This document shows, piece by piece, positions 1-64,000 of a stretch of 64,000 bases of DNA. A program made the translations under genes and the position numbers. Numbering within the stretch: position 1 is the first letter of the stretch; each line of letters opens with the position of its first letter. A model generated the notes under the pieces. It was not told the origin of the DNA and did no database searches. It worked only from the letters and a program-made list of their open reading frames with translations. Origin of the DNA: Hylemonella sp. (GTDB lineage Bacteria > Pseudomonadota > Gammaproteobacteria > Burkholderiales > Burkholderiaceae_C); assembly GCA_030695415.1 (NCBI GenBank), contig JAUYQZ010000030.1, positions 1 to 64,000 on the forward strand, read 5' to 3'.

Positions 1-78
1 CCCGAGGATCATACCGATGGTAAATGTGATGATCCCGATACCTATGTAAATTAAAAGATCTGTGAACAGGTCAACCAT
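1..78 (-). CDS. N-terminus of an unidentified membrane protein, cut by the window edge
   Basis: An ATG at 78 (or 90, adding four residues) opens a frame that runs off the window. The visible 26 residues begin MVDLFTDLLIYIGIGII and form one hydrophobic helix with many Ile and Thr residues, suggesting an inner-membrane protein. It lies about 40 bases downstream of the ABC ATPase on the same strand, so in its source genome it probably belongs to the same operon. The A/T-rich codons match the foreign segment. The fragment is too short to name a family. Confidence 0.5.
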   Translation of the reverse strand, partial: MVDLFTDLLIYIGIGIITFTIGMILG

Positions 79-735
79 AGCGCATCTCATTGACTGTTAC
101 GGGGGCAACCAGATAAATTTATTGAATGGTTTTAGCAGGATCTGCATGGACATGGATAGAAGAGGCCTTCACCCCGGCAACCACGGTCATGCCTGCTGAC
201 AGGCCGAGTTCCCCGCAGGAGCGCGTTGTGATGAGGGCAGTGATGGGGGTTCCACAATCCACCGTGACCCGGATGAATGGTCCGAGCGAGACGAGTTTTG
301 TGATGGTTCCGACCAGCTGGTTGCGGGCACTGGTCTTGCGGGCGCCGGGTTCAGGAATTGAGATCGTTACCTCTTCTGGCCGGATATAGAGTGACACCTG
401 TTTTCCCGGGGGGCAGGGGGTCACCACTTCAAAGATCGCCTGGTCGAGCGCTACGGTGGCAAGCCCCTTTTCATTGGACTGCACCACGCCTTTAAGGACA
501 GTATCGATTCCCACAAACCGTGCTACCTCCTTTCCTTTGGGCTGGTAGAAGATCTCGTGGAGTGTGCCCACCTGGGCAAGGCGCCCGTTCATGATCACCC
601 CCATGCGGTGTGCCAGGCGCTGGCCCTGGATCATGTCATGCGTGGCGAGGATGATGGTGGTGTGGAGTTCGTTGTTGATCCGGATGAGCAGATCCTCAAT
701 GATCTCCGAAGAGAGCGGGTCTAAGTTTGCGGTGG
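1..735. other. Foreign-looking segment at the left contig edge (probable assembly chimera)
   Basis: Base composition and codon use in this stretch differ from the rest of the window: TTA, ATA and AAA codons and A/T-rich patches are frequent, while the next 63 kb is strongly GC-rich. The protein encoded on the minus strand here resembles the C-terminal half of archaeal (methanogen-like) molybdate/tungstate ABC ATPases with a TOBE domain. From about 735 onward the same reading frame becomes typical of Comamonadaceae. The switch lies at the conserved DEPTANLD motif, where a short shared DNA word could join unrelated reads. The taxonomic reading is inference; the composition change is visible. 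Confidence 0.7.
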
Positions 736-1234
736 GTTCGTCCAGCAGCAGCACCTCCGGACCCAGGGCCCAAGCGCGTGCCAAGGCCATGCGCTGTTGC
801 TGCCCGCCCGAGAGCGTGCGCGCCGGCTGGGCGGCCTTGTGCTGCAGGCCCACGCGCGCCAGCGCGAGCAAGGCACGGATGCGGGCCTCGCGCCAGGGTG
901 TGCCACGCAGCCACAGGGCCAGGGCCACGTTGTTCTGCGCCGTGGTACGCAGCATGAAAGGGCGCTGGAACAGCATGGCCTGGCGCGCGGTTCCATCGAA
1001 AACGAGGCGCCCGGACGTGGGCTGCAGCAGGCCATGCAGCAGGCGCAGCAGCGTGCTTTTGCCACTGCCGTTGGCCCCGACCAGGGCAACCGCCTCGCCG
1101 GGCTGGATGGAGAAGCTGAGCTCGCGCAGGGCCTGCAGAGCACCGAAGGCCAGGCCGGCGCCGTGCAGTTCGAAGACGGGCTGGCGCGACGTGGCGGGGG
1201 CCTGGGCAGCCAGGGTGGGCAGGACAGCACTCAT
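119..1234 (-). CDS. Hybrid ABC transporter ATPase: TupC-like N-half joined to an archaeal-like TOBE C-half
   Basis: The product is 371 residues from ATG 1234; a longer 407-residue form from 1342 would overlap the permease gene and lacks support. The N-terminal half has a Walker A GANGSGKST, signature LSGGQQQR and Walker B LLLDEPTANLD, and resembles the ~220-residue tungstate ATPase TupC of Burkholderiales. After Walker B the style changes: an H-loop ATHDM, then a roughly 130-residue TOBE/Mop-like domain that TupC normally lacks and that resembles methanogen WtpC-type proteins. It follows the permease gene by 49 bases in the same direction. The hybrid is probably an assembly artefact; a true domain fusion is less likely because codon use changes at the same point. 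Confidence 0.6.
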   Translation of the reverse strand: MSAVLPTLAAQAPATSRQPVFELHGAGLAFGALQALRELSFSIQPGEAVALVGANGSGKSTLLRLLHGLLQPTSGRLVFDGTARQAMLFQRPFMLRTTAQNNVALALWLRGTPWREARIRALLALARVGLQHKAAQPARTLSGGQQQRMALARAWALGPEVLLLDEPTANLDPLSSEIIEDLLIRINNELHTTIILATHDMIQGQRLAHRMGVIMNGRLAQVGTLHEIFYQPKGKEVARFVGIDTVLKGVVQSNEKGLATVALDQAIFEVVTPCPPGKQVSLYIRPEEVTISIPEPGARKTSARNQLVGTITKLVSLGPFIRVTVDCGTPITALITTRSCGELGLSAGMTVVAGVKASSIHVHADPAKTIQ

Positions 1235-1283
1235 ACGGATCCCCCCACGGGGGCTTGAGCGCCTTGGGACGGCCCGGCGGCGC

Positions 1284-2027
1284 TCATGCCATAGCCTCCA
1301 CACCGGTCGCCATGCCGCGGCCGCTGCCCTCGACGCGTTCACGCCAGCGGCGCACCAGGGCGATCAGGCTGTTGAGCAGCAGCACCACGCCCAGCAGGAT
1401 CAGCCCCAGGGCCAGCGCCAGCGGCAGGTCGCCCTTGCTGGTCTCCAGGGCGATGGCGGTGGTCATGACGCGGGTGAAGCCGTCGATGTTGCCGCCAACG
1501 ATCATCACCGCACCCACTTCAGAGATGGCGCGACCGAAGGAGGCCATCAGCATGGTCAGCAGGGCATAGCGTTCATCCCAGGCCAGGAGCAGACTGCGCA
1601 GACTGGTGCCGGCGCCCAGCGAGCGAAGTTGCTCGCCGTGCTGGGCTTCAGCATCCTCGATGACCTGGCGCGTGAGCGCGGTGGCCACGGGCAGCACCAG
1701 GATGGCCTGGGCCAGCACCATGGCCTCGAAGTTGAACAGCCAGCCCAGATGACCCAGCGGCCCGGAGCGCGACAGCAGCAGGTAGACCACCAGGCCCACC
1801 ACCACCGAGGGCACGGCCAGCATCGTGTTGAGCAGGGTGAGCACGGCGTCGCGCCCGGCAAAGCGGGCCACGCCCAGCCAGGCGCCCAGCACCACGCCCA
1901 GGATGCAGGCGATGGCGCAGGCGCTGGCACTGACAGCCAGCGAGCGGCCGACGATGGCGAGCAGGGCGGGATCGAGGGAGGTGATGAGTTGCAGCGCTGT
2001 GCTCGCGCTTTCGGTGAAGGTCGACAT
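1284..2027 (-). CDS. tupB: Tungstate-type ABC transporter permease (TupB-like)
   Basis: This 247-residue inner-membrane permease of the TupB/WtpB class would carry tungstate or molybdate with an ATPase and a periplasmic binding protein. I start it at ATG 2027 (MSTFTESAS); the upstream extension to 2243 would run antisense into the regulator gene. It shows about five or six hydrophobic segments. The permease EAA-like loop lies around ISEVGAVMIVGGN, a sequence typical of TupB. The ATPase gene follows 49 bases downstream, and a ModE-like regulator is transcribed divergently from 63 bases away, which fits oxyanion control. The binding protein gene tupA is not in the window. TupB is more likely than ModB because of length and the VGG motif. 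Confidence 0.8.
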   Translation of the reverse strand: MSTFTESASTALQLITSLDPALLAIVGRSLAVSASACAIACILGVVLGAWLGVARFAGRDAVLTLLNTMLAVPSVVVGLVVYLLLSRSGPLGHLGWLFNFEAMVLAQAILVLPVATALTRQVIEDAEAQHGEQLRSLGAGTSLRSLLLAWDERYALLTMLMASFGRAISEVGAVMIVGGNIDGFTRVMTTAIALETSKGDLPLALALGLILLGVVLLLNSLIALVRRWRERVEGSGRGMATGVEAMA

Positions 2028-2090
2028 AAGGACGGGAGTTGTTGTGGGGTATCGTACGGATGGCCCCAAAACCTCACCATATGAAGTCCC
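2028..2090. promoter_or_regulatory. Divergent promoter region, tupB / ModE-like regulator
   Basis: Both genes start within this 63-base gap. It contains a CGTACG palindrome at about 2053-2058. On the minus strand TACGAT at the same place could be the -10 of the permease promoter. An operator overlapping this -10 would suit repression by the divergent regulator. No good match to the classical ModE box is visible. Confidence 0.35.
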
Positions 2091-3281
2091 GTGCATAGGT
2101 TGCAGTTTCACTACACCTTCGTCCCGCAGACCGAGCAGCAGCCCGGCCTGATCCGCAATCCCCTGCTGGACCTGCTGCACGCGGTGCAGGAGAGCGGCTC
2201 CATCTCCGGCGCCGCGCGGGTGCTGAGCCTGTCCTACCGCCACGTCTGGGGCGAGCTCAAGCGCTGGGAAAACGAACTGGGCAACGAGTTGCTGATCTGG
2301 GAAAAGGGCCAGGCCGCGCGCCTGAGCGAATTCGGCACCAAGCTGCTGTGGGCCGAGCGCCAGGCGCAGGCCCGCCTGTCACCGCAGATCGAGTCGCTGC
2401 GCGCCGACCTGGAGCGCGCCTACGCCCTGGCCTTCGACGATACGGTGCATGTGCTCACGCTGTATGCGAGCCACGATGACGCCCTGAGCGCGCTGCGCAC
2501 CCACGCGGCGCAGGCCGAGCAGTTGCACCTGGACGTGCGCTTCATGGGCAGCGTGGATGCGCTGCGCGCGCTCAACGAGGGGCGCTGCGTGCTGGCGGGC
2601 TTCCACACCATGCAGCAGCCCGCTGCGGGTTCGCTCGCGGAGCGCACCTACAAGCCCCTGCTCAAGCCGGGCCTGCACAAGATCATCGGGTTCGCGCGGC
2701 GCACCCAGGGCCTGATGGTGGCCAAGGGCAACCCGCTGGGCCTGCAGGGCCTGGCGCAGCTGGCCGACAGCGGTGTGCGCTTCGTCAACCGCGCCCTGGG
2801 CACGGGCACGCGGGTGCTGCTCGATGAGCTGCTGCAGCAGCAGCGCATCGCGCGCACCCGCATCAAGGGCTACCGCCACACCGAGCCCTCGCACGCGGCG
2901 GTGGCACAGGCCATTGCCGCCGGCCAGGCCGACACGGGCCTGGGCATCGAGGCGGCGGCGCGAGCCCGTGGACTGGACTTCGTCCCCCTGGTCGAGGAGG
3001 ACTACCACCTGGTGTGCCTGAAGTCGGCGCTGGACGAACCGGCCGTGCAGGCCCTGCGCGCGGTGCTGCAAAGCGGCGAATGGCAGCAGCAGCTGCAACA
3101 GTTGCCGGGTTACCGGGCGGCCGAGTCCATGGGCGAGGTGCTGGCCATGAGCCGCCTGCTGCCCTGGTGGAACTACCGGAAGCCCAAGGGAAAGCCGGCC
3201 GACGAGGAGACAGGCAAGGCGCCTCAGAGGGCGCAGGATCGAAAGCCGCAAAAGATGTCGTCGCGCCCGGGCAGGAAATAG
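2091..3281 (+). CDS. ModE-like HTH regulator with a periplasmic-binding-protein-like C-terminal domain
   Basis: The product is 396 residues from GTG 2091; TTG 2100 is an alternative, and no ATG fits upstream. Residues ~25-100 form a ModE/LysR-type winged helix with SGSISGAARVLSLSYRHVW, the conserved recognition region of ModE N-domains. Residues ~120-330 resemble the binding-protein-like effector domain found in one-component regulators of molybdate or tungstate uptake (the COG1910 type). It probably senses oxyanion or molybdopterin status and controls the divergent permease operon. The last ~20 codons, Lys/Arg/Gln-rich, overlap the 3' end of the convergent senA-like gene by 58 bases, so the tail is either disordered or extended by loss of an earlier stop. 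Confidence 0.8.
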   Translation: MHRLQFHYTFVPQTEQQPGLIRNPLLDLLHAVQESGSISGAARVLSLSYRHVWGELKRWENELGNELLIWEKGQAARLSEFGTKLLWAERQAQARLSPQIESLRADLERAYALAFDDTVHVLTLYASHDDALSALRTHAAQAEQLHLDVRFMGSVDALRALNEGRCVLAGFHTMQQPAAGSLAERTYKPLLKPGLHKIIGFARRTQGLMVAKGNPLGLQGLAQLADSGVRFVNRALGTGTRVLLDELLQQQRIARTRIKGYRHTEPSHAAVAQAIAAGQADTGLGIEAAARARGLDFVPLVEEDYHLVCLKSALDEPAVQALRAVLQSGEWQQQLQQLPGYRAAESMGEVLAMSRLLPWWNYRKPKGKPADEETGKAPQRAQDRKPQKMSSRPGRK

Positions 3282-4504
3282 TTGCGGTACTTGGGCGACT
3301 TCATGCGCCGGCGGGTGGCCAGCGAGGCGCCGCGCAGCACCTTGTGCGTGCCGAACCAGGGTTCGGAATAGTCGCGGTAGGGGTCGGGGCTGAAGCCCGG
3401 GTAGCCGTGAAAGGTGGTGGCCGTCCACTCCCAGACCTCGCCCCAGCGGAAACCCCGCCCCGCGGGCTGGTGCGCGGCCACTTCCCACTCCACCTCGGTG
3501 GGCAGGCGCCGGCCGGCCCAGCGGCACCAGGCATCGGCCTCCCACCAGCTCACGTGCATCACGGGCGACCAGCCGGCCAGGCGCACGGTCTGGCCGAACC
3601 AGCGCTGCATCACCCCACCCTGGCCGCCCCCCTTCACGCCGGGACGGGCCACACCGATCTGCTCGACATGGCGCGGGGCGCGCCGGCCCTCGCGCCGGAC
3701 CTGCTCCTGCAGCCAGTCCCAGCCCGCGGGCAGCCAGAGTTCGGGCCGGTCGTAGCCGCCGTCGGCGACGAACTCGACGTATTGCGTCCAGCTCACGGGC
3801 TGGGCGTCGATCTCGAACTCAGGCACCGCCACCTCATGGGCCGCACGCTCGTTGTCAAAGGTGAAGCCGGCGCCCGCATCAAGGCCCAGGCGCCAGCGCG
3901 TGGCCGGCAGCCACAGGGGCTCGCGCGCCAGGGCCGGCGCCGGCAGGGCCAGCTGCAGGCGCAGGCCCAGGGTCTGGGCCATGTAGATGAAGGCTTCGCC
4001 GTGCATGTCCTCGTGGAACAGGGCCAGGCGGTAGAAATAGAGTGCGTCGTCCTCGTCCGGCGTCTTGGCCAGCAGCTCCAGGGTGGATTCGAAGGTGGTC
4101 AGCAGGTAGGACTTGATGTCGCCCAGCGGGGGCAGCTCCAGCGCCCAGCGCCGGTCGTGCGGCATGCGGCTGGAGTCCCACCAGAAGTCGGCCTGCGGCA
4201 GCAGCGAGGCCAGCAGCGTGGCCTGCGGGTCGCAGCGCGGGCCCTGGTGTCGCTGCAGGTTGCGCCCGATCCAGCGCTCCTGGAACCAGCCCAGGTGGCC
4301 CAGTTCCCACAAGGGCGGGTTGAGCTCGGGCAGGCAGGGAAAGTCCACGCCCTGACGGTCCATCGCCTTCTGGTATTCGCCCATCAGGAACAGCGTGTGG
4401 TTGCGCGCGTCCATCAGCGCCAGGCTCAGCAGGTCGCGGCCGGCGCGGCGCAGGTCTTCGCTGTCGAGCCGGGAAAACGAGGGGGCGGGAATTTCGAAGG
4501 GCAT
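3224..4504 (-). CDS. senA: SenA/EgtB-type non-haem iron enzyme (selenoneine or ergothioneine synthase family)
   Basis: A 426-residue protein with an N-terminal DinB-like four-helix domain (residues ~20-190) holding the iron motif HX3HXE, seen as FHEDMHGEAF, and a C-terminal formylglycine-generating-enzyme-like (SUMF1) domain ending DIFCGFRSC. This is the architecture of EgtB and SenA, which join hercynine to a sulfur or selenium donor by oxidative C-S or C-Se bond formation. The sequence style matches the Burkholderiales SenA branch. Neither egtD nor the usual partners senB (selenosugar synthase) and senC (selenophosphate synthase) is adjacent, so substrate assignment is inference. It is divergent from kinase 1 (104-base gap) and convergent with the ModE-like gene. 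Confidence 0.65.
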   Translation of the reverse strand: MPFEIPAPSFSRLDSEDLRRAGRDLLSLALMDARNHTLFLMGEYQKAMDRQGVDFPCLPELNPPLWELGHLGWFQERWIGRNLQRHQGPRCDPQATLLASLLPQADFWWDSSRMPHDRRWALELPPLGDIKSYLLTTFESTLELLAKTPDEDDALYFYRLALFHEDMHGEAFIYMAQTLGLRLQLALPAPALAREPLWLPATRWRLGLDAGAGFTFDNERAAHEVAVPEFEIDAQPVSWTQYVEFVADGGYDRPELWLPAGWDWLQEQVRREGRRAPRHVEQIGVARPGVKGGGQGGVMQRWFGQTVRLAGWSPVMHVSWWEADAWCRWAGRRLPTEVEWEVAAHQPAGRGFRWGEVWEWTATTFHGYPGFSPDPYRDYSEPWFGTHKVLRGASLATRRRMKSPKYRNYFLPGRDDIFCGFRSCAL

Positions 4505-4608
4505 GGCCCATTATTCCGCGGACACAGCCGGCTGTCGAACCCCTATGCGCATTGCAGCGCCTGCGCTACGCGTTCGGCTAACATCGCTGCAAGAAACGGA
4601 GTGGTGGG

Positions 4609-6360
4609 ATGAGTCTGAAAAAACTGGGACGGTACGATCTCATCCGCGTGGTGGGCAAGGGCGCCATGGGTGTCGTGTACGAAGCCCGCGATCCGAATCT
4701 GGACCGGCGCGTCGCCATCAAGACCATCGCCGTCGATGCGATGAGCGAGCAGGAGGCCATCGAGTACGAGGCGCGCTTTCGCACCGAGGCCCGCTCTGCC
4801 GCACGCCTGCAGCACCCCCACATCGTCAGCGTCTACGACTCCGACCGCGACCTGGATATCGCCTACCTGGTGATGGAATTCGTCGAGGGCCATGACCTGA
4901 AGCACCATCTCGACAGCGGCGTGCGCCATACGCTGGAGCAGACTGTCGCCATCATGGGCGACCTGCTGTCGGCCCTGGACTATGCGCACCGGCAGAACGT
5001 CGTGCACCGTGACATCAAGCCGGCCAACCTGCTCATCGAGGCCAGTGGCCGCGTCAAGCTGACGGATTTCGGTGTCGCGCGGATCCAGGATGCCGCCGAC
5101 GCGACCCGCACCCGCGGAACCATGGTCGGGACGCTGAAGTACATGTCGCCCGAGCAAGTCCGCGGCCTGCCCGTCGACGCCCGCTCCGACCTGTTCTCCG
5201 CCGGCATCGTGCTGTACCAGCTGCTGACCAGTGCCCGGCCCTTCGAGGGTGTGAACGACTTTGACATCACCCAGCAGATCGTCTCGCAGGACGTGAAGCC
5301 GCCCTCCGACTTCAACCCCAGCCTGCCACGCGAGATTGACCTGGTGGTCGCACGCGCTTTGGAGAAGAATCGCGACCGTCGGTTTTCCAGCGCCGCGGAA
5401 TTCAACACGGCGCTGCAGGCCGCGGCCCGGTCTGCCACGGATCCGACGATGGTGCCGCCGGCCGCAAAGCGCGGCCCGGCTGACAGCGCCACCTGGACCT
5501 CCACGCTGGCCAAGGGAGCGTCGCTGCTGGCCACCGGCAGCGGCAGCACACCCGGTGTGCCCTCCTCCACCGTGACGCAGGAGGTGGAGCTGGTCTACTG
5601 GAAGGAGATCAAGGACTCGGAGGAGGCACAGGCGTTCCAGGGCTTCCTGCTGCGCTTCCCGGAGGGCATCTACGCCGACCTGGCGCGCCGACGCCTCCAG
5701 CGCCTGCAGGACGGGGAACAGGGATCGCGGTCGCACGCCGAGGCCGGCCCTGCCCCGGCAACTACACCGGGCACGGCCTCCCACTACGAACCCACGCAGA
5801 CGCTGGCGACGGCCTCCGCAGGCGCACCCGCGAGGAACACCGGGCAGCCCGGTGCCCGACGTTGGGGCCCGCTGCTGGCCCTGCTGGCGGCCACCGTCGT
5901 GGGAGGCATTGCGATTGGCTTGACCATCGGCAACGAACGCCAGAGCCATGACGCCGACGACGAGCCCCCGGTCGCCCGCCCGGCCGTACCGTACACACCG
6001 ACATCGACACCGGCTGCGCCCCCGGTGACGACCGCAGCGCCGGCCCCGTCTGCGGCGCGCCCGGTGGCGGATGCACCACCGAAGCCCACGGCACGCGCGC
6101 CCGCGAAGGCCGCCACGCCCGCGGCGGCATCGAATCCGGGCTGGGCGCCCGCCACCCAGGACACGCCCCCGGCGCCCGTCCTGGCCGCTCCGCCCAAGCC
6201 CGCCGAGATCCCCGACCCGCGCAGGGAGTGTGACGGACGCATCCTGCTCGGTTTCGAAACCTGCATGCGGGACCAGTGCGACAAGCCGAAGTTCGCGCCC
6301 CATCCCGTTTGCGTGGAGCGTCGAGGGCTGGAGGAGCGCAATACCTCGGGTGGCGGGTAA
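4609..6360 (+). CDS. Membrane Ser/Thr protein kinase 1 with an extracytoplasmic Cys tail
   Basis: A 583-residue Hanks-type kinase. Residues ~8-270 form the catalytic domain: glycine loop GKGAMG, VAIK lysine near 37, HRDIKPAN near 132-139, DFG near 152 and a GTMVGTLKYMSPEQ activation segment. Residues ~326-368 carry the motif ending FLLRFPEGIYADLARRRL, like the helical repeat found next to bacterial caspase-like domains. One membrane helix lies at ~418-438, followed by a Pro/Ala-rich linker and a conserved tail with cysteines at 541, 552, 557 and 568 (CX10CX4CX10C), presumably periplasmic. A paralogue lies at 11540. It is followed in the same direction by TRAP genes after 231 bases. ATG 4609 is preceded by GGAGTGG. 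Confidence 0.9.
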   Translation: MSLKKLGRYDLIRVVGKGAMGVVYEARDPNLDRRVAIKTIAVDAMSEQEAIEYEARFRTEARSAARLQHPHIVSVYDSDRDLDIAYLVMEFVEGHDLKHHLDSGVRHTLEQTVAIMGDLLSALDYAHRQNVVHRDIKPANLLIEASGRVKLTDFGVARIQDAADATRTRGTMVGTLKYMSPEQVRGLPVDARSDLFSAGIVLYQLLTSARPFEGVNDFDITQQIVSQDVKPPSDFNPSLPREIDLVVARALEKNRDRRFSSAAEFNTALQAAARSATDPTMVPPAAKRGPADSATWTSTLAKGASLLATGSGSTPGVPSSTVTQEVELVYWKEIKDSEEAQAFQGFLLRFPEGIYADLARRRLQRLQDGEQGSRSHAEAGPAPATTPGTASHYEPTQTLATASAGAPARNTGQPGARRWGPLLALLAATVVGGIAIGLTIGNERQSHDADDEPPVARPAVPYTPTSTPAAPPVTTAAPAPSAARPVADAPPKPTARAPAKAATPAAASNPGWAPATQDTPPAPVLAAPPKPAEIPDPRRECDGRILLGFETCMRDQCDKPKFAPHPVCVERRGLEERNTSGGG

Positions 6361-6591
6361 TAGCAGCCAGGGCCCGTGTTCCGCGATTCCGCCCGCCGGC
6401 CAACCTGACCCGTTCCTGACGGCCGCCGGCAACGGTCGGCAGAACTACCTACTGGTGTTTACACCCGGAAGGCACCCCGGCCGCGCCCTTAAAATCAGCC
6501 GTTTGGCCAGCGGCCATGGCCGACACTCGCGCACCTACCGGTGCTGGAGGCCTCGCTGGCAGGCACCGGGCCCACCTTTTCTGGAGCAAGC

Positions 6592-7194
6592 ATGCAGGTA
6601 CTCATCAAACTATCGAGGCTGATCGACAGCCTGAGCAGCCGGATCGGCTGGATCACCATGTGGCTGATCCTCGCCACCACGCTCATCAGCGCCGGCAACG
6701 CCATCGTGCGCAAGGCCTTCGGCACCAGCTCCAATGGCCTGCTGGAAATCCAGTGGTATCTGTTTGCCGCCGTCTTCATGCTGGGCGCGGGCTACGGTTT
6801 CCTCAAGAACTCGCATGTGCGCATCGACTTCATCTCCACGCGTCTGAGCGCCCGCGCGCGCAACTGGATCGACGTGGGGGGCATCGTGCTGGTGCTGATC
6901 CCCTTCTGCGTGATTTCCATCGCCCTGAGCTGGCCGCTGTTCGTGCAGACCTACACCTCGGGCGAGATGTCGCAGAACGCCGGCGGCCTGGTGCGCTGGC
7001 CCGCCTACGCCCTGATGCCGGCGGGTTTTGCGCTGCTGCTGCTGCAGGCCCTGTCCGAGCTGCTCAAGCGCGCGCTCTTCCTCACCGGCCAGGGCCCGGA
7101 CAGCCTGTCCGACGCCGACCACAAGAGCGACGAACAGAAGCACCTCGAAGAACTTGAGGCCCTTGCCGCGCGCAAGCTGGCCGGAGAAAAGTAA
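6592..7194 (+). CDS. dctQ: TRAP transporter small permease (DctQ type)
   Basis: A 200-residue four-helix membrane protein of the DctQ family, the small subunit of tripartite ATP-independent periplasmic transporters. I start at ATG 6592, which has GGAGC eight bases upstream; an upstream in-frame ATG at 6541 would add 17 non-hydrophobic residues. The motif EIQWYLFAAVFMLGAGYGF and the following NSHVRID are typical of the family. The C-terminus is a charged cytoplasmic tail. dctM begins directly after the stop codon, so the two are cotranslated. The substrate cannot be read from this subunit; mannitol/chloroaromatic- or 2-oxo-acid-type clusters are the usual Burkholderiales relatives. Confidence 0.88.
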   Translation: MQVLIKLSRLIDSLSSRIGWITMWLILATTLISAGNAIVRKAFGTSSNGLLEIQWYLFAAVFMLGAGYGFLKNSHVRIDFISTRLSARARNWIDVGGIVLVLIPFCVISIALSWPLFVQTYTSGEMSQNAGGLVRWPAYALMPAGFALLLLQALSELLKRALFLTGQGPDSLSDADHKSDEQKHLEELEALAARKLAGEK

Positions 7195-9003
<1,809 letters not shown>

Positions 9004-9031
9004 CGGGGCTCGGGCCCAAGCCTGGCACACC

Positions 9032-9055
9032 AGCCGCCCTGCGGGGCGGCTTTTT
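9032..9055 (+). terminator. Rho-independent terminator of dctQM
   Basis: An 8-bp perfect stem AGCCGCCC/GGGCGGCT with loop TGCG is followed by TTTTT, 29 bases after the dctM stop codon. The geometry is right for the plus strand. Confidence 0.85.
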
Positions 9056-9146
9056 CATGGTCGTGCGCCGGCGCTCCAGCCGCACGCATCGACCGGGGCA
9101 AGTCCGCCGCACGCCGCGCCCCACCGGACCGGCCATGGATCGGGCA

Positions 9147-9173
9147 CAAAAAAACCGCGCCGAAGCGCGGTTT
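9147..9173 (-). terminator. Rho-independent terminator of dctP
   Basis: Read on the minus strand, an 8-bp stem AACCGCGC/GCGCGGTT with a TTCG-type tetraloop runs into a run of seven T residues, just after the dctP stop. It is a strong terminator that insulates dctP from the convergent dctQM operon. Confidence 0.9.
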
Positions 9174-9194
9174 GGGAGTCCGGCGCAGAGCCGC

Positions 9195-10274
9195 TTACAG
9201 CTTCTGGGCTTGCATGAAGCTGTCGAAGCGGGCTTCCGTGAAGCGGAACCAGAGGTTCTGCTCGCGGCGGAAGTTGCTGTAGTCGGTGTAGACCTTCTTC
9301 CAGTTCGGGTTCTTGGCAGCGATATCGCTGTACAGGGCCATGGATTCCTTGTAGGCCAGGTCCATCACGTCCTTCGGGAAGGCCACCACCTTGGCCTTGT
9401 TGGCCACGAGCTGTTTCAGGGCCTCGGGGTTCCTGGCGTCGTACTTGGCCTGCATGTCCGTGTGGGCGAAGGCTGAAGCGGCTTCGACAATGGCCTTGTT
9501 CTCGGCCGACAGGGCTTCAAAGGCCTTGTTGTTGATGAACATGTCGAGCTGCGGGCCACCTTCCCACCAGCCGGGGTAGTGGTAGAAGGGAGCCACCTTG
9601 TGGAAGCCCAGCTTCTGGTCGTCGTACGGACCCACCCACTCGGCGGCGTCGATGGTGCCCTTTTCCAGCGCCTGGTAGATCTCGCCGCCCGGGATGTTCT
9701 GCGGCACGCCGCCCATGCGCTCGATGACCTTGCCGGCGAAGCCGCCCACGCGGAACTTCAGGCCCTTCATGTCCTTCACGCTCTTGATCTGCTTGCGGTA
9801 CCAGCCGCCCATCTGCGCGCCCGTGTTGCCGGCCGCGAAGTTGACGATGTTGTAGCCGGCGTAGAACTCGCGCATCAGCTTGCCGCCATTGCCCTGGTAG
9901 ATCCAGGCCGTCATCTGGCGGCTGTTCAGGCCGAAGGGCACGGCGCAGCCCAGGGCGAAGGTCTCGTCCTTGCCGAAGAAGTAGTAAGGAGCGGTGTGGG
10001 CGCACTCCACGGTGCCGTTCTGCACGCCGTCCACCACGCCGAAGGCGGGCATCAGCTCGCCGGCCGGGTGCACGGAAATGGTGAACTTGCCACCGGACAT
10101 CTCGCCGACCTTCTTGGCGAAGACTTCAGCCGCGCCGAAGATGGTGTCCAGGGCCTTGGGGAAGCTGGAAGCCAGGCGCCAGCGGATGGCAGCCTGGGCA
10201 TGCACGGCAGGTGCGACACCGGCGGCGAGCACGCCGGCGATACCGGCCTGCTTGATAAGGGAACGACGATCCAT
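9195..10274 (-). CDS. dctP: TRAP transporter substrate-binding protein (DctP type), Tat-like signal
   Basis: A 359-residue periplasmic solute receptor of the DctP/TakP class. The N-terminus MDRRSLIKQAGIAGVLAAG followed by VHAQA is a twin-arginine-like signal with a clear cleavage region. The mature part starts with IRWRLASSFPKALDTIFG, typical of the TRAP receptors that bind 2-oxo acids or related carboxylates as dimers (the TakP group); GGEIYQALEKGTIDAAEW is a further family signature. ATG 10274 is preceded by TAAGGAGTT. It is transcribed toward dctQM from its own promoter rather than in one operon. The ligand is a guess from family resemblance. Confidence 0.9.
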   Translation of the reverse strand: MDRRSLIKQAGIAGVLAAGVAPAVHAQAAIRWRLASSFPKALDTIFGAAEVFAKKVGEMSGGKFTISVHPAGELMPAFGVVDGVQNGTVECAHTAPYYFFGKDETFALGCAVPFGLNSRQMTAWIYQGNGGKLMREFYAGYNIVNFAAGNTGAQMGGWYRKQIKSVKDMKGLKFRVGGFAGKVIERMGGVPQNIPGGEIYQALEKGTIDAAEWVGPYDDQKLGFHKVAPFYHYPGWWEGGPQLDMFINNKAFEALSAENKAIVEAASAFAHTDMQAKYDARNPEALKQLVANKAKVVAFPKDVMDLAYKESMALYSDIAAKNPNWKKVYTDYSNFRREQNLWFRFTEARFDSFMQAQKL

Positions 10275-10601
10275 TGAATAACTCCTTATAGGGAACAGAG
10301 GTGGGCCGATTCTAGGAAACGCCGATTGCCACAGGCATAGGGGCTTACCCCCGTAAGTGCTTCTACCGAAGGGAAAATTAGGCCATCCAACCCCTTGCTC
10401 GCTCGCATTGTCGCCCTGCCGACATTGGGGCGCGCTGACCATGAAGTCGTCGTCGCGCAAGCCGGGCGACTCGGGCCCAGGCCCGGCCTGGATGGTGTCG
10501 CACCGGGGGCTGGTGCCGCGCGCATGCAGCAAGGCGGCCATCAAGGCTTTTCGAGTACCATCTTCGAGGATGAAGGGCGGTGGCGCGGCTTCGGCAGTCG
10601 A
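10275..10601. promoter_or_regulatory. Intergenic region between dctP and the cyclase gene, with an inverted repeat
   Basis: No credible gene is seen. Around 10346-10360 there is a dyad CTTAC/GTAAG around CCCC, next to a GGGG/CCCC pair, about 75 bases before dctP. On the minus strand TAGAAT near 10310 is a possible -10 for dctP, and the dyad lies just upstream of it, where an activator would bind. The right half, before the cyclase start at 10602, shows no clear promoter or ribosome site. Confidence 0.35.
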
Positions 10602-11543
10602 ATGACGCACCCTGTTCGCAACCAAATTGAGCGTCCGATGGCCACCGTCGTCTTTGCAGATCTTGTGGGCAGCACCAGGCTTTTCGAGCGACTGGGCGAT
10701 GAAACAGCCTCCAGGTTTGTGACCCAGCTGGTCGGCATGGTCAGCGCGATCTTCGCCCGGCATCATGGCCGCGTCGTGAAGCTGCTGGGCGACGGCCTGT
10801 TCGTTGTCTTCGAGCACGAGGGCGAAGCCCTGGCGGCCTGCATCCAGGTGCAGAACGAACTGCTGGCGCAACAGATCCGGCCTGCCGGCGGCGGCGAGGC
10901 GGTGGAGCTGCAGATCGGCATCGACAGCGGCGATGTCATCGAGATCGAGGGTGACTGCTTCGGCGACACGGTCAACTCCGCGGCCCGCCTGGCCGATCTG
11001 GCGGGGGCCTCGCAGATCCTCACGACCGACAATGTCTGGAACGCCATCTTCCCGGTTCAGCGCTCCGCGCTGCACAGCATGGGCCCCATGTATCTGCGCG
11101 GCAAGTCCGAGTCCAGCCATGTCTACCGCGTCGAATGGCAGTCGGGACGCGACGGCGAAGCCACCATGATCGGCCGCTCGACCGTCGCACCCCGGCGCGA
11201 GGACGTGCTGGAGCTCGCCTGCGGGGAAAGCCAGCTGCGCCTGGATGCCAGGTCCGACAAGATCTCGCTGGGCCGCGCCTCCGATGCCGCGCTGAAAGTG
11301 AACGACCCGCGGGTGTCACGCCTGCATGCGACCCTGGAATGGCGCGGCGGGCAGTTCGTGCTGACCGATGCCTCCAGCTTCGGCACCTGGGTCTACCTGG
11401 GCCGGCAGGACGACGCCGTGGTGCTGCGACGCACCGAATGCTGCCTGGTTGGCAGCGGCGAGATCGTCCTGGGCTGCTCCCGCGAAGACGAGAATGCCCC
11501 GTCGATCACGTTCTCGATCCGGACCGGGGCACCCAGGCCATGA
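10602..11543 (+). CDS. Class III adenylate/guanylate cyclase with C-terminal FHA domain
   Basis: A 313-residue soluble protein. Residues ~12-175 form a class III cyclase domain: FADLVGSTRLFE with the first metal Asp, LLGDGLFVVFE with the second, and GDTVNSAARLADLAG with the transition-state Asn and Arg. Residues ~205-300 form an FHA domain (LGRASDAALKVNDPRVSRLHA, then SSFGTWV) that binds phosphothreonine. I start at ATG 10602; upstream in-frame codons lack domain support. Its TGA overlaps the ATG of kinase 2 (ATGA), so the two are translationally coupled. The FHA domain is an obvious docking site for the phosphorylated kinase, so cyclase output may depend on kinase activity (inference). Confidence 0.88.
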   Translation: MTHPVRNQIERPMATVVFADLVGSTRLFERLGDETASRFVTQLVGMVSAIFARHHGRVVKLLGDGLFVVFEHEGEALAACIQVQNELLAQQIRPAGGGEAVELQIGIDSGDVIEIEGDCFGDTVNSAARLADLAGASQILTTDNVWNAIFPVQRSALHSMGPMYLRGKSESSHVYRVEWQSGRDGEATMIGRSTVAPRREDVLELACGESQLRLDARSDKISLGRASDAALKVNDPRVSRLHATLEWRGGQFVLTDASSFGTWVYLGRQDDAVVLRRTECCLVGSGEIVLGCSREDENAPSITFSIRTGAPRP

Positions 11544-13408
11544 GCCGGACGAAACTGGGGCGCTACGAGCTGGTCCGCGTCCTGGGCAAGGGAGCCATGG
11601 GGCTGGTCTACGAGGGCCGCGACCCGAATCTGGAGCGGCGGGTGGCCATCAAGACCATCAAGGTCGAGAACCTCTCCAGCGAGGAAGCGGCCGACTACGA
11701 GATCCGCTTTCGCACGGAAGCGCGATCCGCGGCGCGCCTGCAGCACCCCAACATCGTCAGCGTCTACGACTCCGATCGCGACGGCGACATCGCCTACCTG
11801 GTGATGGAGTTCATTCAGGGCGAGGACCTCAAACACCATCTGGATCAGGGCCAGCGCTACACGCTGCAGGAGGCCGCGGCCATCATGGCCGATCTGCTCT
11901 CGGCGCTGGACTATGCGCATCAGCAGAACATCGTGCACCGCGACATCAAGCCGGCCAACCTGCTGATCGAGGCCAGCGGTCGCATCAAGCTCACGGATTT
12001 CGGCGTCGCCCGGATCCAGGACTCGGGCGAGGCCACCCGCACCAAGGGCACCATGGTCGGCACGCTCAAGTACATGTCCCCCGAGCAGCTGCAGGGCCTG
12101 CCCATCGACGCGCGCTCCGACCTGTTCTCGGCCGGCATCGTGCTGTACCAGCTGCTCACCAGCGCCCGGCCCTTCGATGGCACCGGCGACTACGACATCA
12201 TCCAGAAGATCATCGGACAGGCGGCCGAGCCGCCGTCGACCCTCAACCCCCATCTGCCGCCGGCCATCGACCAGCTGGTCGCGCGCGCGCTGGAGAAGTC
12301 GCGCGACGCGCGCTTCCCGACGGCGCAGGCGTTCAACGTCGCACTGCAGGCCGCCGCCGCCACCGCGATCGACCCGACGGTCACCCCGCCGCGCAGCCCG
12401 GCCCGCCCCGCTGAGAGCTCGACCTGGACCTCCACTGTCATGAAGGGCGAGTCACTGGTCAGCAGTCGCTCGGGCAGCCTGTCGGGCGTACCCAGCTCCA
12501 CCGTGACGCAGGAGGTGGAGCTGGTCTACTGGAAGGAAATCAAGGACTCGGAGGACGTCGAGGACTTCCAGGATTTCCTGCTCAAGTTTCCGTCCGGCAT
12601 CTATGCCGATCTGGCGCGCCGTCGCCTCAAGCGCCTGGGCAACCCGGGTGGTGAGCACAGCGGCTCCCGATCCGGCACCGGCACCGGCACCCGTTCGGGC
12701 ACGGCCGCGGCGGCGCCCCCGGACGAGCCCACCTTGAAAATCTCCAGCGCTGCGGCTGCCGCGCAAGCGGAAGAGCTCGAGGCCACCCGCATGCTGGCAC
12801 CGCGTGCGGGAACCGCGCCCGCCGACACGCTGGCACCCGCGGCCGGCAGCGCGCCGGGCACCGGCGCCGATCGCCCACCGCAGCACGCGACGCCCCCGGC
12901 CCGCAGCAAACGGGGCTGGCTCCTGGGAGGGGTCGGCACCGCGGTGGTGGCGGCCCTGGCACTGGGCTATTCCGGCCTGGCGCGGCCGCCCTCGCCTGGC
13001 GCCGAGCCTGCCGCCCTCAAGCAGGAGGCCGTCGAGCCCCCCAAGACAGCCGTGAGCAAGGATGCCGCCCCCGGCAAGACGGCCCAGACACCGCGCAGCG
13101 TCGAGAAACCGAAATCGGCCGAGGCGAAATCAAGCGAAGCAAAAGCGGCTGAGACGAAACCGGCACCCCGGCCCGTGGCGAAAACGACTGCGCCGGTCCC
13201 GGCCAACACCAAAACCGAGGCGCCGCCCGCGCCGAAAACGGCGGACAAGGCAGCCGCCCCGCCCGACCCGACCAGGGAATGCGAGGGGCGCATCCTGCTC
13301 GGCTACCTCACCTGCATGAAACAGCAATGCGACAAGCCCAGCTACGCGAAGCATCCGGTCTGTGTGGAGCGGCGCGAGATGGAGCAGCGCGCCCAGCCGC
13401 CCGTGTGA
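11540..13408 (+). CDS. Membrane Ser/Thr protein kinase 2, paralogue of kinase 1
   Basis: A 622-residue paralogue of the 4609 kinase with the same order: catalytic domain (GKGAMG, VAIKTIKV, HRDIKPAN, DFG, GTMVGTLKYMSPEQ), a helical segment ending FLLKFPSGIYADLARRRL, an Ala/Pro/Thr-rich linker, a membrane helix at ~457-477, a Lys/Ala-rich stalk, and a C-terminal domain with cysteines at 581, 592, 597 and 608 in the same CX10CX4CX10C spacing. The tail and the middle segment are conserved while the linkers have diverged, so both are probably functional. It is coupled to the FHA-cyclase upstream and ends 42 bases from the convergent dxs. Confidence 0.9.
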   Translation: MSRTKLGRYELVRVLGKGAMGLVYEGRDPNLERRVAIKTIKVENLSSEEAADYEIRFRTEARSAARLQHPNIVSVYDSDRDGDIAYLVMEFIQGEDLKHHLDQGQRYTLQEAAAIMADLLSALDYAHQQNIVHRDIKPANLLIEASGRIKLTDFGVARIQDSGEATRTKGTMVGTLKYMSPEQLQGLPIDARSDLFSAGIVLYQLLTSARPFDGTGDYDIIQKIIGQAAEPPSTLNPHLPPAIDQLVARALEKSRDARFPTAQAFNVALQAAAATAIDPTVTPPRSPARPAESSTWTSTVMKGESLVSSRSGSLSGVPSSTVTQEVELVYWKEIKDSEDVEDFQDFLLKFPSGIYADLARRRLKRLGNPGGEHSGSRSGTGTGTRSGTAAAAPPDEPTLKISSAAAAAQAEELEATRMLAPRAGTAPADTLAPAAGSAPGTGADRPPQHATPPARSKRGWLLGGVGTAVVAALALGYSGLARPPSPGAEPAALKQEAVEPPKTAVSKDAAPGKTAQTPRSVEKPKSAEAKSSEAKAAETKPAPRPVAKTTAPVPANTKTEAPPAPKTADKAAAPPDPTRECEGRILLGYLTCMKQQCDKPSYAKHPVCVERREMEQRAQPPV

Positions 13409-13450
13409 TCCACGTCGTAGCGGCCTGCCCGAAGGCACGCCGCAGCCGGA

Positions 13451-15349
13451 TCAGCCCACGACCTTGAGCGCCGGCTTGGCCTGGGCAGCCAGAACGGGGT
13501 AGCGCTTTTCGATCGCGGCCTGGATGCCGGTGGCGTCCAGCCCCTGCAGGGCCAGCAGCTTCGCGGGGTCGCCGTGCTCGATGAAGACATCGGGCAGGCC
13601 CAGTTGCAGCAGTGGCCTGAGCACCCCTGCCGCTTGCAGGGCTTCGCCCACCGCACTGCCGGCGCCGCCCATCACCGCACCCTCCTCCACCGTGACCAGC
13701 GCCTCGTGCGAAGCGGCGATTTTCAGCAGCAGTTCGGTGTCCAGCGGCTTGGCCCAGCGCATGTTGACCACAGTGGCATTGAGTTTTTCTGCCGCGGCGA
13801 GGGCCGGGTAGAGCAGCGTGCCAAAGGCCAGGATGGCGATGCCCTTGCCTTCACGCCGCACTTCGCCCTTGCCGTAGGGCAGGCCGGCCAGGCCGGGCTC
13901 GGTGGCCACGCCCGCACCGGCACCGCGCGGGTAACGCACGGCGACCGGATGGTTTTGCGCGAACGCCGTGGAGAGCAGCTGCCGGCATTCGCGCTCGTCG
14001 GCCGGGCAGGCCACGGCCATATTCGGAATGCAGCGCAAGTAGGCGATGTCGTAATTGCCGGCGTGCGTGGCACCGTCGGCACCGACCAGGCCCGCGCGGT
14101 CCAGCGCGAACACCACGGGCAGGTTCTGCAGGGCCACGTCGTGGATCAGCTGGTCATAGCCGCGTTGCAGGAAGGTGGAGTAGATGGCCAGCACGGGCTT
14201 GAGGCCTTCGCAGGCCAGGCCTGCCGCGAAGGTGACGGCGTGCTGCTCGGCGATGCCGACATCGTAGTAACGGCCGGGGAAACGCTGGTGGAACTCCACC
14301 ATGCCCGAGCCCTCGCGCATGGCCGGCGTGATGCCCACCAGGCGCGGGTCCTGGTCAGCCATGTCGCACAGCCAGTGACCGAACACCTGCGTGAAGGTCT
14401 GCTTCGGGGGTGTGGCGGGCTTGACCAGGCCCACGGCCGGGTCGAACTTGCCGGGGCCGTGGTAGGCCACCGGGTCGGCCTCGGCCAGCTTGTAGCCCTG
14501 GCCTTTCCTGGTGACCACGTGCAGGAACTGCGGGCCCTCCAGGTGCTTGATGTTTTCCAGCGTGGGGATCAGCGAATCGAGATCATGGCCATCGATGGGG
14601 CCAATGTAGTTGAAGCCGAACTTCTCGAACAGCGTGGCCGGCACCACCATGCCCTTGGCATGCTCCTCGATGCGCTTGGCCAGTTCAAACAGGGGGGGCG
14701 CACCCTTGAGCACGGTCTTGCCCACGTTCTTGGCGGCCGCATAGAAGCGCCCGCTCATGAGCTGCGCCAGGTATCGGTTCAGCGCGCCCACCGGCGGGCT
14801 GATGGACATGTCGTTGTCGTTGAGGATGACCAGCAGCTTGCAGTCTTCCACGCCGCCGTGATTGAGCGCCTCGAAGGCCATGCCGGCCGTCATGGCGCCG
14901 TCGCCAATCACCGCGATGGCGTGGCGGTCCTCGCCCTTCTGGCGCGCGGCCAGGGCCATGCCCAGGGCGGCAGAGATCGAGGTGCTGCTGTGCGCGGTGC
15001 CGAAGGCATCAAAAGGACTCTCGCTGCGCTGCGGAAAGCCGCTGAGGCCGCCGAGCTGGCGCAGGGTGTTCATCCGTTCGCGCCGGCCGGTCAGGATCTT
15101 GTGCGGGTAGGTCTGGTGCCCCACGTCCCAGACCACGCGATCGTAGGGCGTGTTGAAGACGTAGTGAAGCGCCACGGTGAGCTCCACGGTGCCGAGGTTG
15201 GAGCTGAGATGCCCCCCGGTCCCGGAAACACTCTCCAGCAGGTAGGCGCGCAACTCGTCGGCCAGCGCACGCAGTTGGGCACGCGGCAGCTGGCGCAGTT
15301 CGGCCGGGTCGTTGATCGTCTGCAGCAGGGGATACGTTGCGGATGTCAT
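13451..15349 (-). CDS. dxs: 1-deoxy-D-xylulose-5-phosphate synthase
   Basis: Full length at 632 residues. It catalyses thiamine-diphosphate-dependent condensation of pyruvate with glyceraldehyde 3-phosphate, the first step of the MEP isoprenoid pathway, in the cytoplasm. The ThDP motif [16 protein letters not shown], the [11 protein letters not shown] segment and the transketolase-type C-terminal regions with GIAEQHAV are present. ATG 15349 lies two bases after the ispA stop, so dxs is the last gene of an xseB-ispA-dxs operon, an order found across Burkholderiales. No defect is visible. Confidence 0.97.
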
Positions 15350-15351
15350 GC

Positions 15352-16242
15352 TCAGTGTGCTCGATTGACGACCATATCGGCCAGGGCGCGCAGGGCGCGC
15401 GTGTCGGCCAGCCCACTGGCGTCCAGCGCGGCCAGGGCCTGCGCATACAGCTCGTGCGCGTAGCTGCGCGAGCGCGCCAGCCCGAGGATGGACACATAGG
15501 TGGGCTTGTCCTGATCGGCGTCCTTGCCGGCGGTCTTGCCCAGGGTGGCGGAATCGGCCGTGACGTCGAGAATGTCGTCCACCACCTGGAAGGCCAGGCC
15601 GATGGCGGCACCGAAATCAGCCAGGGCCGCGCGCCCGGCCGTCGACACCTCGCCGCAGGCTGCGCCCATCAGCACGCTGCCCTGCAGCAGGGCGCCCGTC
15701 TTGAGGCGATGCATCTGGCGCAGCTGGTCTTCATTGAGCTTCACGCCCACGCTGGCCAGGTCGATGGCCTGACCTCCGGCCATGCCCGCGCTGCCGGCGG
15801 CGTGCGCCAGCAGGCGGCACAGGCGCGCCTGCATGGCTTCGGGCACCTGGTCACTTTCGGGGGTGAGCAGCTCGAAAGCCAGGGCCTGCAGGGCGTCACC
15901 GGCCAGCAGGGCGCCGGCCTCGCCAAACTTCACATGCACCGTGGGCTTGCCGCGGCGCAGCACGTCGTTGTCCATGCAGGGCATGTCGTCGTGCACCAGG
16001 GAGTAGGCGTGGATCAACTCCGCCGCACAGGCAGCGCGCAGGGCGGCTTGGGCGTTGCCGCCGACGGCTTCGCTGGCGGCCAGCACCAGTAGCGGCCGCA
16101 GGCGCTTGCCACCGTCCAGCACCGAGTAGCGCATGGCCTCGCCCAGGTCCGCCGGGGCGTCGATGCCGACCCAGCTCTCCAGCGCGCGCTCCACGCGCAC
16201 CAGCCGCTCGGCGCTCCAGCTCTGCACATCGAATTCAGCCAT
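15352..16242 (-). CDS. ispA: Farnesyl diphosphate synthase (polyprenyl synthetase family)
   Basis: A 296-residue short-chain prenyl synthase making farnesyl diphosphate from IPP and DMAPP/GPP. The first Asp-rich motif reads [10 protein letters not shown], with the short insertion typical of bacterial type II FPP synthases; the second is VVDDILD. The KRLRP substrate region is present. I prefer the start at 16242 (MAEFDVQSW), two bases after the xseB stop; ATG 16260 adds six residues and overlaps xseB by 16 bases. It lies between xseB and dxs in one operon. Confidence 0.94.
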
Positions 16243-16244
16243 CG

Positions 16245-16487
16245 TCACTCGGGTGTCCATGTCTTGAGGGTGCCTTCGTCCAGCACCTTGATCTGGCCTT
16301 CGACGGCTTCCAGCTTGTCGCGGCAGTATTTGAGCAGTTCGGCCCCGCGCTGGTAGCCCGTGAGCAACTGCTCCAGCGGCAACTCGCCGGACTCCAGCCG
16401 ACTGACCAGCTGTTCAAGTTCCTGCATGGCCGCCTCGTAACTGACGGGGGTGCCGGATGCGGCGGTGGATGTAGAAGCCTTGGGCAT
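16245..16487 (-). CDS. xseB: Exodeoxyribonuclease VII small subunit
   Basis: An 80-residue helical protein with the XseB core [20 protein letters not shown], followed by the SLEEqL-like segment [19 protein letters not shown]. It partners XseA, encoded elsewhere, in single-strand DNA degradation. ATG 16487 gives the usual family length; an ATG at 16514 would add nine residues. It heads the ispA-dxs operon. The 509 bases upstream, up to the divergent Rieske gene, hold a large inverted-repeat element. Confidence 0.93.
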
Positions 16488-16713
16488 GGGAACAGGATGG
16501 TTCAAACGCTGCATTTTAGGCTGCGCAAGACCCTCTGTCGGGCGGGTCCGCGCACCCACGGCCTTGAAATACCGGGCCCGGGCGCAAAATAGCCGGCATG
16601 GGTCTGTATTGACCGCCCCCCGGGGTACAATCCCGGGCTCTCCTGGCCTGCCGTGCTGGCAACGCCTTTTCTTTTTTCACGCCTCGGGGCGTACCTCCCT
16701 GTGGGGAGTCTGT
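16488..16713. other. Upstream region of xseB / left flank of structured element
   Basis: No gene is seen. The segment has several short GC-rich dyads: CCCGGGG, CGCCTCGGGGCG at about 16680-16691, and CTCCC/GGGAG around 16694-16708. TACAAT at 16626-16631 resembles a -10 element but its nearest TTGACC lies only 11 bases away, too close for a standard sigma-70 promoter. Confidence 0.3.
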
Positions 16714-16981
16714 GGGGCCTGTTCACGTCATTTTTGCACGATGCGTTGTGGATCAAAAATGTCATGCGGTAGGCGCGAAACGCGGCCGGAGTTTTTCTCC
16801 GGCAAGGCTTCGCAACACCCCGCATGGCATTTTTGGCCACAACCCGAAGGGAACGCCGTGAAAACCGCGCCACTCGTTGTTGCGCTCCTCGCCCAGACGG
16901 CCAGTCTGGTCTTCGTCGCGCGCCTAGATTGGCGCGGTTTCCACGGCGTTCGCATGTGCAAAAATGGCGCGAACAGGCCCC
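16714..16981. repeat. Nested inverted-repeat element able to fold into a three-helix junction
   Basis: Three long helices can form. P1 pairs 16714-16745 with 16951-16981 (about 30 pairs; GGGGCCTGTTC against GAACAGGCCCC at the base, one bulge, two non-Watson-Crick positions). P2 pairs 16746-16769 with 16820-16842 and encloses a perfect 7-bp hairpin GCCGGAG-TTTTT-CTCCGGC at 16785-16803. P3 pairs 16851-16872 with 16930-16951 (21 of 22) and encloses a CCAGAC/GTCTGG hairpin. P1 and P2 share the word CATTTTTG. The element ends 15 bases before the Rieske gene. It could be a structured RNA leader, a MITE-type element or a protein-binding array. I know of no named family that matches it. Confidence 0.75.
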
Positions 16982-16996
16982 GTGGTCAGGTCACCC

Positions 16997-18118
16997 ATGT
17001 CTGATTTAAGTCTTCAACTGCAGCAGGCGCACAGCCAACTACCAGTTTCAAGCTACTTCGACGAAGCGCTGTTCCAGCGCGAGATGGCGCTCATCTTCGG
17101 ACGCGGCCCGCGTTATGTGGGCCATGCCGCCAGCGTCCCTGAAGTCGGCGACTACTACGCCCTGCCCCAGGAAAAGGAAGGGCGGGCCCTGGTGCGCACG
17201 CCGACCGGCGTGGAGCTCATCTCCAACGTCTGCCGGCATCGCCAGGCCGTAATGCTCAAGGGCCGCGGTTCGCTGAATCAGACCCAGCCCGGCAGCGCCG
17301 GCGGCAACATCGTCTGCCCCCTGCACCGCTGGACCTATTCGTCCCAGGGCCAGCTGATCGGCGCGCCGCACTTTGCGCAGGACCCCTGCCTGAACCTGAA
17401 CAACTACAAGCTGCAGGAGTGGAACGGCCTGCTCTTTGAAGACAACGGGCGCAATATCCAAGCCGACCTGGCCGGCATGGGCCCGCGTGCCGAGCTCGAC
17501 TTCACGGGCTTCACCCTGGACCGCGTGGAGCTGCACGAGTGCAACTACAACTGGAAGACCTTCATTGAGGTCTATCTGGAGGACTACCACGTGGGCCCCT
17601 TCCACCCGGGCCTGGGCCACTTCGTGACCTGCGAGGACCTGAGCTGGGAGTTCAAGGACAACTACTCGGTGCAGACCGTGGGCGTCTCCAGCGCCTTCGA
17701 GCGCCCGGGCTCGCCCACCTACCAGCGCTGGCACGACGCCCTGCTGAAATACCGCAACGGCCAGCTCCCCGAGCGCGGCGCGATCTGGCTGACCTACTAC
17801 CCGCACATCATGGTCGAGTGGTACCCGCACGTGCTGACCGTCTCGACCCTGCACCCGATCAGCCCGAACAAGACGCTCAACATGGTCGAGTTCTACTACC
17901 CTGAAGAGATCACAGCGTTTGAGCGCGAGTTCGTCGAAGCCCAGCAGGCTGCCTACATGGAGACCTGCATCGAGGACGACGAGATTGCCGAGCGCATGGA
18001 CGCGGGGCGTCGGGCTCTTTTTGAGCGCGGTGACAACGAGGTCGGGCCTTACCAGAGCCCCATGGAGGATGGCATGCAGCATTTTCATGAGTGGTACAGG
18101 CGGCAAATGGGGATTTGA
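16997..18118 (+). CDS. Rieske-type aromatic-ring-hydroxylating oxygenase, alpha subunit
   Basis: A 373-residue oxygenase. The Rieske [2Fe-2S] ligands are CRHRQ (CXH) and CPLHRW (CX2H) within residues ~40-150. The mononuclear iron motif reads LEDYHVGPFHPGLGH in the C-terminal catalytic domain, with Glu where many relatives have Asp before the Tyr-His. It would need a reductase encoded elsewhere; no beta subunit or ferredoxin gene is near. I start at ATG 16997 (MSDLSLQ) rather than 16964, which lies inside the inverted-repeat element. In Comamonadaceae this single-component type is often next to xseB-ispA-dxs, which hints at a housekeeping substrate, unknown to me. Confidence 0.85.
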   Translation: MSDLSLQLQQAHSQLPVSSYFDEALFQREMALIFGRGPRYVGHAASVPEVGDYYALPQEKEGRALVRTPTGVELISNVCRHRQAVMLKGRGSLNQTQPGSAGGNIVCPLHRWTYSSQGQLIGAPHFAQDPCLNLNNYKLQEWNGLLFEDNGRNIQADLAGMGPRAELDFTGFTLDRVELHECNYNWKTFIEVYLEDYHVGPFHPGLGHFVTCEDLSWEFKDNYSVQTVGVSSAFERPGSPTYQRWHDALLKYRNGQLPERGAIWLTYYPHIMVEWYPHVLTVSTLHPISPNKTLNMVEFYYPEEITAFEREFVEAQQAAYMETCIEDDEIAERMDAGRRALFERGDNEVGPYQSPMEDGMQHFHEWYRRQMGI

Positions 18119-18183
18119 TTCCCCAAGGCCCATCTTTCTTGACATCACTGGTTGCTTCGTGACTCTTCTCCCTAGCGGGGCAC

Positions 18184-18619
18184 TTAACAACCCCCCACTC
18201 ACCCCCCCGCCCCTCTCTGCCCCCCGCCGGGGGCAAAGAGGGGGGCCTGGATTTGGTTACTGCGCGCCGGCTACGCTTCTACGGCACGGAGGGCCGCGAT
18301 CATCCTCGCTGGCTGAGACTGGCACGCCAACGGTCGTAGAGAGCGTCACGCACACTGCACGCCTCGGCTGGCGGCTGCGCCAGCCAGTAACGAAACCTGT
18401 CTCGCCCACGGCAGGCCGCGCAGCGGCCTGCCGTCAGGGGCGCGTTGAAACGGCGCCGTTTACTACGACCGCCGGCCCGAAATCTCGGCTCTCCAACCAC
18501 AGTGGCGACGCTTCGCTCCATAGAAGCATCTCCGACGCGCCAAAGGCAAAATCCAGGCCCCCTTCTTTGCCCCCGGCGGGGGGCAAAGAAGGGCGGGGGG
18601 ATGATTGGGGGGTTGTTAA
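18184..18619. mobile_element. MITE-like element with ~72-bp terminal inverted repeats
   Basis: The left arm 18184-18254 and right arm 18548-18619 are near-perfect reverse complements, beginning TTAACAACCCCCC and ending at CCTGGATTT. Each arm contains its own palindrome of the form TTTGCCCC...GGGGCAAA. The core includes a perfect 12-bp-arm hairpin at 18408-18434 (ACGGCAGGCCGC, loop GCA). No transposase or credible ORF is present. It fills the 571-base gap between the Rieske and DMT genes. Similar GC-rich intergenic repeats are common in Comamonadaceae. No target-site duplication was identified. Confidence 0.7.
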
Positions 18620-18689
18620 CAGCCTCGCCAGAGATAAAACACAGACAACGAAACAAGAATCCCCGGAGGGGAAGATGGGGAGTCACTGA

Positions 18690-19577
18690 ATGCAAGCCCT
18701 CTGGATGGTCCTAGGCGCGTTCTTCTTCGCCACCATGGCCGTGGCCGTGAAGTACGCCTCGGCCTCCTTCAACACGGCCGAACTGGTCCTCTACCGCGGC
18801 CTGGTCAGCCTCGCGTTCCTGGTCGTGGCACTGCGCTTGCACGGCACCTCGCTGCGCACGCCAGTCCCGTTGATGCACGCCTGGCGCAGCCTGGTGGGCG
18901 GGCTCTCGATCGCTGCGTGGTTCTATGCCATCGGCTACCTGCCGCTGGCCACGTCCATGACACTGAACTACATGAGCGGCATCTGGGTGGCCGCTTTCAT
19001 CGTGGGCGGGGGCCTGCTCTACGGCCGCGCCGAGCGGCAGGGTCCGCTGCTGCTCACGGTGTTGCTGGGTTTTGCCGGCGTGGTGCTGACGCTTCGCCCC
19101 ACCATCGAACAGAACCAGCTCTTCGCCGGCCTGATCGGCCTGCTCGGGGGCATGAGCGCCGCGCTGGCCTATATGCAGGTCACGGCACTGGGCCGCGCGG
19201 GTGAACCGGTGGAGCGCACGGTGTTCTACTTTGCGCTCGGCACGGCCGTTGCCGGTGCCCTGGGCCTGCTGTTCACCGGTTTCACCCCGATGGACCAGAT
19301 CAGCTGGCAGGCTGCGGCCTGGCTCATTCCCATCGGCGTGCTGGCCACCCTGGGCCAGTGGTGCATGACACGCGCCTACAGCCGCGGCCACACCCTGGTG
19401 GTGGCCAGCCTGCAATACTCCGGCATCGTCTTCGCCGCGTTCTACAGCCTGCTCCTCTTTGGCGACCAGATCCCCCTCTATGGCTGGCTCGGCATGGCAC
19501 TCATCGTGGCCAGCGGCGTGGCGGCCACCTTCCTGCGCGAGCGCGCCATCCCCAACACCCCTGCGGAAGAACACTGA
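18690..19577 (+). CDS. DMT superfamily (EamA) transporter
   Basis: A 295-residue inner-membrane protein with ten predicted helices arranged as two EamA repeats, typical of drug/metabolite exporters of the RhaT/YdcZ-like group. It starts MQALWMVLGAFFFATMAVAVK at ATG 18690 with GGGGAG seven bases upstream. The substrate is unknown; relatives include amino-acid and nucleotide-sugar exporters. The sulfurtransferase gene follows 11 bases later in the same direction, suggesting an operon and possibly a sulfur-compound link, although that pairing alone is weak evidence. Confidence 0.85.
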   Translation: MQALWMVLGAFFFATMAVAVKYASASFNTAELVLYRGLVSLAFLVVALRLHGTSLRTPVPLMHAWRSLVGGLSIAAWFYAIGYLPLATSMTLNYMSGIWVAAFIVGGGLLYGRAERQGPLLLTVLLGFAGVVLTLRPTIEQNQLFAGLIGLLGGMSAALAYMQVTALGRAGEPVERTVFYFALGTAVAGALGLLFTGFTPMDQISWQAAAWLIPIGVLATLGQWCMTRAYSRGHTLVVASLQYSGIVFAAFYSLLLFGDQIPLYGWLGMALIVASGVAATFLRERAIPNTPAEEH

Positions 19578-19588
19578 AAGGCTCTTTC

Positions 19589-20446
19589 ATGTACACCACC
19601 CTCATCAGCGCCGAACAGCTCAAGCACCTGGTGCACGACCACCAACCCCTGATGGTCTTCGACTGCAGCTTCGAACTCATGAAACCGGCCGAGGGCGACG
19701 TGCAATATGAGCGCGTGCGCATCGCGGGCGCGGTGCGCGCCCACCTTGACCGCCATCTCAGCGCGAAGGACAAGTCGCAGGCCGTCAACGGTGGCCGACA
19801 TCCTTTGCCCAAGCCCGAGATCTTTGCCGCCTGGCTGGCCAGCGTGGGGTTCACGAGCGACATGCAGGCTGTGGTCTACGACCGCCAGGGCGCCAACTAC
19901 TGCGGGCGCCTATGGTGGATGCTCAAGTGGGTGGGCCACGAGAACGTGGCCGTGCTCGACGGCGGGCTGCAGGCCTGGGAAGCCGTCAACGGCCCCGTCG
20001 CCACCGGCCCCGACCTGCCGCGCGTGCCCTCCGCCTTCAAGGCTGGCGCGCCGCGCGCGCAGTTGTCCAGCACCGAGGACGTGCTCAAGCACCTGGAGTT
20101 GCCTGACCAGACGCTGATGGACGCACGCGCGCCAGCGCGCTTTCGCGGCGAGGTCGAGCCGCTGGACCCGGTGGCCGGCCACATTCCCGGCGCACTGAAC
20201 CGCCCCTTCGGCAGCAACCTGGGCCCGGACGGAAAGTTCAAGTCGCCGGCACAGCTCAAGGCCGAGTTCCTGGAGTTGCTCGGCGCACGCCGCCCCTCCA
20301 CAGTGGTGCACCACTGTGGCAGCGGTGTGAGCGCCCTGCCCAATCTGCTGGCCATGGAGATCGCCGGCCTGGGCCGCGGCGCGCTCTATGCCGGCAGCTG
20401 GAGCGAGTGGTGCGCGGATCCGGCGCGGCCCGTGGCGCAAGGGTGA
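19589..20446 (+). CDS. sseA: Thiosulfate / 3-mercaptopyruvate sulfurtransferase (tandem rhodanese)
   Basis: A 285-residue protein with two rhodanese domains. The N-terminal one (residues ~1-140) is inactive, as usual. The C-terminal one carries the active-site loop HHCGSGVSALPN, whose CGSGV form matches 3-mercaptopyruvate sulfurtransferases better than the CRxGx[R/T] thiosulfate type. It transfers sulfane sulfur to cyanide or thiol acceptors. ATG 19589 follows the DMT stop by 11 bases; the longer upstream frame overlaps that gene and is a shadow. It ends 21 bases from the convergent kinase operon. Confidence 0.9.
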   Translation: MYTTLISAEQLKHLVHDHQPLMVFDCSFELMKPAEGDVQYERVRIAGAVRAHLDRHLSAKDKSQAVNGGRHPLPKPEIFAAWLASVGFTSDMQAVVYDRQGANYCGRLWWMLKWVGHENVAVLDGGLQAWEAVNGPVATGPDLPRVPSAFKAGAPRAQLSSTEDVLKHLELPDQTLMDARAPARFRGEVEPLDPVAGHIPGALNRPFGSNLGPDGKFKSPAQLKAEFLELLGARRPSTVVHHCGSGVSALPNLLAMEIAGLGRGALYAGSWSEWCADPARPVAQG

Positions 20447-20467
20447 TGCGGGAGGGGCACCAACCGC

Positions 20468-22729
20468 TCAGGCCGGTGCCGCTTCGACAAAGGGTGAAAC
20501 CAGCGGCAGCGTCAGCGTGAAGACCGTGCCCTCGCCGGGCTGGCTCGCAACAAAGATGCGTCCGCCCAGCACACCGGTGACGAGGTTGTGCACGATGTTG
20601 AGGCCCAGGCCGGAGCCGCCCTGCCCGAACTTGGTGGTGAAGAAGGGGTCGAAAATCCTGCCCAGATGCTCCGGCGCGATGCCCATGCCGTCGTCGCTGA
20701 AGCTCAGCTCCACACCGTCATCGCCGATCCGCTGCGTCCGGATGCGGATGCAACCGCTCGCCCGTCCCTCGAAGGCATGGATCAGCGCGTTGTTGAAAAG
20801 ATTCGTGATGACCTGGCCCAGCGGACCCGGGTAGCTGTCCATGCGAAGTTCTTCCGCCAGATCGAGTTCGATCCGCACACCCTCGCCCTTGACCAGGTGG
20901 CGCACCGTCGCCATGATTTCTTCCAGCGTCGGTTTGAGCTCAAATGCACGCCGCTTGGAACTGGTCTGATCCACCGCGACCATCTTGAAGCTGTTGATCA
21001 GATCGGCCGCCCGCCTCAGATTGCCCAGCACCATCGTCGTGGACTCGGACGCATCCTGCGTGAAGCTCACCATGTCCTGCCGTGAGAGCGTGTTGTCCTT
21101 GAACCGTTCGGCCAGGTCCTTGACCCTCTCGTCCAGGTAGGAGGCCGCCGTCACCCCGATGCCCACCGGTGTGTTGATCTCGTGCGCCACGCCGGCCACC
21201 AGCCCGCCCAGGGCGGCCAGCTTTTCCGCGCGCACCAGTTCGTCCTGCGCCAGCCTGAGCGTCTGGACCGACTGCTCCAGCTCCCGCGTGCGTTCACTCA
21301 CCCGCTGCTCCAGCGACTGATTCAGCTCCCGGATGTCGCGTTCCATCTGCCGCTGCGCGGTGATGTCTTCGGCGCTGGAGATGATGCAGTTATCCCCGAG
21401 GATGCGAACACTCTCCATCGAGATCCGGCACAGGCGCGGACCCGCGTAGGTGCGCAGGACCACCTCCGCATGGTCGACGCGGGAATCGGCACTGAACTTG
21501 GCCATCAGATCTTCGCGATCCTGTGCGGCGGCGTACAAACCCAGCTGAAGGGAGGTGTTCCCGATGACCGCGTCGCGCTCGAGCCCGAACAGCGCAAGAA
21601 AGGCGGCATTCACGTCCAAGAATCGCCCATCGGCGGCACGGATCACCGTGAGTGACACCGGGGAATGCCGGAATATCGCCGTGAATTTTTCTTCACCCTC
21701 GCGCACACCGGCCTGGGCTTTCAGGATGTCGTGGATCATCCTGCGGACATTACTGGACAGTGAGCCCACCTCGTCCGTGCTGGGGGCCGCTGCCAACGCC
21801 AGTTCACGCTCCACCCGTTCGGACAAGGCGCCCTCACGGCCAAAGCGGTCCACCGCGCCACCTAGAGCCTGCAGACGCTCGACCAGCTGTGCCAGCCAGC
21901 GGGCCAGCACCTGGCCCCCAAGGATCAGCAGCAGCAGGCTCGTCAAACCCACGATCAGCAGTGTTTCCAGCAGCGGCAGCGGCGGCACATGGTCCTTGGC
22001 AGCCAGCAATTCCGGGCCATTGCCCCAGGGCATCACCACGTCCACGGTCTTGCCTGCTCGCAGCCCGCTGGCACGGCGGCGCTGCTCCGCCAAAGCGGCA
22101 TCGGAGGACTGGGCCACGACAGCGTCGCGCCAGCGCAAACTCACCGCTGTACCCGGGTACGCCATCGACTGCAGCAGTGCATTGTCGAGCGGGGCGTAAA
22201 CCAGAAGCCGCCCGCGGCCGCTGGCGCCCATCCAGATGGACTGTTCGATCACCCGGTACACCGTGCGGTCGGCCGGACCGTACACCCACGACACGGCCAC
22301 GCTTCCCTTGGCGCCGGAGGGGATGTCAAGGTACTCCTGGGAACGCGTCCGGTACTGGTAGATCTGGCGTCCCGCCGCATCGAGCAGGGTCACGTGGGTG
22401 AAGATCTGCTGCCCACCGATGCTGGCCAGATAGGCCGACATCCGGGACTTGCTTTGGTCCGCCGACTCCAGCAGGCGGCCGAACTCGATCTGCCCGCGAA
22501 ACATATCTGCCTGGACCAGCCAGCCACGCTCCAGATCATCCATGCGGGCCTTGAAGTGCTCGGTCAGCTCCTGCGCCTGCAGCTCCCGTGCCGCCTCGTT
22601 GGTTCGCAGATAGATCGTCGCAGTGGCCAGCAGGCCTGCGAGCAGCGCCACCGCCAGCACCGCCAGAAACCGCCGGGCCAGGCTCTCCCGAAGGGATGAC
22701 CCGCTCCATGTCCGGGCGAAAAGGCTCAT
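20468..22729 (-). CDS. Sensor histidine kinase 1 with periplasmic sensor, HAMP-like and PAS domains
   Basis: A 753-residue membrane kinase. After an N-terminal helix (residues ~20-42) there is a periplasmic region of about 200 residues, a second helix near 245-265, a HAMP-like stretch, a PAS domain (~345-465, HSPVSLTVIRAADGRFLDVN), a coiled coil, the H-box GVAHEINTPVG (His near 514) and an HATPase domain with DDGMGI, FDPFFTT and GGSGLGLNIVHN. It has no receiver domain. ATG 22729 overlaps the stop of the binding protein upstream (ATGA), so the two are coupled. The H-box is of the DctB/HPK4 type. It is the last gene of a five-gene operon; no response regulator gene is nearby. Confidence 0.9.
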   Translation of the reverse strand: MSLFARTWSGSSLRESLARRFLAVLAVALLAGLLATATIYLRTNEAARELQAQELTEHFKARMDDLERGWLVQADMFRGQIEFGRLLESADQSKSRMSAYLASIGGQQIFTHVTLLDAAGRQIYQYRTRSQEYLDIPSGAKGSVAVSWVYGPADRTVYRVIEQSIWMGASGRGRLLVYAPLDNALLQSMAYPGTAVSLRWRDAVVAQSSDAALAEQRRRASGLRAGKTVDVVMPWGNGPELLAAKDHVPPLPLLETLLIVGLTSLLLLILGGQVLARWLAQLVERLQALGGAVDRFGREGALSERVERELALAAAPSTDEVGSLSSNVRRMIHDILKAQAGVREGEEKFTAIFRHSPVSLTVIRAADGRFLDVNAAFLALFGLERDAVIGNTSLQLGLYAAAQDREDLMAKFSADSRVDHAEVVLRTYAGPRLCRISMESVRILGDNCIISSAEDITAQRQMERDIRELNQSLEQRVSERTRELEQSVQTLRLAQDELVRAEKLAALGGLVAGVAHEINTPVGIGVTAASYLDERVKDLAERFKDNTLSRQDMVSFTQDASESTTMVLGNLRRAADLINSFKMVAVDQTSSKRRAFELKPTLEEIMATVRHLVKGEGVRIELDLAEELRMDSYPGPLGQVITNLFNNALIHAFEGRASGCIRIRTQRIGDDGVELSFSDDGMGIAPEHLGRIFDPFFTTKFGQGGSGLGLNIVHNLVTGVLGGRIFVASQPGEGTVFTLTLPLVSPFVEAAPA

Positions 22730-23742
22730 GGCTTTCGTCCTGCCCATCGATCCATCACCATCGCGTCGGCGCCAAACTGCTGTGCCGCCGCAATATCCGG
22801 GTTGCTGGCACGGAAGAAGGCCTCGGTCTCGCGCAGCTGCATCGCTGAAAACTTGCCGTCGCGGCTGTACTGGCGGGGATACTTCCGGCTCACGGCGACA
22901 AAGGCCGCGCGCTCCTCCCCTCTGAGGTTGAGGGCATCGGCAACCTGTTCCGGCGTATGCGCTCCCATCCAGCCCAGCACTTTTGCCAGCGTCCTGACCA
23001 TCTGCTGTGTCTTGCCCGGGTCCGCCTCAACGCGGTCCCGGCGACCGATCAGGGCACCGCGCAGGAAAGCGGCCCCCGGCATGTTCTTGATATCCTGCGG
23101 CACGGACGTGTTGAACACGGGGTAGGCCACTTTCGCCTCGGCGAGGCGAACCGCGGCCACCGCGTCCACCATGCAGGCATCGACCAGCCCGGTCTGCATG
23201 GCAGACAGACGCAACTCCCAGTCTGCGCCGATCGACTTCAGACGGATCTCGTCGAGCTTGACCCCTCGCCGCTGCAGCACCAGTTCGAGAAATTGCTGCG
23301 AGGTCACCTTGGTGGTCAGCGAGTTGCTGAAAATGCCGATGGTGCGGCCGCGCAGGTCCTCGATGCGCCGGACCTTGCCACGCAGTTCGTTGCGCACCAT
23401 GACGACGTACAAGGGCAAATCATCGTGCGCGGCCAGCACCACGATGCGCGGATCGCTCAGGTGCTGGTACATCGCCGCGGGCATGCCGATGACCGTGAAG
23501 TCGGCGTTGCCCGTCTGCAGATCGCGCAGTGCCACACCGCCTCCCTCGACGAACTTGAAGCGGATCGCGATCCCCTCGGCCCGGTCCAGCCCGAGCTTGA
23601 CGGCCAGCTCCAGCGGCGTCGACAACTGGCTGGCGGGGCCGGGCACGCTGACGACGACATCGGTCGGGGCTGCGGCCCGGGCCGGCCAGGCCAGGGCAAG
23701 GGGCAGGGCCAGGCCCAGCAGACTGTCACGGCGACGCATCAT
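22726..23742 (-). CDS. NMT1/SsuA-like periplasmic substrate-binding protein A
   Basis: A 338-residue secreted protein with signal MMRRRDSLLGLALPLALAW cut near ARAAAP. The mature part matches the ABC nitrate/sulfonate/taurine-type binding fold: ELAVKLGLDRAEGIAIRFKF, GNADFTVIGMPAAMYQHL, RGRTIGIFSNSLTTKVTSQQF. It is a close paralogue of the upstream binding protein and both end DRWAGRKP. The start overlaps that gene's stop (ATGATG) and has GGGAGGAA upstream. No permease or ATPase gene is present, so I infer a sensory partner role for the coupled kinase at 20468 rather than uptake. The ligand is unknown. Confidence 0.85.
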   Translation of the reverse strand: MMRRRDSLLGLALPLALAWPARAAAPTDVVVSVPGPASQLSTPLELAVKLGLDRAEGIAIRFKFVEGGGVALRDLQTGNADFTVIGMPAAMYQHLSDPRIVVLAAHDDLPLYVVMVRNELRGKVRRIEDLRGRTIGIFSNSLTTKVTSQQFLELVLQRRGVKLDEIRLKSIGADWELRLSAMQTGLVDACMVDAVAAVRLAEAKVAYPVFNTSVPQDIKNMPGAAFLRGALIGRRDRVEADPGKTQQMVRTLAKVLGWMGAHTPEQVADALNLRGEERAAFVAVSRKYPRQYSRDGKFSAMQLRETEAFFRASNPDIAAAQQFGADAMVMDRWAGRKP

Positions 23743-24830
23743 GGTTTCCTCCCTGCCCAGCGGTCGATGATCATGGTGTCCAGCGCAAGCTTCTGCGCTG
23801 CCGCATCGCCGGGCGTGCTGGCACGGAAGAAGACTTCCGTTTCCCGCAATTGCGCGGTCGAGAACTTGCCGTCGCGGCTGTACTGGCGCGGATACTTGCG
23901 CGCCACCGTCAGGAACGATTCGCGCTCGGCGCCGGCCTGCATCCCCAGCGCATCGGCGATCTGCTCCGGTGTGTGGCCCGCCATCCATGCCAGCACGCGC
24001 TGGACCACCCGGACCATGCGGTCGGCCGTGACCGGATCGACCTCGATGCGGTCCCGGCGACCGATCAGCGCTGCACGCAGGAACCCGGCTCCGGGGGTCT
24101 TCCTGGCATCGTCCGGCTTGCCGGTGCTGTAGAGCTGGAAAGCCATCTTCTCCCCGACCATGCGCGTGGCAAAGGGCTCGTCGTTCATCATGGCGTCCAC
24201 ACTGCCGCTCAGGAAGGCGGCGCTTTCAGTCTCCCAGCTCTGGCCCACGGAAGCCCGCCGGATGTCGCCGGCCGCAACACCCTGGCCAGCCAGCACCAGT
24301 TCCAGCAAGATGTCCGAAGTGGTCTGTGCCGTCAGGGACGAGCTGTGCATGCCGATCGTGCGCCCCTTGAGATCGGCGATGCGCCGCACCTTGCCGCGCA
24401 GGTCCTGCCGCACCATCAGCACATACAAGGGCAGGTCGTCCAGCGCTGCCAGGCTGACGATGCGCGGGTCTTTCAGGTGATGGCTCATCGCCGCGGGCAT
24501 GCCGTAAACGGCGTACTCCGCGTTGCCGGACTGGATGTCCTGGAACGCGATGCCGCCGCCACCGACGAACTTGAGCCTGAGCTGCAGTCCCTCGGCGCGG
24601 TCCAGCCCCAGCCTGACGGCCAGCTCAAGAGGCAGTGAGACAGAACCACCCGGCCCCGGCACACTCAGCCGCACTTCCCGCAGCGCCGGTGCCTGCGCGC
24701 CGGCCGGGACATGGAACAACGCGGCCAGGCTCAGCGCCTGGACGAGTGTGGCCAGGACTCGCCGACGCCACCGCGCCAGCACGGATGGGCCCTTGCCATC
24801 GATCGCACTGAATCTCATGGGAAGAGACAT
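23739..24830 (-). CDS. NMT1/SsuA-like periplasmic substrate-binding protein B
   Basis: A 363-residue protein with a long basic N-terminus and signal helix ending near VPAGAQAP. The mature core parallels protein A: LELAVRLGLDRAEGLQLRLK, GNAEYAVYGMPAAMSHHL, RKYPRQYSRDGKFSTAQLRE. An ATG at 24818 is an alternative start. It lies 3 bases after the stop of kinase 2 and overlaps the start of binding protein A, so it sits between two kinases in one transcript. Two such paralogues in tandem suggest either heterologous ligands or a duplicated sensor unit. Nothing visible fixes the ligand. Confidence 0.85.
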   Translation of the reverse strand: MSLPMRFSAIDGKGPSVLARWRRRVLATLVQALSLAALFHVPAGAQAPALREVRLSVPGPGGSVSLPLELAVRLGLDRAEGLQLRLKFVGGGGIAFQDIQSGNAEYAVYGMPAAMSHHLKDPRIVSLAALDDLPLYVLMVRQDLRGKVRRIADLKGRTIGMHSSSLTAQTTSDILLELVLAGQGVAAGDIRRASVGQSWETESAAFLSGSVDAMMNDEPFATRMVGEKMAFQLYSTGKPDDARKTPGAGFLRAALIGRRDRIEVDPVTADRMVRVVQRVLAWMAGHTPEQIADALGMQAGAERESFLTVARKYPRQYSRDGKFSTAQLRETEVFFRASTPGDAAAQKLALDTMIIDRWAGRKP

Positions 24831-24833
24831 GAT

Positions 24834-26372
24834 TTACTCCTGTCTGGCGGGGGGGGCCGTGCGCGGCAGCGTGATGATGAAGGTCGTCCCCTGCCCGGGA
24901 TGGCTCTGGACGCGAATGCGTCCGCCCAGCACACCGGTGACCAGGTTGTGCACGATGTTCAGTCCCAGGCCGGAGCCACCCTGGCCGAAACGGGTGGTGA
25001 AGAAGGGATCGAAAATCTTGCCCAGACTGTCCGCAGGGATGCCCTTGCCGTCGTCCTCGAAGCGCAATTCGATGCTCTGGGCATCCGGCGCGCGGGCCTC
25101 GATCCTGATGCGCCCGCGCTGCATCTCGTCGAAGGCGTGGAGCAGGGCGTTGTTGAACAGGTTGGTCAGAACCTGCCCCAGCGGACCGGGATAGCTGTCC
25201 ATGCGCAGATCCTCGCCCAGGGCCAGCTCGACCTCGATCTCGCGGCTCTTCACCAGGTGACGCAGGGTGGCCAGGATCTCCTCCACCGTCTCACGCAGCG
25301 CGAACTCGCGGCGCTTGGCGCTGGTCTGGTCCACGGCCACCATCTTGAAACTTCTGATCAGGTCCGCCGCCCGGTTCAGCTGGGTCAGCGCCATGCCCGT
25401 GGACTCCAGCGTGGTGTCGATGAAAGCACTCAGGTCCGAGCGCTTGATCGTGCCCGCTTGAAGCTGCGCCTCGATGTCCAGGGCCTTTTCATGCAGGAAG
25501 GAGGTGGCGGTCACGCCGATGCCCAGGGGCGTGTTGATCTCGTGCGAGATGCCGGCCACCAGCGAACCCAGGGCCGCAAGCTTTTCCGTCTGCACCAGGT
25601 AGCCCTGCGTACGCTCGAGTTCCTCCAGCGAATGCCGCAGTTCGGCGGTGCGCTCCTCGACGCGCTGCTCCAGTTCGACATTGGCGCGCTGCAGCCGCTC
25701 CTGGTCGCTGGCAATGCGCTCGGCCATGCGGTCGAAGGTCTGGCCCAGGGTGGCGATCTCGTCGTGGCCGTCCAGCCCGACCCGCACCGACAGGTCGCCG
25801 CTGGCAAGCTTTTGCGCCGCGACACGCAGTCGATCGAGCCGGCGCGTCAGCAGCCAGCCGATGCCGATGCCCACCACAGCGATCACCAGCATGCTCACGC
25901 CGGCGATCAGGATGCCCTGGTTGCGCGCCGCAGTGCTGGCCTCGACCAGCGCCGCCCGGGAAAACTCCAGGGCCAGGCTGCCCAGTCGCCAATTTGCGCG
26001 GCCCACTTCCTGTTGCCGCAAATAGTTGCCGGGAGCGGCCTTGAGTTCGGCCAGCGGTCGACCCAGATCGCCCGGGTTGCTGGCTGCCACCACCCGCCCC
26101 CTGCTGTCCAGCAGCATGGCCCGCACGATATGCCGGTCCTGCTGGAGGCTCTCCAGCACGGGTTGCAGTTCGGTGAATTCCTCGGTGACCAGCGCCTGCA
26201 CGGACTGGCCCCTGAGCAGGTCCAGCGTGACCTGTTCCTGGGCGGCCAGCTGGTCCGCGACCGACTCGTCCAGGCCGCCCAGAACGTGCCAGAGCGTCAG
26301 CCCCATCATCACCCCTTGCAGGACGAAGATGGTGATGGCGATGCGGTACTTCAGCGAGGCGTAGGCAGCCAT
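24834..26372 (-). CDS. Sensor histidine kinase 2 with HAMP domain
   Basis: A 512-residue kinase with an N-terminal helix (~10-32), a periplasmic domain of about 130 residues, a second helix (~155-180), a HAMP domain (LTRRLDRLRVAAQKLASGDL), a coiled coil, the H-box GISHEINTPLG (His near 275), the unusual conserved stretch FKMVAVDQTSAKRREF, an N-box in SYPGPLGQVLTNLFNNALLH and the ATPase motifs DDGKGIP and GGSGLGLNIVHN. It overlaps the PhnD-like gene upstream by 22 bases. It is closely related to kinase 3 at 29407. No receiver domain or cognate regulator gene is visible. Confidence 0.9.
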   Translation of the reverse strand: MAAYASLKYRIAITIFVLQGVMMGLTLWHVLGGLDESVADQLAAQEQVTLDLLRGQSVQALVTEEFTELQPVLESLQQDRHIVRAMLLDSRGRVVAASNPGDLGRPLAELKAAPGNYLRQQEVGRANWRLGSLALEFSRAALVEASTAARNQGILIAGVSMLVIAVVGIGIGWLLTRRLDRLRVAAQKLASGDLSVRVGLDGHDEIATLGQTFDRMAERIASDQERLQRANVELEQRVEERTAELRHSLEELERTQGYLVQTEKLAALGSLVAGISHEINTPLGIGVTATSFLHEKALDIEAQLQAGTIKRSDLSAFIDTTLESTGMALTQLNRAADLIRSFKMVAVDQTSAKRREFALRETVEEILATLRHLVKSREIEVELALGEDLRMDSYPGPLGQVLTNLFNNALLHAFDEMQRGRIRIEARAPDAQSIELRFEDDGKGIPADSLGKIFDPFFTTRFGQGGSGLGLNIVHNLVTGVLGGRIRVQSHPGQGTTFIITLPRTAPPARQE

Positions 26373-27220
26373 GGAAGGTCGAGGCCCTTCATCAGACTCC
26401 GGACCCCGTCAAATTCGGCGTCGCGGGCCTCGACGAAACCGCCGCTGCCGATGCTGGCGTTGAGGCGACGGCCCTCCTCCGAGTTGCTCCACCCCAGGAT
26501 CACCTTGCGCAGCCGCTCGCGCTCGGCCGCCGGCACGCGCGGATGCGCCACGAAAGTCAGATTGGGGATGGGCGGCGACTCCACGATGGTGCGGAACTTG
26601 ACCTTGAAGCGTGCCTCAGCGCCGGGCAGGGCGAAGGGCGGGCAGATGCAGGCCTGCGCCTCGCCGATCACCACCTGCTGCAAGCAGGACTCCACGGACC
26701 GGAAGCTGCGCATGGCGAAGTCCTTGTCCGGACTGAAGCGCTGCTCACGCATGACACGCCGCACCAGATGCACGGTGGGCAGGTACTCCGGCGGCGTCGC
26801 AATCGGCTTTCCCCTGAGGTCACCCAGCGTGCGTACCGGGCTCTGGTCCAGCACAACCAGCAACCCCTGGAAAGGCTCCTTCATGCGGGCTATCGGCAGG
26901 TAACCGTATTTGTCGACCGCCTCCACGTAGAAGAACGCATGCAAGAGCGTGAAGTCCATGCCGCCAGCGGTCACCTGCTCGAAATAGCGGTCAAAGGTGG
27001 AGGAGGTGCGGAAGGACACCGGCTGCCCGAGTTCCTGACCGAACTGCGCCGCCATGGGGGTGTACAGCTCCTCCATGCGCGCCGGTGACAGATAGGGCGC
27101 GACGCTGAAGCGCAGTTCACCGCCAGCGGCAAGCTGCGCCGTCGCGACGGAGACGCCCGTGAACGCCAACACCGTGCAACAAGCCTGCAGCACTCGCGCG
27201 ATACGCAGCATGATCCTCAT
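26351..27220 (-). CDS. PhnD-like periplasmic phosphate/phosphonate-type binding protein
   Basis: A 289-residue secreted protein of the PhnD/PtxB class and first gene of the kinase operon. ATG 27220 has GAGGT six bases upstream; the frame extends to 27277 without support. The signal covers residues ~1-35. Core segments include SVAPYLSPARMEELYTPMAA and DFTLLHAFFYVEAVDKYG. The mature part has cysteines at 179, 191 and 193 (CIC). In established systems the PhnD-family protein AioX senses arsenite through a cysteine and works with histidine kinase AioS; here the next gene is also a kinase, and the start of that kinase lies within this gene's last 22 bases. The oxyanion or metalloid ligand is inference. 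Confidence 0.85.
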   Translation of the reverse strand: MRIMLRIARVLQACCTVLAFTGVSVATAQLAAGGELRFSVAPYLSPARMEELYTPMAAQFGQELGQPVSFRTSSTFDRYFEQVTAGGMDFTLLHAFFYVEAVDKYGYLPIARMKEPFQGLLVVLDQSPVRTLGDLRGKPIATPPEYLPTVHLVRRVMREQRFSPDKDFAMRSFRSVESCLQQVVIGEAQACICPPFALPGAEARFKVKFRTIVESPPIPNLTFVAHPRVPAAERERLRKVILGWSNSEEGRRLNASIGSGGFVEARDAEFDGVRSLMKGLDLPWLPTPR

Positions 27221-27549
27221 GGCAATACCTCGGTCAAGGTGAAAAACCAGGCAAGCCCCCTTGCGCCGCTCCCGCATGCGGGGGCGAGCCCGGTCAGCGC
27301 ACCGGGGAGTGTTTGCCCCCTTGCGGCGATCCTAGCGTGCTTTGGCCATTCCTGCATACCCGGTGCCGAGGGTGCATGCGGATTTGTTCACATCCGCCGG
27401 GTCGCCCCGGACGGGCGGCGCATCTCGATGGCAGGCGCCCGGGCCAGCTCTGGCACACCAGCCCGCGCCATCGGGCAGCGGCCACGGGCTTGGCCGTGCG
27501 CGCCGTCAGCGCCGTCCGAACCTGATCCGGGCTCGATGGGCAAGCCGCG
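27221..27549. promoter_or_regulatory. Upstream region of the binding-protein/kinase operon
   Basis: A 329-base gap without a credible gene. A dyad GCGGAT/ATCCGC with an 8-base spacer lies at 27378-27397, about 160 bases before the operon start, and could be an operator. A GC-rich repeat of CCCCCTTGCG occurs twice (near 27257 and 27319). No convincing -35/-10 pair is seen on the minus strand. Confidence 0.3.
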
Positions 27550-28359
27550 CTAGTAGGCGTAACTGAGCGCCAGCACCGCGCTGGTGGTGGCGCTCTCGCG
27601 CGTCAGCACGCTGTCACGGGCAGCGCCCTGCAGCGCGCTGCGGCTCAGCCCGCCGATGAGCGAGGTGCGGGCGTCGAGCCGGTGGCTCAGGCCGAGGTTC
27701 AGGTTCACATTGCGCCAGCCGGCCCCGGGGCTGGAGACCGCATAGCCGGTGCGGGCCGACTGCGCAGGCGTGACGCCAAAGAAATCCTGCAGGTGCTCGG
27801 CATTGGCCCAGTGCGCCCCCATGCCCAGGGAAAGACGCGTCTGCGCGCCCAGCGGCACGCCGTAAGACGCGCCCAGGTCGAGTACCAGACCCTGGCGCTG
27901 CGTGCCCGAACCATGGCGCAAGGAAGACGTCAGGGCCAGGCGTGGCCCCCAGAGACGGTTGAAGAACAGACCCAGCTCGCCCTGGATCGGGATATCGCCC
28001 ATGCCGCGCAGCACCTCCGAGCGGCTTTCAGCACGCCCCAGGTCCAGCGTCAGGCGGGCGCCGTACTGCAGGTCAGGCCGTCGCGCCGCGTTGTAGCCCA
28101 CACCATTGCCTACACCGGCGAACCAGCCATTGCGCCACTGGTAGTCGATGCCCGGGACCACCAGGGTGCGCCGCTCGTCCGAGCCGCGGTATTGCGTGCC
28201 GGCGATGGCGACCAGGCCGATGCGCCCGCCTTCCTGGCCCGGCGCCAGCCGGACCGCTTCGAAAGACTGGGCCTGGACGCTGGGCACCAGAGCGGCCAGG
28301 CTCAACGCGAGCGCCAGGCAGAAACGGGGAGAGTTGGCGGTGATGAAGGAGAGGCGCAT
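27550..28359 (-). CDS. MipA/OmpV family outer-membrane protein
   Basis: A 269-residue beta-barrel with a signal peptide ending PSVQAQ and a C-terminus ALSYAY, the aromatic end recognised by the Bam machinery. Alternating amphipathic strands run through the whole mature sequence (for example ARLTLDLGRAESRSEV and the GLSHRLDARTSLIGGL hairpin). MipA links lytic transglycosylases and synthases in E. coli, but many members are stress-regulated outer-membrane proteins under two-component control. I choose ATG 28359. It lies in the same direction as the operon at 27220 and could be a target of the neighbouring kinases (inference). Confidence 0.85.
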   Translation of the reverse strand: MRLSFITANSPRFCLALALSLAALVPSVQAQSFEAVRLAPGQEGGRIGLVAIAGTQYRGSDERRTLVVPGIDYQWRNGWFAGVGNGVGYNAARRPDLQYGARLTLDLGRAESRSEVLRGMGDIPIQGELGLFFNRLWGPRLALTSSLRHGSGTQRQGLVLDLGASYGVPLGAQTRLSLGMGAHWANAEHLQDFFGVTPAQSARTGYAVSSPGAGWRNVNLNLGLSHRLDARTSLIGGLSRSALQGAARDSVLTRESATTSAVLALSYAY

Positions 28360-28470
28360 GGGCTGCAAGCTTAATCGCGACCCCAATTCCGCGGCACGGG
28401 CAAGGCTGAAATGCCTGCGGTGCCGGCATGCCCCTCACCCCGCCCTGCCCCACCGGGCGTTCGCCCAGGC

Positions 28471-28776
28471 TCAGCGGCCCAGCTTGTCGTGCGGATCCGG
28501 GCCCACCTGGCGCGATTCGACGTCGATCACGTCGGCATCACGGGCCGCCTGCGCGGCTGCCGGGCGGTAAAAGCGCTGCCACTGCGCGCGGCGCAGGACG
28601 GCAAACGCCAGGGGCTGCACCGGCCGGCCGGTGAGGCGAGCCCACAGCGCCCGCAAGACCCAGAACGCCAGCAGCACCAGCGCCGCTGCCAGCAGGCTGA
28701 GCAGGAACACCAGGCCCATGAGCAGCAACACGGTGCGCAGCAGCAGGCCGATCAGGGTTTTGAGAAAGGAAGTCAT
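28471..28776 (-). CDS. Small membrane protein of unknown function
   Basis: A 101-residue protein starting MTSFLKTLIGLLLR at ATG 28776. It has one long hydrophobic stretch (residues ~5-40, possibly two helices), then a basic segment and an Asp/Gln-rich C-terminus ending DPHDKLGR. I do not recognise the family. It lies 55 bases after the Mrr-like membrane protein in the same direction and probably belongs to the kinase 3 transcript. The coding sense is supported by a hydrophobic start and third-position GC; the upstream extension to 28896 is not supported. Confidence 0.6.
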   Translation of the reverse strand: MTSFLKTLIGLLLRTVLLLMGLVFLLSLLAAALVLLAFWVLRALWARLTGRPVQPLAFAVLRRAQWQRFYRPAAAQAARDADVIDVESRQVGPDPHDKLGR

Positions 28777-28831
28777 GGTTGTGCGTGACAAATGGGTGCC
28801 CGGGCCGCCCTTGCAAGGCCCGGCTGCTGAT

Positions 28832-29398
28832 TTACTTGGCCAGCAGCAGGGCCAGCCCGGTGCCGTGCACCAGTTGCAGCTCCTGCTCTTTCGCATAGCG
28901 CTCGGCCGCTTCCGACACCGGCGCCAGGCTCAGGTAGACGCCGCGTGCGCCCTGCTGCGCGCAGGCCGTCTGCAGCAGGCGCAGCGCCTCGACGCCATGC
29001 GTGGCCGCCTTCCAGCGCCGGCAGCTCAGCAGGCTGGCCTGGCCCTGGCGCTCGATGCGGAAATCCGCCGCCTCGCCCTGAAGCCGGGTGACCGTGTAGC
29101 CTGCGCTCGCATAGACCTGCTCCACCCAGGCCGCGAAGTCGCGCCAGTTCATGCCTGCGGCGCGCGCCAAGGCCGTATCGAGCTGGGCCGCGCCCGGTGC
29201 ACGCCACTGGCGCCAGGCGGCCATGACCGTGATCACCATGAAGGGGAAGGTGCCCAGCGTGACGACCACCGCGTAATCAGACGGCAGCAGCGCATGTGCG
29301 ACCAGCGAGATCACCAGCACGATCAACAGACTGAACCACCAGGGCGAGCGCAGCAGCACGGCGAAGAGCGAACGCTCGTTCATCTTGAATTTCAGCAC
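28832..29398 (-). CDS. Membrane-anchored restriction-endonuclease-like (Mrr-type) protein
   Basis: A 188-residue protein with two N-terminal membrane helices (~18-60) and a cytoplasmic domain resembling the Mrr/DUF2034 nuclease fold (MNWRDFAAWVEQVYASAGYTVTR). The expected Asp...(Q/E)XK catalytic pattern is degenerate: Asp is kept in GEAADF, but the strand normally reading QCKxW reads LLSCRRWKAA, with Ser and Arg in place of the polar residue and Lys. A binding or regulatory role is therefore as likely as cleavage. GTG 29398 has GAGGT upstream; ATG 29383 is an alternative. It follows kinase 3 by 8 bases. Confidence 0.7.
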   Translation of the reverse strand: MLKFKMNERSLFAVLLRSPWWFSLLIVLVISLVAHALLPSDYAVVVTLGTFPFMVITVMAAWRQWRAPGAAQLDTALARAAGMNWRDFAAWVEQVYASAGYTVTRLQGEAADFRIERQGQASLLSCRRWKAATHGVEALRLLQTACAQQGARGVYLSLAPVSEAAERYAKEQELQLVHGTGLALLLAK

Positions 29399-29406
29399 GG
29401 GATACC

Positions 29407-31044
29407 TCAGGAAGCGTTCGGGGAGGGGCCCACGTCCGTGGGCGGCAGGTCTGCGTTCACGCGCGACGACGGGCTGATGGGCTGGGCCGTGTAGGCAGAG
29501 GGCTTGCCTGCCCCTGCCGCCATCGGCGCGACGCGCGGGATGTTGATCGTGAAGGTCGTGCCTTCACCGACCCGGCTGTCCACCGTGATCTGGCCGCCCA
29601 GGATGCTGGTGACGATGTTGTAGGCGATGTTGAGCCCCAGACCCGAGCCACCCTCGCCCGACTTGGTGGTGAAGAAGGGGTCGAACAGGCGGCCGAGGTG
29701 TTCGGGCGGCACGCCCACGCCGTCATCGCTGAAGAACAGTGCGATCGACTTGTCCGCGTAGGCCCGCACCTTGAGGGCGATGGTTCCCTTGGGGCGTCCT
29801 TCGAAAGCGTGCAGCAGCGCATTGCTGAACAGATTGGTGATCACCTGCCCCAGCGGGCCGGGGTAGCTGTCCATGGCGATGTTGTCGGAAAGATCGAGCC
29901 GCAGGTCGATGCGCCGGTTCTTGAGCAGCGGCCGCAGCGTGGAGACGATCTCCTGCAGCGTCTCCATGAGCATGAATTCGCGCCGCTTGGCGCTGGACTG
30001 GTCCACCGCCACCATCTTGAAGTTGCGGATGAGTTCTGCCGCCCGCTCCAGATTGGCCAGCACCATGGCATTGGCCTCGGTCGTCCGCGCCATGAAATCG
30101 GTCAGCGCGGTGCGGGTCACCCGGCCGGAACGGATGTGCTCCTCCAGCGACTTGAGCAACTCCTCCACATAGGTGGCGGCCGTCACGCTGATGCCCAGCG
30201 GCGTGTTGATCTCATGCGACACCCCCGCCACCAGCGAGCCCAGCGCCGCCATCTTCTCCGACTGCAGCAGATGATCCTGCATGCGCCGCATGTCCTCGAT
30301 CGACTTGGTCAGCTCCCCGGTGCGCTCCTCCACCCGGCGCTCCAGCGCCACATTCAGGCGCATCAGGGCGTACTGGTTCTCGGCCACCCGGCGCGCCATC
30401 AGGTCGAATGCGCGGCTCAGGGCAGCGATCTCATCCTTGCCGTCCAGCCCGGTGCGCACCGCCAGGTCGCCGGCCGCCATCTTTTCGGCCGCCAGGCGCA
30501 GGCGATCGAGCCGGCGCGTCAGCAGCCAGGCCGTCGCCAGCGCGGCCACGGTGACCAGGATCATGCCGCCGGCCGCAATCGCCATGGCCAGCGCGCGCGC
30601 ATCGTCCTGCGCCTGCTCCAGCGGCTGGCGGGAAAACTCCATGGCCAGGGTTCCCACCGCGACTTTGGCGCGGGCGATTTCCAGTTGGCGCCAATGGGCC
30701 TGCACCCCGGGCTTCAGACCACGGAGGGCCCGGTCCAGATCCTTGCGCTGGCTGGCGGCCACAACCCGTCCATGCTCGTCAGCCAGCACGGCCCGCAGGA
30801 TGCGCTGATCGCGGCTGACCCCCTCCAGCAGCAACTGGATGCCTGCAGTGTCCCGGGTCTCCAGCGCCTGCAGAGACGGATCCCGCAGCAGGTCGAGCAT
30901 GATCTCCTCGTGGGCCAGCACCTCCGCTTCCACCAGCGACAGCAGCGTCCCCTGCAACTGCCAGTAAACCAGGCCCAGCAGCAGGCTGGCCATCAGGAAG
31001 ATGGTCGCGAAAATGCGGGATTTCAGCGAGTGGAAGGGTGCCAT
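29407..31044 (-). CDS. Sensor histidine kinase 3, paralogue of kinase 2
   Basis: A 545-residue kinase with the same layout as kinase 2: N-terminal helix, ~120-residue periplasmic domain, second helix, HAMP domain (LTRRLDRLRLAAEKMAAGDL), H-box GVSHEINTPLG (His near 277), the FKMVAVDQSSAKRREF stretch, and ATPase motifs DDGVGVP, FDPFFTT and GGSGLGLNIAYN. A Pro/Ser-rich tail of about 40 residues follows. I start at ATG 31044; the longer frame to 31530 is antisense to the ZIP gene coding region and not supported. Downstream come the Mrr-like and small membrane proteins. No binding protein gene or response regulator is adjacent. Confidence 0.9.
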   Translation of the reverse strand: MAPFHSLKSRIFATIFLMASLLLGLVYWQLQGTLLSLVEAEVLAHEEIMLDLLRDPSLQALETRDTAGIQLLLEGVSRDQRILRAVLADEHGRVVAASQRKDLDRALRGLKPGVQAHWRQLEIARAKVAVGTLAMEFSRQPLEQAQDDARALAMAIAAGGMILVTVAALATAWLLTRRLDRLRLAAEKMAAGDLAVRTGLDGKDEIAALSRAFDLMARRVAENQYALMRLNVALERRVEERTGELTKSIEDMRRMQDHLLQSEKMAALGSLVAGVSHEINTPLGISVTAATYVEELLKSLEEHIRSGRVTRTALTDFMARTTEANAMVLANLERAAELIRNFKMVAVDQSSAKRREFMLMETLQEIVSTLRPLLKNRRIDLRLDLSDNIAMDSYPGPLGQVITNLFSNALLHAFEGRPKGTIALKVRAYADKSIALFFSDDGVGVPPEHLGRLFDPFFTTKSGEGGSGLGLNIAYNIVTSILGGQITVDSRVGEGTTFTINIPRVAPMAAGAGKPSAYTAQPISPSSRVNADLPPTDVGPSPNAS

Positions 31045-31118
31045 ACCGCCTTGACAGATTTCAGCAGACGCCTCAAGGCTGCCATGATGACAGGGTCCTC
31101 GCAGCCAGGGCGCGGCAC

Positions 31119-31943
31119 TCAGTGCGCATGGGTCAGGACACCGGCCAGCGTGACCAGGGCAATGCCGGCCATCAGCCAGGCGATCTGGGCCAGCGTCTCG
31201 CCCAGACTCAGGCGTTTTTGCAGTTGCGGAATCAGGTCGGCCAGGGCCACGTAGATGAAGCTGCTCGAAGCCACGACCAGGAAAAAGGTCAGGTAGTCGT
31301 GCAGCAGGTCCACCAGCCAGTAGCCCACCAGGCCGCCCAGCGCGGTGATGGCACCGGCCAGCGTGACCTTGAGCAGGGCCGCGCGGCGCGTGCCGCTGCT
31401 GTGGCGCAGCACCATGAGGTCGCCCATGTGGTGCGGCACCTCGTGCGCCAGCACGGCCAGCGCGGCGATCACGCCCAGCCGCAGGTCGGCCACGAAGGCC
31501 GAGGCGATCAGGATGCCATCGCCAAAGCAATGCACGCTGTCGCCGGCCAGCACGGCCCAGCCGCCCGAGATGCGGCCGCCGCCAGGGGCGTGCGCAGGCC
31601 CATGGCCATGGCCATGGCCATGGTCATGGTCGTGATCATGGGCATGCCCCTCGTGGTCGTCGTGGTGATGTTCGTGCCCGTGGTGCCAGAGTTCGGCCTT
31701 GTCGAGCAGGAAGAAGAAGACCAGACCCACCAGCAGGGTGAGGAAAAGCGTATGCGGCTCGACGGTGCCCTCGAAGGCCTCGGGCAGCAGGTGCAGGAAA
31801 GCCGTGCCCAGCAGCGCGCCGGCCGCGAGACTCAGCATGTGCTGCGTGTAGCGCGCCAGCAGGCCAAAGCTCAGGGCCGCAGCCAGCCAGACACTGCCGA
31901 TGCCGGCCACCAGGGTACCGAGAAGAATGGCAATCAGGGTCAT
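31119..31943 (-). CDS. ZIP family metal transporter with a His/Asp repeat loop
   Basis: A 274-residue inner-membrane protein with about eight helices. The metal-site helices read HCFGDGILIASAF and HEVPHHMGDLMVL, characteristic of ZIP (GufA/ZupT-like) transporters of Zn2+ or related divalent metals. Between helices 3 and 4 is a cytoplasmic loop (residues ~85-120) of HD and HG dipeptides, encoded by a visible hexamer repeat near 31600-31650, that probably binds metal. No metal-sensing regulator is adjacent. The gene lies 93 bases downstream of the dienelactone hydrolase gene, after a terminator, so it is likely separately transcribed. Confidence 0.9.
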   Translation of the reverse strand: MTLIAILLGTLVAGIGSVWLAAALSFGLLARYTQHMLSLAAGALLGTAFLHLLPEAFEGTVEPHTLFLTLLVGLVFFFLLDKAELWHHGHEHHHDDHEGHAHDHDHDHGHGHGHGPAHAPGGGRISGGWAVLAGDSVHCFGDGILIASAFVADLRLGVIAALAVLAHEVPHHMGDLMVLRHSSGTRRAALLKVTLAGAITALGGLVGYWLVDLLHDYLTFFLVVASSSFIYVALADLIPQLQKRLSLGETLAQIAWLMAGIALVTLAGVLTHAH

Positions 31944-31990
31944 GCCCCGATTCTCTCAGACGTGTCAAGGGGTCTAGGATCCCAGGCAAG

Positions 31991-32013
31991 AAAAAGGCCG
32001 CCCGCAGGCGGCC
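31991..32013 (-). terminator. Rho-independent terminator of the dienelactone hydrolase gene
   Basis: On the minus strand a 7-bp stem GGCCGCC/GGCGGCC with a 4-base loop leads into TTTTT, 24 bases after the stop codon at 32037. Confidence 0.85.
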
Positions 32014-32036
32014 CCCTTTCCCAGGCAGCGCCCCGC

Positions 32037-32936
32037 TCAGGCCACGCCGTTGGCCTTGAACCACGCCAAGCAACGCTTCCAGCCGTCCTCGGCCGCTTCC
32101 TTGCGATAGCTGGAGCGGTAGTCGGCATGGAAGGCGTGCGGCGCGTCCTTGTAGACCACGAACTGCGAGGCCTTGGAGCTGGCGTTGCCGGCGGCCAGCG
32201 CGGTCTTCATTTTCTCCACGCCGTCCAGCGGGATGCCGGTGTCTGCCTCGCCGTACAGGCCCAGCACCGGGCCGTTCAACTGGCCGGCAATGTCGATCGG
32301 GTTCTTCGGCGTCAGCTCGTTCTGGGCGCCGACGATGCGGCCGTACCAGGCCACGCCGGCCTTGATGGACGGGTTGTGCGCGGTGTAGAGCCAGGTCTGG
32401 CGGCCGCCCCAGCAAAAACCGGTGACGCCGACGCGCTTGAGGTCCCCGCCGTTGGCACCGGCCCAGACCACGGTGGCGTCCAGGTCGGCCATGACCTGGG
32501 CGTCCGGCACCTTGGAGATGACCTCGGCGATCAGCTTGGCCATCTCGCCGTAGCTCTGCGCATCGCCCTGGCGCACGAAGAGTTCGGGAGCGATGGCCAG
32601 GTAGCCGGCGCGCGCAAAGCGGTTGACCACGTCGGCGATGTACTCGTGCACGCCGAAGATCTCGGACAGCACCAGCACCACGGGCAGGTTCTTGCCACCC
32701 GCTGGCATGGCGCGGTAGGCGGGCATCTTGAAACCCTTGACGTCGATACTCACCTCGCCGGCGGTCAGCCCGTCGGTGGGGGTCTTGATGACGGTCTGCG
32801 CCATGATGGGCAGGGCCGAGGCGGCAAAGCCCGCGCCCAGCGCCGCCTTCAGCGCGGTGCGGCGCGTGGCACCCTGCTCGGTGCTCTGGCCCGGCAGCAG
32901 GGCCTTGAATTCGGTTTCCAGATCGCGGTTCATCAT
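32037..32936 (-). CDS. Dienelactone hydrolase family protein with Tat-like leader
   Basis: A 299-residue alpha/beta hydrolase. The catalytic triad is visible: nucleophile Cys in GFCWGG, Asp in GEADTGIP and His in DAPHAFH. The N-terminus carries about 24 residues before ATRRTALKAALGAGFAASA, which looks like an internal twin-arginine signal, so the enzyme is probably exported. Dienelactone hydrolases open lactone rings in chloroaromatic breakdown, but this exported clade is widespread in Burkholderiales and its physiological substrate is unclear. It is divergent from dbpA across 106 bases. Confidence 0.87.
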   Translation of the reverse strand: MMNRDLETEFKALLPGQSTEQGATRRTALKAALGAGFAASALPIMAQTVIKTPTDGLTAGEVSIDVKGFKMPAYRAMPAGGKNLPVVLVLSEIFGVHEYIADVVNRFARAGYLAIAPELFVRQGDAQSYGEMAKLIAEVISKVPDAQVMADLDATVVWAGANGGDLKRVGVTGFCWGGRQTWLYTAHNPSIKAGVAWYGRIVGAQNELTPKNPIDIAGQLNGPVLGLYGEADTGIPLDGVEKMKTALAAGNASSKASQFVVYKDAPHAFHADYRSSYRKEAAEDGWKRCLAWFKANGVA

Positions 32937-33027
32937 CGGGGACTCCTCGTGTCGGTTTTGGAAGCCCGTAGTCTAGGGGCCCTCTCGCCGCATTGCACAG
33001 GCCCGGTGCAATCCCCCACGCGGCGAA

Positions 33028-33042
33028 GCCCGATAATCGGGC
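33028..33042 (+). promoter_or_regulatory. Palindrome with -10-like GATAAT abutting the dbpA start codon
   Basis: A perfect dyad GCCCGAT-A-ATCGGGC sits directly before ATG 33043 and contains GATAAT at 33032-33037, a good -10 hexamer. If it is used, the transcript would have almost no leader. No ribosome-binding site is visible, which fits that idea. Confidence 0.4.
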
Positions 33043-34434
33043 ATGTCCATTCCCACCGCTTTCAGCACCCTGCCCCTGAGCCCCGCCATGCTGGAGAACC
33101 TCCAGCAGCTGGGCTACAGCGCGATGACGCCGATCCAGGCCGCGAGCCTGCCCGTGGCTCTATTGGGCAAGGACCTGATCGCCCAGGCCCAGACCGGCAG
33201 CGGCAAGACCGCCGCCTTCGCCCTGGTGCTGCTCAGCAACCTGAACCCGCGCCGTTTCGCCGTGCAGTCCCTGGTGCTGTGCCCCACGCGCGAGCTGGCC
33301 GACCAGGTGACCGTGGAGCTGCGCCGCCTGGCGCGCGCGCAGGACAACATCAAGATCGTCACCCTGTGCGGCGGCGTGCCGCTGCGCATGCAAAGCGCCA
33401 GCCTGGAGCACGGCGCCCACATCGTGGTGGGCACACCCGGTCGCATCATGGACCACCTGCAGCGTGGCACCCTGGACCTGGCCGCCCTCAACACCCTGGT
33501 GCTGGACGAGGCCGACCGCATGCTAGACATGGGCTTCTTCGACGACATCGCCACCGTGGCCAAACAATGCCCGAAAGAGCGGCAAACCCTGCTCTTCTCG
33601 GCCACCTATCCGGAAGGCATCGACAAGATCGCCAAACAGTTCCTGCGCGATCCGCAGCAGGTGAAGGTGGAGAACAAACAAAGCGCCCCGAAGATCGAGC
33701 AGCGTTTCTACGAAGTGACACGCGCCAACCGCCTGAGCGCCGTGGCGCAACTGCTGCTGCACTTCCGCCCGGTCAGTACCCTGGCCTTCTGCAACACCAA
33801 ACAGCGCTGCAAGGAACTGGTCACGCTGCTGCAGGGTCAGGGCATCAGCGCGCTGGCGCTGTACGGCGAGCTGGAGCAGCGCGAACGCGACCAGGTGCTG
33901 GCGCAGTTTGCCAACCGCAGCTGCTCCGTGCTGGTGGCCACCGACGTGGCCTCGCGCGGGTTGGACATCACGCAACTGGAAGCCGTGATCAACGTGGACA
34001 TCTCGCCTGACCCCGAAGTGCACGTGCACCGCATCGGCCGCACCGGCCGCGCCGGTGAATCCGGCCTGGCACTGAGCCTGGCCAGCATGGACGAGATGGG
34101 CGCGGTGGGCAAGATCGAGCAGTACCAGACGCAGGAATCGGTCTGGCACAAACTGGACGAACTGAAACCCGCCAGCAAGGAGCCGCTGCTGCCCCCCATG
34201 ACGACGCTGCAGATCCTCGGTGGCCGCAAGGAAAAAATCCGCCCCGGCGACGTGCTGGGCGCGCTGACCGGCGACGCCGGCTACACGCGCGAGCAGATCG
34301 GCAAGATCAACGTCACCGAGTTCTGCACCTTCGTGGCGGTGGAGCGCAGCATCGCCGACCAGGCCGTGGCCCGGCTCAACGCGGGCAAGGTCAAGGGCAA
34401 GAGCGTGAAGGCCAGGCTGGTGGGCGAGAACTGA
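33043..34434 (+). CDS. dbpA: ATP-dependent RNA helicase DbpA
   Basis: A 463-residue DEAD-box helicase. All core motifs are present: AQTGSGKT, PTRELADQ, GTPGR, DEAD in LDEADRMLD, SAT, and HRIGRTGRAG. The C-terminal ~75 residues (starting near TTLQILGGRKEKIRPGD) form the DbpA RNA-binding domain that targets hairpin 92 of 23S rRNA, which separates DbpA from RhlE or SrmB. Its role is large-subunit ribosome assembly. It is a monocistronic unit with a hairpin terminator downstream and a near-leaderless promoter palindrome upstream. Confidence 0.95.
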   Translation: MSIPTAFSTLPLSPAMLENLQQLGYSAMTPIQAASLPVALLGKDLIAQAQTGSGKTAAFALVLLSNLNPRRFAVQSLVLCPTRELADQVTVELRRLARAQDNIKIVTLCGGVPLRMQSASLEHGAHIVVGTPGRIMDHLQRGTLDLAALNTLVLDEADRMLDMGFFDDIATVAKQCPKERQTLLFSATYPEGIDKIAKQFLRDPQQVKVENKQSAPKIEQRFYEVTRANRLSAVAQLLLHFRPVSTLAFCNTKQRCKELVTLLQGQGISALALYGELEQRERDQVLAQFANRSCSVLVATDVASRGLDITQLEAVINVDISPDPEVHVHRIGRTGRAGESGLALSLASMDEMGAVGKIEQYQTQESVWHKLDELKPASKEPLLPPMTTLQILGGRKEKIRPGDVLGALTGDAGYTREQIGKINVTEFCTFVAVERSIADQAVARLNAGKVKGKSVKARLVGEN

Positions 34435-34500
34435 CGCCAGCCCCGGCGGCCGTTCGCGCCCCCATGCGAAGAGCCCGCCGAAGCGGGCTCTGGAGCCGAT

Positions 34501-34529
34501 CAGCCGCCCTCACCGGGCGGCTGTTTCTT
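34501..34529 (+). terminator. Probable terminator of dbpA
   Basis: A 9-bp stem CAGCCGCCC/GGGCGGCTG with a 5-base loop is followed by TTTCTT, 66 bases after the dbpA stop. A second hairpin, AGAGCCCGC/GCGGGCTCT, precedes it around 34469-34490 and has weak T runs on either side; it may serve the convergent gene. Confidence 0.65.
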
Positions 34530-34560
34530 CGGTGCCCGTCAGGCTTGAGGGGTCGTCAAC

Positions 34561-35448
34561 TCAACGACGACCACCGCGGTCATCCCACTTGTTGTCCTTC
34601 TTGTCGTTCGGCTTGAAAGGGTTGTGATGACCGGAACGCGGCTTGTCGCAATCGCGGTCGTGCTTGTCGCCGTCACGATCACAGCCCTTGTGGTCCTTGT
34701 CGCCGTGATGGCCGCCATGGTGGCCGTGATGATCCTTGTCACGGCAGCCCGGGGTTCCCGGCTCGGTCAGTGCGCCACAACCGATGACGCTGGCGCCGGT
34801 CATGGTCACGGCCACGTTGGACATGGCGCGACCGGCCAGGGTGCCGCGGGTCAGGGTGATGGAGCCGATGGTGGCGTCACCCGCGAGGATGTTGCCCTTG
34901 AGCGCGGAATCGGTCAGCGTGGCCGCGCCGGTCGGTGCCCAGTAGACATTGCAGGGCTGGCCGCCGCCGGCCATGGCTACCGAGAAGTTGGTGCCGGTCA
35001 GGGCGCCGTTCACCAGAAAGATCCAGACGCCGTTGGCAGGCCCGGTGAGCGTCAGCGTGCCGGCCTTGGCCACCGCATCGGTGCAGTAGACACCGGGCGC
35101 CAGGTTCTGGCCCGACAGATTACCCGGCACCTGCGTGCACGGCAGGGACTGGACCGAGGCGTAGGCGCTCAGGAAGTCCACCCGCGCCTGCACGGCCGCT
35201 GCATCGGTGGCGGGAGGTGTCGCACCGGCCACGGTGCAACCGGTGTTGGTGTAGGGCACCGCACTGCCGGGCGCGACACCGATGTCGCCGGTGACCACGC
35301 CTGCCGTGCAGGTGACGTTGCTTCCGCCGAGCACCGAGAAGCCCGAGGCACTGCCCAGCGAGACCTGCGCCCAGGCGGGGCTGGCTGCCGCCAGCAGCAC
35401 GCCGGTGGCCAGGCAGATGGCGGATAAAGACTTGCGAAGAGGGTTCAT
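34561..35448 (-). CDS. DUF3494 ice-binding-like protein with charged C-terminal tail
   Basis: A 295-residue secreted protein. The signal ends ASPAWAQ; residues ~30-225 form the DUF3494 beta-helix (NVTCTAGVVTGDIGVAPGSA, LAPGVYC, WIFLVNGALTG, KGNILAGDATIGSI, LAGRAMS), the fold of bacterial ice-binding and antifreeze proteins. The last ~65 residues are an odd hydrophilic tail full of His, Asp, Lys and Gly with two Cys, probably metal-binding or surface-attaching. ATG 35448 has AGGAA upstream. A second DUF3494 gene lies directly upstream, behind its own terminator. Confidence 0.87.
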   Translation of the reverse strand: MNPLRKSLSAICLATGVLLAAASPAWAQVSLGSASGFSVLGGSNVTCTAGVVTGDIGVAPGSAVPYTNTGCTVAGATPPATDAAAVQARVDFLSAYASVQSLPCTQVPGNLSGQNLAPGVYCTDAVAKAGTLTLTGPANGVWIFLVNGALTGTNFSVAMAGGGQPCNVYWAPTGAATLTDSALKGNILAGDATIGSITLTRGTLAGRAMSNVAVTMTGASVIGCGALTEPGTPGCRDKDHHGHHGGHHGDKDHKGCDRDGDKHDRDCDKPRSGHHNPFKPNDKKDNKWDDRGGRR

Positions 35449-35570
35449 GGCATGTTTCCTTGCGTGGTTGGGAGAGGGAAAGTTGGTTGTAGGCTTTGCG
35501 CCCGGCGCTTTCCGTCTGTTGGCGTACACAAGCACTAATTCGTGCTGCGCAGCGCGCACGCACCGCTGCG

Positions 35571-35605
35571 AAAAAAGGCCACGCCCGTGAAACACGGGCG
35601 TGGCC
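35571..35605 (-). terminator. Strong terminator between the two DUF3494 genes
   Basis: A 13-bp perfect stem GGCCACGCCCGTG/CACGGGCGTGGCC with an AAA loop is followed on the minus strand by six T residues. It ends the transcript of the upstream gene (stop at 35642), so the two ice-binding-like genes have separate promoters. Confidence 0.9.
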
Positions 35606-35641
35606 TGTCGCTGATATTGGCGCTTGTGACGCCCGTACGGC

Positions 35642-36472
35642 TTACTGCGGCACGGTCACCCTCGCGAAGCTGTCCAGGCCCACACCAGCCGAGCTCGAGA
35701 ACAGACGCCCTTCCACCAGGGTCGGGGCCAGGGCGGTGCCAACCAGCACCTGCACGGCGGCACCATTGGCGATCACGGTGCCCTTGAAGATGGACCTCTC
35801 GCCCAGCGTGGCCGCGCTACCCGCCATCCACCAGACGTTCTTGGCCTGTGCGCCACCGGCCAGCACCACCCGGCTGTCGGTGCCAGTGGTGATGGCGGAG
35901 TTGGTCTGGAAGATGAAGACCGCATCCGGGTTGCCACCGGCATCGAGGGTGATGGTGAAGGTGGCCCCCACCCCGATCGGGCTGGCGGTGCGATAGAGCC
36001 CCGGTGCATAGATCGGGCCATTGGTGACGCCAGCACAGGCGGCCTGGGCGTTGGCGAGTTCGCCATCCACGATCGTGCAGGCATTGGTGGAACGGTTGGC
36101 CGCGTCGACATAAGCGGCGCCGAAAGCAGCTTGTGCATCGATGGCCGCCTGGTCACCGTTGTGTATCACACCACCGCCCAAAACCGTGACGCCGACCGCG
36201 CAGCCGGTGCAGGCGCCGGCCGGGTTCAGGCCGACGTCACCGGTCACCGAGGAGTTGGCCGCCAGGTTGACGGCCGCGCTGCTGGCAAAGACGCCATAGG
36301 TGGCCGCAACACCGAGGACGGGTGAGGCCCCGGCCGGCCCGGGGTTGCCTGGCGCGGGCGAGAATGTGCCTGCGGTCGTGCTGTCGCCGCCGCAAGCGGC
36401 GAGCACAGCAGCCGCCAGCAGCGGCAGGAGCCAATGCATGGCAGGTCGCTTAACGTTCTTGTGTGTGTTCAT
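35642..36472 (-). CDS. DUF3494 ice-binding-like lipoprotein
   Basis: A 276-residue DUF3494 protein. The leader LLAAAVLAACGGDS is a lipobox (Cys near residue 26), so it is probably a lipoprotein rather than freely secreted. The beta-helix part contains NLAANSSVTGDVGLNPAGAC, YAPGLYRTASPIGV, DAVFIFQTNSAITTG and GTVIANGAAVQ. I start at ATG 36472, preceded by GGGGAAG; the frame continues upstream to 36643 without domain support. Compared with its neighbour it lacks the charged tail and has membrane anchoring, so the pair may act at different places. Confidence 0.87.
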   Translation of the reverse strand: MNTHKNVKRPAMHWLLPLLAAAVLAACGGDSTTAGTFSPAPGNPGPAGASPVLGVAATYGVFASSAAVNLAANSSVTGDVGLNPAGACTGCAVGVTVLGGGVIHNGDQAAIDAQAAFGAAYVDAANRSTNACTIVDGELANAQAACAGVTNGPIYAPGLYRTASPIGVGATFTITLDAGGNPDAVFIFQTNSAITTGTDSRVVLAGGAQAKNVWWMAGSAATLGERSIFKGTVIANGAAVQVLVGTALAPTLVEGRLFSSSAGVGLDSFARVTVPQ

Positions 36473-36776
36473 TTTCTTCCCCTGTTGGGTTGGACCGGAA
36501 AGTCCCGGCAGACGGTGTCCAGATGAACTGGGAACAAACCATTCATCGATGCCCGACTCTGTGCGGCCTGGGGACATTGATCTGTGCGCTGTCAGACAAA
36601 CACAGGTAACACTTGTATTCCTGGGCACACAGCACGCCGGCAAATCAGGAAGCGAACTTTCTGCAGCTATGTGGGCAGACAGACAGATGGATGCCCCTCA
36701 ATCCGCAAAGATGAAAAACACGTCATGCCATGGCGTGCAATCTGAAGTTCTCCCTCTCCAACTGAAAGGCATCGAT
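36473..36776. promoter_or_regulatory. Divergent intergenic region, lipoprotein / small Ala-His-rich protein
   Basis: This 304-base gap separates two divergent genes and holds both promoters. It is less GC-rich than its neighbours in places (around 36590-36720). I see no strong sigma-70 pair, hairpin terminator or credible small ORF. Two short direct CAGACAGAC-like runs occur near 36670-36690. Confidence 0.3.
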
Positions 36777-37028
36777 ATGACCCTCAACGAAACCAAGAGC
36801 CACGACACCACTTCAGCGCAAACGCCGCAGCAGCATCACGCGCAAGCCGCCGAGCACCTTGAACAGGCAGCCAAGTCCCACAAGGATGCGGCCACGCTGT
36901 TGGGCTCCGGTGACCACAAGGGTGCCCAGGCCCACGCGGACGCAGCCAAGACCCATGCGGCACAGGCCACCGAGCATGTGGCGGAAGCCGCCAGGAAAAG
37001 CGCCAGCAAGGACAAGATGCCCGCCTGA
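36777..37028 (+). CDS. Small Ala/His/Lys-rich helical protein of unknown family
   Basis: An 83-residue protein from ATG 36777 (MTLNETKSHDTTSAQ), with AAGG upstream. It has no hydrophobic helix. About 65 residues of regular Ala-X-X-(Ala/His) repeats (HAQAAEHLEQAAKSHKDAA, then QAHADAAKTHAAQATEHV) suggest an amphipathic coiled coil able to form bundles. Composition and length recall small stress-linked proteins, but I do not recognise a family. A strong hairpin terminator follows 58 bases later. Third-position GC supports coding. Confidence 0.7.
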   Translation: MTLNETKSHDTTSAQTPQQHHAQAAEHLEQAAKSHKDAATLLGSGDHKGAQAHADAAKTHAAQATEHVAEAARKSASKDKMPA

Positions 37029-37086
37029 GGCCCTTGCAGGCTTCCCCTCGCCCGCCGCATGAAAGCGGCTGACCGGGAGGCCCATG

Positions 37087-37122
37087 AAAAAGAGGAGCGT
37101 GGTTCACGCTCCTCTTTTTTTG
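37087..37122. terminator. Bidirectional rho-independent terminator
   Basis: A 15-bp stem AAAAAGAGGAGCGTG/CACGCTCCTCTTTTT with a 3-base loop and further T residues. It lies between the plus-strand small protein and the minus-strand DUF3297 gene and could stop both transcripts. Confidence 0.9.
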
Positions 37123-37158
37123 GTCTCGACCGTCAGCGCCACAGGCGCAGGGGGTTGC

Positions 37159-37407
37159 TCAGCGGTAGAAGGCCTCCACCTTGCCCTTGAGCTTGATCAT
37201 CAAGGGGTTGCCACGGCGATCCAGTGTCTTGCCAGCCGGCACCTTGACCCAGCCTTCGCTGATGCAGTACTCCTCGACATCCTTGCGTTCCTTGCCGTTG
37301 AAGCTGATGCCCACGTCATGCTCGAACACGGCCGCCACATGGTGCGGGCTGCGCGGGTCGATGGAGAGGTGGTCGGGGAGTTCGGGGCGTTGTGTGCTGT
37401 CGTTCAT
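37159..37407 (-). CDS. DUF3297 family protein
   Basis: An 82-residue soluble protein, MNDSTQRPELPDHLSIDPRS..., matching the short DUF3297 family found in many Proteobacteria. Its hallmark is the region HDVGISFNGKERKDVEEYCI followed by GWVKVPAGKTLDRRGNPL. The function is not established; some annotations call members glutathione peroxidase-related, which I do not see support for here. It lies 28 bases downstream of the LLM oxidoreductase gene, so they may share a transcript. Confidence 0.85.
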   Translation of the reverse strand: MNDSTQRPELPDHLSIDPRSPHHVAAVFEHDVGISFNGKERKDVEEYCISEGWVKVPAGKTLDRRGNPLMIKLKGKVEAFYR

Positions 37408-37435
37408 GGGGCGTTATTGTCGTACAGACTGCAGA

Positions 37436-38452
37436 TCAGGCGGCTTGAGCTTCGGCGACGCGGGCCGCTGCTGCAATGTCCAGCGAGCGCAGGCGCAGAT
37501 CGGCATCAAACACGTCGGACACCAGGATGAATTCATCGGCCTGCGTGGCCTCGGCCAACTGCTCGAAGCCGGCACGCACGGTCTGCGGCCCGCCGATCAC
37601 GGCCATGGCCAGGAAGTCGGCAATGGCCGCGCGCTCCTGCGGGTGCAGCTGCGCCATGAAGTTCGGCACCGGCGGCGCCAGGCGGCCGCGCTTGCCGGTG
37701 ATGATGCCGAGCACGCGCTGGTAGGTGCTGCTGGCCAGGAACTCGGCTTCCTCATCGGTGGGCGCGGCGATCAGCGGCACGCCGATGGCCACATAGGGCT
37801 GCGCCAGCGTCGCCGAGGGACGGAACTGGCTGCGGTAGATATCGATGGCCTGCAGCAGCAGGCGCGGCGCGAAGTGCGAGGCGAAGGCATAGGGCAGGCC
37901 CTGCTCCGCCGCCAGGCGCGCCGAGTACAGGCTGGAGCCCAGCAGCCAGATCGGCACGTGGGTGCCCGCGCCCGGCATGGCGATCAGGCGCTGGCCGGGC
38001 TGGGCCGGCCCCAGCAGGCGCTGCAGCTCGGCCACGTCGCGCGGGAAGTCTTCTTCAGTCTCCACGCGGTCGCGGCGCAGCGCACGCATGGTCATGGGGT
38101 CGGTGCCGGGCGCACGGCCCAGGCCCAGGTCGATGCGGCCCGGGTAGAGCTCGGCCAGGGTGCCGAAGGCCTCGGCCACCACCAGCGGCGCATGGTTGGG
38201 CAGCATGATGCCGCCCGAGCCCACGCGGATGCGTTGCGTGCCCCCGGCAATGTGCCCCACCAGCACGGCCGTGGCCGAACTGGCGATGCCGGCCATGTTG
38301 TGGTGCTCGGCCAGCCAGTAGCGCTTGAAGCCCAGGGACTCGGCGTGTTGCGCCGTGCGCAAGGCGATGCCCAGGGCATCGGCCACCGTGCCGCCTTCGC
38401 GCACGGCCACCAGGTCCAGCATGGACAGGGCGATGTCGTTGACTGATTTCAT
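37436..38452 (-). CDS. LLM class flavin-dependent oxidoreductase (luciferase-like)
   Basis: A 338-residue TIM-barrel flavoprotein of the bacterial luciferase-like monooxygenase group, single-subunit type. Features include the N-terminal [39 protein letters not shown] near residues 42-60, [21 protein letters not shown] and [14 protein letters not shown], all typical of the MsnO8-like clade. It probably uses reduced FMN supplied by a separate reductase. The substrate cannot be inferred. ATG 38452 gives a normal length. Confidence 0.9.
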
Positions 38453-38526
38453 GAGGCTATTGTCAGCGAAGGCTCAACACAGCGGCGAACAGGGTGATTC
38501 CGCCGGGCGCCCACAGCCCGCGGGCG

Positions 38527-39237
38527 TCAGCCCTGCGGGCTGGCCTTGTAGCGCTGGTGCAGGATGCGCACGCGCTGCACATAGACCTGGGTCTCGGCGT
38601 AGGGCGGCACGCCGGCGTGTTTCTGCACCGCCTGCGGGCCGGCGTTGTAGGCCGCCGTCGCCAGCGTCAGATCGTTCCTGAAACGCACCATCATCGCCGC
38701 CAGGTAGCGCGTGCCGCCATGGATGTTCTCGTGCGGCACCCGGGCATTGCGCACCCCCAGTTCACGCGCCGTCGCAGGCATCAGCTGCATCAGTCCCACC
38801 GCACCCTTGGGCGAACGCGCGTCCACATTGAAACCCGATTCCGCATGGATGACGGCGCGCACCAGGGCCGGGTCGACGTTGTACTGGCGTGCCGCCCGCT
38901 CGATCTCGGAGGCAAAGGCATCCCGGTACAGCCGGGTCGCATGCCAGTCCACCGTGGACGTGGGACTGCAGGCGAAGCACTGGGGTTTGATCACCACATA
39001 GGCCCCGTGGCTGGGCGGCCGGTCGGAAAACGAGGTGGTGCCGCCCGAAAGGGACTTGTAGATCTTGGTGGCGGGCTTGGGCAGGTCCATCGGGCCTGCG
39101 CTGTCAGCCGCAGCAACGGGCCCGGACGCAGCGGCCTTGCCGGGCAGAGCCAGCAGCAGCGCGCCGATGGCCAGCCCCGCGGCCAGCGTGGTGGCAGCGC
39201 AAGCAGGCAGAAGTCGGCGTGGCTTGACGGCGTTCAT
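38527..39237 (-). CDS. Lytic transglycosylase (SLT/LysM-less, exported)
   Basis: A 236-residue exported peptidoglycan lyase. The signal region spans residues ~10-40 (LPACAATTLAAGLAIGALLL). The SLT domain occupies ~115-215: catalytic Glu in IHAESGFN, then SPKGAVGLMQLMPATA and AYNAGPQAV, the three family motifs. A Cys pair and an N-terminal 60-residue segment resembling a DUF4124-like start (KIYKSLSGGTTSFSDRPP) precede it. I start at ATG 39237; the longer frame to 39435 overlaps the polA 3' end. The gene is in the same direction as polA, 82 bases downstream. Confidence 0.88.
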   Translation of the reverse strand: MNAVKPRRLLPACAATTLAAGLAIGALLLALPGKAAASGPVAAADSAGPMDLPKPATKIYKSLSGGTTSFSDRPPSHGAYVVIKPQCFACSPTSTVDWHATRLYRDAFASEIERAARQYNVDPALVRAVIHAESGFNVDARSPKGAVGLMQLMPATARELGVRNARVPHENIHGGTRYLAAMMVRFRNDLTLATAAYNAGPQAVQKHAGVPPYAETQVYVQRVRILHQRYKASPQG

Positions 39238-39319
39238 ACGACAGATTCGGGCGATTTGCTGGATTTTCCTGCCAAACAGCCGGAACTGCCAAGCGACGGA
39301 ACAGAAAAAATAGGGCGTT

Positions 39320-42103
39320 TCAGTGCGCTTTATCCCAATTCGGCCCCACGCCCACCTCGGCCAGCAGCGGCACCTTGAGCTTGGCCACGCCCGCCATGAT
39401 CTTCGGGATCTCGTGGCGCAGCCAGCTGACTTCATCTTCGGGCACTTCGAAGACCAGTTCGTCGTGCACCTGCATGATCATCTTCGTCTTGCGGCCTTCG
39501 GCGTCCAGCACACGCTGCACCTCATTCATGCTGAGCTTGATGAGGTCAGCCGCAGTGCCCTGCATGGGCGCGTTGATGGCGGCGCGCTCAGCGCCGCTGC
39601 GGCGCGGGCCGTTGGGTGAGTTGATTTCGGGCAGGTAGAGGCGACGGCCGAAGACGGTCTCCACATAGCCGCGGGCCTTGGCCTGTTGCCGTGTCTCGTC
39701 CATATAGCGCTTCACGCCGGGGTAACGGTCGAAATAGCGCTCGATGTAGTTCTTCGCGGCCGTGTTGTCGATGCCCAGGCTCTTGGCCAGGCCGAAGGCG
39801 CTCATGCCGTAGATCAGGCCGAAGTTGATGACCTTGGCGTAACGGCGCTGCTCGCTGCTGACCTGGCTGGTCGGCACACCGAAGACTTCGGAGGCGGTGG
39901 CGCGGTGCACGTCCATGCCGTCGTGGAAGGCCAGCAGCAGGGCGGCGTCGCCGCTAATGTGCGCCATGATGCGCAGCTCGATCTGCGAGTAGTCGGCACT
40001 CGCAATCACGCTGCCCGCCGGGGCCACGAAGGCCTCGCGCACGCGCCGGCCCTCGGCCGTGCGGATGGGGATGTTCTGCAGGTTCGGGTCGTTGCTGGAC
40101 AGGCGCCCCGTCACCGCCACCGCCTGGGCGTAATGCGTGTGCACGCGGCCGGTGCGCGGATGCGCCAGCTGGGCCAGCTTGTCGGTGTAGGTGCCCTTGA
40201 GCTTGGACAGGCCGCGGTGCTCCAGGATCTTGGCCGGCAGGGGGAAGTCTTCGGCCAGCTTCTCCAGCACCTCTTCGTCGGTGCTGGGTGCACCGGTAGC
40301 CGTTCTCTTCACGATGGGCAGGCCCAGCTTGGTGAAGAAGATCTCGCCGATCTGCTTCGGGCTGCCGAGGTTGAAGGGCTGACCGGCCAGCTCGTACGCT
40401 TCCTGTTCCAGCTGCAGGATGCGCTGGCCCAATTGATGGCTCTGGTTGGCCAGCGTCGGCGCGTCGATCAGCACTCCGTTGCGCTCGATGCGGTAGAGCG
40501 TTTCCGAACTGGCCATCTCCAGCTCGTAGATGAACTTCAGCTTCTCGTCGGCCTGCAACAGCGGCCACAGCACGCGGTGCACGTCCAGGGTCTGGTCCGA
40601 GTCTTCGCAGGAGTATTCGGCCGCCTTGTCGATGGCGACCTGGCTGAAGGGAATCTGCTTGGCGCCCTTGCCGCACAGGTCTTCGTAGTTGATGCCGCTG
40701 CGCCCCAGATGGCGTTCGGCCAGGCTGGCCAGGCCATGGGGCTTGTGCACTTCCAGCACATAACTCTGCAGCATGGTGTCGTGCGCGTAGCCCTGCACCT
40801 CGATGCCGTGGTTGGCCAGCACATGGCGGTCGTACTTGACGTGCTGGCCCAGCTTCTTGTGCGCCGGGTTTTCCAGCCAGGGCTTGAGTTTCGCCAGCAC
40901 CTCGTCGCGCGGCAGCTGCGCGGGGGCATCGGGGTAGTCGTGCGTCAGCGGGATGTAGGCCGCTTCGCCGGGCACCACGCTGAAGGAGATGCCCACGACC
41001 TCGGCCACCATCTCGTCCAGCGAGGTGGTCTCGGTGTCGACGGCCACCAGTTCGGCGGCCTGGACCTTGAGCAGCCAGCGGTCGAAGCTGTCCCAGTCGA
41101 GGATGGTGTCGTACTTGAGCTGGCTCACACGTGGGGCCACCGGTGCTGCCGGTTCGTCGAACAGGCCGGGGTTGTTGTCGTCGGTCTTGACCTTGGCCGC
41201 TGGGGCGGGCGCCGCCTCGCCGCCGATGGACCGCGCCAGCCCCTTGAAGCCGTATTTCTCGTAGAAGTCCTTGAGCGCTGCGGTGTCGGGCTCGCCCACG
41301 ACCACGGCGTCCAGCGCCGGCAGGCCGGGCACCCAGCCCTGGAGGTCGCAATCCGTCTTGATGGTCAGCAGCTGGCGGCCGGTGGGCAGCCAGTCCAGGG
41401 CCTTCCTCAAGTTTTCGCCCATTGCACCTTTGATGAGTTGTGCATTGGCAATGGCGTTGTCCAGTGATCCGTACTCCTTCAGCAGTTTGACGGCTTTCAC
41501 AGGGCCGATTCCAGCGACACCCGGTACGTTATCCACCGTGTCGCCCACCAGGGTCTGGTAATCGATCATCAGGTGCGGGGGCACACCGAACTCGGCCTCC
41601 ACCCCGGCCATGTCGCGGCGCTTGCCGTTCATGGTGTCGACGATGGTGATGTGCGGCGTGACCAGCTGGGTCAGGTCCTTGTCACCGCTGCTGATGATGA
41701 CTTCCACTTCGTGGCTGGCGCCGGCCACCGCCAGGGTGCCGATCACGTCGTCGGCCTCCACGCCGGGTACGTCCAGCACCTTCCAGCCCATCAAACGCAC
41801 CACCTCGTGGATGGGCTCGATCTGCGCACGCAGGTCATCGGGCATCGGCGAGCGCTGGGCTTTGTACTCGGGGTAGAGCGCGTCGCGGAAAGTGGGACCC
41901 TTGGCATCGAACACACAGACAGCGTAGTCAGCGGGCACTTCCTTCAGCAGCTTTTGCAGCATGTTGATCATGATGCGTATGGCGCCGGTTTTTTGTACCG
42001 TGCCATCGGGCAAAGTGACACTCATGGCGTCGCCACCCGCAAAAAAGGCGCGGTACAGGTAGCTGGAACCGTCGACCAGCAGCAGGGTTTTCTTGTCGCT
42101 CAT
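39320..42103 (-). CDS. polA: DNA polymerase I
   Basis: Full length at 927 residues: 5'-3' exonuclease (~1-290, LLLVDGSSYLYRAFFA), 3'-5' exonuclease (~340-530, intact Asp/Glu in VAVDTETTSLDE) and polymerase family A (~560-927; SADYSQIELRIMAH, the O-helix RRYAKVINFGLIYGMSAFGL, and MQVHDELVFEV). It serves in repair synthesis and Okazaki primer removal. ATG 42103 is chosen over an extension to 42154 that would overlap the divergent promoter. The neighbours DUF2782 and thrB are the standard order in many Burkholderiales and Pseudomonas. Confidence 0.97.
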   Translation of the reverse strand: MSDKKTLLLVDGSSYLYRAFFAGGDAMSVTLPDGTVQKTGAIRIMINMLQKLLKEVPADYAVCVFDAKGPTFRDALYPEYKAQRSPMPDDLRAQIEPIHEVVRLMGWKVLDVPGVEADDVIGTLAVAGASHEVEVIISSGDKDLTQLVTPHITIVDTMNGKRRDMAGVEAEFGVPPHLMIDYQTLVGDTVDNVPGVAGIGPVKAVKLLKEYGSLDNAIANAQLIKGAMGENLRKALDWLPTGRQLLTIKTDCDLQGWVPGLPALDAVVVGEPDTAALKDFYEKYGFKGLARSIGGEAAPAPAAKVKTDDNNPGLFDEPAAPVAPRVSQLKYDTILDWDSFDRWLLKVQAAELVAVDTETTSLDEMVAEVVGISFSVVPGEAAYIPLTHDYPDAPAQLPRDEVLAKLKPWLENPAHKKLGQHVKYDRHVLANHGIEVQGYAHDTMLQSYVLEVHKPHGLASLAERHLGRSGINYEDLCGKGAKQIPFSQVAIDKAAEYSCEDSDQTLDVHRVLWPLLQADEKLKFIYELEMASSETLYRIERNGVLIDAPTLANQSHQLGQRILQLEQEAYELAGQPFNLGSPKQIGEIFFTKLGLPIVKRTATGAPSTDEEVLEKLAEDFPLPAKILEHRGLSKLKGTYTDKLAQLAHPRTGRVHTHYAQAVAVTGRLSSNDPNLQNIPIRTAEGRRVREAFVAPAGSVIASADYSQIELRIMAHISGDAALLLAFHDGMDVHRATASEVFGVPTSQVSSEQRRYAKVINFGLIYGMSAFGLAKSLGIDNTAAKNYIERYFDRYPGVKRYMDETRQQAKARGYVETVFGRRLYLPEINSPNGPRRSGAERAAINAPMQGTAADLIKLSMNEVQRVLDAEGRKTKMIMQVHDELVFEVPEDEVSWLRHEIPKIMAGVAKLKVPLLAEVGVGPNWDKAH

Positions 42104-42176
42104 GAGCAGGGTCCGTAAGGCAGACGCCGATTGTGCCTGCGCCGCAGCGCACACCCGCAGGTCCTACAATTGCGGG

Positions 42177-42515
42177 ATGCCCGCCGCTCTCCCCCGTTTT
42201 TCCTGTCTGCTGGTGGCCGTGTGCGGCCTGGCCGCTACCGCGGCCCTGGCGCAGCAGCCCGCCCCGCTGCCGCGTGACGCCGAGCCCCCCACCAAAGCCG
42301 GCGGCACCGAGCAGACGATCGAGCGCATCCGCCATGAGGATGCGGGCTCGCGCATTGACGAACTGCGCGTAGGCGGCGAGACCAAGAGCATCACCGTGAC
42401 CCCCAAGGGCAAGGCGCCGGCCTACGACGTGCCGCCGCAGGGCAGCAACCGCAACCCCGCCGACAGCGAACGCGACCGCAGCGGCAGCGGCGGCTGGAAT
42501 ATCCTCAAGTACTGA
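42177..42515 (+). CDS. DUF2782-like exported small protein
   Basis: A 112-residue protein with a signal peptide (CLLVAVCGLAATAALAQQ). The mature part is short, charged and contains TIERIRHEDAGSRIDELRVG followed by TKSITVTPKG, consistent with the DUF2782 proteins encoded between polA and thrB. ATG 42177 lies only 8 bases after TACAAT (42163-42168), a good -10 element, so the transcript may be leaderless. The C-terminus ends GWNILKY. Function is unknown. thrB begins five bases after the stop. Confidence 0.8.
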   Translation: MPAALPRFSCLLVAVCGLAATAALAQQPAPLPRDAEPPTKAGGTEQTIERIRHEDAGSRIDELRVGGETKSITVTPKGKAPAYDVPPQGSNRNPADSERDRSGSGGWNILKY

Positions 42516-42519
42516 TCCG

Positions 42520-43509
42520 ATGGCTGTATTCACTGAAGTCTCTTTCGACGAGGCCAGCGCCCTGCTGCGAGACCTCGACCTGGGCCAGCTGCAGGAACTG
42601 CGCGGCATCCAGGGCGGCATCGAGAACACCAATTACTTCGCCACCACCGACCAGGGCGAGTACGTGCTGACCCTGTTCGAGCGCCTGTCCTTCGAACAAC
42701 TGCCCTTCTACCTGCACCTGATGAAGCACCTGGCGCTCAAGGGCATCCCGGTGCCCGACCCGGCCGCCAACCGCGACGGCGACATCCTGCACAAGCTCAA
42801 GGACAAACCCGCCGCCGTGGTGAACCGCCTGCGCGGCCAAAGCGAGCTCCGCCCTGCGCCGGCCCATTGCGCCGCCGTGGGTGCCATGCTGGCCCGCATG
42901 CATCTGGCCGGGCAGGACTACAGCCGCAGCCAGCCCAATCTGCGCGGCCTGGCCTGGTGGAACGACACCGTCCCCCTGGTGCTGCCGCACCTGGATGCCC
43001 AGCAGGCGGCGCTGCTGCGCAGCGAGCTGGCCTACCAGAACCACGTGGCCGACTCGGCCGCCTACACCGCCCTGCCGCGCGGCCCCATCCACGCCGACCT
43101 GTTCCGCGACAACGTCATGTTCGACGGCCCGGCCGATGCGCCCGAACTCAGCGGCTTCTTTGATTTCTATTTCGCCGGCGTCGACACCTGGCTGTTCGAC
43201 CTGGCTGTCTGCCTGAACGACTGGTGCATCGATCTCGCCACGGGCGAGACGGACCGGGAGTGCAGCGCCGCTTTCCTGCAGGCCTATGCATCCGTGCGCC
43301 CGCTCACCGCCGCCGAGCGCCAGCTGCTGCCGGCCCTGCTGCGTGCCGGCGCCCTGCGCTTCTGGATCTCGCGCCTGTGGGACTTCCACCTGCCGCGCGA
43401 AGCCAGCATGCTGCAGCCGCACGACCCCAGGCATTTCGAGCGCGTGCTCAGGCAGCGTGTCCACCATCCGCTGCACGCAGCCGAACTCCTCGAGGCGACA
43501 CCCGCATGA
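42520..43509 (+). CDS. thrB: Homoserine kinase (choline-kinase-like type)
   Basis: A 329-residue homoserine kinase of the ThrB2/aminoglycoside-phosphotransferase fold, not the GHMP type of E. coli. It phosphorylates homoserine in threonine biosynthesis. Family motifs are IQGGIENTNYFATT, the catalytic loop GPIHADLFRDNVMFDG, and the metal Asp region FFDFYFAG. ATG 42520 is five bases after the DUF2782 stop. The final TGA overlaps the next gene's ATG, so the three genes plus the BPSS1780-type gene form one coupled operon. Confidence 0.95.
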   Translation: MAVFTEVSFDEASALLRDLDLGQLQELRGIQGGIENTNYFATTDQGEYVLTLFERLSFEQLPFYLHLMKHLALKGIPVPDPAANRDGDILHKLKDKPAAVVNRLRGQSELRPAPAHCAAVGAMLARMHLAGQDYSRSQPNLRGLAWWNDTVPLVLPHLDAQQAALLRSELAYQNHVADSAAYTALPRGPIHADLFRDNVMFDGPADAPELSGFFDFYFAGVDTWLFDLAVCLNDWCIDLATGETDRECSAAFLQAYASVRPLTAAERQLLPALLRAGALRFWISRLWDFHLPREASMLQPHDPRHFERVLRQRVHHPLHAAELLEATPA

Positions 43510-44318
43510 AACTCAACATCGTCCCGGCCCGCGCCGGTTTCGCGTGGGCCCGCGCCGGCGTGCGCACCTTCTGGCGCCAGCCGCTGGCGCTGGCGGGCCT
43601 GTTCTTCATGTTCATCTCGCTGGTCTCGGTGGCCAGCCTGATTCCCTACGTGGGCAGTGTGGTGGCGCTGGTGCTGCTGCCGGCGGCCACGCTGGGACTG
43701 ATGGCTGCGACGCGTGAGGCGGACCAGGGCCGCTTCCCCATGCCCTCCATCCTGATCACCGCCTTTCGCGCCGGTCGCCCGCAGGCCCGTTCCATGCTGC
43801 TGCTGGGGGCCTTCTATGCCGCGGGCTTCCTGGGCGTGCTGGGCGCCTCAGCCATGATCGACGGCGGTGCCTTTGCCCGCATGTACCTGGTGGGCGGAGA
43901 GCTCACGCCCGAGTTGCTGCAGTCATCGGAGTTCCAGAATGCCATGTGGGTGGCCATGGCCCTGTACGTGCCCTTCTCCATGATGTTCTGGCACGCCCCG
44001 GCCTTGGTGCACTGGCACGGCATCACACCGGGCAAGAGCGTGTTCTTCAGCTTCGTGGCCTGCAAGCGCAACCTCGGCGCCTTTGCGCTGTATCTGCTGA
44101 GCTGGCTGGGACTGTTCCTGGGCGTGGCGATGGTCGTCATGGTCGTGACCGTCGCCCTGGGCCAGCCCGGCCTGATGAACATACTGATGTTCCCCACGGC
44201 CATGCTGCTGGCGGCCATGTTCTTCAGCTCCATGTGGTTCACCTTTCGCGACAGCTTTGTCACCGATGAAGAAGCCCCGTCGCAGGCACCCGACGACGAG
44301 CCCGCAGCGAACCCCTGA
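43506..44318 (+). CDS. BPSS1780-family membrane protein
   Basis: A 270-residue inner-membrane protein with about six helices, starting [29 protein letters not shown]. The N-terminal ARAGWxWxxxGxRxFxxQPLAL pattern defines the Burkholderiales BPSS1780 family. ATG 43506 overlaps the thrB stop (ATGA). The C-terminal ~20 residues are acidic and Pro-rich. No function is established, and nothing here links it to threonine synthesis beyond translational coupling. yebC follows after 47 bases in the same direction. Confidence 0.88.
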
Positions 44319-44365
44319 ATCAACCCCGGCGCCCAGCGGCGCCGCCACACCAAGGAAACTCCGAT

Positions 44366-45079
44366 ATGGGCGCGCAATGGAAAGCCAAAGGCAAGGCACA
44401 GGCCGCAGATGCCCGAGGCAAGCTCTTCGGCAAACTGGCCAAGGAAATCATGGTGGCCGCACGCGGCGGCGCCGACCCTGCGCTGAACTCGCGCCTGCGC
44501 CTGGTGGTGGAGCAGGCCCGCAAGGTCTCCATGCCCAAGGACACGCTGGAGCGCGCCATCAAGAAAGGCGCCGGCATCGGCGGTGATGCCGTGAATTTCG
44601 AGCACGTGATGTACGAAGGTTTTGCCCCGCACCGCGTGCCCGTGATGGTGGAATGCCTGACCGACAACGTGAACCGCACTGCGCCCGAGATGCGCGTGCT
44701 GTTCCGCAAGGGCCAGCTGGGCACTTCCGGCTCGGTGGCCTGGGACTTCGACCACGTGGGCCTGATCGAAGCCGAACCCGCCGCAGCCGGTGCCGACCCC
44801 GAACTGGCCGCCATCGAAGCCGGTGCGCAGGACTTTGAAGCCCCCGGTGAAGACGGCGTCACGACCTTCATCACCGACGCCGCCGACCTGGACCTGGTGA
44901 GCCGCGCCCTGCCCGCCCAGGGTTTCACCGTGCTGTCCGCCAAGCTGGGCTACAAGCCCAAGAACCCCGTGGACCCGACCAGCCTGAGCGCTGAAGCGCT
45001 GGAAGAAGTGGAAGCGTTCCTGGCGGCCATTGACGCGAACGACGACGTACAGAACATGTTTGTGGGGCTGGGGAGCTGA
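44366..45079 (+). CDS. yebC: YebC/PmpR family regulator
   Basis: A 237-residue protein beginning [24 protein letters not shown]. The family blocks [36 protein letters not shown] and the acidic C-terminal half are present. YebC proteins were described as DNA-binding regulators and more recently as factors that relieve ribosome stalling on proline-rich stretches; sequence alone does not choose between roles. Its likely start is ATG 44366, preceded by AAGGAAA. The lower-GC segment starts soon after its stop. Confidence 0.93.
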
Positions 45080-45186
45080 GGCTTCGGCTCATGAGTGGCG
45101 GTCGCGTGACGACTGCTACCGGACAAGCTAAGTTCTTCATGTCGTGAGACAGGGTTCAAATACGCAAATTGGGAGTCAATAGCTAG

Positions 45187-46005
45187 ATGGCCCTTAGCTT
45201 AAATAGCCTCGTCGGTATGGCACTTCAAGATTGGCGGAGTGACGAGAGCTGGAAAGCAATTTCGGAACTCCAAATGCGTGGATCGCCTGAGGCGCTAGCC
45301 CTTGTCCGTAGGCTGGCGAAAAGTCGAAATCCTCGGAAACGCGCGCTCGGTTTGTATATCGCGTCACAACTTCGCCAGCGCCAAAAAGGTGATCCTTTCA
45401 GAAGTATTGAGTACGCGCTGGAAGACACGCAAGAATTGCTTTTGGCAGGACTGCACGACATATGCCGTGATGTACTTCACGCGGCAATTTCGGGGGCTGG
45501 TCACCGGCCACATCCGCTTGCGTTGCCTGAGCTAGTCAAGTTCGCTTCGCACCCAGATCAAGAAATTCGATTTGGAGTTGCAGTCGCGTTGGGGCGCTAT
45601 TCTGAGGCTGGCTCCATTGATGCATTGCTACGTCTTGCAAGAGACGACTCTGATGCTGTTCGTGACTGGGCTACGTTTGGAATCGGCACCATGCAAGAAG
45701 TGGACGATCAGAAGATCCGCGATCTGCTGTGGGTCAATCTCCAAGATAAGGATGAAGATGTTAGAGGCGAGGCACTGGTCGGTCTTGCTATTCGTAAAGA
45801 CGAGCGAATCATTCCAGTTCTTCTGAAACAGCTGGAAACGAACTGCCGTGTTTATGAACTGACAGCATCAGAGTCGACTGCAAATCCGCAACTACTAGAG
45901 CGCCTCAATACGATAAAAGACTCCGTTACCAACGATGTCAGTATTGATTCATATTGGTATGGGTGCCTCTTGGACGCTATCGATGCGTGTAGCAAGAAGG
46001 AATAG
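45187..46005 (+). CDS. HEAT-repeat protein in a lower-GC patch
   Basis: A 272-residue protein of stacked helices. HEAT-like units are visible at ~30-65 (PEALALVRRLAKSRNPRKRALGL), ~105-140 (PELVKFASHPDQEIRFGVAVA), ~140-175 (LLRLARDDSDAVRDWATFG) and ~180-210 (LQDKDEDVRGEALVGLA). HEAT proteins act as scaffolds or, in phycobilin and tRNA systems, enzyme partners; nothing here says which. Codon use has many A/T-ending codons and GC is clearly below its neighbours, as are the flanks 45080-46110, which suggests recent transfer. No promoter, integrase or repeat marks the borders. Confidence 0.8.
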   Translation: MALSLNSLVGMALQDWRSDESWKAISELQMRGSPEALALVRRLAKSRNPRKRALGLYIASQLRQRQKGDPFRSIEYALEDTQELLLAGLHDICRDVLHAAISGAGHRPHPLALPELVKFASHPDQEIRFGVAVALGRYSEAGSIDALLRLARDDSDAVRDWATFGIGTMQEVDDQKIRDLLWVNLQDKDEDVRGEALVGLAIRKDERIIPVLLKQLETNCRVYELTASESTANPQLLERLNTIKDSVTNDVSIDSYWYGCLLDAIDACSKKE

Positions 46006-46111
46006 AGGGTGATTTCCTAGGATGTATCTGAACGTCTGGTTTGGAGAAATGTGAGTACCGCGTTTGGGTTAGCAGCACGCAATGCGCAACCGCGGTTGAG
46101 CCCCAAAGCCT

Positions 46112-48565
46112 TCAAGTCACCGGCGTGAGCTTGGCCACCGACAGCGCCAGCCACTTGGTGCCGTGGCGCGGGAAGTTGATCTGCGCGCGCGCATCGTCGC
46201 CGCTACCCTCCAGCGTGAGCACCGTGCCTTCGCCGAACTTGTTGTGGAAGACGCGCATGCCGAGCTTCAGGCCGGTGGACGCTTCCTGCGCCTTGGACAC
46301 CACCGGGGCCGGGCTGCTGCTGCCCGCGTCGCGGTTGTAGTTGCCACCCTTCCAGCCCTCGCTCCAGCCTTCACGCTGGCGGTTGTAGCCTGAGGCTGGC
46401 GGCGCAAAGCCGCTGCCGAAGCCCTGGTTCTTGGGCGTGATCCACTTTAGCGTTTCCTCGGGCAGCTCGTCGAAGAAACGGCTGCGGATGTGGTACCGGG
46501 TCTGGCCGTGCAGCATGCGCGTCTGCGAATGGCTCAGGTAGAGACGATTGCGCGCGCGCGTGATGGCCACATACATCAGGCGGCGCTCTTCCTCCAGGCC
46601 GTCGAAGTCGCTCATGGAGTTCTCGTGCGGGAACAGGCCCTCTTCCATGCCGGTGATGAACACGGCATCGAACTCCAGGCCCTTGCTCGCGTGCACGGTC
46701 ATGAGTTGCACGGCTTCCTGGCCTTCCTGCGCCTGGTTGTCGCCGGCTTCTAAAGCGGCGTGGGTGAGGAAGGCTGCGAGCGGGGACATCACTTCGCCGC
46801 TGTCGAAGTCCGGTGCGCCCTCACCCTCCGTTCGGGCTGAGCCTGTCGAAGCCGCGGCGAGCCCTTCGACAGGCTCAGGGCGAACGGGCATGTTGTCATT
46901 GCGTTCGGCAACCATGGCCTCCGCATCCCGCCCAAACCCTTCAATGCTCACAAAGCTCTCGGCCGCGTTGACCAGTTCTTCCAGGTTCTCGATGCGGTCG
47001 GCGCCTTCACGTTCGGCCTGGTAGTGCTCGATCAGGCCGCTGTGCTGGAGCACCAGCTCGATGATCTCGCGCAGGGTCAGGCCCTGGGTCTGCTCGCGCA
47101 GCACGTCGATCTTGGCCACGAAGGCACCCAGGTTGGCGCCGGCCTTGCCCGGCAGGGCGCTGACCGCGTCGTGCAGCGAGCAGCCGGTGCTGTGGGCGGC
47201 GTCCTGCAGCTGCTCGATGGAGCGCGCGCCGATGCCGCGCGGCGGGAAGTTCACCACGCGCATGAAGCTGGTGTCGTCGTTCGGGTTCTCCAGCAGGCGC
47301 AGGTAGGCCAGCGCGTGCTTGATTTCGGCGCGTTCGAAGAAGCGCAGACCGCCGTACACGCGGTAGGGCAGGCCGGCGTTGAACAGCGCCGTCTCGATCA
47401 CCCGGCTCTGCGCATTGCTGCGGTAGAGCACGGCAATCTCCTTGCGGTTCATGCCCTCGCGAATGAGCTGTTTCATCTCGTCGATCATCCACTGCGCTTC
47501 GGCGAAATCGCTCGTGGCCTCGTACACCCGCACCGGCTCGCCCGCGCCCTGGTCGGTGCGCAGGTTCTTGCCCAGGCGGTGCTTGTTGTGGCTGATCAGC
47601 GCATTGGCCGTGTCCAGGATGTTGCTGTGGCTGCGGTAGTTCTGCTCCAGCTTGATCTGGTGCTGAACATGGAACTCGCGCACGAAGTCGGCCATATTGC
47701 CCACGCGCGCGCCGCGGAAGGCGTAGATGCTCTGGTCGTCGTCGCCCACGGCCAGCACGGCGGCCGCGCCACCGTCTTCGCGCGGGGCACCGGCCGGGCT
47801 GAAGCCGGCCAGCAGCTTGATCCAGGCGTACTGCAGCTTGTTGGTGTCCTGGAACTCGTCGATCAGGATGTGGCGGAAGCGCCGCTGGTAATGCTCGCGC
47901 ACGGCGTCGTGGTCGCGCAGCAGCTCGTAGCTGCGCAAGAGCAGTTCGCCGAAGTCCACCACGCCTTCGCGCTGGCACTGGTCTTCGTAGAGCTGGTAGA
48001 TCTCGACCTTCTTGCGTGTGTCGGGATCGGTGGCTTCCACCATATTGGGGCGCAGGCCGTCTTCCTTGCAGCCGCTGATGAACCAGCCCAGCTGCTTGGG
48101 GGGGAAACGCTCCTCGTCCACCTTGAACTGCTTGCACAGGCGCTTGATGGCGCTCAGCTGGTCCTGCGTGTCCAGGATCTGGAAGGTGGCGGGTAGGCCC
48201 ACGGTGCGGTGGTGCGCGCGCAGCAGGCGGTTGCACAGGCCGTGGAAGGTGCCGATCCACATGCCGCGCACATTCACGGGCAGCATGCTGGTCAAACGCG
48301 TCATCATCTCGCGCGCCGCCTTGTTGGTGAAGGTCACCGCCAGCAGCCCCCCGGGCGAGACCTGGCCGGTCTGCAGCAGCCAGGCGATGCGGGTGGTGAG
48401 CACGCGCGTCTTGCCCGAACCGGCCCCGGCCAGGATCAGCGCGTGCTCGGGCGGCAGCGCCACGGCGGCGCGCTGCTCGGGGTTCAGGCTGGCCAGCAGC
48501 GGCGATTCAGTGGGCGCGGGGAACAGGGAAGGCGTGGAAGCGGAAGGCGGCGGAAAAAGGGACAT
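46112..48565 (-). CDS. uvrD: DNA helicase II (UvrD)
   Basis: An 817-residue SF1 helicase, longer than the ~720 of E. coli UvrD. Motifs include LAGAGSGKTRVL (Walker A), EFQDTN (Walker B, as DEFQD), AVGDDDQSIYAFRGA, QNYRSHSNIL, VMTVHASKGLEF-type LMTVHASKGLEF and VAITRARNRLYLSHS. It unwinds DNA in nucleotide excision and mismatch repair. Residues around 560-585 hold the sequence encoded by an in-frame REP-like inverted repeat (MPVRPEPVEG...STGSARTEG), which lengthens a probably flexible loop before the 2B/1B region. The C-terminal part has a Tudor-like KxxF/G...G(T)VL domain (RVFHNKFGEGTVLTLEG). Confidence 0.95.
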   Translation of the reverse strand: MSLFPPPSASTPSLFPAPTESPLLASLNPEQRAAVALPPEHALILAGAGSGKTRVLTTRIAWLLQTGQVSPGGLLAVTFTNKAAREMMTRLTSMLPVNVRGMWIGTFHGLCNRLLRAHHRTVGLPATFQILDTQDQLSAIKRLCKQFKVDEERFPPKQLGWFISGCKEDGLRPNMVEATDPDTRKKVEIYQLYEDQCQREGVVDFGELLLRSYELLRDHDAVREHYQRRFRHILIDEFQDTNKLQYAWIKLLAGFSPAGAPREDGGAAAVLAVGDDDQSIYAFRGARVGNMADFVREFHVQHQIKLEQNYRSHSNILDTANALISHNKHRLGKNLRTDQGAGEPVRVYEATSDFAEAQWMIDEMKQLIREGMNRKEIAVLYRSNAQSRVIETALFNAGLPYRVYGGLRFFERAEIKHALAYLRLLENPNDDTSFMRVVNFPPRGIGARSIEQLQDAAHSTGCSLHDAVSALPGKAGANLGAFVAKIDVLREQTQGLTLREIIELVLQHSGLIEHYQAEREGADRIENLEELVNAAESFVSIEGFGRDAEAMVAERNDNMPVRPEPVEGLAAASTGSARTEGEGAPDFDSGEVMSPLAAFLTHAALEAGDNQAQEGQEAVQLMTVHASKGLEFDAVFITGMEEGLFPHENSMSDFDGLEEERRLMYVAITRARNRLYLSHSQTRMLHGQTRYHIRSRFFDELPEETLKWITPKNQGFGSGFAPPASGYNRQREGWSEGWKGGNYNRDAGSSSPAPVVSKAQEASTGLKLGMRVFHNKFGEGTVLTLEGSGDDARAQINFPRHGTKWLALSVAKLTPVT
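46828..46887. repeat. REP-like inverted repeat inserted in frame within uvrD
   Basis: The arms are 46828-46851 and 46864-46887, each 24 bases, with core GAGCCTGTCGAAG/CTTCGACAGGCTC and 22 of 24 positions complementary. This family of palindromes (CGTTCGGGCTGAGCCTGTCG and reverse) is a common intergenic repeat of proteobacteria. Its in-frame reading gives the peptide pieces VRPEPVEG and STGSARTEG. Confidence 0.9.
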
Positions 48566-48676
48566 GACGCCATTGTAGGAACCCGCCCGGCCGCCGCGGA
48601 TTCGGCGACTCCCCCAGGCCCCACGCTCAGACCCGATCGGGCCGCGCGAGGCTCAGGGACGGCCCCTGCAGCCGTT

Positions 48677-49534
48677 TCACCCCTTGCCAAACACCAGCCG
48701 GATCGCCAGCTGGTGCAGGTGCCGCCAGGGCGCCGTCAGGTCTTCGAGCACGCTGAAGTGGTTGCGCTCGGGGATGGTCTCGCAGACCGGCACCACGCTC
48801 TTGCCCCAGGCCTGCTGGATCAGCTTGTTGTGGCGGATGAACTCGGCGCTCTCTTCGGCGCCGGCCACGGTGTAGAGCACCCCCTTCTTGGGCGCGGGCA
48901 GCAGCGCCGGGCTGGCCAGGCGCACCTGCTCGGGCGTGAGGCGCAGCGCGTCCTTGAGGAAGGGCGTGTGCATGATGGGCTCCAGGTCGTAGAGACCGGA
49001 GATGGACATCGCGCCCTTCACCAGGTCGGCCGGCAGGTCCTTGCCCACCTGGGGCCAGAGGCAGTCCAGCAGCATGGCGGCCAGGTGGCCGCCGGCCGAG
49101 TGGCCCACCACGTAGATGCGGTTGGGGTCGCCGCCGAACTTCTTCGCATTGCGGTAGATCCAGGCCAGGGCCTGAACCATCTGCAGCGTGATCTGGGGGA
49201 TGGTGACGGCCGGGCACAGGTCGTAGTTGGGAATGAAAACGCAGCCACCCGGGTTCTTGAAGGCCGGGGCGATGAAGGAGTGCTGGGACTTGTCGAGCGA
49301 GCGCCAGTAGCCGCCGTGGATGAAGACCACCACGGGCGAGCCCGGCTGGCTGCTGGGAAACACATCCAGCTTTTCCATCGGACCCTTGCCATAGGCGATG
49401 TCGGTCTGGCAGGGATGGGCGTGCCGCGCGTCGTCCGAGGCATCGGCCCAGCGCACAAAGTGCATGGCGTGGTCCGGCACCAGGGCACGGTTGTTGTACA
49501 TGCGGTCCAGCCAGGCGGGATCGAACTTCTTCAT
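48677..49534 (-). CDS. Alpha/beta hydrolase (esterase / kynurenine-formamidase-like)
   Basis: A 285-residue hydrolase. The oxyanion-hole motif HGGYWRS lies near 80-87 and the nucleophile elbow GHSAGGH near 150-156, as in the BD-FAE/kynurenine-formamidase group of hormone-sensitive-lipase-like enzymes. A late His in IPERNHFSVLEDL completes the triad. ATG 49534 has CGGAG upstream; a TTG extension to 49558 is weaker. It is divergent from the dehydrogenase at 49609 with a 74-base gap. The physiological substrate is unknown. Confidence 0.87.
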   Translation of the reverse strand: MKKFDPAWLDRMYNNRALVPDHAMHFVRWADASDDARHAHPCQTDIAYGKGPMEKLDVFPSSQPGSPVVVFIHGGYWRSLDKSQHSFIAPAFKNPGGCVFIPNYDLCPAVTIPQITLQMVQALAWIYRNAKKFGGDPNRIYVVGHSAGGHLAAMLLDCLWPQVGKDLPADLVKGAMSISGLYDLEPIMHTPFLKDALRLTPEQVRLASPALLPAPKKGVLYTVAGAEESAEFIRHNKLIQQAWGKSVVPVCETIPERNHFSVLEDLTAPWRHLHQLAIRLVFGKG

Positions 49535-49608
49535 GTCAGGGCTCCGGATGAAAGACAATGGGGCAGTTTCGCCGAGCTACGATTATCCTGGCATATAGAG
49601 GTCACACC

Positions 49609-50478
49609 ATGAACATCACCGTGTTGGGTACCGGCATGATGGGCTACCCGATGGCTCGCCGCCTGTGCGAGGCCGGCCACAGCGTGCAGGTCTGGAACCG
49701 CACCCGCGCCAAGGCCGAAGGCCTGGCGGCCTTTGGCGCCTCGGTGCACGACACCGCCACCGCCGCCGTACAGGGCTCGGAATTCGTCATCACCATGCTG
49801 GAGCACGGCCCCGTGGTCGAGCAGCTGCTGTTCGAGCACGGCGTGGCCGGCACCATGAAACCGGGCACGGTGCTGATCGACATGTCGTCCATCAAGCCGG
49901 CCGAGGCGCGCGCGCACGCCGAACGCCTGGGCGGCATGGGCATCACCCACCTGGACGCGCCGGTGTCCGGCGGCACCCTGGGCGCCGAGGCCGGCACCCT
50001 GGCCATCATGGTCGGCGGCAAGGCCACCACCTTTGAGCGCGCCCGGCCGGTCTTCGCCGCGCTGGGCCGCGCCACCCTGGTGGGCCCCAGCGGCTCGGGC
50101 CAACTGGCCAAGCTGGCCAACCAGATGATCGTGGGCATCACCATCGGCGCCGTGGCCGAGGCCCTGCTGCTCTGCGAAAAGGGCGGCGCCGACCCGGCCA
50201 AGGTGAAGGAAGCCATCACCGGCGGCTTTGCCGACAGCCGCATCCTGCAGGTGCACGGCCAGCGCATGGTGGAACGCGACTTCGCGCCGCGCGGTCGCAT
50301 GGGCGTGCAGCTCAAGGACATGCGCAACGCGCTGGACACCGCCGCCGGCCTGGGCTTCACGGCGCCCATCACGGCGCTGCTGGAGCAGCTCTACGCCGAA
50401 GGCGTGGCCCACGGCCTGAACGATCTGGACCAGTCCGGCCTGTTCGTGGAACTGGCGCAGCGCAACGGGATGAAGTGA
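49609..50478 (+). CDS. NAD(P)-dependent beta-hydroxyacid dehydrogenase (GlxR/GarR-like)
   Basis: A 289-residue enzyme with an N-terminal Rossmann motif GTGMMGYPMARRL, the substrate signature DAPVSGGTLGAEAG and the catalytic Lys in GQLAKLANQMIVG. This matches 2-hydroxy-3-oxopropionate (tartronate semialdehyde) reductases and 3-hydroxyisobutyrate dehydrogenases; GlxR/GarR-like is my best guess from the GTGMMG start. I start at ATG 49609, with AGGTC upstream; the longer frame from 49558 overlaps the divergent promoter. A second family member follows at 50543. Confidence 0.85.
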   Translation: MNITVLGTGMMGYPMARRLCEAGHSVQVWNRTRAKAEGLAAFGASVHDTATAAVQGSEFVITMLEHGPVVEQLLFEHGVAGTMKPGTVLIDMSSIKPAEARAHAERLGGMGITHLDAPVSGGTLGAEAGTLAIMVGGKATTFERARPVFAALGRATLVGPSGSGQLAKLANQMIVGITIGAVAEALLLCEKGGADPAKVKEAITGGFADSRILQVHGQRMVERDFAPRGRMGVQLKDMRNALDTAAGLGFTAPITALLEQLYAEGVAHGLNDLDQSGLFVELAQRNGMK

Positions 50479-50542
50479 GGCGACCGGGCCTCGCGCCGGA
50501 CGCTACGATGGGAAAGATCAGGCCCCCCACAGAAAGTCTTCC

Positions 50543-51451
50543 ATGAGCGAGTCCCCATCGGTTCGAATCGGCATCATCGGCCTGGGCATCATGGGCGGCA
50601 CCATGGCACGCGCCCTGCTGGCCGCCGGGTATCAGGTGTTCGGCTACGACGTCGACCCGGCCCGCATGCGCGCACTGCGCCGCGCGGGTGGCACCCCCAT
50701 GCCCGGCTACGCCGAGCTGGCCAGCCAGGCCGACGCACTGATCACCTCGCTGCCGTCTGCCCAGGCGCTGCACGACGTGGTGGCGGCCCTGCAAGGCGTC
50801 AAGCCGCGCAAGCGCGGCCAGGTCCTGCTGGAGACCAGCACCCTGCCCCTGGCCGACAAGGAGCAGGCGGACACGGCGCTGCGCAGCCAGGGGCGTGTGA
50901 TGCTCGACGCGCCCATCAGCGGAACCGCCACCGACCGCCCCGCGCAAGCCTGGATCATGTACCTCAGCGGCCCGCCTGCGGCCTGCCGCAAGGTGCGGCC
51001 CTGGGTGTCGCACTTCACGCTGGACGCGCCGCGCGTGGGCGCCACCGGCAGCGGCAGCAAGCTGAAGTTCGCGGCCAATCATCACGTGGCCATCCTCAAC
51101 GTGGCCTGCGCCGAAATGGTCGCCCTTTGCCGCAAGATGGGGCTGGACCCTCGCGTGGCGCTGCAGCACATGGGGCACAGCCCCTACCTGGGCACCGGGC
51201 TGATGCGCATCCGCATGCCCATGATGCTCGATCGCCGCTATCAGCCGGCCACCATGAAGATCGGCGTCTGGCAGAAAGACATGCAGATCATCGGCGACAT
51301 GGCGCGGGACGTGGACTGCCCCACCCCGCTGCTCAACGCCAGCGCCGGGGTCTACACCGCCGCCATGGCCATGGGTCTGGCCGAGCACGACACGGCCGCC
51401 ACCGCCGAAGTCCTGGCCACCCTTTCCGGCCAAGCCCCGGTGAAGCGCTGA
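50543..51451 (+). CDS. Second NAD(P)-dependent beta-hydroxyacid dehydrogenase
   Basis: A 302-residue relative of the preceding gene, starting MSESPSVRIGIIGLGIMGGTMARALL. The signature is DAPISGTATDRPAQA, less canonical, and the Lys lies in GSKLKFAANHHVAILN instead of KLxxN. The divergence suggests a different substrate or an imine-reductase-like role. It lies 64 bases after the first gene in the same direction, each preceded by a GCTACGAT word that may be a -10 (at about 49576 and 50505), so they may be separately transcribed. Confidence 0.82.
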   Translation: MSESPSVRIGIIGLGIMGGTMARALLAAGYQVFGYDVDPARMRALRRAGGTPMPGYAELASQADALITSLPSAQALHDVVAALQGVKPRKRGQVLLETSTLPLADKEQADTALRSQGRVMLDAPISGTATDRPAQAWIMYLSGPPAACRKVRPWVSHFTLDAPRVGATGSGSKLKFAANHHVAILNVACAEMVALCRKMGLDPRVALQHMGHSPYLGTGLMRIRMPMMLDRRYQPATMKIGVWQKDMQIIGDMARDVDCPTPLLNASAGVYTAAMAMGLAEHDTAATAEVLATLSGQAPVKR

Positions 51452-51480
51452 CACGCGCCACGCCGGGGCTTTGAACACTG

Positions 51481-51519
51481 CCGGTTTGCTTGCTATCTTT
51501 ATGAGAGCGAGCAAACCGG
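51481..51519. repeat. Intergenic inverted repeat (possible terminator)
   Basis: Arms CCGGTTTGCTTGC (51481-51493) and GCGAGCAAACCGG (51507-51519) pair over 13 positions with one G-T pair, around a 13-base A/T-rich loop. No T run follows on either strand, so it is a repeat or protein site rather than a classic terminator. It lies between convergent genes. Confidence 0.7.
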
Positions 51520-51533
51520 GGAAGGACCGGGAT

Positions 51534-52565
51534 TCAACCGGTGAAATCCAGCACCACCCGCGATGGCACCTGCCCCTTGGCCAGGCGCTCGAAGACGGCA
51601 TTGATGGCCGACAGCGGCTGCAACTCGATGTCGGCCTTGACCTTGCCTTGGGCGGCAAAGGCCAGGGCCTCGGCCATGTCGCGCCGGTTGCCGACGAAGG
51701 AGCCGCGGATGGTGATGCAGTTGGCCACCACGTCGAACAACGGTGTCGGAAACTCCCCCGGCGGAATACCCACCAGCACACAGGTGCCGTGCTTGCGCGT
51801 CATGCCCACGCCCTGCTTGAAAGCCGGCAGGGACGGCGCGGTGATCAGCACCCCATGGGCGCCGCCTGCGGTGAGCTTGCGAACCGCCGCGACCGGGTCG
51901 CCGCTGCTGGCGTTGACCACGGCATCGGCGCCCAGTCGGCGGGCGTGTTCGAGCTTGCCTTCGTCGATGTCGACCGCGCAGACGAGCAGTCCCATGGCCT
52001 TGGCGTACTGCACGCCCAGGTGGCCCAGGCCGCCGATGCCCGACACGACCACCCATTGCCCGGGCCGGGCCTGCGTTTCCTTCAGGCCCTTGTACGAGGT
52101 GATGCCGGCGCAGATCAAGGGCGCGGCATCGCGTGCGGCCAGGCCCGCCGGGATGTGGGCCACGTAGTTCGGGTCGGCGACGATGTACTCGGCAAAGCCG
52201 CCGTTCTTCGTGTAGCCGCCGAACTGCGCCTCGGCGCACACCGGCTCCTGCGCCGCCAGGCAGAACTCGCAGTGGCCACAGGCTGAATAGAGCCAGGGCA
52301 CGCCAACGCGGTCGCCCTCCTTCACCGCGGTGACGCCGGTGCCAAGCGCCACGACGATGCCGATGCCTTCGTGCCCGGGCGTGAAGGGCAGCGCAGGCTT
52401 GAGCGGCCAGTCGCCGCCAGCGGCATGCAGATCGGTGTGGCAGACGCCGCAGGCCTCGGTCTTGACCAGGATCTGGCCCGGGCCCGGCGTGGGGATGTCG
52501 AGTTCTTTCAGCACCAGGGGCTGGCCGAAGCGCTCGACTTGCGCGACCTGCATCTTGCCCCTCAT
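51534..52565 (-). CDS. adhP: Zinc-dependent alcohol dehydrogenase (AdhP type)
   Basis: A 343-residue medium-chain dehydrogenase. Catalytic zinc ligands are Cys in CGVCHTD, GHE in TPGHEG and a later Cys in LICAGITSYK; the structural zinc lobe reads ACGHCEFCLAAQEPVC. The NAD motif is GIGGLGHLGVQYAK. It oxidises primary alcohols or reduces aldehydes. ATG 52565 overlaps the upstream SDR stop (ATGA), so they are coupled. It is the last gene of the ene-reductase/ALDH/SDR/ADH operon. Confidence 0.93.
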   Translation of the reverse strand: MRGKMQVAQVERFGQPLVLKELDIPTPGPGQILVKTEACGVCHTDLHAAGGDWPLKPALPFTPGHEGIGIVVALGTGVTAVKEGDRVGVPWLYSACGHCEFCLAAQEPVCAEAQFGGYTKNGGFAEYIVADPNYVAHIPAGLAARDAAPLICAGITSYKGLKETQARPGQWVVVSGIGGLGHLGVQYAKAMGLLVCAVDIDEGKLEHARRLGADAVVNASSGDPVAAVRKLTAGGAHGVLITAPSLPAFKQGVGMTRKHGTCVLVGIPPGEFPTPLFDVVANCITIRGSFVGNRRDMAEALAFAAQGKVKADIELQPLSAINAVFERLAKGQVPSRVVLDFTG

Positions 52566-53431
52566 GCGGCCACCATCGGGAAGTCAGCGCCCCGCGCCAC
52601 CGTCTCGCCTGCGCTGAAGTCCCGGCGCAGTTCGTCGACCTTGGCCATCGCGCCCTCGAAGGCGTCCTTGCCCAGCAGCAGGTGATGCGGCGGCTTGCCC
52701 GACGCTACCGCCTCGATGATGGCCTTCACCCCGCGCACGGGGTCGCCGGGCTGCTTGCCCGACGACGCGCGCACGGCCAGACGCACGGCCCCGGCGGTGG
52801 CGCTGTAGTCCTCGATCGGGTGCGTGCTCTCCTTGGCTGAACGGCCCGCCCAGTCGGTACGAAACCCGCTGGGCTCGACCACCATCACCTGGATGCCCAG
52901 CGGCTCGACCTCTCGCCGCAAGGCTTCGGACAAGCCCTCAACAGCGAACTTGGTGGCGTTGTACTGGCCCAGCGCCGGCATGCCGCGCACCCCCGCCAGC
53001 GAGGACAGATTGACGATGCAGCCACGCTGCCGCCTGCGCATGCCGGGCAACACCGCCTGCACCATGCTGGTCAGACCGAACACGTTGACATCGAACATCT
53101 TGCGCACCTCGGCCGCGTCCCCTTCCTCGATGGCGGCGAAGTAGCCGATGCCGGCGTTGTTCACCAGCACGTCGATGCCGCCGAAGCGCGCTTCGGCCGC
53201 CTTCACGGCCGCGGCGACCTGCTCAGGCTGCGTGACGTCGAGCTTCAGCACCAGGACATGGTCGCTCGCCATATTGGCTGGCAGCTTGGCCAGGTCGCGG
53301 GCGGTCACCACCGTGCGGTAGCCGCGTTCGATGGCCTGCTTGCTCAGTTCCAGGCCGAAGCCGGTGGAGCAGCCGGTGATGAACCAGACGGGCGGTTCCT
53401 TGGAATCAAGGGAGGTGCTTGGTTTGTTCAT
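52562..53431 (-). CDS. Short-chain dehydrogenase/reductase
   Basis: A 289-residue classical SDR: TGCSTGFG at ~18-25 (TGxxxGxG), NNAG, the Ser in NLSSLAG, and YxxxK in YNATK. The N-terminus MNKPSTSLDSKEPPVW is slightly long. It resembles the 17-beta-hydroxysteroid-type SDRs often paired with ene reductases. It overlaps the start of adhP, and follows the ALDH after 15 bases. Cofactor preference is not obvious from the first Asp/Arg positions (TARDLAK suggests NADP). Confidence 0.9.
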   Translation of the reverse strand: MNKPSTSLDSKEPPVWFITGCSTGFGLELSKQAIERGYRTVVTARDLAKLPANMASDHVLVLKLDVTQPEQVAAAVKAAEARFGGIDVLVNNAGIGYFAAIEEGDAAEVRKMFDVNVFGLTSMVQAVLPGMRRRQRGCIVNLSSLAGVRGMPALGQYNATKFAVEGLSEALRREVEPLGIQVMVVEPSGFRTDWAGRSAKESTHPIEDYSATAGAVRLAVRASSGKQPGDPVRGVKAIIEAVASGKPPHHLLLGKDAFEGAMAKVDELRRDFSAGETVARGADFPMVAA

Positions 53432-53446
53432 GGAGTTCCTTTGCGC

Positions 53447-54829
53447 TCAAACCGGCGCGGCAAGATGGCCGCTACGAACGAGTTTCTTGTTGACGAATTC
53501 CTGAATGCCCATGCGCCCCAGCTCGCGGCCGTAGCCCGAGTGTTTGATGCCGCCAAAGGGCAGTTCGGCATGGTCCCAGTCGAGGTTGTTGACGAACAGC
53601 ATCCCGGCATCAACGCGGCTGGCGACGCGCAAGCCGCGCGCTGCGTCCTTTGTCCACACCGAGCCCCCCAGGCCGAAATCGGAATCGTTGGCCAGCGCAA
53701 TGGCTTCTTCTTCGCTCTTCACGCGGAAGAACGACACCACCGGGCCGAAGAACTCCTCGCGGAAAGCCGGGTTGCCCGGAGCGATGTCGGTCAGGATGGT
53801 GGGCTGCATGAACCAGCCGGGCCGGTCGATGCGCTGGCCGCCCAACCGCAGCGTGGCGCCCGCCTTGACGGCAGCGTCGACCCGGGCGAGCAGTTGCAGC
53901 AGCGCGCCTTCGGTGGAGAGCGGGCCGAGCGTGGTTTGCTCGTCCATGGGGTCGCCCGGCTTCAGGGCTTGCAGCGCCGCCTTGAACCGGGCCAGGAATT
54001 CGTCGGCCACGGCATCGAGAACGATGAAGCGCTTGGCGGCGCAGCAGGTCTGGCCGACGTTGTACATGCGGCCCCAGACGGCCCAGGGAATCACCTGGTC
54101 CAGGTCGGCGTCGTCGAGGACGATGAAGGCGTCGCTGCCGCCGAGCTCCATGGTGGATTTCTTCAGGTTCTGCCCGGCACGTGCCGCGACGCTTCGGCCG
54201 GCGCCGACGCTGCCGGTCAGCGCGACGCCCTTGACCCGCGGGTCGTCGATGACGCGGTCAGCCTGCTCGTGGGAGATCAGCAGATTGGTGTAGGCGCCGA
54301 CTGGCGCGCCGGCATCGAGCAAGAGCTGCTCGAAGGCGATGGCGCATTGCGGCACGCAGCCGGCGTGCTTCACGACCAGCACGTTGCCCGCCATCAGCTG
54401 CGGGCCGGCGACGCGGGCGAGCTGGTAGTAGGGGAAGTTCCAGGGCTCGACGCAGAACAGCACGCCCAAAGGCGAGCTTTCCATGTGCGCTGCGCCGATG
54501 CCGGGGTGCAGCTGCGCCGGTGCCAGGAAGGACTCGGCGTGCTCGGCGTAATAGGCCAGGATGTCGCCGCTGAATTTGACCTCACCGCGCGCCTCGTCGA
54601 TGCGCTTGCCCATCTCCAGCGTTGCCAGCCGGGCGAAGTCGTCCACATGGGCGTGCAGCAGCGCCGCGGCCTTCTTCACCACAGCCGCACGCTGGGCGTA
54701 GGACTGCTGCTTCCAGGACTGGAAGCAGGTCTCGGCCGCCGCCAGCGCCTTGTCGAGTTGGGTAGGGCTCAGGGGCTCGAAGCTTTTCAGCAGCTTGCCG
54801 TCGTTGGGGTTGATGCTTTGATAGGCCAT
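53447..54829 (-). CDS. NAD-dependent aldehyde dehydrogenase (succinate-semialdehyde type)
   Basis: A 460-residue ALDH superfamily enzyme starting MAYQSINPNDGKLLKSF, the pattern of the GabD/YneI-like clade. The catalytic Cys lies in GQTCCAAKRF and the general-base Glu in MELGGSDAFIV; the Rossmann GxxxxG reads TGSVGAGRSV. It oxidises semialdehydes or reactive aldehydes to acids. The upstream ene reductase gene ends 32 bases before it. The operon order implies joint clearing of an unsaturated aldehyde. Confidence 0.9.
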   Translation of the reverse strand: MAYQSINPNDGKLLKSFEPLSPTQLDKALAAAETCFQSWKQQSYAQRAAVVKKAAALLHAHVDDFARLATLEMGKRIDEARGEVKFSGDILAYYAEHAESFLAPAQLHPGIGAAHMESSPLGVLFCVEPWNFPYYQLARVAGPQLMAGNVLVVKHAGCVPQCAIAFEQLLLDAGAPVGAYTNLLISHEQADRVIDDPRVKGVALTGSVGAGRSVAARAGQNLKKSTMELGGSDAFIVLDDADLDQVIPWAVWGRMYNVGQTCCAAKRFIVLDAVADEFLARFKAALQALKPGDPMDEQTTLGPLSTEGALLQLLARVDAAVKAGATLRLGGQRIDRPGWFMQPTILTDIAPGNPAFREEFFGPVVSFFRVKSEEEAIALANDSDFGLGGSVWTKDAARGLRVASRVDAGMLFVNNLDWDHAELPFGGIKHSGYGRELGRMGIQEFVNKKLVRSGHLAAPV

Positions 54830-54861
54830 GCAGGTGTGTCCTTGGTGGGGTGGTGCGCGGT

Positions 54862-55947
54862 TCAGGCCACCGCGTCCACCAGGGTCGGGTAATCGGTGTA
54901 GCCCTTGGGGCCGGGCACGTAGAAGGTGGCCTCGTCGGGGGCGTTGAGCGGGGCGTCCTTGCGCATGCGCGCCACCAGGTCGGGGTTGGCCAGAAACGGC
55001 CGCCCGAAGGCGATCAGGTCACCTCGCTTGTCGAGCAGGGCCTGTTCAGCGCTGGCGTGGTCGAAGCCGCCGGACAGGATGAAGAGGCCGTCGAAGCCCG
55101 CGCGCAGCTTCAGCTTGAAGTCTGCGGGCACCGGCGGCGCGCCCATGGACGAATGGTCGACCAGATGCAGGTACAGCAGACCCAAGGCCGACAGCGAATG
55201 GACCAGTTCGAGATATTGCGCCTCCACCTCGGGGAACGCACCGGTGCCGTTGAACACACCGTAGGGTGACAGCCGCATGCCCACGCGGTCGCGGCCAATG
55301 GCAGCCACCGTGGCGCCTGCAATCTCCAGCGCCAGGCGGTTGCGGCCTTCCTTGCTGCCGCCGTAGCCGTCGGTGCGCAGGTTGACCAGCGGGTTGAGGA
55401 ACTGCTCGATCAGGTAGCCGTTGGCCCCATGCAGCTCGACACCGTCGAAACCTGCGTCCACGGCGAGATTGGCGGCAGCCACGTATTCTTCGGTGACATG
55501 GGCAATGTCTTTGTCGGTCATCGCACGCGGCGGGCTGTGCGGCTGCATGCCCCGAGTGTCGGTATACATCTCGCCCGGGCAGGCAACAGTGCCGGGCCCC
55601 AGCACTTCGGCACCGGCCGGCAAGTTGGCGACATGCGCCACGCGGCCGCAGTGCATGAACTGCACGAAGATCTTGCCGCCTTTAGCGTGGACAGCCGTCG
55701 TAGTGGCCTTCCACGCCTGCATTTGGGCCGCGTTGTACAGCCCGGGGATGCGTGGGTAGCCCAGGCCGTTGGGGCTGGGCGAGGTGCCCTCGGAAATGAT
55801 CAGGCCGGCCGTGGCACGCTGGCCGTAGTAAGTGGCCATCAGTGCATTCGGCGTGTGCTCGGGTGTGGCCCGGCTGCGTGTCAAAGGCGCCATCACCGTG
55901 CGATTGGCGAGATGCAGCGAGCGGGCAGAGAACTTGTCGAAAAGCAT
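54862..55947 (-). CDS. nemA: Ene reductase of the old yellow enzyme family (NemA-like)
   Basis: A 361-residue FMN enzyme starting MLFDKFSARSLHLANRTVMAPLTRSRA. It reduces activated C=C bonds of enals, enones, maleimides and nitro compounds with NAD(P)H. Key parts: HCGRVAHVAN (His), ELHGANGYLIEQFLNP, and the C-terminal GGFDHASAEQALLDKRGDLIAFGR. ATG 55947 has AGGAG upstream; the longer frame to 56007 is unsupported. It leads the operon and has a palindrome at 56079 upstream. No NemR gene is adjacent. Confidence 0.92.
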   Translation of the reverse strand: MLFDKFSARSLHLANRTVMAPLTRSRATPEHTPNALMATYYGQRATAGLIISEGTSPSPNGLGYPRIPGLYNAAQMQAWKATTTAVHAKGGKIFVQFMHCGRVAHVANLPAGAEVLGPGTVACPGEMYTDTRGMQPHSPPRAMTDKDIAHVTEEYVAAANLAVDAGFDGVELHGANGYLIEQFLNPLVNLRTDGYGGSKEGRNRLALEIAGATVAAIGRDRVGMRLSPYGVFNGTGAFPEVEAQYLELVHSLSALGLLYLHLVDHSSMGAPPVPADFKLKLRAGFDGLFILSGGFDHASAEQALLDKRGDLIAFGRPFLANPDLVARMRKDAPLNAPDEATFYVPGPKGYTDYPTLVDAVA

Positions 55948-56078
55948 GGGAGAAACTCCTGGGGGTGGTCGATCTTGCGCAGCGCGAAGGCGATGCATCG
56001 GCGGCAAGGTCTGGGGCGTCTGGGAGTTGCAGCTTGCGCGCCAGAGTCCGCACGGTCTGCGGGGCAGCGCACATTAGC

Positions 56079-56094
56079 CCGTAGCTGTCTACGG
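56079..56094. promoter_or_regulatory. Palindrome CCGTAG-CTGT-CTACGG, candidate operator
   Basis: A perfect 6-bp-arm dyad with a 4-base spacer lies 132 bases before the ene reductase operon and 111 before the divergent L7/L12-like gene. Its TAG-N-CTA form is like operators of TetR/HxlR-type regulators of electrophile-detoxifying operons. The regulator is not in the window. Confidence 0.45.
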
Positions 56095-56204
56095 CGCAAA
56101 CGATAGGCGGTGTATGGGCTGGGCTATGCTTCTCGCCTGCAACCCTGTTGCGGCCTCACTCACACGTCAGGCCGCACAAACCAGCAAACCGCCTTGCTCC
56201 CACT

Positions 56205-56645
56205 ATGAAATACCCGATCCCACCCGAAGTGCTCGCTGCCTGGAATCACGGCGATCAGATGGGAGCGATTCGAGAACTGCGGGACAGAACTGGCATTGGC
56301 CTGAAAGAAGCCAAGGAGGCGCTTGAGTCGGGGGAGTACACGCTCGCCCTGCCGCCCCCTCAGCCCGGAGCTGCGCTGCCTCCCGCCGCCCTGGCGGCGA
56401 TGGCCAGCGGCCAAAAGATCGAGGCCATCAAGCTCGTTCGGGAAGCCACGGGCCTTGGCCTGAAAGAGGCCAAGGATGCCGTGGAAGCCGCCGCTAGCGG
56501 CGCTGCCACTTCTGTCCACGGGGCGACATGCCATCTTGCGCCGGGTGAGGTGCCTCGAAGCCGCCTCAGCGGGCTCGGCATCGCCCTGCTGGTGGGGCTG
56601 GTGCTGGTCGTTCTGCTGCTGGCTGGCCCGCTGCTTGGCCGGTGA
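56205..56645 (+). CDS. Membrane protein with two L7/L12 C-domain-like helices
   Basis: A 146-residue protein with ATG 56205. Two copies of the ribosomal L7/L12 C-terminal motif occur: residues ~16-40 (GAIRELRDRTGIGLKEAKEALE) and ~70-93 (EAIKLVREATGLGLKEAKDAVE), each with the conserved GLKEAK. A Pro/Ala linker separates them. The C-terminus is a hydrophobic helix (residues ~124-144, GLGIALLVGLVLVVLL), so the protein is tail-anchored. It is not ribosomal L7/L12 itself, which has an N-terminal dimer domain and no membrane helix. Function is unknown. Confidence 0.8.
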   Translation: MKYPIPPEVLAAWNHGDQMGAIRELRDRTGIGLKEAKEALESGEYTLALPPPQPGAALPPAALAAMASGQKIEAIKLVREATGLGLKEAKDAVEAAASGAATSVHGATCHLAPGEVPRSRLSGLGIALLVGLVLVVLLLAGPLLGR

Positions 56646-56681
56646 ATCAACGGCGGCCTGCGCCGTCGCCCACCTCGCAGA

Positions 56682-57026
56682 TTACTCCGCCAGCATGTCC
56701 GAGCCGTTGCGGATGCGGTGCATGGTGGCGATCGGCACGGTCCAGACAAGGCCGTCGCCGATCTGGCCCGTGCTGCAGGCCTCGATGATGGCCTTGCGGA
56801 TCTCCTCCGCCATGTCTTCATCAGCCAGCACGGCCACCATGATCTTGGGCGTGTAGTCGATCAGCTCCTCCTTCACGGTGCGCTTGCCGATGGAGGCCGG
56901 GGCGGTGAAGCCCTCGGCCTTCACCAGGGTGAGGCCGGGGAAGTTGGGGATGTCGCGCAGCGCATCGCGCAGCTGCGGGAGGCGGCCGGGGCGCACGATA
57001 GCGCGAATTTCCATCATATTCTTCAT
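56682..57026 (-). CDS. PII-like signalling protein linked to metal efflux (PII-NG type)
   Basis: A 114-residue GlnB-fold protein, MKNMMEIRAIVRPGRLPQLRDALRD. The usual T-loop with uridylylation Tyr51 (YRGAEY) is absent; the corresponding stretch is FTAPASIGKRTVKEELIDY, with the family strand TPKIMVAVLADED. The C-terminal GQIGDGLVWTVPI matches the B-loop region. It sits 11 bases after the RND pump gene in the same operon, the context known for the PII-NG group. It probably regulates the pump rather than nitrogen metabolism, possibly through a metal or nucleotide (inference). Confidence 0.85.
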   Translation of the reverse strand: MKNMMEIRAIVRPGRLPQLRDALRDIPNFPGLTLVKAEGFTAPASIGKRTVKEELIDYTPKIMVAVLADEDMAEEIRKAIIEACSTGQIGDGLVWTVPIATMHRIRNGSDMLAE

Positions 57027-57037
57027 AAGGTTTTCTC

Positions 57038-60000
57038 TCAGGCTTCAACAGAGCTTTCATCGAACCAGCGGTACAGCGCCGGCAGCACCACCAGGGTCAG
57101 CAAGGTGGACGAGATCAGGCCGCCGATGACCACGATGGCCAGCGGCTTCTGCACTTCCGAGCCCGGCCCGGAGGCGAACAGGAAGGGCACCAGGCCCAGC
57201 AGGGCCACGGTGGCCGTCATCATCACCGGGCGGAAACGCGCCACGCAGCCTTCGCGCACGGCTTCCATCACGGCCATGCCGTCGTCGCGCAGGCGGCGGA
57301 TGTAGCTCACCAGCACCACGCCGTTGAGCACGGCAATGCCCCACAGCGCGATGAACCCCACCGAGGCCGGCACGCTGAGGTATTCGCGCGTGACGGCCAG
57401 GCCGATCAGGCCGCCGATGGAGGCGAAGGGCAGCACCAGGATGATGAGCGAGGCCAGCTTGAGCGACTTGAACAGCATGAAGAGCAGGAAGAAGATGGCC
57501 GCGATCGTGATGGGCACGATGACGGTCAGCGTGGCCATGGCGCGCTCCATGTTCTCGAACTGGCCACCGAAGACCAGGTAGTAGCTTTCGGGCAGCTTGA
57601 CGTCGCGCGCGATACGCTGCTCCACCTCCGCCACGAAGCCACCGAGGTCGCGGCCTTCGACGTTGGCACCCACCACCACGCGACGCTTGCCGCTTTCACG
57701 GCTGACCTGGGCCGGGCCGTCGCGCAGCTCGATGGTGGCCACCGATTCCAGCGGCACCACGGCCCCATCGGGCGCGCGCAGCAGCAGCTTGCGGATGGTC
57801 TCCACCGAATTGCGGTCTCCCTCGGGGAAGCGCACGGCGATGCCAAAACGACGCTCACCCTCGTAGAGCTGGCTCACCTCCTTGCCGCCGATGGCGGTTT
57901 CGATGAGGTTGTGCACTTCGGCCACGTTGATGCCGTGGCGCGCGATGGCCTTGCGGTCGATGTCGATATTCAGGGCCTGCTGGCCCGAGAGGCGCTCGAT
58001 GCGGATGTCCTTCGCGCCGGGCACACTGCGCAGCAGGCGCGCGATCTGCTCGGACACGCGCTTGAGCTCACCCAGGTCGTCACCGAAGATCTTGATGGCC
58101 AGCTGCGAGCGCACGCCCGTGACCATCTCGTCCACCCGTTCGGAAATGGGCTGTGAGAGCACGATCTGCACGCCGGGAATGGTGATGAGGCGCTGGCGGA
58201 TGTCTTCCTCGATCTCCTCCTGGGTGCGCCCCGATTCGGGGTCGAGCAGCACGATGGGGTCGGACTCGTTGGGGCCGGCCGGATCGGCCGGCGATTCGCC
58301 GCGGCCCAGCTTGGAGACCACGCTGCGCACGCCCGGCACCTCGGCCACCGATTTCATGGCAGCCATCTCCAGGCGGATCGACTCGTCCAGCGAGATGCTG
58401 GGCACGCGGTTGATCTGCGGCGTGAGCGCTCCCTCCTTCATGGTCGGCATGAAGGACTTGCCCAGGAAGGGGAAGAGCGCCAGGGAGAACAGCAGCAGGC
58501 CCACGGCCGCGGCCAGCGTGGCCTTCTGGTTGGCCAGGGCGCGGTCCAGCAGCTTGATGTAGGCGCCCTTGAGCACGGCGATGACCTTGGTGTCATGGTC
58601 CGCCCCACCCTTGAGGATGTAGGAGCACAGCACGGGCGAGAGGATCAGCGAGACCAGCAGCGAGATGCCCAGGGCGATCACGATGGTCAGCGCCAGCGGC
58701 GCGAACATCTTGCCCTCGATGCCCTGCAGCGTCAGCAGCGGCAGGAACACCAGCATGATGATGACGATGCCGAACACCGTGGGCGTGGCCACCTCCTGCG
58801 TGGCGTCCAGGATCAGACGGATGCGCGAGGCGCCGGCCTTGGCCTGACCCAAGCGGTGGAAGACGTTCTCCACCACCACCACGGTGGCGTCCACCATCAG
58901 GCCGATGGCGATGGCCAGACCCCCCAGGGACATCAGGTTGGCCGAGATGCCGTAACGGTTCATCATGATGAAGGTGGTCAGCGGTGTGATCACCAGCGTC
59001 GCCACCACGATCAGGCTGGAGCGCACGTCGCCCAGGAAGATGAAGAGCACGACCACCACCAGGAAAATGCCCTCGATCAGCACCTTGCCCACGGTCCACA
59101 GCGCGGAATCGACCAGTTCGGTACGGTCGTAAAAGGGGACGATCTTCAGGCCACCGGGCAGCATGCCCTTGCTGTTGATCTCCTCCACCCGGTCCTGCAC
59201 GCGTGACACCACCTGCTTGGCATTGCCGCCGCGCATCATGAGCACGATGCCCGAGACCGACTCCGTGTAGCCGCCCTTGACGATGGCGCCCTGGCGCACC
59301 TCGTGGCCAATGGTCACCTCGGCGAGGTCACGCACATAGAGCGGCACGCCGTTCTTCTCGCGCACCACGATGTTGCCGATGTCCTCCAGCGTGCGGATCA
59401 GGCCCACGCCACGGATCAGGTACTGCTCCGAGCGCACCGGCAGGATGCCGCCGCTGGCATTGGCATTGTTCTTGGCCACCGCTTCGTAGACCTGCTCGAT
59501 GCTGATGTTGTGGTGCAGCAGGCGCTCGGGCTTGGCCAGCACCTGGTACTGGCGCACATAGCCGCCCTGGGAGTTGATCTCGGCCACGCCGGGAATGGAG
59601 CGCAGCAACGGGCGCACCACCCAGTCCTGCACGATGCGGCGCTCGGCCAGCTCGGTGGGGGTGAGCGCGCGCTGGCCGTCATCGGGGTGGTCCAGCGTGT
59701 ACTGGTAGACCTCACCCAGGCCGGTCGAGACCGGGCCCAGCACGGGCGTGATGCCCGCGGGCATGCGCGGCGTGACCTCGATCAGGCGCTCCATGACCAG
59801 CTGGCGCGCGAAATAGACGTCGGTGGCATCGGTGAAGACGAGGGTGATGATGGACAGGCCGCTCTTGTTGAGCGAGCGCATCTCCACCAGGCCGGGCAGG
59901 CCGGTCACGGCGATCTCCAGCGGCACGGTGACGAAGCGCTCGATCTCCTCGGGCGAGCGTCCGGTGGCCTCGGTGGCGATCTGGACCTGCACGTTGGTCA

Positions 60001-60124
60001 CATCGGGGAAGGCGTCGACCGACAGGCGCGTGGCCTCGCGCAGGCCGAAGGCGCACAGCACCAGGGCGAGCACGACCACCACCAGCCGCTGGCCGAGCGC
60101 GGCACGGATCAGGGATCCCAGCAT
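57038..60124 (-). CDS. Heavy-metal RND efflux pump, inner-membrane subunit (CusA/CzcA type)
   Basis: A 1028-residue RND transporter with twelve predicted helices and two large periplasmic loops. The HME diagnostic helix 4 reads LAIAIGLMVDATVVVVENVF, with the VDA...EN pattern; it differs from the DFGxxVDGA form of CzcA, so the metal (Cu/Ag, Co, Zn or Cd) is uncertain. N-terminal LGSLIRAALGQRLVVVV and the final VLPALYRWF are typical. It works with the adaptor and outer-membrane channel encoded next. Overlap or gaps of 3-19 bases show one operon. Confidence 0.9.
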   Translation of the reverse strand: MLGSLIRAALGQRLVVVVLALVLCAFGLREATRLSVDAFPDVTNVQVQIATEATGRSPEEIERFVTVPLEIAVTGLPGLVEMRSLNKSGLSIITLVFTDATDVYFARQLVMERLIEVTPRMPAGITPVLGPVSTGLGEVYQYTLDHPDDGQRALTPTELAERRIVQDWVVRPLLRSIPGVAEINSQGGYVRQYQVLAKPERLLHHNISIEQVYEAVAKNNANASGGILPVRSEQYLIRGVGLIRTLEDIGNIVVREKNGVPLYVRDLAEVTIGHEVRQGAIVKGGYTESVSGIVLMMRGGNAKQVVSRVQDRVEEINSKGMLPGGLKIVPFYDRTELVDSALWTVGKVLIEGIFLVVVVLFIFLGDVRSSLIVVATLVITPLTTFIMMNRYGISANLMSLGGLAIAIGLMVDATVVVVENVFHRLGQAKAGASRIRLILDATQEVATPTVFGIVIIMLVFLPLLTLQGIEGKMFAPLALTIVIALGISLLVSLILSPVLCSYILKGGADHDTKVIAVLKGAYIKLLDRALANQKATLAAAVGLLLFSLALFPFLGKSFMPTMKEGALTPQINRVPSISLDESIRLEMAAMKSVAEVPGVRSVVSKLGRGESPADPAGPNESDPIVLLDPESGRTQEEIEEDIRQRLITIPGVQIVLSQPISERVDEMVTGVRSQLAIKIFGDDLGELKRVSEQIARLLRSVPGAKDIRIERLSGQQALNIDIDRKAIARHGINVAEVHNLIETAIGGKEVSQLYEGERRFGIAVRFPEGDRNSVETIRKLLLRAPDGAVVPLESVATIELRDGPAQVSRESGKRRVVVGANVEGRDLGGFVAEVEQRIARDVKLPESYYLVFGGQFENMERAMATLTVIVPITIAAIFFLLFMLFKSLKLASLIILVLPFASIGGLIGLAVTREYLSVPASVGFIALWGIAVLNGVVLVSYIRRLRDDGMAVMEAVREGCVARFRPVMMTATVALLGLVPFLFASGPGSEVQKPLAIVVIGGLISSTLLTLVVLPALYRWFDESSVEA

Positions 60125-60127
60125 GGC

Positions 60128-61288
60128 TTACTCCAGTTCCGCGCGCTTGCGCTCGTTGTTCAGATGGAACGCACCGTCCACGACCAGGGCCGTGCCTTCG
60201 GCCGGTCCCTTGAGCAGCGGGCGCAGGCCGTTGGAGGCCGGTGCCAGTTCGACCGGTGTGAGCCGGTACTGCCCGGCGGCCACTTGCACGTAGACGTGGT
60301 CGCGGTCGTTGTCGCGCACCACCGCGGCCTCGGGCACGGCCAGCTGCTGGCGGGCCACGCCGATGATGCGCAGCGTGGCCAGCATCTGGGGCTTAAGCGC
60401 ACGGTCGGCGTTGTCCACCTCGGTGCGCACCATCAGCGTACGCGTGTCGGGCGAGATGGTGTCGCTCACGAACACGACCCTGCCCCTGAACTGGCGCTGG
60501 CCCAGTGCAGAGACCTTGATCTCCACGCGCTGGCCCATCTGTACGGAAGCAGCGTCCTGCTCGGGCAGCGCGCCCACGACCCAGACCTTGGAGAGATCGG
60601 CAATCGTGAACAGCGGGTCACCCGGCTGGGCCACCTGCCCCTGGCTGACCTTGCGCTCGATCACCACGCCCGAACGGGTGGCATTGATGCCGGCATAGGG
60701 GCTGAGTTGGCCCTTGTCGCGCAGGCGATCGACGTAGGCCCCGGACACACCCAGCAGCATCAGCTGGTCGGTGGCGGCGCGCAACTCGGCGCGCGCGATG
60801 GACAGCTCGGCCTCACGGCGCTGCAGCTCGGCTGTGCCAATGACGTCGGCCTGGATCAGCAGCTGGGCGCGCTCGACCGCACGCTGGGCCTGGTTGGTCG
60901 CGGAATGGGCCCGCAGCCAGGCCAGCTGGGCATTGGTCAGCTCGGGGCTGCTCACGCGCGCCAGTTCCTGGCCCGCCTTGACCCGCGCACCGACCTCGGC
61001 AAAGACCTCGGTGACGCGGCCCGTGACGGAGGCACCGATGCGCGTGACGAGCTGTTCGTTGGCCTCGATGCGGCCCGGCAGGTCGCGCTCGGTGCTCACC
61101 ATCTGCATCGCGAGTGGCGCGACCTTGAAGTTGCGCGCCATCTCGGCATTGACCACGACCAGGTTGGGATCGGTCGCTGGCCGGGCATCGGCCCCCGTGT
61201 CCTGGCCCTTGCCGCAGCCGGCCAGGAAGGCCGCCGCCAGCAGGGCACACAGCAGGGCTGGCCGCAAGTTCATGTGTTTGTCGTTCAT
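60128..61288 (-). CDS. RND efflux periplasmic adaptor (membrane fusion lipoprotein)
   Basis: A 386-residue adaptor of the CusB/CzcB family. LLAAAFLAGCGKGQ is a lipobox, so the N-terminus is lipid-anchored (alternative ATG at 61273). The barrel-sandwich and alpha-hairpin region is at ~90-210 (RIGASVTGRVTEVFAEVG, LAWLRAHSATNQAQRAVERA), followed by a beta-barrel domain. No obvious metal-binding Met/His cluster occurs, unlike CusB. It ends 3 bases before the pump gene. Confidence 0.9.
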   Translation of the reverse strand: MNDKHMNLRPALLCALLAAAFLAGCGKGQDTGADARPATDPNLVVVNAEMARNFKVAPLAMQMVSTERDLPGRIEANEQLVTRIGASVTGRVTEVFAEVGARVKAGQELARVSSPELTNAQLAWLRAHSATNQAQRAVERAQLLIQADVIGTAELQRREAELSIARAELRAATDQLMLLGVSGAYVDRLRDKGQLSPYAGINATRSGVVIERKVSQGQVAQPGDPLFTIADLSKVWVVGALPEQDAASVQMGQRVEIKVSALGQRQFRGRVVFVSDTISPDTRTLMVRTEVDNADRALKPQMLATLRIIGVARQQLAVPEAAVVRDNDRDHVYVQVAAGQYRLTPVELAPASNGLRPLLKGPAEGTALVVDGAFHLNNERKRAELE

Positions 61289-61307
61289 GGTGTGGAGTCC
61301 GGTGGAG

Positions 61308-62597
61308 TCAGGGTTGGACGGCGTTGCGTCCGGTCAGAAGATCGATTTCAATGGCGGCGGCCTGCTGCTGGTAGCGTGCCTGCAGCAGGTCGGCGCGTAC
61401 GGTGCGCAAGACCCGCTGCGCGTCCAGCACGTCGAGAATGCCGCGCTCGCCAAAACGGTAGGCGGCCTGGGCCACGCGCAGGGCGGCCTCGGCGTCCTGG
61501 ATGGCCCCCTTGCTCAGCGCCTCGATGCGCAGGCGCGCCATCTCCAGCGTCATCACTGCGGCATCGAGCTGCAGCTGCAACTCGATCTGGCGCCCCTCGA
61601 GCCGGGTGCGCGCGCGCAGTGCCTCGGCCTCGGCCTCGGCGCGCGGGCCGCGCTTCTGGTCCAGCAGCGGGATCTGGATGCTGGCCCCCAGCACGCCCTG
61701 GCGATTATCGGGATCACGCAGGTCGTGGTAGCGCAGCTCGACCCCGGGCCAACGGCTGGCGCTGGCCTCGCGCGTGCGGGCCTGCTGGCGCTCGACCTCG
61801 GCGCGCAGGCTCTGCAGCTCGGGATTGGTGGCCAGCAAGCGCTCACGCAGCAGGGGTGCCTGCACCAGCGGCTGGACATCGTCCAGACGGGCGCTCAGGG
61901 TCCAGCCCAGGGGCAACTGCCCGGCGGCGAGCTGGTTGAGCCGGATGCGGCCCTGCTCCACCGCGAGCTGAACGGACTGCTGGCGCTGGCGCGCGCCAAT
62001 GAACTCGGCCTCAGCCTTGATGATTTCGTAGCGCGCAGCCTCGCCGCTGCCCACGCGCACGCGCACCCGTTCGCGCGTCTGCTCCAGCAGAAGCAGTTCG
62101 TCGTCGGCGGCCCGCGACTCTTCAATGCGCAGCAGCAGTTCGTAGCCGCGCAGACGCACCTGGGCCACCACCTCGCTGCGGGTCAGGCCGAGCAGCGCTT
62201 CGCTGCCGCGCAGGCCTTGCTCGGCGGCCTCGACGCGGGCATTGCGCAGCCAGGGGTTTTCAATCAATTGCGACACGCCCCAGCCGGTGATGTTGCCGCT
62301 GGTGCCAGCCGCACCCGCCGGGCGCTGGCGTCCGTCGTTGAACTCCAGCCTCGGGTTGGGCAGGGCGCCGGCCGAGTTGATGCCGGCCGCAGCCTGCTCA
62401 CGCGTGCGTGCGGCGGCCTGCAGCGTGGGGTTGTAGGTCAGCACGAGGCGCACGAGCTCGTCCAGGGTGTAGGCGGTGCCCGCCGTTTCGGTCACCGCGG
62501 CCCTGGAGGGGGCGGGAGCCGGCTGGGCCAGGGCGGCGGCCACCGGCCACAGCATGAGGCTGCCAAGCCACAAGGGCCAGTGTCTGGTTTTTTTCAT
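61308..62597 (-). CDS. TolC-family outer-membrane efflux channel (CzcC/CusC-like)
   Basis: A 429-residue outer-membrane factor with a signal ending near AAALAQPAP. Two repeated coiled-coil modules are visible (LDELVRLVLTYNPTLQAAARTREQAAAGIN and the later YRFGERGILDVLDAQRVLRTVRADLLQARYQQ), as expected for TolC-like channels. I start at ATG 62597; the longer frame to 62789 lacks a signal. It forms the operon with the adaptor and pump, and a small exported protein precedes it by 89 bases. Confidence 0.88.
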   Translation of the reverse strand: MKKTRHWPLWLGSLMLWPVAAALAQPAPAPSRAAVTETAGTAYTLDELVRLVLTYNPTLQAAARTREQAAAGINSAGALPNPRLEFNDGRQRPAGAAGTSGNITGWGVSQLIENPWLRNARVEAAEQGLRGSEALLGLTRSEVVAQVRLRGYELLLRIEESRAADDELLLLEQTRERVRVRVGSGEAARYEIIKAEAEFIGARQRQQSVQLAVEQGRIRLNQLAAGQLPLGWTLSARLDDVQPLVQAPLLRERLLATNPELQSLRAEVERQQARTREASASRWPGVELRYHDLRDPDNRQGVLGASIQIPLLDQKRGPRAEAEAEALRARTRLEGRQIELQLQLDAAVMTLEMARLRIEALSKGAIQDAEAALRVAQAAYRFGERGILDVLDAQRVLRTVRADLLQARYQQQAAAIEIDLLTGRNAVQP

Positions 62598-62686
62598 TCG
62601 ATCCTCAACAGAAAACGGAGTGCTGCGCTGGCAGCCAGCTGGCTGCTGGAGCCTGCGGCGCCAGCACCAGCGGGAGAGATGCGGTC

Positions 62687-63103
62687 TCAGCCCAGCCGTG
62701 CCGGGGGACGCAGCAGAGGTTCGCGCACAGTCTGCGCCAAGCCGGGCTGCGGTGCCTGTGCGGGAACAGCCTGCGGCAAGCTCATCCACGACACGACACG
62801 GGAGTGGACATCCTTGTCAGAAACTTCGCTGGGCCGAAAGTCGGCCGCCGTGCTTTTGAAAGCGGCCGGCTTGAGGCAACTCAGCCCCGTCGGGGCCTTG
62901 TCGGCCTGGACACCCGTGCCCATGTCCCCGCCGCCTTCGGCCGGCATGAAATGGGACAGTTCACTCGTGCCCTCCGTCAGGCTTGCTGCCTGGGCCTGGG
63001 TCCAGGCGCCGAGCAGGCCCAGCAGCACGACGAAAACCAGGGCCCCCAAGAGCAGCAGCCGCGGTGCTGCGGCTGGCTGTCGGAATGAGAGGGGGCTGGG
63101 CAT
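62687..63103 (-). CDS. Small exported protein upstream of the metal efflux operon
   Basis: A 138-residue protein with a hydrophobic N-terminal helix (LLLLGALVFVVLLGLLGAW) that is probably a signal or anchor. The rest contains little secondary structure, one Cys, Met/His-poor, with a PSEVSDKDVHSRVV stretch. Its place in front of a czcCBA-like operon recalls CzcI-type small regulators or metal-binding accessories, but I see no sequence proof. It is transcribed in the same direction, 89 bases before the channel gene. Confidence 0.6.
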   Translation of the reverse strand: MPSPLSFRQPAAAPRLLLLGALVFVVLLGLLGAWTQAQAASLTEGTSELSHFMPAEGGGDMGTGVQADKAPTGLSCLKPAAFKSTAADFRPSEVSDKDVHSRVVSWMSLPQAVPAQAPQPGLAQTVREPLLRPPARLG

Positions 63104-63209
63104 GATGTCTGTACTTATTGATTGCGAGTGTTAGGACTCGGGCGATTAAGCCATATCAGTGTTTTCCCTAGGTGCCGCGGGGGATACTTTCTTCCGCTCC
63201 AGACCTTCT

Positions 63210-63920
63210 CTAGATGCCCAGGTAGCGGTGCCAGAGCCCCGGCTCGGCCGCCAGTTCGGCGGAAGAACCGACCCAGACCACGCGCCCGCGCTCGATGATG
63301 GTGTGCGCATCGGCCAGCTGGATCAGCCGCTGCACGTACTTGTCGATCACCAGGATGCTCAAGCCCTGTGCCCGCAGCTCGTTCAGGCAGGCCCAGATCT
63401 GCTCGCGGATCAAGGGGGCCAGGCCCTCGGTGGCCTCGTCCAGGATCAGCAGCTCGGGGTTGGTCATCAGGGCGCGGCCGATGGCCAGCATCTGCTGCTC
63501 GCCCCCCGAGAGCTGGTTGCCCATGTGGCGCCGGCGCCCGGCCAGCGCGGGAAACAGGGCATAGACCCGGTCCAGCGTCCAGGGCTGGGCGCTGGCGCGA
63601 CGGTTGGCCGCGAAGGCCCGCAGGTTTTCCTCCACCGTGAGGTTGGGAAAGATCTGCCGGCCCTCGGGCACCAGGGCCAGACCCATGCGTGCGATGCGGT
63701 CCGGGCTCAGCCCGTCGATGCGCTCCCCCAGGAAACGCACCTCACCGCTGCGCGGCGGCGTCAGGCCGAAGATGGAGCGCACCGTGGTGGTCTTGCCCAT
63801 GCCATTGCGCCCCAGCAGGGTCGCCACCCCGCCGGCCTGGACGGTGAAGCCGATGCCGAACAGCACCTGGCTGGCGCCATAGGCCGTCTGCAGATCATTC
63901 ACCTCCAGCAAGGCGGTCAT
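63210..63920 (-). CDS. livF: Branched-chain amino-acid ABC transporter ATPase (LivF-like)
   Basis: A 236-residue ATPase. Walker A reads GRNGMGKTT, the signature LSGGEQQMLAI, Walker B LLILDEATEGLAP and a D-loop follows. The text PRSGEVRFLGERIDGLSPDRIARMG and GRQIFPNLTVEENL are LivF hallmarks. An unusual DKYVQRLIQLAD replaces the common EQ/EHxM H-loop region (LVIDK rather than LVE[QH]), a known LivF variation. ATG 63920 overlaps the upstream stop. No livK or livG is in the window. Confidence 0.9.
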   Translation of the reverse strand: MTALLEVNDLQTAYGASQVLFGIGFTVQAGGVATLLGRNGMGKTTTVRSIFGLTPPRSGEVRFLGERIDGLSPDRIARMGLALVPEGRQIFPNLTVEENLRAFAANRRASAQPWTLDRVYALFPALAGRRRHMGNQLSGGEQQMLAIGRALMTNPELLILDEATEGLAPLIREQIWACLNELRAQGLSILVIDKYVQRLIQLADAHTIIERGRVVWVGSSAELAAEPGLWHRYLGI

Positions 63921-64000
63921 GCGTTCCTCCGGCGCCGCAAGGCCCGGTGCTCCAGCACCAGCACCCCCAGCGTGAGCAGCAGGATGAGACCGCCGTGCCA
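63917..64000 (-). CDS. C-terminus of a branched-chain amino-acid permease, cut by the window edge
   Basis: The visible 27 residues end with the hydrophobic helix GLILLLTLGVLVLEHRAL and a basic RRRRNA tail, as in a LivM-type permease. The TGA overlaps the ATG of livF by four bases (ATGA), showing translational coupling. The rest lies outside the window. Confidence 0.65.
   Translation of the reverse strand, partial: WHGGLILLLTLGVLVLEHRALRRRRNA

Follow-up and report, generated by a model that had tools for sequence, protein, structure and literature searches.

What do three binding proteins (SBPs) do in an operon whose only other products are two membrane histidine kinases? The question is raised by a minus-strand run of five genes, in the order PhnD-like, HKA, SBP1, SBP2 and HKB, within the window, that is, the whole stretch of 64,000 nucleotides analysed here. 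A sequence-only reading of this DNA had claimed that the five genes are tightly packed, which is borne out, and that they overlap by 1-22 bases, which is read here as overlaps of 4-22 bp plus a single gap of 3 bp. The features are as follows.

26351..27220, minus strand: PhnD-like, a PF12974 binding protein of 289 aa, proposed receptor of module 1
24834..26372, minus strand: HKA, a membrane histidine kinase with a HEINTP-type kinase core; 22 bp overlap with PhnD-like
23739..24830, minus strand: SBP1, NMT1-like (PF09084), module 2; 3 bp gap after HKA
22726..23742, minus strand: SBP2, tandem paralogue of SBP1; 4 bp overlap with SBP1
20468..22747, minus strand: HKB, a membrane histidine kinase with PAS and a HEINTP-type kinase core; 22 bp overlap with SBP2
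21713..22747, minus strand: sensor region of HKB, residues 1-345, common to the partners of SBP1/2 relatives
29407..31044, minus strand: HKC, a third kinase, 2.2 kb upstream of the operon

The answer favoured here, and judged likely, is that two SBP-dependent sensing modules have been fused in one operon, the SBPs docking on the kinases and the kinases sharing a regulator of the DUF3369 type.

Pfam assigns the PhnD-like protein, the N-terminus of which resembles a signal peptide by eye, to Phosphonate-bd (7.7e-45), and SBP1 and SBP2, which are 59-60% identical to each other, to NMT1 (1.3e-13 and 5.6e-11, respectively). HAMP and HATPase domains are recognized in HKA, and PAS and HATPase domains in HKB; the HisKA matches of both kinases fall under the Pfam cut-off. 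N-terminal to the PAS domain (about residue 353), HKB matches no Pfam family at E 0.01. HKC is 53% identical to HKA across its full length and has an HKA-like sensor, with no SBP gene directly adjoining.

It had been noted that no permease, ATPase or receiver gene is present here, and scans of the window agree, permeases having been sought with two presumed PhnE proteins only. Probes for ABC ATPases found ATPase-like ORFs in the window only at 119-1363 and 63210-63998, about 20 and 36 kb from the operon; by these probes the operon is free of ABC transporter genes. The receiver domain PF00072 has no match anywhere in the 64,000 nt, and the sole one listed for the contig lies at 77.7 kb. The PhnD-like protein scores 53.4 bits with TIGR03431, the model for the PhnD transport SBP (cut-off 261.1), while SBP1 and SBP2 score 43.3 and 41.8 bits with the SsuA sulfonate model TIGR01728 (cut-off 163.5).

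A promoter and terminator scan gave two promoter-like sites against 0.4 expected, and four terminator-like sites against 3.5, and was not used. The assembly is rated 7.81% contaminated; that the contig itself is a contaminant was dismissed, as its IspA shares 90% identity with the IspA of a genus relative.

Pairing of binding proteins with sensors in relatives

SBP1 was searched in 100 related genomes, in which the 14 best-relative loci were read (L036-L049); a five-row SBP alignment run against named genomes yielded 30 loci, and an order-wide search of 399 genomes gave eight further strong places (L183-L190). Two of the 30, L099 and L108, are the same DNA as L037 and L038 and were dropped, leaving 50 distinct loci. 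In 47 of these, the SBP gene adjoins a gene for a membrane receptor with an HKB-type sensor (40/42, plus 7/8 in the order-wide set), on the same strand and at most 138 bp away when measured between stop-to-stop ORFs. No sensor gene was seen beside the SBP in L104, L111 and L189. Loci were counted from six-frame ORFs and phmmer, re-called genes or tblastn, a simple gene caller having misassigned strands in some high-GC loci. The 47 include L190 (8359-9401), where the SBP gene holds internal stop codons and the frame of its GGDEF-EAL partner is open.

The sensor is conserved, and the output to which it is joined changes. Among the 47 partners, 22 carry GGDEF-EAL, 14 are hybrid kinases, six are kinases and three carry GGDEF; the two with no output seen are L100, at a contig end, and L105. 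Pfam, run on nine proteins from six loci, six of them partners, agrees with these calls. On the best tree of 35 sensor regions, six switches between kinase and GGDEF-type outputs are counted, at least three of which are forced by well-supported branches; alignment A4 and the trees were made without L042, L044-L046, L049, L100, L104, L111 and L183-L190, and L105 was left out of the output labels. Where the partner is a kinase or hybrid kinase (20 loci), a receiver is encoded within it or by an adjacent gene in 18, the remaining two (L117 and L127) ending at contig edges. Compared with these kinase-type relatives, the missing receiver is the odd feature of the window.

The SBP-sensor family extends over betaproteobacterial genomes and, to judge from record titles, Magnetococcales, Thiotrichales and one alphaproteobacterial MAG. 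Tandem SBPs also occur in L036, L043 and L126. The first of these (6681-11468, contig C15) is a second locus in the genome of the window, where a pair of SBP genes accompanies a GGDEF-EAL partner; comparable SBP/GGDEF-EAL loci, mostly with a single SBP, are seen in eight same-genus genomes read. The SBPs of L041, L043 and L046 start with an RRRFL or RRHFL motif, which resembles a Tat signal.

For the PhnD-like protein, searched in the manner of SBP1, 12 loci were read (L078-L086 and L095-L097), mostly from the top of the match list and including two from its own genome; high matches outside the 12 include those in G087:C2, G086:C2, G010 and G005. A sensor of the HKA/HKC type adjoins the PhnD homologue in nine of the 12 loci read (Pfam on part of them). 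Eight of the nine have a GGDEF-EAL output, and L081 has a kinase followed by an NtrC-type regulator. As for the other three, the kinase of L085 matches CHASE8, L097 is cut short by the contig end, and L079, from the genome of the window, is a PhnD-type transport locus with an ATPase and two presumed permeases. Full-length relatives of HKA without a nearby PhnD match occur in other genomes (L087-L092 and L094); in PhnD-less loci the HKA-sensor phmmer scores are 15-22 bits where seen, against 22-71 bits beside PhnD. In L078 (5846-9600, contig C48 of the same genome), a PhnD-like gene overlaps that of an HKA-type sensor with PAS, GGDEF and EAL.

The two sensor regions were modelled with AlphaFold at pLDDT 89 (HKB) and 88 (HKA). 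The best solved single domains in Foldseek are Mlp24, KinD, Tlp3 and DctB for HKB (from E 4e-5), and DctB, WalK and CitA for HKA (from E 3e-4), the very top row for both being an integrative model. The HKB sensor is thus predicted to be double PAS/CACHE-like and that of HKA single PAS/CACHE-like, although TM-scores are modest and this denotes a fold class rather than a family assignment.

These pairings bear on how the operon is to be divided. The sequence-only reading had taken its binding proteins to be kinase-linked sensors and not transport parts, arranged in a single three-sensor chain. The link to membrane sensors is upheld by the pairing in SBP1/2 loci; the single chain was rejected because its halves are found separately in relatives, PhnD relatives adjoining HKA-type and SBP1/2 relatives HKB-type sensors, and two modules are read in its place. 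Nor is the layout without parallel, although the sequence-only reading knew of none. In a Hydrogenophilus MAG (L107, 9884-18340), genes for an SBP, a hybrid histidine kinase, a REC-GGDEF protein, a PhnD-like protein (39 bits) and a second histidine kinase run in one direction, and the regulator is kept. The operon is therefore of a known kind and a new variant, with two SBP classes, sister kinase cores and no receiver. In two Rhodocyclaceae MAGs (L120 and L123, 780-15600), an SBP/hybrid-kinase/REC-GGDEF module is preceded about 6 kb upstream by a PhnD/GGDEF-EAL pair.

The kinase cores and a candidate regulator

The cores of HKA, HKB and HKC form one clade, with support of 98/91. All 20 kinase partners of other SBPs match some different kinase core more closely than they match those of the window; the latter score 22-51 bits against 19 of them and nothing against L127, compared with about 220-280 bits within the core family. 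HKB and HKA are 70-81% identical at the DNA level in ungapped stretches. The simplest reading of these comparisons would be that the local kinase core was copied and joined to the HKB sensor.

In the four genus-relative stretches read, the five operon genes have no tblastn match; in two of these genomes, G015 and G013, the rhodanese gene directly adjoins that of MipA at the site. HKC is likewise missing from between the Mrr-like and ZIP transporter genes in all four genus relatives read, where these two genes adjoin each other. Across 25 same-genus genomes, some of them incomplete, there is no SBP1 match above 42% identity and no PhnD match above 33%.

No cognate regulator is present in the operon, and a REC-DUF3369-HD protein is proposed from linkage in relatives. 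At E 1e-60, and with at most 15 candidates scored per genome, cores of the window type gave 68 matches in 26 of 100 genomes. Such a core is found no more than 6 kb from 20 of the 37 DUF3369 genes that pass the cut-off; 48 of the 68 core matches have no DUF3369 gene within that distance. By genome, 24 hold both core and DUF3369, two the core alone and three DUF3369 alone (Fisher p 1e-17, a value that ignores phylogeny). In the clade sister to the window cores, seven of ten rows have a DUF3369 neighbour, though the join of the two is only moderately supported (89/94). Three REC-DUF3369 regulators were read by Pfam, two with HD and one with GGDEF-EAL; REC and DUF3369 with HD-GYP are also noted in passages of an alphaproteobacterial survey (PMC9756655).

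The genome of the window has a single DUF3369 regulator, a REC-DUF3369-HD protein encoded at C4:35291-36853, which adjoins its own 1176-aa kinase. For receivers, 58 matches are listed in this genome. REC-GGDEF is the next gene in seven hybrid-kinase SBP loci (L107, L109, L113, L114, L120, L122 and L123). On the strength of these neighbours, the core-DUF3369 linkage in relatives and the single regulator of the genome, HKA, HKB and HKC are predicted to converge on that one regulator, with a c-di-GMP output. Identity in the DHp region was rejected as a means of finding the cognate, as it singled none out: between any two of HKA, HKB and HKC, 23-24 of 34 positions agree, and HKB agrees with a further kinase encoded in the genome at 27.

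Competing explanations

In the favoured scheme of two fused modules, the PhnD-like protein would bind a small periplasmic ligand and dock on the single-CACHE-like domain of HKA, and SBP1 with its divergent tandem copy SBP2 would dock likewise on HKB, at its double-CACHE-like domain. Such contacts would alter kinase activity, and transport would not be involved. As their cores are sisters, HKA, HKB and the nearby HKC probably phosphorylate one common regulator elsewhere, for which REC-DUF3369-HD, with one member in the genome, is the best candidate class and would lead to a c-di-GMP output. It has to be weighed against three others, which differ in what the SBPs do.

It is unlikely that they are ordinary ABC-transport SBPs served by a permease and ATPase encoded elsewhere, their co-transcription with the kinases coupling uptake to regulation. 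All three do belong to families named for ABC transporters, and the same genome holds the PhnD-type transport locus described above. However, relatives of SBP1/2 form a separate score group, the lowest strong match in the order-wide search being 252 bits and the next 159. Of the 30 rows of weaker matches, 20 (two places entering twice) have an ABC ATPase no further than 1.5 kb away and none has an HKB-type sensor; of 16 strong rows, 14 have the sensor and two an ABC match, weak at 24 and 29 bits. Over the 50 loci, an ABC ATPase of more than 40 bits is near the SBP in just three, namely L109 (about 6 kb), L122 (about 5 kb, other strand) and L124 (1.2 kb upstream); weak matches of 20-26 bits are found in L185, L188 and L190, those of L188 and L190 within 0.5 kb on the other strand. 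A permease and ATPase conserved beside these genes in relatives, which would have told against the sequence-only reading, were sought with ATPase probes and not seen.

Direct sensing of ligands by the CACHE-like domains of HKA and HKB, with the SBP genes of little consequence for signalling, is the least probable of the three. Ligand-bound CACHE structures (Mlp24, Tlp3 and DctB) are among the Foldseek matches, and HKC does without an adjoining SBP gene; against this, the pairing of SBP and sensor outlasts the changes of output counted on the tree. The solitary HKC with its HKA-like sensor would also suit a cross-wired arrangement, in which the three SBPs and three kinases form a mixed network, one SBP modulating more than one kinase and SBP2 acting as an antagonist or adaptor. 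At a position where 42 of 49 aligned relatives read DEP, SBP2 carries DAV, but six further SBP rows also deviate from DEP, and the two sensor types pair with different SBP families in other genomes. A network of this sort is regarded as rather unlikely.

A broader version of the two-module reading is put forward only tentatively. NMT1-type SBPs and an unnamed double-CACHE-like sensor may constitute a widespread, undescribed receptor family with varying outputs (kinase, hybrid kinase, GGDEF or GGDEF-EAL), into which a neighbouring core would here have been copied, such that two SBP classes and three kinases feed one c-di-GMP regulator. In the literature listings that were searched, there is no account of these SBP-sensor families. 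SBPs encoded outside transporter operons tend to be given the names of transporter parts, and the pairing gives an initial clue to the function of a periplasmic domain that has no Pfam name. It also provides a system for asking how one SBP-sensor pair drives differing catalytic outputs, and what would be a natural example of an exchanged kinase core, with several receptors possibly feeding a single regulator.

Relation to known systems

SBP-triggered receptors are known, kinases and GGDEF/EAL proteins among them, as excerpts of PMC9602780 and PMC11113362 describe. In AioX-AioS-AioR, and likewise ArxXSR and ArrXSR, a PhnD-fold protein encoded with a sensor kinase is thought to be its ligand in the sensing of arsenic oxyanions, and the AioX pocket is formed by Y88, C106, Y131, S161, S163, H192 and D210 (passages of PMC5908839). 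AioX and ArrX are among the closest solved relatives of the PhnD-like protein by sequence. The sequence-only reading cited AioX-AioS as a precedent, which holds loosely, in that a PhnD-family protein is encoded with a kinase; none of the seven pocket residues is identical in an alignment that is weak (phmmer, 22.4 bits) and was read by hand, its letters then being checked (Y88 to F76, C106 to H94, Y131 to F117, S161 to L147, S163 to T149, H192 to a gap and D210 to P194). Unlike the AioX, ArxX and ArrX systems, the window has the kinase without a regulator gene. By its pocket, the PhnD-like protein falls outside the AioX subfamily. The CIC motif at residues 191-193 of the PhnD-like protein is present as described. 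Alignment A2 has 13 rows besides, all of them lacking CIC, and AioX-like metalloid sensing through it was rejected on this ground and on the pocket comparison. No arsenic genes were found among five neighbouring proteins scanned by Pfam.

In Pseudomonas aeruginosa, orphan SBP genes beside AgtS and AruS lie outside transporter operons and near sensor kinases, the ligands being GABA and 5-aminovalerate (part of PMC11113362). These differ from the present case in that PA0602 is of the SBP_bac_8 family, neither NMT1 nor PhnD. In the polyamine-sensing NspS-MbaA systems of Vibrio cholerae and Sinorhizobium meliloti, a periplasmic binding protein controls a membrane protein that modulates c-di-GMP (excerpts of PMC8967002, PMC9993111 and PMC5646818). 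Relatives of both modules here likewise have GGDEF-EAL as their most frequent output, whereas the output in the window is a kinase. NspS belongs to an SBP family other than those of the window, as do LuxP and TorT. LuxP-LuxQ and TorT-TorS each combine a periplasmic binding protein with a sensor kinase; the kinases are hybrids, with one SBP per kinase. Foldseek places the periplasmic domain of LuxQ at rank 22 for HKA, a weak match (E 0.015).
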